Source: Tubulanus polymorphus
Taxonomy: Eukaryota; Nemertea; Palaeonemertea; Tubulaniformes; Tubulanidae
Assembly (NCBI RefSeq): GCF_964204645.1
Contig: NC_134027.1
Coordinates: 24,664,485 to 24,728,484 of the forward strand
DNA: 64,000 nt
Reading direction: 5' to 3'
Made by a program: the position numbers and the translations under genes. Shown in pieces: positions 1 through 64,000 of this stretch; positions within the stretch are counted from its first letter, which is position 1; each line of letters begins with the position of its first letter. The notes under the pieces are model-generated. The model was not told where the DNA came from. It made no database searches and was given only the letters and a program-made list of their open reading frames with translations.

Positions 1-657
1 TCTCGTCAAACAAATCGACTGCCCGAAAGCCCAACACGTTTTATCGTGGGTAAGTCAAATATTTTCCAAAACAACAACTGATCGAATTTTAGTTTGGCGC
101 TGATGCCAGTAGTTTTTTGAAACAATATCTTTGTAGTGCGATTACGGTCCAGACGCGTTTATTCCCGAAAAAGAAATGTCTCAAATAATGAAAATACTGC
201 CAACCATTCAGGTATCTATATGTGCATGAATTTCGAAGAAGTTGCTTCCGTTTGAAATGAAAGAGTAAACTAAGCGCCATTGCTTGCTCGGATCTCGAAG
301 TGGAGATGGAAAAAGTTGAAAGTTTTTTTTTCGGTTCTAATTTTAGCATCCATACATTCATCCTGTGGTGTTAGCTGCCTCTACGGAATCCGGTGCATTT
401 ACTATTAGGAAATTCCACGAGAACGGAACTTTACGAGATTTGATTTGTAAAGTACGTATTTTCAAGAGTTGAATTTCTTTTTTTTTTAATATATAGCTTT
501 ATTTCAGGGAAAATTTTACAATAAGTTATTTTGCTAAAGTCAAAATTGACATTAATAGCAAAGTTATAAATATTTAACATTGAAAAACCGCTATGTAGAA
601 AAAAAAAGAATATTACAATTATTAAGGACAAAATAATAATACCCGGTAATAATAATG

Positions 658-700
<43 letters not shown>

Positions 701-3700
701 TAATAATAATAGTAATAACAAGAGTCGAATCTTATTCATTTAAAAACTATGGAACTGCGTACGTAACGATAATGCTAATATCGCGCTCTTATTTTCCAGG
801 CTAAACCGAAGTTGCCGTGCTTGAAAAAATACGGCCAGTTGAAACATTACGGTTTTCTGTCTTTGAACAATATCCGGTGTTTCGGTAAGCAGATTTTAGA
901 AGCCTTGAAATTCCTACATCAAAAAGGTTTACCTTATGGTAAGTGAAATATTTGACGGCTCTGCGATGATGTCAGGACAACTGCCCCCCCCCCCCCCCGT
1001 TTTCTAGCTTAATTCAAACTTCACCGTTTTAAGCTTAACTTGAACTCAGATCTGCTGAAGTAACAGATCACTTACTATTGCACGTAAACTTATTCTTCGG
1101 TTTCCTTTGATTAGGTAAATGAACTTTTTTGACGAGCCATTGTAAAAAATGGGGGGCAATTATTGTCCTGGAAATTAACTGCTGGTATCGGTCACCAGAA
1201 CCCAGGTCTACTCTAGAAAAAAAAAACAACAGTTTGAAAACGAATTTATTTGAAATGAGTTTGTTTTCAATTCACAAGTGTGATACTGGACCCAGTTCCA
1301 CAGTTGTGAATACAGTTAACTGTGAGTTAAGTTAGTTCATTTTCAATGAATTAACTCGGAGTGTTATATCTTAACTCAGAACCGTGGAACTGGACCCTGA
1401 AGTAATAAAAACTTTGAAAGTCGGATATTTACGGAAGATCTTTTTTTCTTTCGTTTAAGGTCATCTGCACAGTGCTAATATAATCGTAGAGCAGAATCAA
1501 TGTAAATTACTGGATATTGAGAACTGGTGTTTAGGTGTGCCTCCTTATTACAGACAGTTTATTACACAATTCAAAAAAATACAAGTAAGTTTTTACCTTA
1601 ATACTACTGAAATATCCTTGACACTTGTTATTCCCTGGTCACATTATTTAAACATTGCTTTTGGCTTGGCATTAAAAAGCCTTTCAGCAGCATGTGTGTT
1701 AATTTTCATTCTTAAGAAGAGTGAAAATTAGTTAATTTGAAAATTTTCATGATGGTCTCTTTTCAATGAGCAGTGCGGTGTATAGAAAAATCAGCAATGG
1801 ACTTAAACTAATACACCGCACGGTGGTGTATTGATTTAGTTATCAATTGCGTAGTTATAATGATCAAACATTTTGAAAATCTTTTACGTCAATTACTAAC
1901 AATACATCGCACTGTGGGGTAGATGCAGAGTATAGCAGTATGCCCGTTATACAACGCACTAGAATTGATTATACTCAATTTCAAATCATCTCCAGCAGAT
2001 TAGGGGCGTACTCTTTTATGACCTCCGAAGTCTCCATCCGAAATCTCCGGTTGGCTCCACACAAAATCCGAATCACACCACCTCGACAGAAAGGAGGTTT
2101 CGGACTCTCTAAAAAGTCATGTGACCAATAAAAGAGTGCAATTGGAGGCAAACGAATTCTCCCGATCTGATAAAAGAGTTCACCCTAGGGATAGGTCATC
2201 ACTGAAAGTGTTAACAGTAGACAGCGTTTCAACTACTAATTCCTTCTTGCATTTTTATCTGCCTCTAAACCTCTAATTATTGTGCATTGTGTTATAGAGT
2301 ATGGAGAGTATGGATGTGTATAATTTCGGTCGTGTTTTGTATGAAATGGCGTGCGGAGAACCGTTCTATACGGCGTCGTGCGAGACGTTCCCGCCGATGT
2401 GTCCGCCTGGCTTACGTGAGTCGAAATCCGAAGTTCAAATATTCGATGCATAAAATTTCAACCGCTGAATGAATTCCCTCTCAATTACGCAGACGTTTGG
2501 GTTCTTTAAAAAATTTCTCTCGATTTGGTTTCATTTCGCTAAATTATAACTCATTCCATGAGAACTATTTCTACCGATATTCTGTCATTACAGGAACAGT
2601 TCTGGAATCCATCCTTTCAACGGAGGCTTGTAAAAATGGTTTACCTACCGTAGCTGAACTGTTAGAATTACCGTACGTTGATATTGTTCATAACTAAGGT
2701 TTAACCCTTTCAGTGCATCTACACCGCAGTGCGGTGTATGAATCGGTGATGGATTTTGCTAGTACACCACACTGCGGTTTATTGATGAAATTAGGAATTA
2801 CTAATTATCTCTCCTGAAAGATGGCAGCATAGATGTCAAACATGGTGAAATATTAGTAACTAACGATACACCGCACCACGGTGTAGACGCAGTATAGTGC
2901 TATTCCCGTTATTCAACACACTAGGGTGGAATTTTTCAGAATTTTCAAATTATCTTCAGCACTATAGGGTATTGATTAGCCAGCACTGAAAGGGTTAATG
3001 CCGGTATCTATCCGTAGTGTGGACTCTGCACCCAAACATTTCTGGTACTTTTTCGGTACTCTTCCGATTATTGTTTGTCCAGACTTTAACATGATGGATT
3101 TGTTTGTAGGTTTTTCGGCGACGTTGTTTTACCCGCCACCGATAAACCGGTGATGAAAATACCGACCAAATTGAAAGAAGTGATCAAAACGGCGAAGGAC
3201 TCGCTGGAAAAACGTCTGAAAGATGACCAGAAGTTGGTAAGAATTTTTAGATAGAGGAAGACTTGAAATAGAGAACAACGTGGCTTGATCCTCGCTTGCC
3301 GCAGTAGCATCGAACATTGCCTTTCGCCCGACGATTAATTGTAGAATGTATGTTCGTATTTTTTCGAATCCAGGTGAGTCAAGTGAGGAGACGCTCGAAA
3401 GCCGAAGCCTTTCACAAACAGGAAGAAAAGAAGAAGAAAAGAAAGAGTAAACGGGTGAGAAGAATTTCGTTATCGGTTTCATGTTGAAACTTCAAGTCTA
3501 ATTTATTCCTATCTGCAACAATAATCCGTTGCCTAATCACCAAATTATCATAGACATTGAGTTCGTAGAATACATGGACTAAGTTTCATACGCAGGACCC
3601 AGTTCCACAGTTGTGAGTTAAGAGTTAACTCTTGAGTTAAAGTTAGTTCATATTCAATGAGTTAACTCGAAGTCAAATCTTTACTGTGGAACTGGACCCT

Positions 3701-6700
3701 TGATACCAAAGTTACCCCTAATGGTAAATCCTCAACCTGAGTGACGACCAACCACCAAATAGTAAAAATGTCATTTCTGTAAAACTGGCAGCAGATAGTG
3801 TTCACAAAATCATTCACTTCATTTAACTGTCTTGTAAAAAGCTGGGCCCGGATTGCTAGACCACGTATCGAAGTTACCAGCAGGGGTAAATCCTTGACTT
3901 GAGCCACAACCACCATAATAGAAAAACCATGGTTATAATGAAAATTTGAGAAGGTTCCTAGGGATTATTTTGTCCCCGCATCTATGAAACGCGGCTCCGA
4001 TATTTACTGCTGTAAATCTATTTGAATTTTGATATTTTCTCGAAAATTCCTCAAATTTGTGAATGACGAAATAGAATACAGTGTGAACCAAGTAGATATT
4101 GTAGGATAGAATGAGTATCGATGAATGAAATTCATAGTTTTTCTTGTTTCTGTCAATTTTCAGTCGTCGATGAACAATATCCCCGAGAATAATAACGGTA
4201 CGACGTCGTCTACTAGTCCCCCTTCGACACCCGTTTCACCGACACAAAGTAAGTATCGAAATATTTACTCGAATCTTTACTCAAAATTTTCGCCGATCTA
4301 TTTCACTATATAACTGATCACTTTTAGCGTAGCGTAGATATTGTGACTTTCTGAGGCTTCCGGGTTGGTAAGAACCAGGGTCTGCCTGGTTCCATTGCAG
4401 TAAGATTAAGAATCGGCTTACGAATACATCTTGAGACTGGTTTCAAGTTGTAGGCTAAAGCACTAAAAATAAGCTTAGACTGGTCTTAAGTTGTTGGATT
4501 GATTATAGAACCTAGATGAGCTTAGACTAGTCTAGGATCTAGTTTCATTTAAGCTAGAAGATGGTCTTTTGTGGTCGTAGATGCTTATGACCTGAATTAG
4601 GTTACGGCTCGGGTTCAGTCATTGGCACCGGCGCCCCTGGAGCACGTTTTTTCATCCATCTGCTTCACTTTTCTTGCAGCCAATAAATCTTGACCTCCTG
4701 TCGACCTCTCCTGCCACTTTATGTAAGATCTTCGTGTTCGTATTTCGTGTATTTGTCGTAACATTTTAATATTATGATATATCTATGTACACGATGTATA
4801 TATGTATTACGCACTATTATCAGTAATCGGGTCAAAGCTTTTAAGCCGGTTTGGTCAAACTGGACCAGAGCAGACCAGACCCAGGCAGGGGCGGATCAAG
4901 GGGCACGTACGAGACTTGTACAAGTCTGTAAAACTTTTTTCGTTTTGTCAACAAAGATAATTGGTTAATTTCAGTGCTGGTGTACGCCTGATATTGCGTT
5001 TTCAGACATGAAAGTCTCCTTTTGGGATATGATAAGTCCTTCGAAATTGGCCTCTGTACCCGCCCCTGTCGGGTCAAATTTGGCTCGGTCACAGGACGAG
5101 CCTGACTGGATTAAGGATTAGACTACATGGTTCTAAGGATCGCGCCGTATTTTTTAAACGAAGATTTCAGCTGCTGATTTATTATCTGGATTTAATTTTG
5201 TTTGTTTATTTCTCTCAGGATAAAAATCTGCTCAGTACCGTATTTGAATATATAACTGTACGTATGGATTTTTCGATCGCTATTGAAACAGATTTCCGCT
5301 ATAAGCGAACCGCTCGCCTCAGTACGGTTTACTCCGGGTTTACTCGCCCGACTCCGGGGTAAAATTCTATCTGAGAAAGAGGCAGAGTTTGCTGTATTTC
5401 ACAAACTCTGACACCAACTCAGAGTAGAATTTTGCCTAGAGTCTGCCCAGAGTAGAAATCTCAATTTTAACCGCAGTAAGAGATAGGGTCGACTGTATTT
5501 CTCAAACTCTTACTCAATATTTGACACCAACTCTGGATAGAATTTTACCAGAACAAATTCAGTAGGAGACAGGTTCTACTGTCAGAGTCTTCTGAATTAC
5601 GCAAACCTGTACTTTATATTATTTCATACCAACTCAGGGTATAGGATGTGCTCTATAAGTTTTGTTTTGCGTTTTTCCACATTCGAGGTCGTATGAAAAA
5701 TAATGCTTGTGGCCCTTATCAGCCCCCACGCATATTTGATCTGAATTGTCAAACTTTACTGAGTGGGGTGGAGTCTAGTCTATTTGTAGTAGCGGTTTGA
5801 AATATGGAAAGAAATTTTATTTTTCATTCAGAATTCGGCGCTCGGCTTCTCTGCTTACCTGTCTCGGTGTAACACGGGTATCAAACTGCAGCCATCCGTC
5901 CTGAAACCAACCCTCAACAAACGGCCACTACAACCAGTTGGGTCTTGTCCCTAATTCATTTTCACTGGGGTACCCGCAGGGCTACTGTAGCAATCAAGGA
6001 TTCCTAAAAGATCCAGTTCAAAATTCATCGAAAATGAACTAATTTTGATAACGGATGGCCTACTGCTCGGCATCTGGTGGGATAGCTGGCATTGCAGGTT
6101 CCCATTTATACAACATGGATACAAGTCTGATCATAGATTTGGAACAATGGTGATAAAGTATTGAATGTCTCAGGTACAGGTTCCTGGCTGAGGGCATGCA
6201 GGTTCCTCGCTGAGGGGGTACAGGTTCCTGGCTGAGGGGGTGCAGTTCCTCGCTGAGGGGGTACAGGTTTCTGGCTGAGGGAGTACAGGTTCCTGGCTGA
6301 GGGTGTGCAGGTCCCTGGCTGAGGGGCTGTAGGTTCCTTGCTGAGGGGCTGCAGGATCCTCGCTGAGTGGGAACAGGTATCAGGCTGCTGATTGATGCCT
6401 GCATGTAGACAGAGATAGATACAGATTTAGGCTCGGACAAAATTTCGCTTAAATGGCCGTAAAGTAGTTCGTTATATCATTAATAACCCACGTAACTACC
6501 CTCACATGCCATAGGCAGCATACTCTACCTGTGAGAGCGTTAATAAATCTTTGTCTGAGCTTAATTTCTATGAAGGTTGGGTGGATATGTACAGCGATTC
6601 AGATTCATTATTTCAATACGCCTAATATCTGTATGATTTTGTGTTGTATTTCAGTTTGAGTTTCTGTGTGAATGAATGTAGTACGTGCATCGTCCGTTCT

Positions 6701-7277
6701 TTTCTGTTTCTTGTTTTTCTCAACTCTCAAATTTCTCGGATAAGACGATTAGAAAATTGGCAAAATGGTTCTCTCTGTTTAGAAATGAACGATTATAAAT
6801 GGCCAGCCTCTTAAAATCGATGTTTCTTTTTTCCTGGAATTGACTGCTGGTTCAACATCTGGTGGTTTAGCTGCATGTATTTGGTTCCCTGGTGACTGTT
6901 CAAATGAGAACTGATTTATGAATTTAGATTGAACTGATTTATAATACCAGGCCCGGGAGAAAAACCATTTTCCTCAATGTTTGATTGTATAATTGCGCCC
7001 TCAGTGTTCCTGGGGAGTCAATGTTCAAAGCAAATTTTATCTATTTTCAGATTCTGCGCCATCGCCGACCTCCAGCGGCGGAATACCGACTCCACCTCCT
7101 CCACCACCCGCTACACCTGCGGCACCGGTACCGCCTCCACCCGCGCCAACTACACCGACCAGTCCACCACCCGTCAGCGGGGGTGGTAGGCATCAACTTC
7201 TGTCGTCGATCAGCGGCTTCAGCAAATCCGGTTTGAAAAAAGCGGTGACCGTCGATAAGAGCGCTCCGAGAATATGA
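1..7277 (+). CDS. PXK: PXK, PX-domain pseudokinase (3' part, 10 exons)
   Basis: Exons, all with GT-AG junctions and matching phases: <1-49, 347-451, 800-938, 1460-1584, 2298-2415, 2594-2672, 3110-3236, 3374-3454, 4164-4248, 7051-7277 (stop TGA 7275-7277). They give the last 377 residues of a protein whose vertebrate form is about 580 aa, so the N-terminal PX domain and kinase N-lobe lie to the left of the window. Recognisable blocks in order: HPYIHPVVLAASTESGAF, the helix GKQILEALKFLHQKGLPYG, the catalytic-loop equivalent GHLHSANIIV, the DFG equivalent LLDIEN, then ACKNGLPTVAELLELP and IPTKLKEVIKTAK. HRD and DFG are both altered, as in known PXK, so it is probably catalytically weak or inactive. 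A basic linker (EEKKKKRKSKR) and a proline-rich stretch precede a C-terminal WH2-like actin-binding motif (LLSSISGFSKSGLKKA). PXK family members act in endosomal trafficking and receptor internalisation. Identification is firm; biochemical activity is inferred from the family. Confidence 0.95.
651..706. repeat. (TAA)n microsatellite
   Basis: Uninterrupted to slightly interrupted ATA/TAA trinucleotide run in the second intron visible here. The long poly-leucine reading frame on the minus strand across it is an artefact of this repeat. Confidence 0.9.
1283..1398. mobile_element. MITE, GGACCCAGTTCCACAG family (copy 1)
   Basis: About 115 bp with inverted ends: the left end carries GGACCCAGTTCCACAG and the right end GTGGAACTGGACCC. 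The interior is rich in GAGTTAA / TTAACTC. The same arrangement recurs near 3594-3702, 28604-28707 and 48030-48127. Too short to code for a transposase, so it is non-autonomous. The superfamily is not assigned, because target-site duplications are not clear. Confidence 0.7.
1770..1990. mobile_element. Degenerate TTAA MITE with TACACCGC modules
   Basis: Diverged member of the CCCTTTCAGTGC family. It shows paired 'tacaccgcac' / 'gcggtgta' blocks, the TTATACAACGCACTAG segment and the adjacent 'atctccagca' block, but its ends are eroded. Confidence 0.55.
2705..2994. mobile_element. TTAA MITE (piggyBac-like), TACACCGC module family
   Basis: A 290-bp element with ends CCCTTTCAGTGC and GCACTGAAAGGG, flanked by TTAA at 2701-2704 and 2995-2998. 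Inside are four TACACCGC / GCGGTGTA palindromic modules, a conserved 'AAAGATGGCAGCA' block and a conserved 'ATTCAACACACTAGGGTGGAA' class block near the right end. TTAA target duplication and CCCT-type ends are piggyBac-superfamily hallmarks. No coding capacity. It lies in a PXK intron. Confidence 0.8.
3594..3702. mobile_element. MITE, GGACCCAGTTCCACAG family (copy 2)
   Basis: About 108 bp near-palindrome with ends GGACCCAGTTCCACAG and CTGTGGAACTGGACCC, with the same GAGTTAACTC interior as the copy near 1.3 kb. It lies in a PXK intron. Confidence 0.75.
4249..7050 (+). other. PXK last intron (2.8 kb)
   Basis: Long intron between the penultimate and last PXK exons. It holds a degenerate copy of the GGCCAGTTCCATAGTC inverted-repeat family (about 4365-4560), pieces of a roughly 100-bp repeat recognised by 'tttgacaccaactc' (about 5370-5640, also found near 30 kb) and a 22-bp minisatellite (6174-6385). 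I see no exon in it. Confidence 0.6.
6174..6385. repeat. 22-bp minisatellite
   Basis: About nine head-to-tail copies of a 22-bp unit of the form GGTTCCTGGCTGAGGGGGTA plus two bases, with point variation. The minus-strand frame through it is a repeat translation. Confidence 0.85.
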
Positions 7278-8460
7278 TTCCAACTAACGTTCGAATTTAG
7301 ACCTATATTTCCAAACGACATTCGAAAAATATTTCTAGATTCTAAACGTGCCGTCAAAACGAGTGAAATAATACATCGCGCGATCGTTGCTCGTATTCAA
7401 TTTCGAACGCAAAAATCGATTGAGAAAGTACAATAGAACTCGATTAATTCTGATTTACCGATTCTGATTTTCCTTTAATTTCTGATGAAATATTTTGTCC
7501 ATTCAATCATGTTAACTCATAATTTGGATTTTGCTCAATTCAAAGAAACACAGGCAGTCTATAGTCATCGGAATGAAGTGAGTTGTAGCTGTAGATAATT
7601 CTTTCCCAAAAAGGGCCTTACTTACCGAAGGATCCAACGCACCGTATAGTAGGGTTAATGCTATAATGGTTAAGTATATGTCGAACAAATGATATTTACC
7701 AAATTGTATTTACGACCAACACAGAATGTTTCAAAACAGTGTAAAACTGCTTGTCATCTTCCGAAATCAATTAGGAAGCAGTGATTTGTGTTTTATTTCA
7801 GCCATTGTTCAAGTCAGACAATGGTAATTGATTGATTAATTGAAGCGGTTCTAAGACATTGCATTCAATGGTATTTGGACTTCGAGTATATATTTTATAA
7901 AATATGGTACACACTTAAAGTCGGTTAAGTCGTCATAGTTGGTACGATGTTGATGACTTATCCAAATGATGACTTGTGCTTAGATAACTCATTGCGAAAA
8001 TACGAAATTGGGATTCAAAATTTGAGACATTTAAGCAACATGACGTCTTAACCGAGTTTAACGGTATATATCATTGTATTGACTGATATTAATTGATGAT
8101 CATAACATAATACATCGAGTAATTTTGATTTCTTATAACGACCAAAATGTCTCTTGCTGTTTTCATTAAGAATACATACAACTATCTTTAACCTTATTGT
8201 GCTATAAAGAATGTATATGGCTCTAAGCTAATTTTTTAATTGGTCTGGTTTTGTAAGACGGATTTTCCATTTTGTTTGCACAGCCATACTTAATTGTTTA
8301 CGAGGCCTAGATTACAGGTTTTGAAAAAACAACCTGCTTGTTACGATGTATTGCGTTATATGATATCATTGTTTAAGTATTATTAGATGATCCTGGCTGG
8401 TATTGAGATAGTACGTACCATATACTAAACGGGCCAGGGCAAGTTTTGATTTGAGCTCTG

Positions 8461-8700
8461 TTACCCCTTTCAGTGCAGTGCCGTGTATAAATCAGTGATG
8501 GACTAAACTAATACACCGCACCACGGTGTATCGATTTGATTATTGATTAGTTAAACTTTTAAGTGAAATATGGCAGCATCTGTCAAGCATAATGAAATAT
8601 ATATCACCGCGCCGCAGAGTAGATACATTTTAGCAGTATGCCTGTTATTCAACACTCTGGGGGTGGAACTTTAATTATCTCCAGCGCTAGAACATAAGAT
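8461..8700. mobile_element. TTAA MITE copy, degenerate
   Basis: Starts with TTACCCCTTTCAGTGC and carries TACACCGCACCACGGTGTA and the 'atggcagcatctgtcaa' block of the CCCTTTCAGTGC family. The right end is eroded after the 'ATTCAACACTCTGGGGGTGG' segment. Confidence 0.65.
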
Positions 8701-9788
8701 TCGAAAGCTAAACTCAATTCTGAGTTAAAACTGGTCTAGAAAACAAACCCCTGTGCTATGTGCAAATTATATGTAGTGCCAGTAGACTTTGGTTGCTCGA
8801 GATTATTGCTCAGATGACCCATAATCGCTTCGACGAGCCTCGTGAGGTTCAAGGCAACCAGTAGAGTATATTGCAAGTGGTTCATGATTAGATCTGGGCG
8901 TGGTGTTTTCACATTTGAGTCCAATTTTGAATTAGTTGGTTTATTGTATTTGACTACCTCACCCCATATGGTATATAAGCAGCTTAGCCGTATGGGAGAA
9001 GAACACCAGGCCTCTAACCGATCTGGGAACCGAATATTCAATTCGTGAGACTGGTTCAATGGGAGGTATCCTGTGAAACTGACCCTGGGCCCATTTGTGT
9101 AGTGTGGGTATCATTTTAAATCTAAGAGTTGTGGTTTTTTTCTAGCTGGCAGTTTATATTAGTCAGACACGCTTTATTCGGATATTAAGTATACTTTCTA
9201 CAAACTATGTTGTGTCCATTACTGTCCAATGTTTTATCCCTGAAGCGTTGAAATTGATACCTGCGAAACTGGTAACTTTTATGTGGAATTAACAGAGCTT
9301 TTCCAGTGTTTCTTCCTGAAATACCCCATAGAAATGGGTGCAGTTTCATGAAAAAGTTTTAATCTTAAAACGGTCAAGTTTGAAGAATTGTTTTCCTCAA
9401 ATATGAAATAGGTAAAACCTAAAACTTTTTTCGTGAAACTGAGCGTAGGACCTAGTTTCAGTGTAGCTTAAGTTTGGGGATGGTTAAAATATTGAAAAAT
9501 GAACTAATTTTAACTCTTAGAAGTCAAACATAACTATGACTGTGTAGGACTGGGTCGAGCGAGGCCTGTGGTGTTCGAAACACTGTATTCTTTCATTCCA
9601 TATTACAATGTATTTAATCGAATTACGTATTAGTACTTTAATCAGTACTTCATATTCTATGTTTGTTACGACTGACGAAAATTTCCGGTCAGAAATATAT
9701 TTACGATTAATTTACCATTAAACATTCTTTACTATCCAGGAATATCCAAATTAGGAACAGTTTAACACTCATACACTGGATAAACTTT

Positions 9789-9844
9789 GATACTCACAAG
9801 AGCAAGCTTTCACCTACATTCTGTAGGCATCGTCAGGCTTAATG
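9789..9844 (-). ncRNA. Candidate hammerhead ribozyme, left arm (mirror copy)
   Basis: Exact reverse complement of the candidate in the right arm: TCGTCAG at 9830-9836 is CTGACGA on the minus strand, followed by the same stem II and GAAA. Two oppositely oriented cores would place one on each transcript strand. Confidence 0.5.
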
Positions 9845-9974
9845 TGACGTCATCAGATGTTGATGTGACGTCACAGCCGGATCTCGTCAGCTGGTCTGTG
9901 AAGGCTCCCGCGCGCCATCTGCTGCCTTAAGGATGTTATTCCATCCAGGGGGTAGAGCAAATCTGATGACGTCA

Positions 9975-10030
9975 CATTAAGCCTGACGATGCCTACAGAA
10001 TGTAGGTGAAAGCTTGCTCTTGTGAGTATC
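9975..10030 (+). ncRNA. Candidate hammerhead ribozyme, right arm
   Basis: CTGACGA at 9983-9989 (fits the CUGANGA core), a stem II of CCTACA / TGTAGG closed by a GAA loop, then GAAA at 10008-10011. Stem III would be minimal: AGC-UU-GCU-C, or a still shorter A-GC-U followed by cleavage after 10015. Stem I can form as GCU/AGC, an internal loop, and UGUGA/UCACA. Very short helix III is typical of mobile-element hammerheads. No cleavage evidence. Confidence 0.5.
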
Positions 10031-10318
10031 AAAGTTTATCCAGTGTATGAGTGTTAAACTGTTCCTAATTACGATTAATTTGTACACGTTTTTTCATCAT
10101 CTTCTCGTCGATACAGATCGACTGGGTCCCGTTTCTGGGTCCGATGAAAGCGGGCCCTAGGCTCCGATTTGACAGTTGTATATGAATTTTAACCCTGTGT
10201 GAGTCGAAATTAATTTAAACTCTCTTTTCTGGACCCAGGTTCCACACAACTTCTCTTTATTCTAAATGCGTTCACTTTCACTGTAATACAAACCTGTTTA
10301 AGATGTCACGTCACTTAA

Positions 10319-10639
10319 AGCCCCGAACACACTATGCGATTTATCGCACAAATAGATCGCTATTTGTGATCAAACAGATGGCTGCGTCCAGCAAACTTAA
10401 AATTGTGGATGTTGTTGCTGGTCATTGATTGGTTCGATTTCGAGTGGTTCGCGGCGAAATTCGTATCTCACGGACACACTGTGCGAAAATATCAAACATG
10501 TTTGATCGGTGCGATTTTCGCATGCGACGGATCGCACGCGAAAATCGCCTGCAGCCGACCGAACACACTACGCGAATTTCGCTGCGAAATCTGTAATCGC
10601 AGACGCTGTGCGAATAAAATCGCATAGCGTGTTCGGGCC
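10319..10639. mobile_element. TTAA-flanked MITE with GCGAAATTCGC words
   Basis: TTAA at 10315-10318 and 10640-10643 flank a 321-bp element with inverted ends of the type CCCGAACACACTATGCGAT / ATCGCATAGCGTGTTCGGG. The interior is filled with variants of GCGATTTTCGC, TGCGAAAAT and CGCGAATTTCGC, so both strands stay open in places (the reading frames around 10403-10627 are by-products). The TTAA suggests piggyBac-type mobilisation. Confidence 0.75.
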
Positions 10640-10710
10640 TTAAGCCGTTGGATTAATCGGCATATTCATCACCCCAACTTGACCGCATTTCAGGTCTCGA
10701 GTAAAGTTAA

Positions 10711-10926
10711 CCCCTTCATTGTCTACACCGCAGTGCGATGTATAAATCGGCGATAGGCTTTATTAGTGAACCGCATAATCATGGTTTATTGATGTTATTT
10801 AGTAATTAGTTTGTATCTCTATTGAAAGATAGCTGCACCTGTCAAATATTGTTCAATATTAGTTACGAATAATACACCGCACCGCGGTGTAGACGCACTA
10901 TGCCCATTATTCAACACACAGGGCTT
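10711..10926. mobile_element. TTAA MITE copy, degenerate right end
   Basis: TTAA 10707-10710, left end CCCCTTCATTGTCTACACCGC, internal TACACCGCACCGCGGTGTA, and the 'attcaacacaca' block. The right terminal repeat is missing. Confidence 0.65.
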
Positions 10927-11182
10927 AGCTCAAGAGTTCCGAAATTAAGTGATCCATTAATCGAACCCGCAATTGTGGAATACGAGCGAAGTAAATTGAC
11001 GCGCCAATTCAAGTCATCTCATTTCTAAACCCTACTGGTGAATCCGGTTTTTAGAGAATGTGCTAATCCACATCTGTACAATCGGGCGTTGATGATTTTA
11101 CTAATCAAGATTATAAAGTAAAGATATTTCATGTCGATAATGTTTCTCTATATTCAGTCTATATTTTATTGTAACGTTACGA

Positions 11183-11206
11183 AATAAAGAATATATTTGA
11201 AATAAA
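11183..11206 (+). terminator. Poly(A) signals, probably PXK
   Basis: Two AATAAA hexamers (11183-11188, 11201-11206) on the plus strand at the end of the PXK side, 150 bp before an antisense signal for BRK1. Confidence 0.45.
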
Positions 11207-11359
11207 CTCGGCTATTTAATCTCCCCTTGGATTTATACACCAGATTCCTCTATTGCGCTCCTCACGCCAACCCACCAAAAACTGTCAGGGTGAAATCCTC
11301 TTGAAAGAAAATCATATCTACTATATTTAATCTTTGACTACCGAAGTCGACGATTCAAT

Positions 11360-11365
11360 TTTATT
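11360..11365 (-). terminator. Poly(A) signal, probably BRK1
   Basis: TTTATT on the plus strand reads AATAAA on the minus strand, about 515 bp downstream of the BRK1 stop. Together with the plus-strand signals near 11.19 kb it marks a convergent tail-to-tail gene pair. Confidence 0.45.
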
Positions 11366-11878
11366 TACAAAATTCTTTAGTTATACATTAATTCACAGCA
11401 TATATACATATATAAACGTTACGTTGAGTTTTAATTTGAATTTCTATTGTTCATAATGAACTTAAATTCAGAGATAGGTTTCCATAGAGGAGTAATTGTC
11501 GAATTCTCGAAGAATAAGCCTACATCATGCAGAAAAACTAGAGTTTCGACTCAATTCTATGAGCCGATTTCTTGTCAGTTTTGAAGATGGCTGATAGAAT
11601 CGAATAGAAATGCCGCTCATTTTGAAAATTTTTACGCATTATTGTCGATGTTTCTTCAATTGTAGTATTCAGAAAGTTAACAGCCATCAGTTTCAAATCT
11701 TGACAGCAACTTAAACTTTTTAAAACCATTTTTAACACGCACGGCGCAACATTTTCTCGGATTCTCGCGGTCAAAGTTTCATATTTCCTCTCTTAATAGA
11801 TCATAGCACCATTTTAAATATCATCCGAAGTTTGATGAGATTTTGAAACTGTTATCGACATAAATGCTACTACGATGA

Positions 11879-14459
11879 CTAGGAAAGCGTCTCGCCTTTT
11901 GTCACCTAGAATAGATAAACAGCAAATTGATTACAAGAGGAAAGCATCGACTGTAAGTTCAGTGGAACCTAGTTACAGCGAACTTCAATGGACCACAAAA
12001 TCTGTTCGTTATAACCGATTCACTGTTGGTAATCTAAGTACTGAAAGTTATCAAATCTTTTTCACTTGGGACGAAATTTCACTGTACTATTAGAAGACGT
12101 ACAAAATATGTTTTTTTTTTCAACTCCATTTTACATTTGGGCGTAGAAAATTCCCTTCAAATCAGCCAAATTTCCACTTTTCAATCTTATCTTTTTAAGT
12201 ATTTTGCAAGTAGGGAAACCCCCTCCCCTTAGTTTCGAGTTCAACTCCGAATTACACTATTCAGTTGAAACTAAACATACCCGAGCTTCAATGTACTCAA
12301 TTCTTCTTTCTAACGACGTCAGTTTTTCGTTTAACATCGCTAATCTCGATCTGCACGACATATCTACAAAATAACAACTTAATGTTACAGCTATCCATCA
12401 ACAGATAACCTGCGGGTAACAACGATACAGTTGTCAGTGCCAATCTGCAGCCTGGGCACAGCACACCCTGGGCCCTGCACCTTTAAACCCTTACATGTTA
12501 CGTGCTAAATGACAATTCTTGATATTTTTGATAGTCCACATTTCACATGTAGGCCTATATTTGTTTAAGGAAATCTGCCCGATCTGCTGTGACAAACAGA
12601 AACTAGTAGGCCTATAGGGTAGGTATAGTCAGTTACCTGACTGTGGTTTAGTTTCACGATCGGATATTTTCACAAACCACAAGTGGTATAAGCCCATCCG
12701 ATTACTAAAAGCTTACCACCAACGATTAGGTAACTAACTATGGTAGGTGGTTAGTAGTAAGCACAGGGACTTGTCACGACTGATAATGGATGAGACCAAT
12801 GATGGGGGTACCAGTATCCCTGCAACTGTATAATAAAATAACAAGGGTGGCAACAAATTTTCAATCTGACAATGACTTCTCCACTTCAATCGACTGTAAT
12901 TCCAAAAATTCTCAACCGATTCACATGAAATAAGCTTTAATACAACCTAGAAGACTTTCTGTTTCGAACGAGCCTACAACCACCACTCTCCGACAATTAT
13001 CTCACAACGAAATCACCTTTTTTTGACGAGAGATAGCTCAAAATGGAGGTGTACCGATTCTATGGTGGACAGCAAAATGGTCGTTTTTTTCAATTCAAAC
13101 GATGATTTCTATGTGAGATCTTAGAGATAACCCCAACAAACCATACATTTTTTTAAACTACGCGGTCATACCTGTACGCTAATCTCATTTATTTGTATAA
13201 TCCACGCGATGGGTGAGCTCACAAGCTCAAAATCGAAAATGAGGACGAACACGGCGTTCAACTTGTCATCAACTGGGCGGCCATTAATCACGTGATATCG
13301 TAGTAACAAGCTAAATATTTCACGCGCATTGATTGGCTTAGAGATTTCGAAAAACATTACAAAATTTATTAAAAGTTCTGTTAATTAATAAAATATCCGT
13401 ATTATGAAAATATAGTGCAACATTCGTCTGAGGGGTGGTATTATTAGCAAATATTTCCTTTTTTCAAGTCTACAGACGTAGACTTGTCGCGGTTCTATTA
13501 ACATAGCCCGAACCTGCACGTCACGTGATTAATGGCCGCCAGCGCGATAGTGCGAGGTGACTTTTTCATATATTTGTTCGATTTTGAGCTTGTGAGCTCA
13601 CCCATCGCGTGGATTATACAAATAAATGAGATAAGCGTACAGGTATGACCGCGTAGTTTAAAAAAATGTATGGTTTGTTGGGGTTATCTCTAAGATTTCA
13701 CATAGAAATCATCGTTTGAAGTGAAAAATACGACCATTTTGCTGTCCACCATAGAATCGGTACACCTCCAATTTGAGCTATCTCTCGTCAAAAAACGGTG
13801 ATTTCGTTGTGAGATAATTGTCCTAGAATGGTGGTGAAAGGCTCGTTGGAAGCAGAAAGTCTTCTAGGTTGTATTAAAGCTTATTTCATGTGAATCGGTT
13901 GAGAATTTTTGGAATTACAGTCGATTGAAGTGGAGAAGTCATTGTCAGATTGAAAATTTGTTGCCACCCTTGTTTTTTATATTATACAGGGATAGTGGTC
14001 CTGGTTATTGATATTGGTTTTATTCATTCACTATCAATTGTGACAAGTCCCTGTGGTAGTAAGTAAGTGATTGAGATCAGCAGAATAGCTTTTAACAAAT
14101 AGGTTAGAATGCAAGAATCTACTCTAGTCACACTCGGCTCGTATTTGAAGTTTAGGGGTGAACTGGAGCTTAGAATAGATCATCCAGTATCCCAGCCCCA
14201 GTGATATTGGTGTGAGGTGTAAGCGATTTAAACCCAGACTACTACACTTGTCACAACAACGTCAACGAAGGAAATGTCACCTCGAAAATAACGATTATCC
14301 GTTTAGTTCGAATATTCAAAACTTACCAAACGAGTTCAAAAAGTCAGCAATCCGTTTGATGTTACAAGTGATCATCTCTATTTGTTCTCTGTTGTCCCAA
14401 TCTTGACGTATTTGTCGTTGAATATGACTACTCCCTCCAGTACTCATAGGCGCCGCCAT
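11879..14459 (-). CDS. BRK1: BRK1 (HSPC300), WAVE complex subunit
   Basis: Three exons on the minus strand: 14459-14327, 12363-12281, 11905-11879 (stop 11881-11879). Phases agree: exon 1 ends with one base of an Asp codon completed by exon 2. The product is 80 aa: MAAPMSTGG start, then [56 protein letters not shown] and the ending VTKGETLS. This is nearly the whole of the 75-aa BRK1 family, a single coiled-coil helix in the WAVE regulatory complex that drives Arp2/3 actin assembly. The start at 14459 has a good Kozak context (AAAATGG). ATG 14447 (MSTGG) is an in-frame alternative and another in-frame ATG lies at 14507. Intron 1 contains a 1.29 kb foldback transposon. Confidence 0.96.
11955..12035. 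repeat. Single monomer of the 89-bp repeat (GTTCGTTATAAC)
   Basis: A diverged single copy of the unit that forms a tandem array at 36.45-36.95 kb: GAACCTAGTTACAGCGAACT, then 'aaaatctgttcgttataac' and 'ttcactgtt'. It lies in BRK1 intron 2, about 50 bp from the last exon. Confidence 0.55.
12762..14055. mobile_element. hAT-like foldback element with 8-bp TSD
   Basis: The 8-bp direct repeat GTAGTAAG at 12754-12761 and 14056-14063 flanks perfect 16-bp terminal inverted repeats CACAGGGACTTGTCAC (12762-12777, 14040-14055). The inverted similarity continues inward, with small indels, to about 13290 on the left and 13515 on the right (for example GGCGGCCATTAATCACGTGA on one arm and its complement on the other). 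The element is thus a 0.5-kb-armed hairpin with a short unique centre. An 8-bp duplication and CAGGG-type ends are hAT hallmarks. No transposase is visible; the 63-aa frame 13166-13357 lies within the left arm. Confidence 0.8.
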
Positions 14460-14569
14460 TTTGTTTAGTGCTGGCTCATCGTGCGGATGACTCCGAAGGC
14501 TATTCATACGGAACCGGGAATTCCTCCGAAGGCGGTCGGTCGGGCACTCAAACTCAATACGGTGGGAAA

Positions 14570-14665
14570 TAGATATATTCTTTTTTCGTTCGAGCGAAAT
14601 AATCTTTTCGTTCGAACGAAATGATTTTGTTCGAACGCGGAAAAAGATTTCGTTCGAGCGAAAAT
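14570..14665. repeat. TTCGTTCGAACGAA palindromic word cluster
   Basis: Several copies of TTCGTTCGAGCGAAA / TTTCGTTCGAACGAAA separated by short A/T-rich stretches. It resembles the interiors of the word-filled MITEs near 10.4, 17.0 and 21.0 kb. It lies just upstream of BRK1. Confidence 0.55.
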
Positions 14666-14769
14666 TTTCTCACCGGCCCCTCCGGGGCTCCGTATATTCT
14701 AGTTGGGTTTTACCAACATAAAAAAATATTGTGATTGTTTATTATAGTCTTTGATTTAAAAAAAAAGTA

Positions 14770-14835
14770 AAATACTACCTCGTTGCGAATTTGATTCCGA
14801 ATCATCAGGTGCGAGGGAAAATTATCACTAAGTCT
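14770..14835 (-). mobile_element. Degenerate hammerhead-like / Penelope-tail fragment
   Basis: On the minus strand: CACCTGATGATTCGGAATC followed by AAATTCGCAACGAGG. It keeps CTGATGA (14808-14802), but GCAA stands where GAAA is required, so this copy is probably inactive. Organisation resembles the candidate near 44.8 kb. Confidence 0.35.
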
Positions 14836-15183
14836 TCTGTTTCATATATTTGTTATTCTTTACATGAAAAAATTATTACCGGTATTTGTGATTGCATAAT
14901 TGGAAAGTAATACAATTTTCTAAGGTGTGCTCTGTAAACTGTAGCTGAGGAATCATTTCAGCACCGGCCCTGGGCGTGGAAGGCGATTCCTTTATCATTT
15001 CTTTTTTCTTTGATGGACACTAACTAGATGGTGCAATTATCTAGACACCGTACTGTATTTCATTTGTTATAAAAGCATGTGAACCCTAAAATGGTATTCT
15101 AATCTTATTGTTATTGTAGGAACCACGTCCGCCAAGTGTTATCCGTACGGACATTCGGTTTGCGAGGTCCATCACTATAGAAT

Positions 15184-15189
15184 TTTATT
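15184..15189 (-). terminator. Poly(A) signal, sulfotransferase gene
   Basis: TTTATT on the plus strand (AATAAA on minus), about 100 bp downstream of the sulfotransferase stop codon at 15286. Confidence 0.5.
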
Positions 15190-15285
15190 TTCGTAAGAAA
15201 TGAAACATATAAAACTTACATGTCAATAATCATACAACACATATATAATTTATCTATACACGCGCGCTGTAAGATTCCACTTAAA

Positions 15286-16611
15286 TCATTCGAACTGAAA
15301 ACTGAGACCAGTTCCAGCCAAACGATCCTCGTGAATTTTGTCGATGATTCCACATTGCTCGTCTGTAAAATAGTTTTTCCAGTCTCCGATTTTGCCTTTT
15401 CGAATAAAAGGGAAGATACTATTGTCCTGATACGGTGAGTGGCTGTGATTAGTCATCGGATTGTCTCTCATACTTTCGAAACTCGTCTGTTCAATGATAT
15501 TATCGATTTTATCGACAGACAGAGTTTTACCGAGGAAGGCGCAGATTTTCAGGATGTTTGATTTCTGGTCGGTGACCATATCCTCGTATTTCAGGAATAG
15601 AATGTTATCGCGATGTCGCTGGTTCCACCAACCCAGAACGTGGTCGTAGAAATCTCCGCAGAATATTTTCTTATGCAAGAAAAGTTGGAAGAAATCATCC
15701 CACGAACCTGAAAATGAATAGAATTTAGTTTTATACAGCGTTTAGGCCATAATTCTGGGACCAGCTGCTCAAAACTGGTTACGTAACTCTAACCAGTGGA
15801 TGACATGGCAGCATTTATCCGCCAGTTATCTTTAACCAACTTTTAAGCACTGACCCCAGCTGTTTATCAGCAAAATGGCTGCGTCTAGGCCCCCTACCTG
15901 GAAAATTACCAAAGCCTTTACACGACTTGTAAAAGTGATAATACGAAACTAAAGTATCTTTCGGATTTCTCATGACGTAGATAATCTTAGCCTTTCTCTC
16001 GATCGCCTCTTTCGGGAACATGTCAAACGGCATATGGCTGTGCATAATGCGGGGTCTAGGTATTTCCTCGGCTAATTGAAACCAATCGGGGCAGTCGATG
16101 AAAGGGCATCTTTCGAAGAGTGGTTTTTGTCTGGCGACTTCATCGTTTCCATAAATCAAAGACACTGTTTCTTTCGTTAAATTGGTCCCTGTAAAACATA
16201 ACCGGATTTGCTAGCCAGATTCGGAAGTTCTTCACTTGACTTTATCATGATACATGTATGTAACAATAAAGAAAACCTTACAATCTATTTCAGGTTTGAA
16301 ACACGAAATTTTGTAACTTCTGCCTATCCTAAGAGTTTGCTTATGGTTTCACCTTCATTCTCGATTTTCAACACAGCTTCTCACGTTGAAATACTGGATG
16401 AAAAGTGAAGTTAAAACTCACCAGTTTTCGGATAGCTGGCCACAAAACAATCGTCATCGAAAACTTTGCAATTGCGAACTTTGTCGAGAATTTCAGGAGG
16501 CGCGAAATGCCCACCGATAAATCCGTGTTCGACGATCTCGAATTGGTCAGGAATCTGCCACAGAGTCGAGGACTGCTTTCCATCCGCGGTATCGATACAG
16601 TTAGTTGACAT
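15286..16611 (-). CDS. Cytosolic sulfotransferase (SULT family)
   Basis: Three minus-strand exons, 16611-16422, 16188-15898 and 15707-15286 (stop TGA 15288-15286), with phases 1 and 1 that join exactly. Product is 300 aa, the usual length for cytosolic SULTs, which transfer sulfate from PAPS to hydroxyl or amine groups of small molecules. Visible signatures: the 5'-phosphosulfate loop SYPKTGT (about residues 59-65), the catalytic histidine in MHSHMPF (about H115), the 3'-phosphate site RNPKDTLVSYYHF (R137, S145) and the C-terminal PAPS-binding, dimer-proximal motif RKGKIGDWKNYFT (from about 263). No signal peptide or membrane segment. All catalytic elements are present, so activity is likely. 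Substrate and orthologous SULT subfamily cannot be read from sequence. The loop is TGTNL rather than the common SGTTW. Confidence 0.95.
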
Positions 16612-19600
16612 AACGATGAACCTAAAGCGAAACAGTCTAAATGTCTAAATGACTAAATGTATATGTATATATTGTGTCACGCACAGCTTGGTGTTTTCAT
16701 AATAACATAGGTTATTACACACGATTTCTAAAGATCCGAACAGTCGCAATCCGTGGTCGCAATAATATATACATTATCGTGTAAGTTAGAAGAAAAGAAC
16801 AGGTTCAAAGTTTTATGATCCAATTTGAATCGATTATTCCTGTGCGTGAACGCGTCATTTTACAAACGACAACCGTAAATCGATGTACAAAGTCACAGGT
16901 CTATAGCCCAACGCACACGGCACCGAAAAAACGTTTTCGTGGAAAAAAAAACGTTTTCGATGTTTTTTGCTATGCCGTGTGCGTTGGAGGCAAAACACTA
17001 AACGCCGAACTGAAAAACGTTTTCTGCTCGCGAAAAACGTTTTTCACGAGCGAAAAACGTTTTTCGCGAAACAAGCACTGCTTGATTTGCGAAAAACGTT
17101 TTGTGTAGTCGAAAACGTTTTTCGTCCCGTGTGCGTTGAACGTTTTATCGTTTGCGGGCAAAACGTTTTACGAAAAACGTTTTGTGAAAACGTGTTTTCT
17201 GTTTCGGCGAAACAAATGTTTTGCCGTGTGCGTTGGGCTTATATGTGTACACATACAAGCTATTTGGCAAAATATTATTGGCAAAGATGTAGAATGTCTT
17301 CCTGTGATTATAATTATATAATGAGCTCTATTTGAACGTCGAAATGTTATATTGTATTGAGTATCACTAGAAGACGTATTGTTATATTAATGGATGTATG
17401 ATTATATCAGAAGCGGCAGGCATAAATCGAAATGAGTAAATCGCAAGTTGTGCATTACCCAAATTGCAAGTAAATCGGATTATTCGGTCATAATGGCGGA
17501 TGTATGTACACACGATTTGGAAGTCTGGTGGAATGACGAAGCTATCTACGATCTGTGTAGGGCCGGCGTGAATTTCATCGGCGGCTACAAGCGGTCAATA
17601 TAAAGAATAAACATATTATAATTTCAATATTCAAATGTTTTAGAAAATATGTCCGATATTAGGGGTATGCGGGTTTCATGAGATTAGCAATTTATAATAG
17701 CATAGCTGTCATATACGGCTCCGCGTCCTCGGATGGCAAGTGTATTAGGTGACAACTCAATTCTTTATTGATCCATAAAATTCCCAAATTCAATTAAGTT
17801 ACAAATTTTACAATAAGAAAATACAACATACAAAACACATGCGTAATTCATACAGAATAACATAAACAAGTTATTTTAAATGACATTAAGTGGACATCGA
17901 GTGGCAGCAAAACCGACCGGGCTAGGCCACACGAAATGCTCCAGTCATGATGGGCAGACATCAGGCGAACTGCTTTCCTCAACCATGGAGCGGCAATGGA
18001 GTTGTAGACCAGCTTAGAGGCAAAAGTGAATGAAGTCGGTCGCAAGTTATCAAATATTGACAATTTTCAGTAAAATAGATTAACCCACTACTCAAGTCGA
18101 AGACCTAGGCTCGTATCACCTACCCAATCGCCAAATCTCATAATTCCTCAAATTTCTTAAAACTTCAATTTCAAATTTGCAATTCCACATTAGCTTATCC
18201 CAAAAATTCTACATTTTTTTTCGCAGGCGTCAAATAATTTATTAGAATTAATTTTCTTGTTTATAATAATACAACACAATATTAGATTTGTACTTTTGTA
18301 TATACAGAAAAGAATTATCCATTTGTATCGCAATATCAAATGCGTTCGCCAGAAACAGGTGATGACTTCCAACAGAACTGTTTTGAGACGAATTCTGGGC
18401 CCCAGGGAATCAATATATCACGAGGGAGATAGGGACGGGAATTTTTCACACTAAAGGTACAAGAAAGGTGCTAAATAAATGCACGTCCACGAAACGACTA
18501 TTAGATTCTCTGACTCGGATTAACACAACGCTAAAAAATTGATACCTTTCATCCTTCCTGCTGAACTGTGTACATTACTTTCTAAAATCATGATCAAGTT
18601 AATTATAACATACCCGGCAGCTAAAGAAATTAACCGATTACAAATTTCCTTGCGGTTTCTAAATTGACCTGGCCGATTAGGAGAAAATTAAGGTTCATTT
18701 TCAACCTAACGCCTAACAGGCTTCTCGCGTAAGAATCTAATATAATAGCGACAGTGAGTTTTAATAACGGGGAGACCTCGGCGTGACGGATAATCATTAA
18801 TCAGTTTTGAAATCGATCCTGAATGACAATTAACGCTTGTTTCATATGCATGTGTCGTATAGCCGCGCGGGTGCGGGCGGCGGCGGCGCGCCCTGTGATT
18901 TCACACCCGTATCCACTGTCGCGCACTCTCTGCGTGTGACAGTAACCAGTAGCAACCGATTTACAGCGACTTACACCACTGCTCCATCCGCCTCTCCTCA
19001 ACTGAAAGGTACTAACTCACGTCTCTATAAGTGTAAGTGTTTATACGTCTCTGATATCGAAATGGATTCGTCTTCGTACCGTTTGTTACAGGTGGGATTT
19101 CTAAATTCGTTGTTGTCGCGCACGTTAGTTCAGAGGCTGGGGGCCAACGCGAGGGTGCTAACGTATTGTGTTCGGGTTGGAAAATCGTACGTTCTTAATT
19201 AAAACCACTTCTTAAATAAACATCTCTGTGCAAAAATACGCGAGTGCCGCTAATCAACAAGACGCTTATGTAAATTATTCGCAAGATTTTCCGATTTTCA
19301 ACATGTGGGAGAGTAGCCGATTTCTTAAATGAAAAGCCCCGTATTTACTGGACTGTGCATCTTTCTTCACTCTGTATCTTTTCTTTTTACATTCATTCAT
19401 TTATTTTTCTATCCATGTTTCGTTTCGAAACAAAAGACGGAAATGATTAACATACGTAGAACGTATCTTAATAATCGAATGATTTTTATAGTAGAAACTA
19501 CTTGTAGTGCACTTCAATAAATCCAATAGATAATCAATTACATTTATGATCAAAAGATCCACGATTTATCAATATTCATTTCATGCAACTTTCTGACTAA

Positions 19601-20330
19601 ATGTGCACGATTTCAATGTTTACGTAAATCCGTTATGGGGCAATCCCACGTACCGGAAGTGTCTGTCAGATTATTGACTTTTCTTTTGTTTATCTAGAAA
19701 TAAGGAATTTTCCCAGTTATTTATTTGATCGATTTGATTTTGTTTGATTTGATGTCCCTTACAAACCAAACACACGTCTACCGGGAACGAGACGGGGCCG
19801 GGTTTGATTTTAAAACCGAAGTGGACAGTTTGATGGGACTCGTTATAGTTACATCGCGTTTCCCCGAGAAGCTTTTTCATCAGATATACAATTTCTGCGT
19901 CTATTTCATTTAGTTTTAAATAATGTTTACAACGATTGTGACCTTGAGATAAGAAAAATAACGAACCGCGATATTTCACAATTTTTAAAAGTATAACCGT
20001 CATGAAATAACCGGTAATAATCACGTTTGTGTTCGAATCCCATATTTTATTTTACCTAATATGGAATTTCGTCGCAATTAAAAGATAGTTTGAGGGAAAG
20101 TCTTCTCTAGTAGTTTGAAATACGCTTCGATCAACGACTACGATATAATCAATTACATATGCGTATGTATAGACCCGTGCGATCGCTGCAGTAAGGCTGA
20201 TCTTCGTTTCGCGAATAATGAACGGTCGTATAATTGAAAAGCAATCTATATCCATGGAAATATGTTTCCGGAAGAAGTAATCGCAGCAAAAGATATCGCT
20301 ACAGAATTCTAAATCAATCTCGATAGACTA
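16612..20330. other. Region between sulfotransferase and micropeptide promoter
   Basis: Contains the MITE at 16905-17239 and otherwise unique-looking sequence. A GC-rich patch near 18.86-18.90 kb and a short ATG-initiated segment (19062-19091, MDSSSYRLLQ) ending at a good donor (CAG/GTGGGA) might be a 5' exon of a plus-strand transcript. A 36-codon ORF at 17493-17603 (starts MADVCTHDLEVWW) has no recognisable partner. Neither is supported enough to call a gene. Confidence 0.3.
16905..17239. mobile_element. MITE with AGCCCAACGCACACGGC ends and CGAAAAACGTTTTTCG words
   Basis: Ends AGCCCAACGCACACGGCA (left) and TGCCGTGTGCGTTGGGCT (right, allowing one base), flanked by TAT at 16902-16904 and 17240-17242. 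Interior: about ten copies of GAAAAACGTTTTTCG-type palindromic words plus two internal copies of the terminal 'CGTGTGCGTTG' word. The many overlapping reading frames here are by-products of the palindromes. Same architecture as 20962-21142. Confidence 0.7.
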
Positions 20331-20336
20331 CGAGAG

Positions 20337-20343
20337 TATAAAA
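20337..20343 (+). promoter_or_regulatory. TATA box upstream of the micropeptide ORF / RD3
   Basis: TATAAAA in a G/C flank, 237 bp upstream of the 55-aa ORF at 20574 and 1.2 kb upstream of the RD3 coding start, on the same strand as both. Which transcript it serves is not known. Confidence 0.4.
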
Positions 20344-20573
20344 ACGACCTCCAGCGAATGAGTACCGGAATTCTGTATAGCAAGTGTAAGACACTGTATG
20401 GTATCAGTCCGTTTCATCAATCACCCCATATAATCGCGTACTCTTCCCTTTAGATAGAATAGCGACATTAGTAATTATAAATCCTTCAAGAAATTATTAA
20501 TCTGATAACATATGTTTCATCAGTATTGTTTGATTTCTACTGTTAGATTTTCATACCCGCCCGAACAGTGAAC

Positions 20574-20741
20574 ATGAATCTCCATCGTCATCTTCATTCT
20601 TATCGTTTGCCTCCTCTAGATTTCTACTTAACGGTAGTTTACGTCGTCGCCTGCTGCCTTCTGGTGATGTACATCGTGGTGAAGCGATCTTTACTAGGAC
20701 CCGGGCCTAGCAAGGTGGACTTCCACAGGACTGGATTCTGA
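20574..20741 (+). CDS. 55-aa single-pass membrane micropeptide (unknown)
   Basis: ATG in a good context (AACATGA) opens 55 codons ending at TGA 20739-20741. The protein has a His/Arg-rich N-terminus (MNLHRHLHSYR), a strongly hydrophobic segment at about residues 17-36 (FYLTVVYVVACCLLVMYIVV), then a basic flank KRSLLGPGPSKVDFHRTGF. This is the layout of small integral membrane proteins. A TATA box lies 237 bp upstream. I recognise no family. It could instead be a chance ORF in the 5'UTR of RD3, which needs an upstream exon because an acceptor precedes its start; in that case it would act as an upstream ORF. Confidence 0.5.
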   Translation: MNLHRHLHSYRLPPLDFYLTVVYVVACCLLVMYIVVKRSLLGPGPSKVDFHRTGF

Positions 20742-20961
20742 TGCAGTGCGGCTGTTCGGTGTTTGCAGACGATAATACATATCAAACAACTGTTGCAGGT
20801 ATAAAGCAAATTGCAAGGGCGGATATAAAGAAATTGGGGCTGGGTTTAAATGGAAGGAGATTTCTTGCATAGATCTTGGAGTAACTTGGAGGTCTGATTA
20901 CTTCAAGCATAGATGAAGCGGTCCCGCCATCGGCCGCAGGCGGGGTCTGATCATCGAAGGT

Positions 20962-21142
20962 AAGCCCAACGCGCACGACGTCGGGATATGCGAAAACAGG
21001 AAACGCCGACAGAAACATTGTTTCCGAGTGTTTCGCTGTGTCGCGTGCGTTTACCAGAAACGAGAAGCATGGTTTCGGAAACAACTTTTCCGAGATCAAA
21101 TTGTTTGCTTCCGTCTTTCCCTGTGTCGTGCGTGTTGAGCTT
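20962..21142. mobile_element. MITE with AAGCCCAACGCGCACGAC ends
   Basis: Left end AAGCCCAACGCGCACGAC; right end GTCGTGCGTGTTGAGCTT. The interior has reiterated GGAAACA / TGTTTCC and TTCGGAAACAA words. Relative of the element at 16905-17239; no clear target duplication. Confidence 0.6.
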
Positions 21143-21531
21143 GAGGAGAACGCCATGCGTTTAAAGATCCAGTATCAAAGCCTTCATCGTGATATTATGA
21201 TAGAGCATTTTCGATATGAGTATCCTGTTGATTTGAATTAATACTCGCATGATATGCGCCCGATCTATTTTTGGAAATTTTGCATGCTTTTTAATGATAC
21301 TCTTATACTTCGAACGGATTCAGTTTATCTACAGCCGAGGAAATACTCGTTGAGAAGCGGTCGACTTTTTGGAACGCCGCAGATACAACGCCTTTTCGAT
21401 AAATCATCTTCAATTCTAATTTCGTATCTGAACTATATTTACAGGGAATGAATGAAATGATATCATATAGGAAATAGAAGTTTAGACATTGTAACTGAGG
21501 TGTTGTTTTTAGAAACGATGGATTTAAGAAC

Positions 21532-22842
21532 ATGGCCGTGTCAAAGTGGGTAAAAAGTGTGTGGAATACGTCATCATCAGAAACCGGTTACAGAACGGGA
21601 AACAAACCGGAACCGTTAATGGTCGCCGAATCACTGCTAACTGAATTAGACTTTCAAATCAGGTACGAATTGAAGGAAACGCGACTGATGGCATTTTCTG
21701 CGAACAGCTTGTATAATTACTATTCCTTCGCAGCAGCAGTGATCATTTCTGTGCAGACGGCGTGTATATCAATTACGCATGACGTCATCGTTTGACTTAA
21801 GGCTGGTTTTCACGAGCGGTTTCCGGCTATACGTGAAAACGATTTCAGCGGCACGCATTTTCACGAAGCTGCTTCCAGCCAGCTTTTTCTTGCGGCTTTT
21901 TCCAGCTACGTGAAAACCAGTATAGCTAAAAATAACTAATAGAAAGGGGTTACAAATAACCAATTTTGAGTGGGAGATATAACAATGAAAGACATATTAT
22001 GATGATAACTTGGAGATTCTTGCCATGAATGTTGCATGTTGTGCATTCTGGTCTGCATACAACCCTCATTATTTCCCCTCATAGATCCGTCCCTATAAGA
22101 GCCCTATAAACAACATGAGTTGAAGGTTTCTGTAGCTTTCTTACATGAGGGGAAGGGTGCCCATTGAGTCTGATGAAATGGCCCATTTTAGGGGTGCCCC
22201 TCCTTGAATGAGTAGCTCTGTCCCTGCAAAGCTAGGTTCCAATGACAAAAGTTGTAGAAAGATATATATAATGTACATCAAACGCCCATCAAAAGTAAAA
22301 CTGTGAAAGCGGTCAAGAGTTTAAACATTGATTTCTATTTTAATCTTTGAAGGGATTTGGAAAAATTATCCGCAGAACGGGAGCAAGAAACTCGGCGCAG
22401 ACAAACCGGGGTCGACTACTCGTGGCTGATGACTCGGTGCCCGGCGAAATCTTACCAGGTTCCGCAACTGGAGAGGTTGGGCCTAGAGGAGCTGTGTTAC
22501 AAGGTAAAACCGTGCGAATGCGGGCCGATCATCGAAGAGTTCCGTAGGTGTTTAGAATCGCCGCGCAACCCGACGGAAATGCCTCACCTGTTGCGCACCG
22601 TTATACACAAACAGTTAGACCAGCGCCCGAAACCGGAGACGCTGCTCGGAAACTGGGTGAAACGGACGACCAGTTTAACGAATTTGAGATCGAGGAAACG
22701 CACGAAGATCTCGCCGGTTTACGACGACGACGACGAAATCGACGAACTCGAAATGCAGACCAGCGAGTCGGATAGTTCTTCGTCGTTCAATAAAAGTCTT
22801 CCGATATTCACAGTGCAACACGAAATACAATCAGACGTTTAG
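21532..22842 (+). CDS. RD3: RD3 (retinal degeneration 3) homologue
   Basis: Two coding exons, 21532-21662 and 22353-22842 (stop TAG 22840-22842), joined through a split Arg codon AG/G, giving 206 aa (vertebrate RD3 is about 195). Exon 1 gives MAVSKWVKSVW and an amphipathic AESLLTELDFQIRDLEKL helix. Exon 2 gives the family core TGVDYSWL (from residue 62), then YQVPQLERLGLEELCYKVKP, CGPIIEEFRRCLE, a later helix LLRTVIHKQLDQ and a basic RSRKRTK segment. An acidic DDDDEIDELE stretch and a Ser-rich tail end it. In vertebrate photoreceptors RD3 binds and inhibits retinal guanylate cyclases and aids their export to the outer segment. The role here is unknown. An acceptor AG at 21521-21522 implies a 5'UTR exon upstream. 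Confidence 0.92.
21801..21920. mobile_element. Short MITE with CTGGTTTTCACG ends, in RD3 intron
   Basis: Inverted CTGGTTTTCACG / CGTGAAAACCAG ends around an interior of CTTCCAGC / GCTTTTTCCAGC words. A TTAA abuts the left end (21797-21800) but is not seen on the right. Possibly the same word-filled class as 10319-10639. Confidence 0.5.
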
Positions 22843-24960
22843 AAATATCGGTGAAATGTAATAGGGTTTTTTCCTTTGAAATTACGAATCAACTCAGTCG
22901 GCGCCCAGTTCGGTTCTACAATATTGTGAGTTCTGAATTCGAGTCCAAAATCGAACTATGTTGTAGAGGGCCGTACCTATAGCATTCGATTATTCGAGAA
23001 ACCTGAAAAAGGGCAGTTCTTTTGGATGTAGAAATGCAAAAAGGACACTTTTCCAAAACTGCCACCTACGCCCCAGCTATGTACGGCCCTGGCTACACGT
23101 TCTGACGACAAATCCTAAAATGTGCGGTCGTAGTTTTTAGCGCTCAAACTTAAGATTGGTTTTCGGATAAAATGGCTTTTTTGCCTTGTCTAAATCAAAG
23201 GATCTCGTGAGGGTTTCGCTGATCGGTGAATTATATAGAAAAACCACACGTTGCTATATTTGTACGAAGTTGTTCACTGCGACCAGCTTTTCATTTACAG
23301 ACTCGCTATTAAAAGTTTCTTCAAGGGATTGTTTTAGCAATTATAAATACGCGCGCGTTACTGAGAATGAGCCTTATTTCTATTGGAAAGCGCTTAAAAT
23401 GTTCCTCATTAAGCGGCTCGCATCGTAGCCGAAATCGCGCCAGAAGGGAGCGATATTCTGAGAAAAATTCAATTCAAATCAATAATCCCTTTATTGTACA
23501 AGATACACCGTTCGGGTCGAGATGTTCGGAGTGACAGAATAGTATTTACAAACCATAAACATTTTACATTAATATAATGATAAGTATAGAACAAAAGCAG
23601 TTTCTTGTCAGCTACCAGAGTTTAAAATTTCAAAACCTTAACAGATGTATTCCATGACATGCAAACAAACGGCAGTATTTTCAAGTATAAGGCGATGCTC
23701 AATTGATATTCTGTATCAATATTCTCTGTATTATTCACGTTGCTTTCCTCATCAATGTACATATCCTTTGCCCGCCATCTACAAATTGTGCGCGATTAAT
23801 ACATATATATATATATATATATTTGTTCACTTTAAAACGTTGTAAATTACTTTAAAAGCATTTTTAACAGCACAAGAATTTCATTTTATAAATACATTTT
23901 ATGTTAAGCATAACGATGCATTATATAGATAGATTGGTGGCTTCATGAAAAGAAAAAAATGGGGTAGGGCCGGGTGATCGCTGAATGTGTAGAACTGACG
24001 CTTGCGTCATGCAAGCGCTTCCTTTTGTTGATTTCTCGCGGGGAATCGTGACGTCATAGTTTGTCTGTCAACCAGTTTCGTCCGGAAACTGAACTGAAAC
24101 AACAAAAGATAATCATGGGATTTAGAACCCCGAGGGGGTCGAGGGAACTAATGATGCTAATGATGCTAATCACTTACCGGTATATATATAGATAGTGTTT
24201 GACACAGAGTCATAGTTTGACCAACAATACGGGGCGTAAAGTCACGTGGCTGCAAGACCTTTATATATCATGTTCAAATCCAAAATGATATCCAACCTTA
24301 CGCCCGGCAGTTCCTGCTGGTTTGACCCATTTGGGTACAGTCAATATAGATCGCAGAGGTTGCGCCTGGTGTAGGGAGGTGGGTGCCAATAATTTCAGTC
24401 TCTTAGTAAATCAACCTTTCGATGCCCAATGTTCGATGAAGCTTGCACCCCCCTACAATATCTCTACCCATAATGCCAAAATGAGGCACGTCCCATGAAG
24501 ACTATGGTCAATATTTAATTGGTCAAATTTTGGGTCGTGTCGGGTTTAAAATAATCGAAAATTCGCAGAAACAAACGAGAAAAACAATATCAGCGACGAA
24601 ACTTATTTGTATTCAAAATTTTCAGTTGGAATTTTCTTCTAAATATATATTGCGTACTGTGTTTTAATGTATATCGTTGATTTTTATGTGTTAGAAATAC
24701 AAATTTCAAATTCTCAGTAACCGTTATTATTAACCGTTATCGTTGTCAACTTCGCGCCGTTGCAGATTCTTACTCATCGGTGTAATGACTATCAACAAAA
24801 TTCAATGTATATTTATTCATATAGAGATAGATATATTTTTGTTAGATGATTTGCCCAAGAGATTCTCAATAAATTGTATATCAATGTTTCCTCTAATGTA
24901 CATTCATTTCGATTATTTCGACGAAAGGATCTACTATGTCAACGATCTCTCATCAATCTC
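22843..24960. other. RD3 3' flank and intergenic DNA
   Basis: No supported exon. It includes a (TA)n run near 23800-23823 and a perfect 7-bp hairpin CGCTTGC-GTCAT-GCAAGCG near 24000. ORFs at 23186 and 24743 look fortuitous: no domain, no splice partner. Confidence 0.5.
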
Positions 24961-24984
24961 ATAGTTGATGTGTTGGAATCCTGG

Positions 24985-25120
24985 GGCCAGTTGCACAGTC
25001 GTGACTTAAGTCCAAAAGTGGTCTTAAATCTTAAGACTGATCTTAAGTTGTTAGATTGTCTATAGAACTAAGTTGGTCTTAGACTGGTCTTAAGTCGAAG
25101 CCATGACTATGCAACCAGCC
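24985..25120. mobile_element. MITE, GGCCAGTTGCACAGTC family, inserted in satellite monomer
   Basis: A 136-bp element with ends GGCCAGTTGCACAGTC and GACTATGCAACCAGCC, flanked by CCTGG at 24980-24984 and 25121-25125. Removing it restores an intact 'gaatCCTGGtggtag' minisatellite monomer, so boundaries and the 5-bp target duplication can be read directly. The interior is rich in GGTCTTAA / TTAAGACC. Relatives: about 4365-4560, 29891-30029, 30209-30343, 45325-45415, 52335-52400. Confidence 0.85.
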
Positions 25121-25125
25121 CCTGG

Positions 25126-26520
25126 TGGTAGCAAGTCGGTCGGTCAGTCTTTTATTGTCTCTCCATCAATCCATGGTTAATGTGTTTGAATCCTAGTGGT
25201 AGCAGTCAGTCAGTTAGTCTTTCACTGGTATCTCATCAATCAAGGGTTCATGTTTGAATCCTGGTGGTAGCAGTCAGTCAGTCTTTCACTGGTATCTCAT
25301 CAATCAAGGGTTCATGTTTGAATCCTGGTGGTATCAGTCAGTCAGTCTTTCACTGGTCTCTCATCAATCCAGGATTCATGTGTTTGAATCCTGGTGGTAG
25401 CAGTCAGTCAGTCTTTCACTGGTATCTCATCAATCAACGGTTCATGTGTTTGAATCCTGGCGGTAGCAGTCAGTCAGTCTTTCACTGGTCTCTCATCAAT
25501 CCAGGATTCATGTGTTTGAATCCTGGTGGTAGCAGTCAGTCAGTCAGTCTTTCACTGGTCTCTCATCAATCCAGGGTTCATGTGTTTGAATCCTGGTGGT
25601 AGCAGTCAGTCAGTCTTTCACTGGTATCTCATCAATCCAGGATTCATGTGTTCGAATCCTGGTGGTAGCAGTCAGTCAGTCAGTCTTTCACTGGTCTCTC
25701 ATCAATCACGGGTTCATGTGTTTGAATCCTGGTGGTAGCAGTCAGTCAGTCTTTCACTGGTATCTCATCAATCACGGGTTCATGTGTTTGAATCCTGGTG
25801 GTAGCAGTCAGTCAGTCTTTCACTGGTATCTCATCAATCCAGGATTCATGTGTTTGAATCCTGGTGGTAGCAGTCAGTCAGTCAGTCTTTCACTGGTCTC
25901 TCATCAATCACGGGTTCATGTGTTTGAATCCTGGCGGTAGTAGGTCAGTTCTTCACTGGTCAGTGGTTACAGTCAGTCAGTCTTTCACTGGTATCTCATC
26001 AATCCAGGATTCATGTGTTTGAATCCTGGTGGTAGCAGTCAGTCAGTCAGTCTTTCACTGGTATCTCATCAATCACGGGTTCATGTGTTTGAATCCTGGT
26101 GGTAGCAGTCAGTCAGTCTTTCACTGGTATCTCATCAATCACGGGTTCATGTGTTTGAATCCTGGTGGTAGCAGTCAGTCAGTCTTTCACTGGTATCTCA
26201 TCAATCCAGGATTCATGTGTTTGAATCCTGGTGGTAGCAGTCAGTCTTTCACTGGTATCTCATCAATCAAGGGTTCATGTTTGAATCCTGATCGTAGCGA
26301 TCAGTTTTTCACTGGTCTGTGTTAGCAGTGAGTCGGTCTTTTATGGCCTCTCCATCAATCCAGGGTTCATGTGTTTGAATCCTGGTGGTAGCAGTCAGTC
26401 AGTCTTTCACTGGTCTCTATCAATCCAGGATTCATGTGTTTGAATCCTGGCGGTAGCAGTCAGTCAGTCAGTCTTTAACTGGTCTCTCATCAATCAAGGG
26501 TTCGAATCCTGGTGGTAGAG
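25126..26520. repeat. 64-72 bp minisatellite with B-box-like core
   Basis: About 20 tandem monomers of the form 'gtttgaatcctggtggtag' + (cagt)2-3 + 'ctttcactggtatctcatc' + 'aatccaggattcatgt'. Length varies mainly through the number of CAGT repeats. The last monomer has a perfect Pol III B-box word GGTTCGAATCC (26499-26509) and most others carry GTTTGAATCC. Several 70-114 aa reading frames here are repeat translations. Confidence 0.9.
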
Positions 26521-27840
26521 TTTCGTTCAAATGTTACAAGGGCTAATCCTCAAGCGTTATAAGAAAAGAACAGATAACGTATTTGGTGAAAATATTGAAA
26601 ATCCGTACGAATTTTTGTTTTATTCATATTTTGATCATTGATTGGCATTTTGACAACAAACTGAACTCACACATATACCAGAGGAATGTACGAATAACAT
26701 AATAATAATAATCATAATAATAATAATAATAATGTAAATAATAAGAATTTTATGTATATATATACATATACACGGGTGGGGTCTATATTGACTGAGACTA
26801 AATCATAAAATAGAATTAACTCTTTAAAAATGTTAGAATCGCTGAGAATTCTCCACGCAAAATTTTTGATCGCAAAAGTTTTTGATCGACAATCAACTCA
26901 ACTGACTGACTTTAATCAAACAGTGAAACTTCATTTCATAACAAACTCTGTTGGTAGGAAATTCTGACCCAAAATTCTGTACTACCGAGGTATGTACATA
27001 CAGTGGAAACTCCGTAGAAAAAATAATTCATCAGATTAGACAAAACTAGAATTTTGAGTCCCAAGTTTGGGACAATTCGAGTGAACTATCGGTTTTAACC
27101 AACAGATTTTCTGGTCTCATGAAGTTCTCGGCTTCCACCGTTTGCAAATTCCGACGCAACTTTGATCCAGGAGTTCAACTCTTTCATGAAACTGGACCCG
27201 CAGTATTAGCCTGACCGAATGAACGAGCATCTCACAATTTATCAATTGATTCGAGCAGGACAAAAAAAAAATATGTTCGCGAAGTACAAACAAATATATC
27301 ACAATTTAATAAAGCATTTACGATTATGACGAAATTACGATTTTTAAGTACACAACAAAAAACGCAAGAAGATCTCAACACTCAAAATTTCTACTTTATG
27401 TAGACTAATAATAATACAGCAACGGATATTGATATAATATAACGTAGAGGATTATTGATTTCTTCCTTAATCTATCGTTTAATAAACCGACGTAGGTCAA
27501 CCTCGCGACTGCCAACGACTCTCTGCGACGAGACGACCGATCTGCCATTCTACTTTCCGCGGCCGCTAGTCGCCTAGCTACGAAATAGAAAAGTCGCCCA
27601 TTCTGCACCACGCATGCGACAGACAAGAGACTGGTCGTCACTGACCATCGTATCACAGACAACCTATGCAGCCATTTGTGACAACACACAGATCGGGGTC
27701 ACAAACAAGCAGTCACAATTTGACCTACTCCCGCCTTTTATTAACTAATATTGAGTATTATAGTATTTTTCATCAAACTTGTTTCTCCAATTACAGGCAG
27801 ATGTAATACATGCGATACATGCACATGTGCATTATATGTC

Positions 27841-27961
<121 letters not shown>

Positions 27962-28256
27962 ACATTATTATTCCATAGAGAATATATATCCATGATTAAA
28001 GCACCACCAGTGGCAATCACGGGATTATATTAAAATCACAATGATATGTCATTGCCCGATTACGATTTGATTACACAATTGATTATATTCCACTACAAAA
28101 ACAAAATCAAAATATATAATTCATGAAATTAAATTTTCATTTTCATATTTGCCACATTTTCCGCAATCACAATTCATTCCTATGTTTGTTTTTTCTCTTT
28201 TCAAGTCGGTTTCATAGACAGAAAGCACTTTATACGTTCCTTAGAACTTTAATACC

Positions 28257-28880
28257 TGGGGCTGGTTTCATCGTCTGGTATTTCCTTTAACTCGGGGGTA
28301 ACTTAATTGAAAATGAATTGAGTCAGCCCGCAGGTTAAAGGTATTACCGGTCTGTAAAACTGGCCCCTGGTCTATGAAAATGGGGCTGCAGGTTAAGGAT
28401 TCATCCCTAGGTTTATCGTTAATACCTGGGGCCGGTTTTATAGACTGGTATTACCTTTAACCCGGGGGCTAACTCAATTGATTACCAATTGAATTAGCCC
28501 GCGGGTTAAAGGTAATACCAGTCTTAAAAAACCGTGCCCTTGACTATAAAACTGGGGCTGCAGGTTAATGATTCATCCACAGGTTTAATTTTAATACCAG
28601 GGTCCAGTTCCACAGTTGGGAGTTTTGACTCAGAGTTAACTCATTGAAAATGAACTAACTTTAACTCAGAGTTAACTCTAACTCACAACTGTGGAACTGG
28701 GTCCCGGACTATAAAACTGGGGCTGCAGGTGGTTAAGGATTCATCCCTAGGTTTAATCTTAATACCTGGACTATAAAACCGGGGCTATAAAACTGGCCCC
28801 TGGTCTATGAAACCGGGGCTGCAGGTTAAGGATTCATCCCTAGGTTTAACTCTTTATACCTATGAATCACCCCTAGGGCC
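28257..28880. repeat. Mosaic of nested inverted-repeat elements
   Basis: Two copies (about 28257-28376 and 28430-28548) of an element with GGGGCCGGTTTTATAGACTG-type ends and an interior TTAACCCGGGGGCTAACTC, one copy (28604-28707) of the GGACCCAGTTCCACAG family, and four to five copies of a spacer word 'ggattcatccctaggttta' between them. A further partial copy of the first element lies at 49905-49950. Confidence 0.65.
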
Positions 28881-28963
28881 GGGCAATCACCTATGAAACC
28901 GACGAAAATAAATGCTTCAAATACAGAAGTTGATTATGTCTATGTCGCGTTGCCGTATAATAT

Positions 28964-31900
28964 TCACAACTGTTTGATTGCGGTGAGCGTTTTCGCCAGT
29001 AACGCATAGGTGTCTCTAGCGGTCTTGATTTTTGCGTCTGCGTATTGCACAATACCGTCCTGTAAGGCGAACAAGCGCTGTTGATGAAACGCCTTTAACT
29101 GAAAGAAAAGATAATAATCGTAAATTTTACACCTCGCGGAACGTCTCCCTAGAGACTAATAGCAAAACGCAGTCTTTGACTTTCAACACCTTTCAATATC
29201 CAAATTTTCATAGCTACACTATTAAAATGAGCTAAATGATACCAAATTCCCTACGCTACCATAAGTTGATTCTGTTCAACGCATGACAAATGCAATAACC
29301 ATAGGATAGAATAAGAAACTAATTAAAGGAACCACATTTCCATAGCTTTTCGATAGCTTCAGACACAAAACCTACATAATTTCCGAGCCTTGAAAAAATA
29401 GTTCCTAATTTCAATAACTTTTCCAGGATTATCAGCACTAGGACAAACCCTGCAGAACGTAGTCACTCTTGATTTCTTATCTAAACTATCTATACACATT
29501 TTTTTTTCGATCTTTAAATTTGTATATAGTGGTTTTTAAATCTATCATCAATTCTCCAAGTTTGAGTATGGTTATCATACTACATTTGATGTCATTTTCT
29601 TCGTAATTTAGCCATTCATCATTTATTGCGGAAATGCGACAGTTTTCAATTATACCTCTGATCTTGCCCGGTCTGAACATTGTTCGTAAACCTTCTCGGC
29701 AATCTGTTTCGCTTCTTCAGCCTGAAAAATATAACAAACAAAAAACGTGAAACAAAGAAAAACTAGAAATGTGTATAAAGGACATCGCTACCTTCTGCGA
29801 AACTGATTAAATCGTCTTCACAGCAGTTCAGAGAAATAGTCTGCTGTATTTTACAAACTCTTACTCAGTATTTGACACCAACTCGAGGTCTCTGGTTCCA
29901 TAGACAGTGCTTAGACTTAAGACCGGTCAAAAACAAACTTAGTTCTATAGCCGATCTAACAACTTAAGACCAGTCTTAAGATGTAAGACCACTTTTGGTC
30001 TTAGGTCTTGACTATGGAACTGGCCCCTGTATTTCTGAAACTCTTACTCAGTATTTGACACCAACTCTGAGTAGATTTTCACCAGTATCAACTTCACTGC
30101 ATTTAGAGACTGTGTCTACTGTCTTTGACAAACTCTTACTCAGTATTTGACATCAACTCAGGGTAGAATTTTACCAGTCTCAACTTTAAGAGACAGTCTA
30201 CTGGGTCAGGTTCCTTAGACAGTGTTTAGACTTAAGACCGGTCAAAGAAAAACTTAGTTCTATAGCCAATCTAACAACTTGAGACCAGTCTTAAGATGTA
30301 AGACCACTTTTGGTCTTAAGTCTTGACTATGGAACTGGCCCCTGTATTTCTGTTTGAAACTCTTACTCAGTATTTGACACCAACTCGGGGTAGAATTTCA
30401 CCAGTCTCAACTTTACCACAGTAAGAGACTAAGAGTCAACTGTATTCCTACTGCATTTCTCAAACTTTTACTCAGTATTTGACTCAATGTAGAATTCTCA
30501 GTGTCTCCTGCATTTACGAAACCCTTATTTTGTATTCAATACTAACTCGCAGTAGAATTTACAACTCAATACTACCGCCAGTCATCTCTTATCTCTTTTA
30601 CCCCGAATCAGCAGTATCTTAGCAATCAGAACTTCAGATATACCAATTCCTCAGATTCTTATTCAGTATTTCGTCTATTCGCTAAAAATGTACGCATCTT
30701 AAAACCGAAATGAAGACGGAGACAGATTGCGGAGATATCGCAACCAACACGAGCAGCGAGCGAGCGGGCGTCGTGTCTGATTAAACACTGGTTTAATAAA
30801 CCGGCTGAGATCATCAGGCACCACCACGCACGCATACGACTGATTCAATAAATATTGACATTGTCTCTATCAACAATCGGGGATATGTTTTTCGACGCTG
30901 CGACAACTCCGCCGACCTTGAGAAGCTTGCTCGAGTTCGGAACGGCCAATGGTTGGTTAACCGGAAAACATACATATCATAACTAAAAGAAATGTACATC
31001 AACTATCAAACTTTGGATACCGCGATGACATTCTCATTTGGATGTTTTGTGTCTCGAAATGCAGAACCTAGTCAACGCAAACAGCGTACTGGACTAATAC
31101 AACATTATCTACTCTGGAAATAATTCAGACACGCAGATAAAGACCAAGAACATACAATAAAAGGACAGTATATTGTAACCCCTTATAGCTATTTCCAAAC
31201 CACGGGATGTATTGACTTAGGCAGACAACAAAAATTAACGCCAATCGCAGTTGCTTGCTGGTTCCAGGGACGGATCCAAGGAGGGCCGAAGTGACCTGCA
31301 CCCCATTTTTGTCGAGATAACATTTTCACAACCTGACTTAAGAAAGTTACGCATACAGTGGAAAATCATCGCTGGTCATTTCGTTCTAGAATCGATCTAG
31401 TCTGGATGCTCTTTCAAAATGTTCTCGGGGAAGGACCCCCTGACGCAAGAGGCTTTACACCTATGGTGTTCGCAGTCATGTACCTTGTTGTACGTGTAAA
31501 AAACTAGGCCTCGGATGATTTGCCCCATCGCCCCTCCTATTCAAAATTCCTGCATCAGCTCCTGGGTTCAGCTTGGATGGAGCTAGCTTTAGGAAAACCC
31601 TGTTCTCTCAAACCCAATACGACCATCTCAGTAAACTGTCGGAGATCACAGATATAGATCGGAACCGATAGAATCCCGCTACTGAGCGCCGAGACGAGAA
31701 GTCTCAGATTGGTCTGATTTCCGATAACGTAGTCTTATACGCTGATAATCCCTGTTCGGACGAACGAAAAATTGATCGCCTAAAAAAACTGCTATCATCC
31801 GCATATTTTTCGACGTCGACACGATACATAATAACAGGGTTAGAATAACAGCTATCATTAGAGAATTTCGAAGAGTTTTTGACTAGCGCTCAATGAGAAA

Positions 31901-34900
31901 ATATCAGAATTCTAAGAGAGGATAACATCGAGTTAAATTTTCTCATTGTTTGGATATTCTCCGCATAGAATCTTGTAAGGAGTACAGAAGGAATTTGAAA
32001 GGAGTGAAAACTGTGATGATGGAAGAAACGAACAAAACCAACAAATCATTAGATCATAAATTAAGGCGAAAATATCAAGAATAAATTTTTTATAAAAAAA
32101 AAAAAAACATGATAAAATCACAGATTGAGGACAAAAAATTATCTAATCAAACGTTTCTGGTGTAAATCTGATGAACAATCGCGAAAAAATGTTTCCTTGT
32201 AGCTTTTTTAGTAGTTTTTTATTTGATTTTCGAATACACACAAAATCGCGAAAAAATTCTAAGGATAAATTGACAAGAAAGCAACACGCGCAAAATATGA
32301 GATATTTTTCATGTCAAGAAATTCAGTATCAAGTAACAGATGCCGTGTACACACTTTAATATTGTCGACAGTCTCTTGATATTTCTACGCGCAAAACACA
32401 CATGTCACCAATGAGCAATAGTGGTTTATATTTCATTTATACACTGACAACTACAGGAAATAGAAAATCTGAGAATCAGTAAGTAAACTTTCCAAGCCAG
32501 TGCCTGGTCTTAGCTCTTTTTCTTTTGGTTCTATGAAATCATCTCATTTTGGTTTTACAGCAAATCTAACAATTTAAGACAAATCTAAGCTCATTTTGGT
32601 TCTATTGCCAATTTAACAACTTAAGACCAGCCTAAGCTCATATTGGTTCTATAGCCAATCTAACAACTTAAGACCAGTCTAAGCTCATTTTGGTTCTATA
32701 ACCAATCTTACAACTTAAACCCAGTCTAAGCTCATTCTGTTCTATAGCCAATCTAACAACTCAAGACCAGCCTTAACTCATACAGGTTCTAGTCAAATGA
32801 ACATTAACATTTGATGGGCCCAAAACGATCTTAACAGCGCATTTGACTCAGTAGCATTGGGACTATAAATGTCGCAGTAAATCACTGGCAAATAGACCAA
32901 CAGAATCTACACCAGTAAATTTCATCGACCCAGTACCGAGTAATATGGAGTCGATATTATCGAACTCCATGCATGCGTTTATCTAGAAATGACTTTAAGA
33001 TTCGCGTCGTCGTGTAGCTAGATACCCGCTGTCTATTGTCAGGGTAAGATAATGACAGAACGCCGCGATGACCTCGGGAAACGACGAGATATCTTACTAG
33101 ACGAATGGCAATAAATACCGTTAAATAGAGGCGGATTTAGGAAAAGATGAAGAGGCATTACTCAGATAAAACAGCCACGCCGGAGACTGTGAGTGGGGTT
33201 TCACAGGGTGGCCACTTTCCGCCAATTTACAAATTCTCCGAGATTTCCATGATTTTTCCATGTCATAACACAAAATTGCCAGAGTAAATCTGAGGAATTT
33301 CTAGGTTTGAAATTTCACAATTCATTCATTTTTTATGAATCATGTACTGATAAAGAAACGCATGGTCAATAGCATTATCTGCATTTCCTGAGTTTTCCAT
33401 GTGTTGGCAAAATGTTTCAAATTCCGTGAAGTTTCCCCCATTCCTTTTAGATTTCTCAGATTTCCTGAGTTTTCCAGGTCAGTGACCAACCTGTTCCACC
33501 ATCGGCGTTAGAAGATCTTCGAAGATATCGATGGGAAAAGATATGATTTTCGACCGTCATTTCATAGGTCTGTGCAGTTGCGACCAGGAAGGGAGGGCTC
33601 CCTGAAACCGCACCCTCGATGCGTGCCTGTATGGATAGATGTATGGATGAGACGCTGCGACTAACGACAAATGACACCGAAGTAAATGAACTTCTGTTCT
33701 ACGAATTATCTGTCACTCCCTCAGCCGACGCGCCGACTAATAACAACAACGCCCCGGTAATTGTCACATTTCGTTTATTCTCTTCGTAAGATCGAGACAT
33801 TCCATTATCAGCCGTGTCTGTCTGGGCAGTGCCTGGGACGAAGTAGATGGATGACCAGGGCACTAAGCCCATCGTATTCGGCAAGGAAAAAACTCGCATG
33901 GAAAAAATTTTTTTTCTCGATTTTTTCCGCCATGAAAAAACATTTTCGTCAAAACGGAAAACGATGAACAGAAAAACATTGTGTTGTCGAGTACCTTTGT
34001 TTAGCTGTGTTTGTGTTCTGTTTTTCGCAAAACGTCCACAGCTGAATAACCAATCAGAATCAGGGGCATCACTGTATTGCATGATACAAAGATGATGTGA
34101 ATAACTGAATGAATTGTTGCACCATAGACCATGTTTTATCGTATGCCGGTAGAATTTTTACTCAAAAACGTTTCGTGAACATTTTTTTGACAAAGGTTTT
34201 GCTTAGCGAAAACCAAAGCTACTGATGAAGCATCGGTATGTCACGTAGCGAGTTTGTTCCGGTACGTTTCTTGTTTCGCAGTGCGGTAAAGCGGACGAAT
34301 CGAATCATCCGAACGCGTAAAAACATAAACCTGTTTCATCCGTCGAGACTCTACCTGATATCCCTAATTGTGGTAGTTTTCATCCAAAATGAGAGTAATT
34401 TCACATCAAAAATAGTGGTTCAATTGAGAATGAACTAGAAATTATTCTGATTTTTAGAGTACTTGGGAAAAGTTGTGCTTTTTAAGAGTAGAAACAACTC
34501 TCAATTACTAGTTATAGTCAGGTCTGTATCATATTTCGAGGTTTTTCTTGTTGTGAGTGTGCTAAGCTTCAAATAGCCAGAATTCATCACTCAACTCATT
34601 GCTAGGCGGCTTGATGTGGCTAAAATCAACATTCGCCTCGATTCGCTGAAATCGCGGTCGAGATAAATCAGTGGATACGACAGAGGACCTTAACGCGTGT
34701 ATTTACACAGTCCATCTGAACGAAATGATCATTCTCTACGCTCTCGCTTCGTGGATCAGTTATCTGCGAACGACGACGTAGCGCGTCGTCGATCTAACGC
34801 ACCGCACAGTCGCGAGCCCCGATAATTACGACAGATAATAAAGGACCGCGATTAAATTCAATCATCTACAGCCAGTAACTGATATTATACTGACAGACGC

Positions 34901-37900
34901 TGATGAAGGTAATTACCGCGTATTGAAAATGACTTCCTTATATTCGAATCCAATTAAATATGACGTTGTCCCTGCCTTGTAATACCATCCTCCCTCTGCA
35001 GGGACTCGAACCTGATGGCATCGCTAAACTCAGCCACGGCACAAACCCCTGCATCAGTAGACCGGGTGCGCAGGTACATGCGCAGCTTTCCGAATGAAAA
35101 CTGGCGGCACCAATCAGATTGCTCGTTGTATAATCGTTGAGGCAAATTTCAAGGAAGAACTATAAAACCCGGGCAAAAATAAAATGGGATTTCTGATTGG
35201 CTAAAAATCGCATCATCTGAACTGTGCATGTATCTGCGCACACGGTCGATTATGGCAGGGTTTCGTGCCGTGGCAATCTCGATGCCATCAGGTTCGAATC
35301 CCTGCCGGGGGAGGATGTGTAATACCGAAGCCACTGATCCTGCCCTACACATGTTAACCCCCTAGCAACACCCATATATCGCCGGTCTTTCATTATCAAT
35401 TTCAGTACGGATCAAATTATTCCCTGTGAATTTATTTTCACCATTTTCATTATAAGTTTACTTCTTTACTATAAAGTACAATGCAAAAATACAGTCAACG
35501 CTATAGCATAGAAGGACAAGTTAGAGGAAGCACTTCTACATCGTAAAACGTTGGAAAGAAAAAGGACAAAAAGGACTGATGGCCTGGATCAGGTTCGGGT
35601 TCAATACTATCAGGTTCAATAGGTGCCTCACCTCGCTTGCCACAGCATTGCTTTGGTATCATTTCAGTAACGAGTGAGTGATATACGCGTGAACACGCTC
35701 TCTCTAACGGGATACCGGCAACACCAGATGGCGCAACAAATCACTGGGTTACTCGTAGTGAAAATCAGTTTCTTTTTCAATGAAATTTGAACATTATTTT
35801 TAGGCTTCCGAAATCCGGAAATTATCAAACGAGTCATCGGATAGATTTCCTTTCTCACTCAGTGTGTGGTATTGATTTCACTGAAAATCGATTTACTGAT
35901 CAGAAAATTTGACTCAAAGTTTATTGAAATGTAGAAGAAATTAAAAGCCCGGTAACCCGGTGCCACTAGCGAACCTGGCGGATTATCGCTGAATCCTCGC
36001 TTCCCTCAGTAGCCCTCGGTATCCCATCAGACACAGGCCAAATTTGACTTAGGTCTGGTTCGGACCATTGTGACCTGGGCCAAATCTTCTCTAGTGCGAT
36101 CGTGACGTGAAGGGATCGAAACGCGCTCAGCCCGGTCTTATCTCGATTGTCGCGGAACACGGAGCTGTCTCAACGAGTTTGACGAATAGCGAACGCGACT
36201 AGAAGAAAAGAGAATATGGATTCCGAAGAGATACGAATGATGGCAGACGGCGTTTGTCTTCGTCGATGTCAAGATGAATGTAAAATCGAGTGGATTTTTC
36301 GTTACCGCGCATTTCACCGTTAGACAACTGCCTCGCTCGCCGCCAATTCAAATTCGACAGTAACCAAATACTTAAACGTGACAAGCAACGTAGATGTAGT
36401 TGACATCGGAATTCGCAATAAAAAATAAGTTTGACATAACTAGTTGAAAGCTCATTACAACAAACTTCAGGAGACCAGAAAATCTGTTCGTTATAACTGA
36501 TAGTTCACTGTTATATCCAATATGAAATTACAAGAGAACCTCGTTACAAAGAACTTCAGGAGAACAGAAAATCTGTTCGTTATAACTGATAGTTCACTGT
36601 TATATCCAGTATGAAATTACAGTAGAACCTCGTTACAACGAACTTCAGGAGACCAGAAAATCTGTTCGTTATGACCGATAGTTGACTGTTATATCCAGAA
36701 AGAAATTACAGCGGAACCTCGTTACAACGAACTTCAGGAGACCAGAAAATCTGTTCGTTATTACTGATAGTTCACTGTTATATCCAGTATGAAATAACAG
36801 TGGAACCTCGTTACAACGAACTTCAGGAGACCAGAAAATCTGTTCGTTATAACTGATAGTTCACTGTTATATCCAATATGAAATTACAAGAGAACCTCCT
36901 TACAAAGAACTTCAGGAGAACAGAAATCTGTTCGTTATAACCGATAGTATACCGAATATAGAGGGCGAACACGTCGCGATTTGATAAAACGTGTTTACAT
37001 CAAATATTAATGATACACAACGCACGGCGCGACCAATCAATACGACTCTACCTGGCATTAAATAATAGTTTACTGTCGGTAGATTGAGACCTAACGACGA
37101 AGCCCGCAGCGAGCTGGTGAAAGAGCGAGAGCGAGAGAAGACAGTTCTCGCTTAGTTTCTACGGTAACAGTGACAATAATAATTGCGGAATCGCGACTAG
37201 GGCGTAGTATTTAGCGTTGCGGCTACGGAGACGTTGGAACTCGCCGAGTGAACGCAGCTTGAAGCGTTCACACATACACACATGATTCATTCCAGCGAGC
37301 AGACGTCAGTCGCACTACTAGAGATTTCGGCCGCGCGTACGTTCGGTATCGAAGCGAATGTATCTAGATACCGATGATAGTGCGTAAACAGTCATTAGTG
37401 GCGTGTATCCGGATAAACCATTCTCACGAAGGTAATTGATATGTAATATTCCGATAATTGAATTAGTAAATAATACGTGGTAATTTCGAGGTGAATTCTT
37501 GCTGTAGATGGAAAATGATGAATTATTCAGAGGTTTTTTTTCTATACATGTATCACTAAAATTCCTTGTTTGAAATTTCCCTTGAATTCAATCACGAGAC
37601 TCAGCGGTGACTGTTTCTTTTCACTCTCCGAGCCAGTCTGACGATCTTGGCCCTATTTTCTGAAAAACTTGACTTTCATTTTCAACGATTTTCGAACATC
37701 CTCCATTTTCATGCAAAAGGTTCTATCCTAAATCGGCCGAGTTTGAATTGTTGTCCTCGCAGAGTAATCAACAGCAAAATTTTTTGTTTAACCCTTTCCG
37801 TGCTGACTAATTAATACCCTATAGTGCTGGAGATAATTTGAAAATTTTTGAAAGTTCCACCCTAGTGTGTTGAATAACGGGAATACCACTAAAGTGCGTT

Positions 37901-40900
37901 GTGTATCGTTAGTTACTAATATTTCACTATGTTTGACATGTGCTGCCATCTTTCAATAGAAATAATTACTAATTACTAATTACACCAATACACCGCAGTA
38001 CGGTGTACTAGCAAAATCTATCACTGATTAATACACCGCACTGCGGTGTAGACGCACTGAAAGGGTTAACATTATCATTGCATTAGAGCTTTTCACGATT
38101 CTGCGACTTGTCGAAAGTTCAGCAGTGGTCTTGGTCATAACCCATAATAGCACTCAGTCAGTACGTGTCCATTACTCCTCAGAAAATTCAAGGGAAAATC
38201 CACATTTCAGTTACGGAGTAGCTAATTTGAGCCACCAAAATCATGACCTGCCCCACCCCCCCGAAATTCACCGGTGAATTTACTTGGTGAGTGTTCGAAT
38301 CTGTCATGTCCATATCTCCAAATAATCGAAAATTTCAAATAGGAAGATGTTGATTTCAGTACAGAATTTTGACATCTTGGGTGGTGTCTAGTTTACCCTA
38401 AGCTAATGGGTTCTAACCCCACTGTAAGTGCTAATAGGCAAGGCAGATGCAGGCAGTTTGAGGGGTAATAGGCAAGGCAGATGCGGGCAGTTTGAATGCT
38501 AAAATCGATAAATTTCGGCTTGAATTTTCAATCGAAAAATTTGCGTCGTGATAAAAAGCAGTTTTTTTTTCGATAATCCGGCCGTTGAAATAAAGATACT
38601 GATCACAGCGCTCCGAACTCTCGAAGATATCGAAAATATTCTCGCGCCGAGACACGACGACATCAATCATTCAGAAATGATGAGACCCGAGGCTCGTTCG
38701 CCGCACACAGATTAACTATGAATATTTAAAAGCGAAATGTTGTCTAACGTTTCACCGATGATGACGACGACGAGAAGGAAGAGGAGGAGATCAATGTGCG
38801 CTTAAATCCCATCTATAAATACTAGGAGAACGGATGGAATCATCTCTACTGAACGTGAGATATCGTTATCCAGGGTCTCCGCCTCCCGTCTAACGTTCTC
38901 ACCCACATTGCTCCCGCGCAGAGAATAGAACCTGATGGCATCATGAGACTATGATAGAGTCTCATTAGGAGTCTCATAATGTCATCAGGTTCAAACCCCT
39001 ACGAGGGAGGAACATGGCAGAGTCTCATGATGCCATCAAGTTCAAACCCCTGCAAGAGAGGAACGTGACTGAGTCTCACAATGCCATCAGATTCAAATCC
39101 CTGCAAGAGAGGAACATGGCTGAGTCTCATGATGCCATCAAGTTCAAACCCCTGCAAGAGAGGAACATGGCAGAGTCTCGTGATGCCATCAAGTTCAAAC
39201 CCCTGCAAGAGAGGAACGTGACTGAGTCTCACGATGCCATTAGATTCAAATCCCTGCAAGGGAGGAACATGGCAGAGTCTCATGATGCCATCAAGTTCAA
39301 CCCCCTGCAAGGGAGATCCCATGGCAGAGTCTCATGATGCCATCAGGTTCAACCCCCTGCAAGGGAGATCCCATGGCAGAGTCCCATGATGCCATCAGGT
39401 TCAAATCCCTGCAAGGGAGGAACATGGCAGAGTCTCATGATGCCATCAGATTCAAATCCCTGCAAGGGAGATCCCATGGCAGAGTCTCGTGATGCCATCA
39501 GATTTGAATCCCCGCTAGGGAGGAACGTGGAAGTCTCAAAATGGGATCAGGTTCGTGAATAACAGCCAGGAGAAGATAGGTACAGAGTGAAACACAGGGA
39601 GGGCGATGTTAAAAATTGAGGAGGTAGAGTCAGCATTTTGCACACAAGTTTCGGACAAACACTCGTCGTCTGAAAGGCCCTAATAGTATCTCGGGAGGTA
39701 ATTCTTCACTTCGCGAAATCTACCCAACATGAACCGAATTAGCGAATAGATTGAATAATGTTCACGGTTTAACTCGGTTGTCGATGCTGAATCGAGCAGC
39801 CGGGTTTTACGAGACCCCCCCGCGGGAATCGACTGCCGGATTAACGGAGTTAAGAGTTTCGATGATATTGAGTTAACTTCGTCGTTCGATCGTCTGTCGT
39901 TGTTGATTGTCGACTGTCGCACGAACTCGAGATTATCTGTTAGAGAAAGTGAATTCAAATTCGATTAACCCTTTCAGTGCTGACTAATCAATACCATATA
40001 GTGATGGAGATAATTTTAAAATTTTGAAAAATTTCACCCTAGTGTGTTGAATAACGGGAATAAACTTTAGTGCGTCTACACCGCGGTGCGGTGCATCGTT
40101 AGTTACTAATATTTCACTATGTTTGACAAGTGCTGCCATCTTTCAAGAGAGATAATTACTGATTACTTATTACATCAATACACCACAGTGCGGTGTACTG
40201 GCAAAATCCATCACCGATTCATACACCGCGCCGCGGTGTAGACGCACTGAAAGGGTTAAGAGTAGTGTTCCCAGTTCCCAGATCACTTACTGCATACAGC
40301 CCAGGGCCGTACATAGTGGGGGCGGTCGCCCTGAAATTTTGGAAAAGTGCCTTTTTTGCAAATATTACTGTCATATCCAATACAAATTTAATGTAGAATC
40401 CTTCACTTCGGTATGACAAGCATTTTATTATAGGCCTAACAGAGTTTTTGTTCGGGCCACTAACAAGAATCGTTATTGGTCTTTATTACTTTAAGTAACT
40501 GCCATTTTTCGGGTTTCACTGCCCCCAGCATTTAAATGCTAGGTGCAGCCCTACAGCCACTTTTGGATCTGTATTGGGATGGATATTTCCATCAGACCAT
40601 CATTTTACCGTGTCACAGTACGCGAGGCTTTGAGCAGCGAAAGTAAGCACTTTTTTAGAGTAAAAGCACTTTTTTAAGGTACGTTAAAGTGCCACTTTTC
40701 TGACCACATTCTTGGAGAACTCCTCATAACTGCAACGGGCCAACAGCGACCAGTAGAATCACTACTGTTCGCAGCGCCCCCCCCTGGGGCAAGCGCACAG
40801 CCATAATTGGTTCTCGGTGAACCCGAACCAACACTCAGGGGACCAGCCATAATAAACAGCTGATTCTTAACAAAGCTTTTAACAGTGTAATCTAAACATT

Positions 40901-43900
40901 GATTAGTGCTATTTTTACATTATTACATCCCCAGCTCCCCCTCAACTGCCCCCCCCCCTCCGGTCGGATCTATAAATTCAATCATATTCCTCCCAGCCGT
41001 ATCATCGTAATATTCAATATCATAAGCCTCGAATATCTCCAAAATTAGAAAGACCGATATCATCACCGGCGGTTTATATCATCACTATTCTATAAATACC
41101 GTCGTTGTCGTACCGCGAGTGAGTGAGTGGCTCTCTCACTGGTTTCTATTTACGGTAACTCACAAGTGGCTATTTCTGGCTAATGACGTTAATGCAATTA
41201 ATTGATTTTAATTAAAACGCCCATACGCGCACGCATACGCAGCAGTATCGAATACTGGAGCTGTCAAAAACAGCGTCGGGGCAGTCACTGATGGGGCAGC
41301 CATTCTAGGAGGGTTCATATCGTCAGTTTAAAACTAAAATACAAAATCAAAACAAAACAAATCAAAACAAATCAGATCAAACCTTCCAAGCAGATAAATA
41401 ACAGGGACAATCCCCATTTTAGATTTAAGAAGAAAAAAACAAAATACAACCACAACCACAAGCGAGATTGTGCAATAGTCACGTTCATAATGTGTCAGCC
41501 TAATTAGAACATTCTAAAGCTAAGTCTGTTTCAATTTCGAAAGGACCGAGAGTTCACGCTAGCGAAGAGTCTGTTCGAAATTCAGTCAGTCCCATTTTAG
41601 AATGGACCATTTCTATATGTGCGTGAATAGAAACTATGATTCTATTTCCGATCAATCGCAGTCGTGCGTCTAGCCGGACCAGCGATAACAGCTTAATATA
41701 AAAACATGCGCGGACACGCAGCATTTACTCAGTCCATTTCGGTGCGTTCCAGGTACAAACAAGAACGGCCTAATTAACGGTGGCGTGAATGCTTACGACA
41801 TCGATGATTAGTAAATGGAAAATGCTTACAAATGAAGCTTACGTAGAACTTACATTAGGCTCGAGTTATTCAGTTTTATTGATGTTTAATCGTACTGCTG
41901 AACTCAATGGAGTGGAGCTGGTTATATCGCGGGGTGATGGGGCAAAATGAGAACGTAGGTCACGTAGGTCCATTAAAAACATGTGTTTTTATATCGATCG
42001 GCAGTTCCTCGTCCCCGTTATCTCGCACGCCGATCAAACTGTATTAGTCATCATCGGTGAGTAAATATAGTGGGTACCTCACATCACCTCGTCAAAACGC
42101 TGAAACGGGAGAGGCAGTGTTCACGACAACTAAGAGGGGCGACCACCCCTTTCATTTTTACGTCCACCCCTCGGAAAGTCAGCCACCCCATATGAAATAT
42201 CTGGTGCCTCCACCAGAGTGGATGTCAATATTCTATCAACTCTGATAATTGCTTTGAAATATATTGAACGAATGTTAAAAATAGAAGATGTACTGTACTT
42301 TTGGGGGGGATTGAAAGCCTTGCTACTTCAGCAGCTACGATGTCATTACTTAACAAAATTCCAACATATATGGAGAAAACTGAGGGGGAGTGAGAGGAGC
42401 TAAATTTTCCTGGTCTCGGCTGATTGGGTACCAGCCGGGCGACTCTTGATTCTCATTTCGGGATATTCTAGCATTGGGATAAATATGCAAAAATTATGGT
42501 GGAGTAAGACTTCTGTTAAATTGAATCCATTCGAGTTGAATTATCACGACACAAGGAAGGATACACAGCTTGCATGCATGAAAGATACCTTTAAGTTGAT
42601 TCAGTGATAATTGAAATTCAGAAGATTATTGAACCATGCAACTACTTTTAATCAACCTGGGGAATCCTTATTGCTGCAGTAGTTGATGTCCTACTACACA
42701 GCAGCGACACCCATTGGATCCTCACTTGCCACAATCGTATATTGATACAGGAGATGATGTCCTACTGCACAGCAGCGACACCTAGTGCATCCACGCTTGC
42801 CACAATCGTATATTGCTGCAGTAGTTAATGTCCTATTGCACACTAGTGACACCTGATGGAACCTCTATTGCCACAGTAGTTAATATCCTACTGAACCCTA
42901 GCGACACCTCATGGAACCTCTATTGCCACAGTAGTTGATATCCTATTGAACACTAGCGACACCTGTTGGATCCTATATTGACTTAATGATCAACTTTCTG
43001 CTTTATTTTCAGACCGACTAAGACTGCCTGTCGGAGGATAAACAACAAAATGCCTTCACCGAATTCGAATAAAAACGCAACAACAATGACCACACTCGCC
43101 GCTGTCGTCAACGACGACGTGCAGGCACGACCGAAAATTCTACCGAATATGATGCTCGGAATACGAGTCGACCATCTATCGTACATATTGTTGGGCGTCG
43201 CCGTGGTAGCGCCGTTGATCTTCATCGCGTTGGTCGTCGTGAGCATGCGCTGCTACAAGAGGCGCAAACGTAAAAAACTCGACGACTACCGGCGAAGCTA
43301 CGAGCAGACGCGGTCGGCAGACGACCCGCACGGCAGACGACAAGCGAACCCCGCGAGCAGACGCTGGAATAAACACGACACGGTCGTCTACGGAAATCCG
43401 GTTCTAGTTTCGAACGAAGAATTCGAACGAAATGACGCGGAGCTTAAAGACGGCAGCACCGTCATAGCAAACACGGCTGCAACCGAGGACGAGGAGGCCG
43501 GACGACAAAAAGATCATCAGCGTCCTCATCATCCGGAAACTAGAGGACAAATTTACAGCAAAACGAACCCGAACGTTTATTTCACGGTAACGAACATACC
43601 CGATATTCCTGTGACGTCGAATCCCGATTCGAAACGCGATTTTTCGTCCGACGCAAAATATCCGCCGTCGCCGTCGGGAAATTCGGACGTTAACGGGAAC
43701 GATATCGATTCCTCGCGGACACCGGCGGTCGTCTCGTTCGGTGGCTCGCTTCCTCGTAACGTCGACGGTCGACGTCCGCGAATCGGCGACAACGTCGACG
43801 CGGAAATATTCCTATGCGTTCCGATGACGTCCGTCCCGCTGCATCGAAACGCGACGCTCGATCGCGGCGTCGTCGCCGACTTCAACAACGCGTTAAACGA

Positions 43901-46900
43901 CGATAATTTGAGTTTTAACGACTATCTGAGCGGGAACGAGGAACGCGAACGCCTCGTCGCGACGAACAACAACGACGACGAATCGACGCCGAGAAACAAT
44001 CCGTCGCCGCCGTCCGACGATAAACGAACGACCGAATCGAAAACACCGATTTCGTGGCTTTACGGTTCGTTTTTGAACAAAAGTTTTTCGTAAACGGAGC
44101 ATTTAAAACGAAGTGACGATCAATGAATGACACGTTGAGAAGATCGCAGTTCGACGGACGAAGAAATCTTGCTCAAAAATACGAGACGAATGAACTTGTA
44201 TAAGACTGCAGTCTTGTCAGATTAGCCATAGACCCCAGGCACGGTTCTAGGGGGTCTTTTACAGGTCTTCTGGAATACTCTCAGAATTTTTAAGTTCCCT
44301 CAAAAAATCTTGCTTGCTAGCAAAACAATTTCATGACTCAGAATACAGGAAATGGCTTCAAATTAATGCTGGAATCTCAAAATTTTTCGGGGGGGGGGGG
44401 GGGGGGGGGCCTCAGACCCCCCGAAGGGCTTTGCGCTCGGTGTGTTATCAGTATGTTGCCTTTTTCTTTTAGGTGTACCCCTAGATTTCTGAGAAGACCC
44501 TCAGATTTAACCCCTAGATCCACGCCTGGACCCGATCCTAGCATGAGGGGGGAGGGGGGAAATTGAGGGGGTGTATTTATCGAACATTCGTGACCGTATA
44601 TACGTGTTATTTCTAATATCTGTTACCTTTATCCGTTTGTCAATAAAAACCAATACAGTAATAATAAACAAAAAACTAGCTTCACCGGGACTCTAGTTTT
44701 TAAGTAACGTTATTCATTAATTTATATACGACGATCGAAGGCATATTCAGCTCTAAACAACCATAGAAGCGAACGTTTTCGGGATCATATCCCCTCATCA
44801 GGTGAAATACAAGTGAAACAAATGATTAAACTACAGGTTTATATACAACATAAGTTACAAAATTACAAGTGCTAAATTCTAAGCTAATTACAAACCAAGT
44901 ATTAATTACAAACTAATTATTTGAATACATTTAGGATAAAGGATGAGCCGTTTTGGAATAATTGTTGATTTAAAGAGGGTCGTTGCGCTTTAATAAACAG
45001 GGCCGAAAACGTTCGTGTTAATAAACTGTATTTACTCATTAGAAAATGAGGTTTTTAATGTTATCGCTTCTATGGTTATTCGGATATTTGAACTCTCTTC
45101 CTAAGATATATATTCAGCTCTCCCCGATGTGAATGATTTTCAGCGAACATCCCTCACAAAGCATCGCGAGAAGAAACGTTAGAGATATTTCGGATAGGCC
45201 TATATGAAACCGAACCCACGGTCAAAAGAAAAACAGAGAGTATAACATAGGGCCAGCATGTATCATTTAACTGATATTGTGGGTGAAATGCTCGCGTCAA
45301 TCATGAGGGTTTGACGTATGTCCAAATGTGGTCTTAAATCTTAAGACTGGTGTGATGTTATTAGGATCGCGATAGATTGAGATCCTCGGTTCTTGACTGT
45401 TCTAAGATCTACGCGTTAACCGCAAAACTGGCCTCCCGAGTATTCATTTGAACAATGGGTTATCAAATCACAGTTAGTTATATAGCAAGTAAATATTCTA
45501 GTTTTCTGTCTTATGATTGCGGCTCCGGTTTCATAGAAGGACACAAGAGACAAAATTGAAAAAGCGTGATATATTTCTGTTGAAGGACGGGAGCGCGCCG
45601 AGTGTCCTTGATGGTTCGTTAGCTCTTCCCACACTCATCGCAGGAGACACTCGCCGACTCCTACCCGTAATTCCGGATCTGATTCTGATTACGGTTCGAT
45701 GACGTCAACGTCTCCGCACGGGGGAGTGATCGCTTTAATAACAACTAGGTAATTACCGCACCGATGCTAATTAGCTAATAACGAGATAATTAACTACTGC
45801 CGATGAAAGCATCGGTCTTCTATTTCAGTCATTATTTCGTAAAATACCCAGCATCCTCCCTCGAACTGGATCACATCATTAGACTCTGCCACAGCACTAA
45901 ACCAACCCCTGGCCGAATAAGCATGTACTTACGCATTACAGGGACAACACTTTCCAACCATTTAAAAATACCCTTTTTTTCATGCGATGAATCAGAGTTC
46001 CATGGGTGGATCAGAGAAATTTCCGAATACTTAGATACATCACTTTGAATAAGATAAAAAGTTTTAGAGGCTAAATCTTAAGAATTTAAGGGGGCATCTG
46101 AGCCAAAGGGTAGAATTCAGAATTCAAGGGTTTTTGTGGGACCATTCAAAGGTAATGCCACACGCTATAGAGGCGGCCATTGCTTATAAATGGGTTTTTA
46201 TACAGCGCAATTATGTCATCGTAGACATTCTCAAGGGTTGAATCGAAATCCACGATTTTGAAGGCACAGTATCAAAATTACGTAAAACTAACAGACGCAA
46301 AACATACACCAATCAGCCATCTATCTGTCGAATAAGGAACTACAGAGAAATTCACTACTTACTGCGGCACGTTTTTGTGGCTTTGCCTTTTCACAAGCTT
46401 TTATCGCGTCTTCATATTCGGTCATTAAACACAAGCGTTTGAATTGCATCTCCTGAAATACGAATTCAACAACGAAATAAACGCTTGCTGTCGACAATTC
46501 ATTAGAGAATGACACCCCGTTGTAATAGCAAAACAATTCATCTCTACCTTTTCCGAATCCAAATATCTCGCGTACAAGTCCAACTGAAAACCGAGCGTAT
46601 TGTCCTCGTTGATATAGTCGACTTCTAAACCTTGCTGTAACGTATCGAAAATACATGTAAATGTAAATTTGTAGTCGTGGGTACTTGACTCGCAACCAAC
46701 AGTCGGTGGGTTCAAACCCCAGTGTACCCGCGTGCTATATATTTCAGTGTTCTCCAACTTACTAACTTAATAATTAAACACCGCAACCCTTCAGTACGTC
46801 TACACCGCATGATGGTGTATAAATTGTTTTATGTAACTAGTAATGAGATAATGGCAGTAAAACATAAGGAAATATTAGTAACTAATGATACACCGCACCG

Positions 46901-49900
46901 CAGTGTAGATGCGCTATAGCGATATGACGGCGATACAAAACACGCTGGGCTGGAACTTTTTGAAATCATTATCAATGGTTAACACTGACCTTCATGTCTT
47001 CGTAGGCCTCGCCGAGTTTAGCGCAAAGCTTATTGATGAACGCAGAATTCTCGTCGGCATAAGAAGATGCTCCTAGACTCATAGCAGTCGCTAGGTGTGA
47101 ATAGGCTATCGATAATCCTGCGAAAACAACAAAAATATCGAATGTCAGAAAACAATCATTTAAACATCGCGAGCCATTGAACCGGGATGTGGCCTGTCAG
47201 TGAAATATATTTTCAGCAGTCTCAACGCTACCGAGTTCCCTGATTCTCAACTCAGTGAAATATTTACGGCAGTCCCAATGCTACCGAGTTCCCTGATTCT
47301 CAACTCAGTGAAATATTTACAGCAGTCTCAACGCTACCGAGTTCCCTGATTCTCAACTCAGTGAAATATTTACGGCAGTCCCAATGCTACCAAGTTTCAT
47401 GATTCTCAACTCAGTGAAATATTCACGGCAGTCCCAATGCTACCGAGTTTCATGATTCTCAACTCAGTGAAATATTTACAGCAGTCCCAATGCTACCGAG
47501 TTTCATGATTCTCAACTCAGTGAAATATTTACGGCAGTCCCAATGCTACCGAGTTCCCTGATTCTCAACTCAGTGAAATATTTACGGCAGTCCCAATGCT
47601 ACCAAGTTTCATGATTCTCAACTCAGTGAAATATTCACGGCAGTCCCAATGCTACCGAGTTTCATGATTCTCAACTCAGTGAAATATTTACAGCAGTCCC
47701 AATGCTACCGAGTTTCATGATTCTCAACTCAGTGAAATATTTACGGCAGTCCCAATGCTACCGAGTTCCCTGATTCTCAACTCAGTGAAATATTTACGGC
47801 AGTCCCAATGCTACCAAGTTTCATGATTCTCAACTCAGTGAAATATTTACAGCAGTCTCAACGCTACCGAGTTCCCTGATTCTCAACTCAGTGAAATATT
47901 TACGGCAGTCCCAATGCTACCAAGTTTCATGATTCTCAACTCAGTGAAATATTTACAGCAGTCCCAATGCGACTGTGTTAGTTAAGTTGGGTCAAATTTA
48001 AATTGAGCGGTACTTGTTTCTAAAATCCAGGATCGAGTTCCATAGCTGTGAGTTACCAGAAGATTTAAGGTTAGTCTATTTTTTCAATGAGTTTTCTCAT
48101 TTAATAGAACCACGGAACTTGGTCCAGATATTACACTTACTTAACGTTGCATAGACATTTTTATTGAAGTTTCTTGAGGCCTCGTGTAAGTATTGCGAGT
48201 AAGTAGCTAACCAATCACGCTCTTTCTGGAAGTAATCGTCGATATCCTGAAAAAAAAAACCCGAAAAAATATTCTTTAAATTTCCAAGGGCAATGATTTA
48301 AACCTCTTAAAACCTTTTAAGTCGAATGTGAATTTCAAAACCGTAGGAACTGGCTTTCAAAGAGCATGTTTCTTCTAATTCTTACCTTACGGGAGAATTT
48401 TCGCGCTTGATCAATTGACGAAGTCAACCGACCAAATATACCCTTCTTAACTTTAGCCGTATTCAATGACTGAAAACATATCAACAGTTGGTAGCTCATT
48501 ATTAAACTTTCAGCGCATCTACACCTCAAAGCGGTGTATAAATCGATGAGCAACTTTGCTTTTACACCGCACCACAGTGTATTGATATAGAATTCGTTTT
48601 TATTTCTAATGAATGCCTGCTGTTATAAAATGCACTGGGTAGGTATTTTCTGAATTGAATTGCTTATTATCATTCAAAATGGTGTATGGAAAATTAAACC
48701 ATTACTGTAGATAACGATCTTTACAGGTGGAACAATTGAATACGGTACCTCTGTACAAGTGAGGAAGTCGTCTAAAGTTTTATCTTTCCCAAATGCCCAA
48801 TGCGTTATGACTAACTTCAAATATCTAAAAAAGAAAAACTCAATTTTGAACATCGGACAAATATCAGGCACCGCTTTGACTTACTCTGATTTTATTTTTG
48901 CCCAAATAATTGATGAATTATTATAAATTAAGGAATTCTAATTCATGACAAAACGATGTAGACTAAAACCGGAGACTAAAACCAGACAGAGGTGAATTCG
49001 CAAGGTTGATGTCAGGACCACATTCTGCAGGGGAGGTAAAATTCTTCTAAAATATCAAATATTACAATAAGGACATCCTATGTTGGAATCTTTGATTAAA
49101 ATTAATTGCGCAACTGTGGAACCGCGTGCTGAAAGCCTGACAGCGAGTTCAATTCAAAAGCCATTTTGAAAGATATGAGAAAATGTGATGAAATTCATCT
49201 ATCAAAAGTACTGGTAACAGGGTGGCTTCTTTCTGCTCAAAATTCCCTGATTTTTCAATGTTATAACACAAAATTCCCCGACTGAATAAGAGAAATTTCT
49301 TGGCGCAAAATGTTATAATCTAATCACTTTTCATATCATATCTAAATTCCAGGTTTTCTGCAAAATGTATCAAACTTCCTAAATTTTCCATAGTATTTCT
49401 TAAACATTTTTCTGGTTAGCTCGGTTTTCCGGGTCAGTGGTCACCATGCGGTAAGCAATTATCATCGCTTTCAATATTTCAACTAAAAAGCAAGCACTAA
49501 TCAGGGCTTATCCAAAATTCTTCGAAAAGCAAGCGCCTTTTCAGACTTTCCGTCAGACTCATTACGAACCCTTCGAAAAAGCGACCAAATCTTCGACTCC
49601 AGAAAAATGACTCTTACTTTTCTAAATTTCGACAATCTTTCATGTAGTCGTCGGCTTTAACGAGACGACTCGTCGTACCGAGTTGTTCGCGCGATTGACG
49701 CTCAGCAGTTTTAGGTTCGACGATCGGTTTCGGAGGCAAAGGCGGCGCCTACGCGGAAAAAATACAACGACAAAACATAAACAAATTTCTTTTTTTTTCG
49801 AGAGAAAATCGATATAATTGACTCAAAACGAGAATAAGTTCGAGTATTCCCAAATAGATGATCCCAGGACCGGTTTCCGCAGTCAAGATTTAAGATAAAA

Positions 49901-52190
49901 TCCTGGGGCCGGTTTTACAGACTGGTATTACCTTTAACCAGGGGGCTAAACTTGATTCATTATTTACATAGTAAAACACCCCCACACTCTCAATATCGCC
50001 ACACTCTATACTGCCACACTCTCTATACCACCACACTCTCTATACCACCACACTCTCTATACCGCCACACTCTCTATACCACCACACTCTCTATACCACC
50101 ACACTCTCTATATCGCCACACTCTCTATACCACTCTATACCGCCACTCTCTATACCACCACATTCTCTATACCACCACACTCTATATACCGCCATAATCT
50201 CTATACCACTCTATACCGCCACACTCTATACCCCCATACTCTCTATACCGCCACACTCTCTATACCGCCACACTCTACCCCCATACTCCCTTTACCGCCA
50301 CACTCCCTATACCGCCAAAATCGTTCTGCTCCGAAGTAGGTGGTATATCGGGGGTTGACTTTATATCAATAAAAGATTAAAAACCCTTCGAGGTTTTATA
50401 CTTTTTCAGGAGACAGGGTCCATTTCGGCGACTACTCACTATTATTCCATACGTATTGTTGTGTGTTAATATACAGTGACTCAACCATTCGAAATCTTCA
50501 TATTGTCGAATAACGTCGTATTTCTGACCACCTCCACTTGTCTGAAAAAAAAGAAGACATCAATCTTTAGTTACCAGCAATATCATTCGTTCATATCACG
50601 TTTGGAGCCTGTAATTCATAGGAATCGAGAGCCATTTTGTGAAACTGGATAAGGATTTGGTAGGGTTTACTGACCAAGCTCAGGATATAAGAGTATACTA
50701 TAGTAGTATGAGAGACCCAGAATCTAGGATCGGGGTCAGTTTTGGGTAAATATCTGGGTATACTAAGGATTGGAACAACTAAGGATTGGAACAGTAAGAT
50801 AGACCCAGAAATGGGTACCGGTAGTCTAGGATTCTAAGGGGTCAGTTTAGGGTAAATTTCAGGGTGTACTAATGATTGGAATCCCGTGCACCAAAATTCA
50901 AAACATATTTCCTAGCAAATAGAAAGAAAAGAAAGAGAGAGATTGAGAAAAGATAAGGAGAGAAATGAAAGAAAAGAGAACAAGAAGAGAAGAAAATGGG
51001 CGAGAAGGAAAGAAAACATAGAAAGCGAGAAGAATAAGAAGAAAGAAAGAAACGATTCATACCCGGTTACAGGTCACGCTGTATTTGACGACGTCGCCAT
51101 CTTTTGTCGCGTCGCAGACGCAAACGTTCGTGAACGCCGGCTCGAACGGTTCAACAATCGGCGACGAGGAAAACGGCGACGGATTCGACGCGACGACATT
51201 CCCGTTATCCTTTACGTCATCCTTCTCATCCTACACGACAAAAACAAATTAAAATATAACAAGGTAGATTAAAGGTTTTTTTTTTCAGCTGCATTACAGT
51301 GAATAAACTAACGCCGATGAATTGTAAACAACAAAAAGAAAGTGAAAAATCAATGTTTATTTGTAAAGAACGTAAAAATCATACTTTACAAACTGATGCC
51401 CAATAATCTGGTAGATCTACTGAGTAATAAGGAAATAATGGAACAAAATATCTAACAGAGGGGCTCGACGTGAGTGGACATGACAGTAGATTTAAGCCTA
51501 AAGGACCATCTTTGATCTACCGCATATAAAACAAAAATTAGGACCGGTCTTGATTTATAGTCTTACAGCTTTTGTGCTTAACCCTGTCAGTTTGCCTACA
51601 CCGCAGAGCGATGTATTATTTAATCAGTGATGGACTTTTCTAGTACATTGCATCACGGTATATTGATGTTATATGTATTTAGTTATCTCTATTGAAAGAT
51701 GGCAGCACCTGTCAAACATTGTAAAATATTAGAAACTAATGATACACCGCACTGCAGTGTAGATGCAATACAGCGGTTTGCCTGCTATTCAACACCACCA
51801 GCAGACCGAGGCCGGGGATTGAATTTTCAAAAATTTCAGATAATCTCCAGCAGGCACGTTAGCTTTGGGGTAATCAATTATTAGAAGCTAGCACTGTAAG
51901 GGTTAATTCACGACTGCACAACTGGCGTCTGTCCCAATACCAGATGACATTTGTCGACAAAAGCGCAGGGGAGAGCAGAGGAGAGGGTTAAAAATACATA
52001 TTCTGGAACTGAAAAAGAACCTTTTTGTCACCGGTTAACAGCATTAATTCAATCAATCAACGATAATCAGTTAATCAAAATGATCATCAGACCTAATTAA
52101 GAAGAGTTTAAACCAACGAACAAATGATAAAAGGGATCTAATTACCGGTTTTTTTAATTCGGAGGGGGCCGTGTTTTCTGTGTCAGACAT
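28964..52190 (-). CDS. SNX-BAR sorting nexin, SNX5/6-like
   Basis: Twelve minus-strand exons with consistent phases: 52190-52146, 51230-51063, 50541-50440, 49748-49618, 48824-48749, 48469-48386, 48246-48141, 47117-46990, 46634-46548, 46452-46363, 29721-29656, 29098-28964 (stop 28966-28964). They sum to exactly 405 aa, the length of SNX5/6. The PX domain (about 50-175) shows YDVIRQYEDFEWL and GIIAPPLPPKP, then KDKTLDDFLT. A BAR domain follows (about 190-405): VKKGIFGRL, EDNTLGFQLDLYARYLDSEK, YEDAIKACEKAKPQKRAAAE and FHQQRLFALQDGIVQYADAK. SNX-BAR proteins bind phosphoinositide-rich curved endosomal membrane and form tubular carriers, often with retromer. Unlike human SNX5/6 it lacks the MTKEEF helical insert of the PX domain as I recall it, so one-to-one orthology is not claimed. 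An in-frame upstream ATG (52259) could add 23 residues. Intron 10 is 16.6 kb. Confidence 0.9.
29830..30600. repeat. Degenerate ~95-bp repeat with two MITE insertions
   Basis: Repeated 'aaactcttactcagtatttg' + 'acaccaactc' + 'gtagaatttcaccagt' units, the same family as 5370-5640. Two copies of the GGTTCCATAGAC / GACTATGGAACTGGCCCC element (29891-30029 and 30209-30343) are inserted at the same place in neighbouring units, before 'tgtatttctg'. It lies in SNX intron 11-side DNA downstream of exon 10. Confidence 0.7.
30600..32500. other. SNX intron 10, left part
   Basis: Unique-looking AT-rich sequence with no exon signal I can support. Open frames (for example 31933-32121) have no domain or splice context. 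Confidence 0.45.
32520..32800. repeat. 47-bp tandem array made of MITE interior
   Basis: About six copies of a 47-bp unit: AGCTCATTTTGGTTCTATAG, then 'ccaatctaacaacttaagac' and 'cagtcta'. The unit matches the interior of the GGCCAGTTCCATAGTC element (compare 29940-29990). No terminal repeats are attached. Confidence 0.75.
33193..33495. mobile_element. MITE with CAGGGTGGCCAC ends (copy 1)
   Basis: Left end CAGGGTGGCCACTTTCCGCC; right end GGTCAGTGACCAACCTG. The interior is rich in 'gattttccatg' and 'aaattcc' words. A second copy lies at 49217-49450. CAGGG ends suggest hAT, but no 8-bp duplication was found. Confidence 0.55.
33860..34215. repeat. AAAAAATTTTTT / AAAACG word-rich segment
   Basis: Begins with GCCCATCGTATTCGGC and is filled with GAAAAAATTTTTTTTC, TTTTTTCCGCCATGAAAAAA and CAAAAACGTTTCG words on both strands. 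Resembles the word-filled MITEs but lacks a clear right terminal repeat. Confidence 0.4.
34954..35145 (-). repeat. tRNA-like (B-box) repeat, minus copy
   Basis: On the minus strand it ends with 'gatgccatcaggttcgagtc' followed by CCTGCAGAGGGAGGA. It forms a head-to-head inverted pair with the copy at 35149-35352. Shared blocks: GTTTGTGCCGTGGC, GATGCCATCAGGTTCGA, and GCGCAGGTACATGCGCA. Looks SINE-like; no poly(A) tail seen. Confidence 0.55.
35149..35352 (+). repeat. tRNA-like (B-box) repeat, plus copy
   Basis: Contains a perfect B-box word GGTTCGAATCC (35290-35300) after 'gtgccgtggcaatctcgatg'. Partner of the minus-strand copy immediately to the left. The B-box region is also the core of the 51-bp array at 38.93-39.55 kb. 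Confidence 0.55.
35353..36440. other. SNX intron 10, no gene seen
   Basis: Contains scraps of the B-box repeat near 35580-35660 and CpG-rich stretches near 36.0-36.4 kb. A 35-codon plus-strand ORF (36216-36323, starts MDSEEIRMMADG) has no support beyond being open. Confidence 0.4.
36452..36945. repeat. 89-bp minisatellite (GTTCGTTATAAC)
   Basis: About 5.5 tandem monomers with a constant 89-bp period (GAACCT at 36536, 36625, 36714, 36803, 36892), each with GAACTTCAGGAGACCAGAAA, then 'atctgttcgttataac' and 'ttcactgttatatcca'. A lone diverged monomer is in BRK1 intron 2. Confidence 0.9.
37792..38065. mobile_element. TTAA MITE, TACACCGC module family
   Basis: TTAA at 37788-37791 and 38066-38069; ends CCCTTTCCGTGC and GCACTGAAAGGG; internal TACACCGCAGTACGGTGTA and TACACCGCACTGCGGTGTA. 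Orientation is reversed relative to the copy at 2705. Confidence 0.8.
38930..39545. repeat. 51-bp minisatellite with B-box-like core
   Basis: About 12 monomers of 51 bp: 'gaacatggcagagtctcatg', 'atgccatcaagttcaaaccc', 'ctgcaagagag'. Because 51 is divisible by three, long frames stay open on both strands (107 aa each) but encode only the repeat. The monomer core matches the B-box part of the repeats at 34.95-35.35 kb. Confidence 0.9.
39969..40255. mobile_element. TTAA MITE, TACACCGC module family
   Basis: TTAA at 39965-39968 and 40256-40259; ends CCCTTTCAGTGC and GCACTGAAAGGG; four TACACCGC modules, including TACACCGCGCCGCGGTGTA. One of the best-preserved copies. Confidence 0.85.
41697..41752 (+). 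promoter_or_regulatory. Candidate TATA/Inr promoter and tiny 5'UTR exon of nested gene
   Basis: TATAAAA at 41697-41703, an initiator TCAGTC with A at 41731 (34 bp downstream), and a consensus donor CAG/GTACAA after 41752. Splicing to the acceptor at 43010-43011 (TTTTATTTTCAG) would give a 5'UTR ending 38 nt before the ATG at 43050. Strand and order fit; transcription is not shown. Confidence 0.4.
42660..42975. repeat. ~50-70 bp degenerate tandem repeat
   Basis: About five units recognised by 'cctactacacagcagcgaca' / 'cctattgaacactagcgaca' and 'tattgctgcagtagttgat'. Ends 40 bp before the acceptor of the nested gene. Confidence 0.75.
43050..44093 (+). CDS. Single-pass membrane protein, 347 aa, nested in SNX intron
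   Basis: One uninterrupted coding exon of 347 codons, preceded at 43010-43011 by a strong acceptor, so an upstream 5'UTR exon is expected. It lies on the plus strand inside the 16.6-kb intron 10 of the minus-strand sorting nexin. There is no cleavable signal; a hydrophobic segment at about residues 44-66 (LSYILLGVAVVAPLIFIALV) is followed by a strong basic stop-transfer (KRRKRKK). The short N-terminus (about 43 aa) with NNAT/NAT-type Ser/Thr residues would face outside and a 280-aa hydrophilic, low-complexity tail the cytosol. The tail has tyrosine motifs (VVYGNPVLV, QIYSKTNPNVYF) that could be phosphorylated or bind adaptors. Codons are strongly CpG-rich and biased, which supports real coding. 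I do not recognise the family. Confidence 0.8.
   Translation: MPSPNSNKNATTMTTLAAVVNDDVQARPKILPNMMLGIRVDHLSYILLGVAVVAPLIFIALVVVSMRCYKRRKRKKLDDYRRSYEQTRSADDPHGRRQANPASRRWNKHDTVVYGNPVLVSNEEFERNDAELKDGSTVIANTAATEDEEAGRQKDHQRPHHPETRGQIYSKTNPNVYFTVTNIPDIPVTSNPDSKRDFSSDAKYPPSPSGNSDVNGNDIDSSRTPAVVSFGGSLPRNVDGRRPRIGDNVDAEIFLCVPMTSVPLHRNATLDRGVVADFNNALNDDNLSFNDYLSGNEERERLVATNNNDDESTPRNNPSPPSDDKRTTESKTPISWLYGSFLNKSFS
44385..44410. repeat. Poly(G) tract
   Basis: About 19 consecutive G in the 3' flank of the nested gene; a comparable poly(C) run lies at 984-999. Confidence 0.85.
44642..44647 (+). terminator. Poly(A) signal of nested membrane-protein gene
   Basis: AATAAA about 550 bp downstream of the stop, just before the ribozyme-like repeat at 44.69-45.10 kb. 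Confidence 0.45.
44690..45100. mobile_element. Penelope-like / hammerhead-bearing repeat
   Basis: On the minus strand CTGATGA (44801-44795) is followed by a stem GGGGATATGATCCC and then GAAA (44780-44777) and ACGTTCGC, a near-complete hammerhead core. About 230 bp to the right the plus strand has GGCCGAAAACGTTCGTGTTA then ATAAAC, the usual sequence after such a core, and CGCTTCTATGGTTATTCGG mirrors AACCATAGAAGCG on the left. The two halves are thus inverted copies of one terminal region. Confidence 0.5.
44768..44812 (-). ncRNA. Candidate hammerhead ribozyme core
   Basis: CUGAUGA + stem II (GGG...CCC with AU-rich loop) + GAAA are all present in order on the minus strand. The helix I and III pairings are poor (the bases before CUGAUGA do not pair well with those after the putative cleavage site), so this copy may be inactive. 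Confidence 0.4.
45101..46320. other. SNX intron 10, right part
   Basis: Contains a partial GGTCTTAA-family element (45325-45415), a TAAT-rich stretch (45745-45800) and a degenerate B-box repeat fragment (45845-45935). No coding exon supported. Confidence 0.45.
46786..46988. mobile_element. TTAA MITE copy, degenerate
   Basis: ACCCTTCAGTACGTCTACACCGC at the left, TACACCGCACCGCAGTGTA inside, ending with GGTTAACACTGACC against the SNX exon 8 donor. The right part of this old element therefore abuts, and may supply, the first intron bases. Confidence 0.55.
47190..47970. repeat. 53-bp minisatellite with 4-monomer higher-order repeat
   Basis: About 14.5 monomers of 53 bp ('gaaatatttacggcagtccc', 'aatgctaccgagttccctga', 'ttctcaactcagt'). 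Diagnostic variants (accaag/accgag, tttcatg/ttccctg, ttcacgg/ttacagc) recur in the same order every four monomers in the central part, giving a 212-bp higher-order unit present twice in full. It lies in SNX intron 7. Confidence 0.9.
48030..48127. mobile_element. MITE, GGACCCAGTTCCACAG family (degenerate)
   Basis: GATCGAGTTCCATAGCTGTG at the left and CCACGGAACTTGGTCC at the right with the GAGTTAAC-type interior. Ends 14 bp from the exon 7 donor of the sorting nexin. Confidence 0.5.
48500..48600. mobile_element. Partial TTAA MITE
   Basis: CTTTCAGCGCATCTACACC ... GCGGTGTATAAATCGATGA and TACACCGCACCACAGTGTA; right half missing. Confidence 0.5.
49217..49450. mobile_element. MITE with CAGGGTGGC ends (copy 2)
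   Basis: CAGGGTGGCTTCTTTCTGC at the left and GGTCAGTGGTCACCATG at the right, interior 'attccctgatttttcaatg' as in the copy near 33.2 kb. Confidence 0.5.
49975..50320. repeat. 15-bp microsatellite-like array (CCACACTCTCTATAC)
   Basis: About 20 copies of CCACACTCTCTATAC with frequent truncation, in SNX intron 3, about 120 bp below exon 3. Confidence 0.9.
51583..51902. mobile_element. TTAA MITE, TACACCGC module family
   Basis: TTAA at 51579-51582 and 51903-51906; CCCTGTCAGTTTGCCTACACC left end and CACTGTAAGGG right end; internal TACACCGCACTGCAGTGTA and 'aaagatggcagcacctgtca'. It lies in SNX intron 1. Confidence 0.75.
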
Positions 52191-52621
52191 ACTTCCGCGT
52201 TCAGTGCTCCACACTGCCCTGATGTCGCGCGCTACAGAATCAGAATTCACCTGTGGCAAAGGATGATGGTATCTAGAACGGACCCGACGCAGGGTGCCTC
52301 CGAGATTATGGTTATTTTAGATGCCGACCATTGCAGGGCTCATGAGTTGCACAGTCGTAACTTAAGTCCAAAGGTATAGTGTTAAATATTTCAACTGGGT
52401 AGGTCTAGGTATTTGAATTGGTTAATTTTCCTCAGCTTGAAAGACATTAATTACTAAATAGGATTATTTGCAGCGGCGGGCCATTATAAAAAATAAACCT
52501 CAATGAAGCCGGTCACACATGAGCAAGAGGACGATGGCCTCGGGCCCTCGGGTTGGGTTTGTGAAATATGGTAGCAAAAACTTTCTTCTACTGCAAGTTA
52601 ATTAGTACATTGAAAAAGAAA

Positions 52622-52765
52622 ATGGAAAATGGAAAAGACTCATCACCCGCTGCCGGCGTCAGGTTCAACACACTGAGTCCAGTCTCGCGGGAGGACGACA
52701 CACTCACTGAGCCGGGGAACGGCCCTATTAAAAAACGTCGCCGTAGTCACGCCAAACTCGACTGA
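52622..52765 (+). CDS. 47-aa basic-tailed ORF, doubtful
   Basis: Starts MENGKDSSPAAGVRFNTLSP and ends GPIKKRRRSHAKLD before TGA. The composition (polar, phospho-site-like, terminal basic cluster) looks more protein-like than most random frames here, and it lies divergently 0.43 kb upstream of the sorting nexin start. No consensus donor follows before the stop. Could be a small gene, a 5' exon or chance. Confidence 0.25.
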   Translation: MENGKDSSPAAGVRFNTLSPVSREDDTLTEPGNGPIKKRRRSHAKLD

Positions 52766-53504
52766 TCAGTAGGCCTGGTTCACGCGAGCTCTCAGTATAC
52801 GGAGCGGCGCGAACCGGCCATTCTCCGGGACTGGTGAACCCATGCCCTCCGGATCCGCCCTGATTTGATACGATTTAATACGGTGCACTCACAATTTTTT
52901 TTCTCGAAAAACAGATGAAATGGTCAAAACTAAAAGAGAAACTGAACACTCATAGGAAATTTTAAAATTCGGGGGGCGCAGTATTTTCTTTCAGCCGTTT
53001 GGAACAAGTCGTCAAATTCGATCCTGTTGTGCAAATCTTATTTGATTAGAGTTACACGTGACTCAAATGAATGATCAGGAAAATCAAATCTGATGTGATA
53101 CTAAGATAAATTCGCCTAAGTGTCGGGCATGCCTGTCGGCCCGGCTAAAAAATTGAAGATAGGGACCGGTAACCAGTCTCTGTCAGAAGCAGGTTTGCCA
53201 ACCAATTTAGACATTTAATTAAATTGACAAAACAAAACATTGAAAAATATGGCCCTAGCAATGCCCCTAGCAACTGAACGCTACTCTATGACTGGATTCC
53301 TCAATCTTCAGATGTTTGGCGGTATCGGAGTCTGTGTTGGCGGCGTCCGGGTCTAAGTCACTGCTCCGTTTAAAAGGTTTATTTAATTCTGTGTTTATTA
53401 TTTGATTGTAACCATTTAAATCGAACTCGGTTTCATGTTTTTGTCATTTCAGCAGGCTAATTAGGACCAGACGAACGATCAACTAACGCCCGAAGAGTGT
53501 AGCA

Positions 53505-53512
53505 GTATAAAA
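53505..53512 (+). promoter_or_regulatory. TATA box, orphan
   Basis: TATAAAA in the context 'agcagtataaaaaccgaccg', 320 bp upstream of a short signal-peptide-like ORF at 53832. Confidence 0.3.
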
Positions 53513-53831
53513 ACCGACCGGAGCAGACCGGAACAGACTGAAAAAACCAGGCGGCGCTAAATTCGAGAAACGCGCTGTTGAGAATCAACTAATTTATTTT
53601 ATATGGCCTTAAAGTTCCACGATATTGTTCAGCTGGCTACTGGCGTGTATTCAACCCGGCAGTAGAACCTTCTATAAGCTCTCAATTGAAATTGAATTCA
53701 ACAATAGAGACACAATTGCGGTTTTTCAGAGTTGTTGATATTATTCTGACACGCGCTATTGAATACGTCACCGGCTGACCACGGTGTACACAAGCATAGG
53801 CCATTCACCTCGGCTAACTCACACTGTGAAC

Positions 53832-54212
53832 ATGCTACCGTGGATTCTCCTCCTGGCGATCTTCGCTGCGCTACCGCTCCCGCTCCTGCTTCCTGAGGAA
53901 CGACGTCTTTATGTTTTATGTGTTACTGTTTATCTCCGTACTGTCCTGTACTGTTCCGTGTTAATTAATCCGTTCTTTTTTCTAGGTTCTTACCCGTTTT
54001 ATTTTTCAGGGCCGATTTCTCTGTCGAATTTCAACGTTTGCTGGAACAAAACTAATGTCCGAAAGCATCGGCTCTCCTTCGCCGGTCACGTGTCGAGGAT
54101 GTCAGACAAAGTGTCGGTCAGGAAATGGCTGCCCTCTACTCGCCCTCATTCGGAACACGAAAACCAGGATGACGAGGCCTCACTGCCCCCACCTATCTAC
54201 AAAGTGTGCTGA
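53832..54212 (+). pseudogene. Signal-peptide-like ORF running into retrotransposon remnant
   Basis: From ATG 53832 the frame begins MLPWILLLAIFAALPLPLLL, an apparent secretory signal, then passes without a recognised domain into a stretch ending HRLSFAGHVSRMSDKVSV and a proline-rich close before TGA. The latter part resembles the C-terminus seen after reverse transcriptase in many non-LTR retrotransposons ('FAGHV.RM' motif). A minus-strand sister copy sits at 54640-54840. Best read as a decayed retroelement fused by chance to an ORF, perhaps capturing a real first exon. Confidence 0.3.
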
Positions 54213-54224
54213 GTGATGTCAATG

Positions 54225-54560
54225 ACCGGCATATCTGCGGGATTGCGCGGGATACAAATGGAGCGGTTATACTGGATTGTCACGCTACTAGCATTCATTG
54301 TGTCCTTGTGACCGCCCGGATGAGGGATGATTCTACTGTCACGCTCTTTGTTTCTGGTATTCTGAGTCGGCTGAGGGATGATTCTACTGTCACGCTCTTT
54401 GATTTCTAGTTTGAGTGCTAGTTTTCATTGTGTCCTTGTGATAACCCCGGTCAGTGGATGAAGTCTCTTGTCGGCTTGTGAGTGCTAGTTTCATTGTGTC
54501 CTTGTGACAACCTCGGTCAGTGGATGAAGTCTCTTGTCACGCTTTTGAGTGCTAGTTGAG
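54225..54560. repeat. Short tandem duplications between retroelement remnants
   Basis: 'gatgattctactgtcacgct' occurs twice about 50 bp apart, and 'cagtggatgaagtctcttgt' with 'cattgtgtccttgtga' recurs twice about 75 bp apart. They lie between the two inverted retroelement pieces. Confidence 0.7.
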
Positions 54561-54639
54561 ATCCTGAATCTCAACCCGGTCAAGCTGGTTGTACTGCGCT
54601 ATTTGTGTTTCGTGCAATTTTACAGGTTTGTCAGTTACT

Positions 54640-54840
54640 GACGTCGCCCAGTACATCTTGCAGTTAGATGGGGAATGTGAGGCGTTGTCATTCTGGTTTT
54701 CGCGTTCTGTGTGAGGGCGTGTAGAGGGCAGTATATTCCTGGCTGGCTCATTGTCTGGTGTTCTCGGCATGTGACCGGCGACGGAGAGCTGAAAAGCTTT
54801 CGAACATTAGTTTTGTTCCGTACCAAGTTTTCATCGCTCT
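54640..54840 (-). pseudogene. Non-LTR retrotransposon 3'-coding remnant (minus copy)
   Basis: Minus-strand sequence matches 54040-54200 on the plus strand over about 150 bp (TGTCCGAAAGC/TGTTCGAAAGC, CGCCGGTCACRTG, GCCCTCTACTCGCCCTCA). Translated pieces give FQLSVAGHMPRTPDN-like and NQLDRVEIQDLN-like text typical of retroelement C-termini. Frames are broken. Confidence 0.4.
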
Positions 54841-54859
54841 TCTCTTTTTTTTAATTTCA

Positions 54860-55060
54860 GGACTCCCAAGAAGTTGAAGAAGATGCTGAAGGTGACTACA
54901 ACGAAGACGATGCCAAAAAAGAACACTGAACTCAGCAATATTGAAAGTTAAGTTGATACACATGTAAATTACGATGCGTGATACGGAAAGGATTGTGTAA
55001 CTACAGAATATCGTTCTTTTACTCATTTCAGGTTAATCCAGAAAGGCCCATCTAAAATCT
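54860..55060 (+). other. Duplicated mini-intron cassette, copy 1
   Basis: A strong acceptor (TTTTTTTTAATTTCAG, AG at 54859-54860) is followed by a segment open in two frames: one acidic (DSQEVEEDAEGDYNEDDAKK then EH stop), one basic. Then come 'cagcaatattgaaag', an 85-bp intron-like piece with a damaged donor (GTTAAG) and a good acceptor (TTTACTCATTTCAG). The same cassette, with an intact donor GTAAGT, recurs at 60330-60445. Confidence 0.4.
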
Positions 55061-55069
55061 GCCCACAAA

Positions 55070-58000
55070 AGACTCCACCTTGAAGTACCACCAAACACCG
55101 AAAGACCCGCCGCAACCGAACCTGGCAGTCTTGACCTCATCCTGTATGGCAACAGGAATACATACATACATAAAGCTAAGTCGATTTTTCATATCTGGGG
55201 TAGAATGCATAGGCACTGGAGAGGATAGAGTCGCTGATCAAGCTCACCATCTCCGCACTACTTTATTGAAGCTCTGTGGCCGGTAGTAAATTGAAATATA
55301 GCTAGGCAATGATTGCTTGAATATTTACAATATTGGACGAAATGAGTGAGGTCCTTTAAATATTCTTTGGTCTGATAATTAAAATGTAGATTGGTCAGTT
55401 ATTGATTAAAAGATTTTGTAAGTACGTACAATTAAGGTAAATTCAATATCTTATGTGACATTTGAAATTATTCGAATGTACCGTAGATATTTCAGGCCTC
55501 ATATGACTATTGTTTAACTGACAATCAAGATCTAGATAGGACAATTTTTACTAAAAGATATATCAATTAAACTTTATCGTTGGTTGATAGATATTTCTTT
55601 ACAAATAATATATTGATAAATTTATTAAGATTGAGGCCATACTTTACAATATATACTGTGTGCTGCCTCACACAACAGTTATGAATTTCATAAGATAGTG
55701 TCTAGGGCTCTATCGAGGTCTGGTGTTATATGGGGAAAACTATGGACTACAGGTCTTTATGAAACAGTGATTTGGTCTCAACACTGATAAATCCAGAATA
55801 AACCAAAGCTTTAATTGATTTAATTCATTCCTGAAACACTGCGTCTTGTTTTGGCTGATGTATGATAATTGTTGTTTGACTGACAATAAGCATACAGCCA
55901 GGAAAAATGGCTTAGATATTCACAATTAAGATGAATTCAATATTTGATGTTAGATCAAAAACTTTTTATATCATAAATAGCCTATTTATTGAAATATAGC
56001 TGAAATATATAATATATTTGAGCACATCTATAAGTGAATCAGTCTCATTGACTGATCAGTTCTGTAACGCCAACTGCCGCGCTTACGACGACTACCCATG
56101 CTTTTCATTATTGGCAAAATTTACTCAAACCTAACTGATTCAATTAATATCTAAAAGCCATACTGTGTGTCAAGTGACGCATATTAGATATAGTTTAACT
56201 GAAAATTAGAATCTAAGATAAATTACTCATTAACGTATTACTTAGATCGATTAAGGTTAATTCAATTGTTATGTGAAATTATTTCTAATTCCATGGACAT
56301 TTAAAATGTAGCTGATACATGTGTATCTGAGCACATTTATTTATCTGTATCTAAGTGAACCTATGGTGTCTTCACACAGCTGTATTAGTTTTGATACATA
56401 TTGCCAAAATCATATTGCCAAAAACGCAGATTTACTTCCGATCGAATCTGTGCACAAATACATTCCTGGATTTGGAAGGGGGAATATTTCAATTTCACTG
56501 TTTATATCAGATTGAAAGCCTTATTGTGACAGGATATCCTAAACTTAGGTCTTATTCCTCTTGCTAATAGCTCTCTTTTACTAACCCCTCTGCTTCAAAC
56601 TATTTTCTAGCATCATGACTCGCACCGCACCAGGGAGGTCCGGTCATAACAAGGTCTTTTGGTCCTTATACACAGTGAACTATATAATAGCCATTCGGCT
56701 AAGGGAATTTCTAATTTACCACTAAAAATATGCTTTTTTATCTTTAATTTCTGATGAATTCAAATAGTGACGAATTCACCACAACTGAAATTCTACTCAT
56801 GTAGATTTTCAGGCTCCATATAAATATTGTTCAACTGACTATTAAAATATAGCTAGTATGATTACTAATTAATGGTTCGCTTAGATACCTAGAATTTAAT
56901 TAAAATTAATTCAATGTAATGAATATAAGTGAAACTTATTCAAAATTGCACAGTGGATGAGACGACTGTATCGCGCAATGTCATCTGCGTCTAACTGGGC
57001 CACATGTGTATGTGGGATCTGTTGAATCAGTTAGGTTTTGGGGGATTCTGGGTTAGTTAAGCTAGGTATCAAAAGCTCTGATGCAAAATTAGCAGTTCAA
57101 ATAGTGATTAATTCAAATTCGTACCGGATCTGAAATTCTTCTCGTGTAGAAATTTCAAGCCCCATATAAAATATTGTCCGAGACAATTTCAATTATAGCT
57201 AGGGCATTATCAATTAACTTATAGATTAGGTATCTAATTCAGCATCTTCATATAAGGTAAAAGTGCTCAAATCTAAACCATAGGGGTTGATAAGTATAAT
57301 TCAATATTGGTTGATATATAAAGAATACTGGGTATGTTTTAACTCTGTCTCTTGTGCGTGGGATTTATTGAATCTTTAAGGCTTTGCAGAAATCTGGATT
57401 TGTCGAGTTGTGGGAATGATTCAAGGTTTCTTAAATCTGTAGAACCATGTTACTTATAGGATCAGTGTGCTCGATGCTGGCAGCGCACTCACTCTTCAGT
57501 TAGTTATATTATCATAATTACAAAATCATTGTATATATTAGGAGCAATATTTAGAATTAATGAAATGGATTAGAATACCATTCACTGGGTACAGATGTCG
57601 CCATCTGTGGGTAGAAAACATCTCTTAAGTTTATTAACTGACGATGAAGTAAATTTGATAATACGAACATGGTTTAGCTGACAATCGAAATATATATAGG
57701 CCAATATTACTAGCAGGTTTGCACTGTATGATGGGCCTGGGTTTCAATAAAAGACACATCAAGAAGATAGAAGAGAAAACAGTTCAAAAACGATTTGATA
57801 AGATTGATTATGCGTTACTAAATTTGTTGTAACTCTGGTATTCCTAGAGATGACTATAGATGCTTTAGTTGAATTGTTGTTAAACTATAATAATCAACCA
57901 TTGCTTAGATATTTAGAATATAGATGAATTACTATATGAGTTGAATTTTATAAATATCATTTAAGACTATTATTAAAATCTACGTATCGATCCACATTGC

Positions 58001-58090
58001 AGATCTTATATATGAATTGACATGATAATTATGATCAGTGATATTCGAAAGGATTTTCTGCTCAAAAGGTTCTGCTCTTTTCTTCAGCTT
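55070..58090. repeat. Degenerate AT-rich repeat field
   Basis: A loosely repeated module is seen at least six times, with markers such as 'tttaactgacaatcaagat' (55513), 'tttgactgacaataagcat' (55874), 'tttaactgaaaattagaat' (56193), 'ttcaactgactattaaaat' (56829) and 'tttagctgacaatcgaaat' (57672). Markers are followed by 'agctagg', 'ttactaatt', 'ttagatat' and 'aattcaat' words. Spacing is irregular (about 210-640 bp). No coding exon. Confidence 0.5.
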
Positions 58091-58229
58091 GCCGTTTCAG
58101 ACTGATTGGAAGATAGTTTGAATGAACCGGAATCGAATTTCCCAATTATTTACTTCGATTTCAGACATACTCGAGAAAAACTACAATAAACTTTAAAAAA
58201 TTTGACAAATTTAAACGGTGAAAATGACA

Positions 58230-59760
58230 AAAAGATTAACGTTAGACAAAATTCTCCCACCTTGTAAACTTTCGGACTAGTTTCATGAAAATAAGACCAA
58301 ATATTGTAAAATATAGTTATTTCCAAAATCTCGATGTATCAAATTAGGCAGAAAAAAATAGATAAAATTATTCAACCTTGTAAACTTTCGGACTAGTTAC
58401 ATGAAAAAAAGACCAAATATTGTAAAATATAGTTATTTCCAAAATTTCCATGTATTAAATTAGGCAGAAAAAAATAGATAAAATTATTCAACCTTGTAAA
58501 CTTTCGGACTAGTTACATAAAAACAAGACCAAATATTGTAAAATATAGTTATTTCCTAAATCTCGATGTATTAAATTAGGCAGAAAAAAAATAGATAAAA
58601 TTATTCAACCTTGTAAACTTTCGGACTAGTTACATAAAAACAAGACCAAATATTGTAAAATATAGTTATTTCCAAAATCTCGATGTATTAAATTAGGCAG
58701 AAAAAAAATAGATAAAATTATTCAACCTTGTAAATTTTCGGACTAGTTACATGAAAAAAAGACAAAATATTGTAAAATATAGTTATTTCCAAAGTCTCCA
58801 TGTATTAAATTAGGCAGAAAAAAAAATAGATAAAATTATTCAACCTTGTAAACTTTCGGACTAGTTACATAAAAACAAGACCAAATATTGTAAAATATAG
58901 TTATTTCCAAAATCTCCATGTATTAAAATAGGCAGAAAAAAATAGATAAAATTATTCAACCTTGTAAACTTTCGGACTAGTTACATGAAAAAGACCAAAT
59001 ATTGTAAAATATAGTTATTTCCAAAATCTCCATGTATTAAATTAGGCAGAAAAAAAAATAGATAAAATTATTCAACCTTGTAAACTTTCGGACTAGTTAC
59101 ATAAAAACAAGACCAAATATTGTAAAATATAGTTATTTCCAAAATCTCGATGTATTAAATATGGCAGAAAAAAAATAGATAAAATTATTCAACCTTGTAA
59201 ACTTTCGGACTAGTTACATGAAAAAAAGACAAAATATTGTAAAATATAGTTATTTCCAAAGTCTCCATGTATTAAATTAGGCAGAAAAAAAAATAGATAA
59301 AATTATTCAACCTTGTAAACTTTCGGACTAGTTACATAAAAACAAGACCAAATATTGTAAAATATAGTTATTTCCAAAATCTCCATGTATTAAAATAGGC
59401 AGAAAAAAAATAGATAAAATTATTCAACCTTGTAAACTTTCGGACTAGTTACATGAAAAAAAGACCAAATATTGTAAAATATAGTTATTTCCAAAATCTC
59501 CATGTATTAAATTAGGCAGAAAAAAATAGATAAAATTATTCAACCTTGTAAACTTTCGGACTAGTTACATAAAAACAAGACCAAATATTGTAAAATATAG
59601 TTATTTCCAAAATCTCGATGTATTAAATTAGGCAGAAAAAAAAATAGATAAAATTATTCAACCTTGTAAACTTTCGGACTAGTTACATGAAAAAAGACAA
59701 AATATTGTAAAATATAGTTATTTTCAAAGTCTCCATGTATTAAATTAGGCAGAAAAAAGT
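58230..59760. repeat. 116-bp AT-rich satellite with higher-order structure
   Basis: About 13 monomers of 115-118 bp, each with 'ttcaaccttgtaaactttcg', 'gactagttacat', 'gaccaaatattgtaaaatat' and 'agttatttccaaaatctc'. Variants (cataaaaacaag / catgaaaaaaag; gaccaaat / gacaaaat; ctcgatg / ctccatg) repeat in the same order every four monomers. A diverged extra unit lies at about 59830-59950. Confidence 0.9.
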
Positions 59761-60329
59761 TAACCCCAATCAGTCACTTAATATGTGCTTCGACTATTTA
59801 AACGGTGAAAACGACCAAAAAAATTGAAGTTAGACAAAATTATTAAACGTTGTAAACTTTCGGACTAGTTACATAAAAATAGACCAAATATTGTAAAATT
59901 ATCTTCAAACTTGTAATATAGTTATTTCCAAAATCAGAATTAGGCAGAATAAAAGATTGTTTGAATGAACCGGAACCGAATTACCAATTATGTTCTTGGA
60001 CTTAAAAAAAACGACCGCCGATCACGCAACTATATCTGTACTTCGATTTCCGATTTTGAAAAAAACGCCGTTTTGCTCCCGGCAGGTGTGGTAGGTTTGT
60101 AAGGGACACCTACTCAAACGAGAGCTTGAGGTCAACAAATCATCAGAAATCTGCCGATTAGAGAACAGCGCACAGAAGGGGCCGATTCGAATGAAACTCA
60201 AGAACCAACCAACTTAGGAGATCCGATAATGAACACAGCAATGATGGAAGGTACAACTTGAATTGAACTCATCAACTACCACGGAAGAGTCCAATGAATT
60301 TAACTCATGAACCAACTAAGACAATCCTT

Positions 60330-60445
60330 GCCGATACTCGGCAATCTTGAAAGGTAAGTTGATTCACATGGAAATTATTATGATTAATGTTATATGAAAT
60401 ATTGTGTGAATACAGGATATTGTCTTTAACTCTTTTCAGCTGAAT
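60330..60445 (+). other. Duplicated mini-intron cassette, copy 2
   Basis: 'cggcaatcttgaaag' followed by GTAAGTTGATTCACATG, 86 bp and TTAACTCTTTTCAG: a complete intron by sequence. It aligns with 54942-55035. The flanking 'exon' pieces have no long ORF. Confidence 0.4.
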
Positions 60446-60599
60446 CACATCTATGAGAAAAAGCCCATACTAAGATCAACTAACCATCTAGAATCTACTG
60501 ATTAATACAGTCAGCAGAATGAATCCAACTTGAATTTAACTGCTGAAGTCTAGATAGGAAATTCAGCCAGCATCGGTTTATCGCTCAATGATGGATTTC

Positions 60600-60745
60600 T
60601 TCTACAATTGGTGGAGCAGAGACATTGCGTCTCTCATTACAATTATTCAGGAGCAGCAGAGACAATGCGTATCTTATAAACACTTATTCAGGAGCAGCAG
60701 AGACATTGCGTATCTTATAAACACTTATTCAGGAGCAGCAACGAC
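60600..60745. repeat. 41-bp tandem triplication
   Basis: Three units of about 41 bp containing GGAGCAGCAGAGACATTGCG, then 'tatcttataaacacttattc'. Confidence 0.85.
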
Positions 60746-63700
60746 AGTAGAATATGTGAAGTATTGATTTATTTTACGTATCACCTTTTTACAAATCAGT
60801 CTGTGAAAAACATGAGTAACATGAGTTTACAAAATTCACTGTCTATTTGAAGGGGCGGAATAAACTAAAGAATAGTTGATTAGTTGTTGAAATGTTGATT
60901 ATTAAAATTAGGTAATTTGGGCCTGAGAAGGAACTTTTCATGTTTGAATATTTCAATAAAATGGCATCCTCCTCATTCTTTATACTGATTAGGCAAACTG
61001 TTTAGATTTGTTAAACAGATGGGTCATTTAAGTCCTTAAAGTTCCTTCTTGGAGTCTCATAAAATTAACGCTCCATTAATTCATGGTATTGATCGCGTTC
61101 AGCGTCTCGGTTTGACTCGTAGGTCGGTTGAAATACACGTAAATTGAGATATAATATCGACAGGATAGTTCAGATAAGCTTCATACTTTAGTTAAACATA
61201 GCTTTGCTTAATTTGTAATAATCATATAGTTCATAGAATGAATAACTCTCTTAGTCTTTATTCGATTATTAATATTAGAAATAGTGATTCATTTTATATT
61301 TTATTGAGTGAAAATGATTTGCATAGCCTAAATGTTCAAAAGGGAGAGCGTAGTCAGTTAAACAGATGCAACTTTTAAACGCAATAAAGGATGTTGGAAC
61401 GTTATTAGTTTGAACTCTTGAACTTGATTTTGATCGTTTTAATTTTGTTTGTTGCTGTTTTAACTTCTTTCATTGTCATCCATATCATAAGGATGAGTGG
61501 CTTTCATACTAATCGGAGTGTTTTATAATAAACTATTATTTAGGTGCAGCAGTGAATTTGTAGCACTTTTTTTAAGTGAGCCCATAATTTCACCGATAAA
61601 AAATTCCTGATGATGTAGATTGTAATAAATAGTACAAAATACATAGAACATAATTAAGAAAAATACATAAAAAAAACAATTAATAAAAAAATACATAACA
61701 AAAAAAACAAATTGAATTATAAGTAATACAAATAAACGAAACCAACAAACAATTAGTAAATACTCTATATAGGGCCTTCATCATCGGGCATTTTTTCTAA
61801 TCAACTTAATCCAATTATTAAAGGTTCTTCTTTCATAGAACAACCTTCTCTGTGTTTCCCAACCTCTTGAGATCTTTTCTGTTGTTGTTTTAAGCATTCT
61901 ATCGGCTCAGTAATAAACAAAACAAATAACCATAAACCTTAACTAAATCAAACACACTAAAAAATATCTGTTTCGATAGAATGCTCCTAATAACTGATGA
62001 AAGATCATGCGTCCATTTACCTATATATCACACCCTATCACTGCTGTAACTATTAATTGTTTTAGGGATAATATCTGGGAGATACATTTTATTCTTTTTT
62101 AGAAAGAATGTTAAACAGCTATAAACGTGATTAGTTATCGATAGTAGAATTATTGTCATGTTTTCCCTGAAATATCGTATTAAATGAGCGAACTGATAAT
62201 GTTTGAAAATCTCAGGCTAAGTTAGAAAAACTCTAGTTATCTTGTAAAACTCTAGTTATCTTGGAAAATAATTTTAAAGAAAGTGAAAATAAAGATTGAT
62301 TAGCTAATCTCATGCTTTCCAGAGTAAATCTTTAGGTTTTATCTCTGATTTTAATGCTTTTATGTTGCACTGTTTTTTTTCAAATGCAGTTCACCCATTG
62401 GTTAACGAAGAACTGATAATTCCTCGAATACGCAGCAAAGTTTGCAAAATTTCAGTTTTCTTGTAAAAATGATTTTAATGAAATGAAATAAGAGATTGAT
62501 TATTTGAATGAATTTATGAATGGTTATTGAATGGTTATTATTTGAATGGTTTTATGTCCAGCTTTAAAATGTTTATATGCTGGAGATATGTTTTGCAGTT
62601 TTTGTATAAACAGAAATCTTTCTTACATTGTCATTTGCAGTATAGTTGATATGATAGAATGCTTCATATTTCATGAAATAATCAAGTGTCACTTATGCCC
62701 GGTGACATCATGAAATGTCAAATTAATAGTCTTAGACATTCAGACTAGTCCCAATTGTCGGTGTTTTATGGATCAAAGTTTACAAATCTTTGTGTAATTT
62801 TGTTATTTTCCTATTGATGGAAGTTTGAATAAAGTGGAAATTTGAATAAAAACCTTGAAATACCTTGCATGATATGCGATATTAAAAGCTAGTAATTTTA
62901 TTATTGAATAAGCTAAGTCATTATTATAAGGCTAAAAATGATACCTTGTTTTTCCTGATCGGCTGGGTCATTTCATTAATCAATGAAATTTGTAATCGGT
63001 TAATTTCTATCTGCCGGGTCTGTTATGGTTAGCTTGATCATGATTTTAAAGCAATACCTTGGTAGATAGGTGGCCGGCCGGGTCAAATTTCAAAGAGTAA
63101 AACTGTAAATCAGATAGATTCATTAAATCTTACGCTTTCCAGAGTATTTGGCCAGGTTTATCTCTATCTTTATTAGTGCGGGGAGCCAAGGACTCGAGAG
63201 TCATGGTTGTGATCCATAGACGTTTCTGTTTTAGAGTCTATGGTTGGACCACGGATGTATAAACTCTAGTTTATAGTTTATACGTCCATGGTTGGACTGT
63301 TTTTGAAATACAGTCCACGTGTTTGAGGAGCTTACGTTATAATTCCTCGAGCACAAACCTGGCATTTTGTATAATTGTTGTATGAGAATAAATATGATTG
63401 AAATTCTTTATCTGTTTAGCTACTCTGAACTTTGTTAGTTCACCAGTCAGTGGTTTTTTGTTATCTTGCAATCCAGCTCTTTTTACAACCCAATATTCCC
63501 ATCAACATTCCGGACATGCTCGGAGACGAGCATGTCCGGAAAACATGATAATCGAATATTGGCAATACAGCTTACCACTTCAACCCGGACACACTAACAC
63601 TTGTTGACCGGTTAGAAGCGAGTGTTGAGCTGCCGAAGAGTAATTACGAAATTAGCAATCTTTTTGATTGTCACTATTGCCATCAGGGGCGGATCCAGAC

Positions 63701-64000
63701 CGTATTGCCCAATACATTGTTTGTACGGTCTAAAATTTAAGTGCCCTTCGGCAATATTTTGTGACGGCATATATATTTCACCACCCGCTAATTTCAAATT
63801 TCCACTGATGATCGGTTTGATTTTTATATACAGAATCAGAGTCCTGAATAGTTAACTTTGCCTTTAAAAGTGGCACCCAGTATCCTTCTTTTGGTGTTAA
63901 CATTACATGATTAATTACATGAGATTTGTGTTTCTCTTGTAAAAATCATTGTTTTTATTTTCTTCATGCTTTCGGTTAATGTAGCCGATGACCTCTGATC
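60746..64000. other. AT-rich intergenic DNA, no gene seen
   Basis: Low-GC sequence with many stops. It has A-rich runs (61660-61745), two or three diverged copies of a block recognised by 'gctttccagagta' and 'ggttttatctctgattttaa' (about 62270-62390, 62460-62640, 63110-63175), an inverted TATAAACTCTAG pair near 63265 and the hairpin at 63508. Small frames at 63398-63855 have no supporting features. Confidence 0.5.
63508..63541. other. Perfect 15-bp hairpin with GAGA tetraloop
   Basis: TTCCGGACATGCTCG (63508-63522), loop GAGA (63523-63526), CGAGCATGTCCGGAA (63527-63541). A fully paired GC-rich stem in AT-rich surroundings, closed by a GNRA-type loop. No neighbouring ncRNA family recognised. 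Confidence 0.7.

Follow-up and report, generated by a model that had tools for sequence, protein, structure and literature searches.

Head-to-head insertions of Penelope-like elements in Tubulanus polymorphus have one tail each, as a proposed twin-strand priming model would predict

We analysed a 64,000-nucleotide stretch of the Tubulanus polymorphus genome (the window; contig NC_134027.1, positions 24,664,485 to 24,728,484) that carries a short inverted-repeat element with paired hammerhead-like motifs. Judged by its sequence and that of its relatives, the element is a non-autonomous copy of a Penelope-like retrotransposon (PLE) that has lost internal sequence. Exactly one of its two ends bears a short tail, and the same holds for all 54 head-to-head pairs that we mapped in the genome (8 of the window family, 12 mixed and 34 of a family designated F2). 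We consider it probable (about 0.78) that these pairs arise by twin-strand priming on PLE RNA, with one start site used per strand and the resulting cDNAs joined head to head. The element itself adds one more copy to a known kind of element; what should interest specialists is the one-tail rule, which looks new within the open-licence literature searched.

The arms of the window element (9749-9858 and 9961-10070) are 100% identical over 110 bp in inverse orientation and are separated by a 102-bp spacer, and the 13-mer TTACGATTAATTT stands at both edges (9701-9713 and 10069-10081). Arms, spacer and direct repeat had all been described in the initial annotation and were borne out by a recheck of the window. 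The two ends are unequal, a point absent from the initial annotation. On the left, a 35-nt tail (9714-9748, minus strand, edge +/-1 nt) separates the 13-mer from the arm, while on the right the tail is absent and the last 2 nt of the arm are shared with the 13-mer; 33-36 nt of the tail adjoin one end in each of seven other head-to-head copies of the family. We read the element as two cDNAs. The tailed one, cDNA A (9714-9964, minus strand), consists of the ORF end and 3′ region, a pseudo-LTR and the tail, is 5′-truncated at the junction, and maps to the ORF of the longest relative, L018, from position 2186 and to positions 1-215 of the pseudo-LTR plus tail. Its pseudo-LTR is the left arm (minus strand), which contains a hammerhead motif at 9794-9848 (minus strand; C3 at 9836, predicted cut between 9804 and 9803), and the outer edge of its tail would be start site 2 of reverse transcription. 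The spacer (9859-9960, minus strand) belongs to cDNA A only and holds the 3′ end of the PLE ORF, the 3′ region and the upstream part of the pseudo-LTR. The tail-less cDNA B is the right arm (9961-10070, plus strand); it maps to pseudo-LTR positions 70-179, its outer edge would be start site 1, and it contains the second hammerhead motif (9971-10025, plus strand, predicted cut 10015^10016). The cDNAs meet at 9961-9964 in a 4-bp microhomology, ATCT, over which their unit matches overlap by 4 nt. Both represent 3′ parts only: cDNA A extends into the ORF end, while cDNA B stops 22 nt upstream of its C3. A motif that we take to be CRE-like, TGACGTCA, closely precedes the hammerhead and occurs at 9845-9852 and 9866-9873 in cDNA A and at 9967-9974 in cDNA B.

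We assign the 13-mer to target DNA because the duplications at family loci are 11-14 bp long and all different. The target duplication proposed in the initial annotation also agrees with the other genomic copies: the repeat differs wherever a duplication was found, and the 13-mer is not part of the conserved element. Across families, duplications measure 11-18 bp and were found by script in 50 of the 54 head-to-head pairs. Chance makes little contribution at these lengths; between flanks compared in 31-base windows, the longest shared word was 12, seen once in 400 random comparisons, and with 48- or 80-base windows no word of 11 or more was shared in 400 comparisons each. Around 36 empty sites, both edges looked similar by eye in base composition, with A-rich sequence preceding and T-rich sequence following.

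Other repeats occur elsewhere in the window. A second inverted repeat (12836-13237 and 13577-13978) has 402-nt arms that are 96% complementary and lie 339 nt apart, and dispersed repeats with a short palindrome near ACACCGCACYGCGGTGT are found at 1790, 2741, 2808, 8490, 10814, 46830, 48541, 51622 and 51684. Tandem arrays at 25121-26503, 47197-47970 and 58243-59758 have units of ~66, ~53 and ~117 bp, respectively, and minus-strand ORFs at 15286-16210 resemble, by eye, a sulfotransferase gene.

A search of the genome (267.8 Mb, 77 contigs) with the element gave at least 41 matches, which resolve into the window and 13 other loci. Full-unit relatives are 94-98% identical to the window element, and together with its identical arms this supports a young insertion. 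The initial annotation had taken the perfect arms to imply either recent insertion or ongoing conversion; the former stands, and conversion is not needed, since both arms could have been copied from the same RNA in one event. Eight of the 14 family loci are head-to-head pairs of one sense sequence (window, L009, L010, L011, L014, L016, L018 and L020) and six are single segments, with tail in L012, L013, L015 and L017 and without in L019 and L021; L012 and L013 are copies of each other. Tailed ends of the pairs fall at map positions 212-215 and tail-less ends at 178-180, except in L018 (160) and in L010 (172), whose second segment also carries an internal deletion. A further window-family copy found through the ORF, L036, showed no hammerhead and is outside these counts. 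Beside the PLE copy of L013 lie the arms of a perfect 2-kb palindrome (1-2052 and 2534-4585 of that locus), and the surroundings of this copy are identical to those in L012 over 1630 bases, which suggests an inverted duplication of the region. Beside the copy in L015, several foreign-looking opposite-strand ORFs of 99-163 aa perhaps belong to another mobile or viral element.

The PLE-type identity put forward in the initial annotation is supported by L018 (~2.6 kb, the longest relative found in the genome), which has a reverse transcriptase frame and a GIY-YIG-type end. Its 698-aa frame (P0001) matched Pfam RVT_1 at E 2.2e-4, below the curated cut-off, a group II reverse transcriptase/maturase model at E 7e-7, far below the cut-off of that model, and a group II intron-like reverse transcriptase in the PDB at E 5e-4. 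The family thus has the reverse transcriptase ORF of a PLE by way of L018, the window copy retaining only its 3′ end. The link to a GIY-YIG endonuclease domain is indirect: P0001, whether whole or as its C-terminal piece alone, gave no GIY-YIG match in Pfam, and its C-terminus aligns (29%, E 3e-12) to that of the F2-family PLE, which scores 28.9 bits against Pfam GIY-YIG (PF01541, cut-off 22.6). The pseudo-LTRs, which in PLEs are direct and/or inverted with an optional 30-40 nt tail, and the variable target-site duplication (8/8 family pairs, 11-14 bp, all different) also fit a PLE.

Both arms contain CTGACGA, a 6-bp stem II and GAAA in hammerhead order (plus strand 9983-10011, minus strand 9836-9808), as first annotated. 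On the plus strand, helix I pairs 9980-9982 with 10016-10018 and, beyond an internal loop, 9972-9976 with 10021-10025; the core has C3 at 9983, an extra U at 9990, stem II at 9991-9996/10002-10007, closed by a G.U pair, and GAA at 10008-10010; and helix III (10011-10012/10013-10014) is followed by U17 at 10015. Written out, the fold is AGC-CUGACGA-U-GCCUAC/GUAGGU-GAA-AG/CU-U^GCU, with UCACA/UGUGA as the second helix I segment. Helix III is only 2 bp long and loopless, the layout that we read from the printed RNA of PAc, a Penelope/Poseidon-type PLE of Anolis (Frangieh et al. 2024, PMC11167929, cited throughout from excerpts), and the very short helix III of the original hammerhead call is upheld. 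When helix III was instead aligned by hand with 3 bp and a UU loop, helix I did not fit. The loopless form accommodates 21 of 22 motif types, the exception (L070+121) having a mismatch, and helix I is only 0-2 bp in several types, some of them at junctions with non-native upstream sequence.

Comparison among motif groups points to a conserved structure. Other groups in the genome have different helices in the same layout, and the extra nucleotide between CUGANGA and stem II is common to all aligned motif rows. In a covariation test with 13 sequences, 96.4% of cells paired, versus 22-45% in slid controls, and all three helices covaried over five motif groups, with double changes in 8 of 11 pairs; one of the five covariation measures, further pair types, was not above shuffles (322 of 500 were as high). 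A strict hammerhead filter was passed by both window motifs and by 42 other rows from the collected loci (overlapping loci included); in 30 Markov-1 sequences it found 0.033 sites per 64 kb, versus 2 in the window. The window gave no hammerhead match in Rfam at gathering or permissive thresholds. This result carries little weight because seven control loci, six from other motif groups, gave no hammerhead either; Rfam models apparently do not cover the minimal PLE form. On the same control loci, several microRNA-like Rfam rows sit on palindromic junctions. A PLE-specific covariance model (R1), built from 11 sequences with none from the window family, detected each window motif at 34.7 bits (E 1.4e-7, rough calibration), with the next match at 13.5 bits, so the covariance check suggested for the hammerhead failed with Rfam and succeeded with R1. 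With a CUGANGA/GAAA core, three helices and an H17, the window motifs hold structurally as PLE-type hammerheads, their cleavage being a prediction.

The one-tail rule extends well beyond the window family. The pattern CTGANGAT...GAAACGTH occurs 4067 times in the genome, versus 8 times for a reversed control. Among the first 100 of the 4067 places, neighbours within 1 kb comprised 12 divergent, 1 same-strand and 0 convergent cases (12, 3 and 1 within 3 kb), all 12 opposite-strand neighbours within 1 kb being divergent. Every one of these 12 divergent pairs was one-tailed, with a tail of 33-39 nt where a duplication fixes the edge and otherwise as judged by eye. A duplication was found by script in eight of them (L042-L045 and L050-L053), and that of L046, TTACCGCAGTACC, is visible by eye; L047, L048 and L049 showed no clear target duplication, and the tail-less end of L049 is ragged.

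For F2 we used as reference a natural copy, L054, in which the hammerhead is closely followed by an ORF matching P0001. F2 alone of the other motif groups is tied to a PLE ORF, the rest being assigned by layout and tail. The 25-mer just 3′ of the F2 cut site occurs 109 times in the genome, and the first 100 of these places form 63 clusters, comprising 28 '-+', 3 '-++', 2 '++', 1 '--', 29 single (one with a partner beyond these 100 places) and 0 '+-'. Base-level mapping covered every '-+' and '-++' cluster (31 in all) together with 3 additional pairs. All 34 pairs have one end at reference positions 895-901 and a second at 932-938. Each has a duplication of 11-18 bp, and the side of the tail is balanced (16 left, 18 right, n = 34). 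Two candidate exceptions picked out by pattern were dismissed on mapping: C2:6699664/6699755 has one tail (L075), and the C10:2841724 cluster has one tail each in L113 and L114, with 2844513 a separate tail-less arm. Independent, equal use of two start sites on each strand would predict one tail in half of the pairs; we counted 54 of 54.

We also mapped the 5′ ends of 40 cDNAs from 20 F2 pairs, the shares of which are biased by the choice of pairs with short spacing. Relative to the hammerhead C3, 18 ends form a cluster 3-10 nt upstream, 13 lie further out (-29 to -595) and 9 fall within the motif (+1 to +26); the cut site (+34) has 0 of the 40. The cluster lies ~30 nt after TATATATA in L054 (760-767), which, on our own reading of the motif, suggests a transcription start; TATATATA stands upstream of the F2 hammerhead where the window family has TGACGTCA. 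Because 103 of 109 F2 copies span the cut (they also have the 4 nt upstream of it), the inserted templates appear to have been uncut with few possible exceptions, and ribozyme-defined 5′ ends could apply to at most 6 of the 109. We therefore argue that hammerhead cleavage does not shape the inserting templates.

We propose that the PLE protein would nick both strands of an AT-rich target ~13 bp apart, and that each target 3′ end would prime internal reverse transcription of PLE RNA. One strand would start at site 2 and copy the tail, and the other at site 1, ~35 nt upstream, giving a tail-less cDNA. Both cDNAs would run toward the RNA 5′ end, stopping variably or running off, and would be joined head to head via end joining or microhomology, with fill-in of the staggered nicks generating the 13-bp duplication. 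Each cDNA would bear a pseudo-LTR with a PLE-type hammerhead, the reverse transcriptase reading through the uncut ribozyme, and palindromic junctions would arise when both cDNAs run off the RNA 5′ end. We infer that both strands prime in one event and that one start site is partitioned to each, a split that might reflect a fixed-geometry dimer or one shared RNA; no reaction intermediate of twin priming was observed.

We lean towards the broader view that coordinated twin priming is common in PLEs, with a symmetric endonuclease dimer nicking both target strands and each strand obligately assigned to a different one of two start sites ~35-37 nt apart on the PLE RNA. If true, this would explain the inverted pseudo-LTRs, the 'optional' tail and the palindromic junctions with no recourse to antisense templates or ribozyme cleavage. 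Several observations weigh against twin-strand priming with one start site per strand. A strict one-each rule needs an extra constraint, since no strand difference in start site was seen in vitro (PMC11167929); the tail-less ends of L018 and L010 fall short of site 1; and single-arm insertions exist (6/14 window-family loci and 29/63 F2 clusters among the first 100 places). We do not hold to a strict version in which a single RNA is copied twice in succession. Under it the tailed cDNA should trail the other, and it is the longer one in the window, L073, L076, L077 and L085.

The second arm could also have formed after a target-primed first cDNA, by fold-back or by copying antisense RNA, and head-to-head arms with palindromic junctions have been attributed to self-priming on antisense templates in the PLEs of Adineta vaga (Arkhipova et al. 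2013, PMC3846280, cited from excerpts). Simple fold-back would duplicate the tail in the second arm, however, and two-tailed pairs number 0 of 54. An antisense RNA whose 5′ end lies exactly at site 1 would likewise yield one tail per insertion, but tail-less ends scatter (895-901) about as much as tailed ends (932-938), target base composition looks alike at both ends, and both tail edges in PAc are reverse transcription start sites measured on sense RNA (PMC11167929). We regard such a route as quite unlikely. Still less credible is a DNA transposon or MITE with terminal inverted repeats; inverted arms and a target duplication would suit one, but the ends are unequal, the junctions variable, a longer relative encodes a reverse transcriptase and the duplications range from 11 to 18 bp across families. 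No transposase-encoding relative with the same ends was seen among the fetched loci, and we give this reading almost no credence.

What the hammerhead motifs do is a related question. The initial annotation envisaged a circular-RNA-producing element, that is, a retrozyme-like unit moving through self-cleaved circular RNA, and the motif in each arm recalls retrozymes, which are non-autonomous and carry hammerheads (PMC7229834, cited from excerpts). In the window, however, the ribozymes are inverted, and no tandem ribozymes bound a unit for circular RNA; because they face opposite ways, one transcript bears one sense ribozyme only. Circle excision requires two tandem ribozymes. Given also that nearly all F2 copies span the cut and that no mapped end lies at it, we find this proposal unsupported and highly improbable. 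The accompanying remark that the inverted arrangement would give each transcript strand a ribozyme holds for the sequence, but this reads as a by-product of head-to-head joining. Alternatively, the insertion may be as we describe while CTGACGA...GAAA is a conserved hairpin or protein-binding element that never cleaves. Energy minimisation does not fold the motif into a hammerhead, although helices I and II appear in the centroid fold, and a 2-bp loopless helix III, a G.U-closed stem II and the lack of any sign of cut templates in F2 copies would suit such a role, as would the PAc motif, which needs protein in order to cleave and which insertion in vitro can do without (PMC11167929). Yet three helices covary over five motif groups with the core kept, and PAc, with the same layout on our own reading, does cleave; a never-cleaving motif thus seems unlikely to us.

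Metazoan retrozymes are likewise non-autonomous retroelements with type I hammerheads, but yield small circular RNAs (PMC7229834), whereas the present element has inverted ribozymes and the templates that inserted were uncut. Penelope elements of Adineta vaga (Pen2a_Av and others) have inverted pseudo-LTRs with an optional tail on one; the excerpts of PMC3846280 do not mention a hammerhead or state a strict one-tail rule. PAc shares with the elements described here a protein with reverse transcriptase and GIY-YIG domains, a pseudo-LTR with hammerhead, a 30-40 nt tail and AT-rich targets (PMC11167929) and, on our reading of its printed RNA, the extra U after CUGANGA, an ATG at stem II and the 2-bp loopless helix III. 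Helix III is AG/CU in the window family versus AC/GU in PAc, with U17 versus C17, and helix I of the window family is AGC/GCU. The motif does not serve as an ORF start as in PAc, since the window-family frame from its ATG stops after 6 codons. PAc is described as tandem, with no description of inverted insertions in the excerpts of PMC11167929, whereas F2 forms a head-to-head pair in 31 of 34 multi-arm clusters (first 100 places). According to the same source, the PAc protein cuts and extends both target strands, and its reverse transcription starts internally at two adjacent sites, the stretch between them being the tail (30-40 bp), with no start-site difference between strands seen in vitro. 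One tail in 54/54 pairs, two sharp cDNA start sites and duplications of 11-18 bp join these two observations on the lizard enzyme into a specific, testable model of integration.
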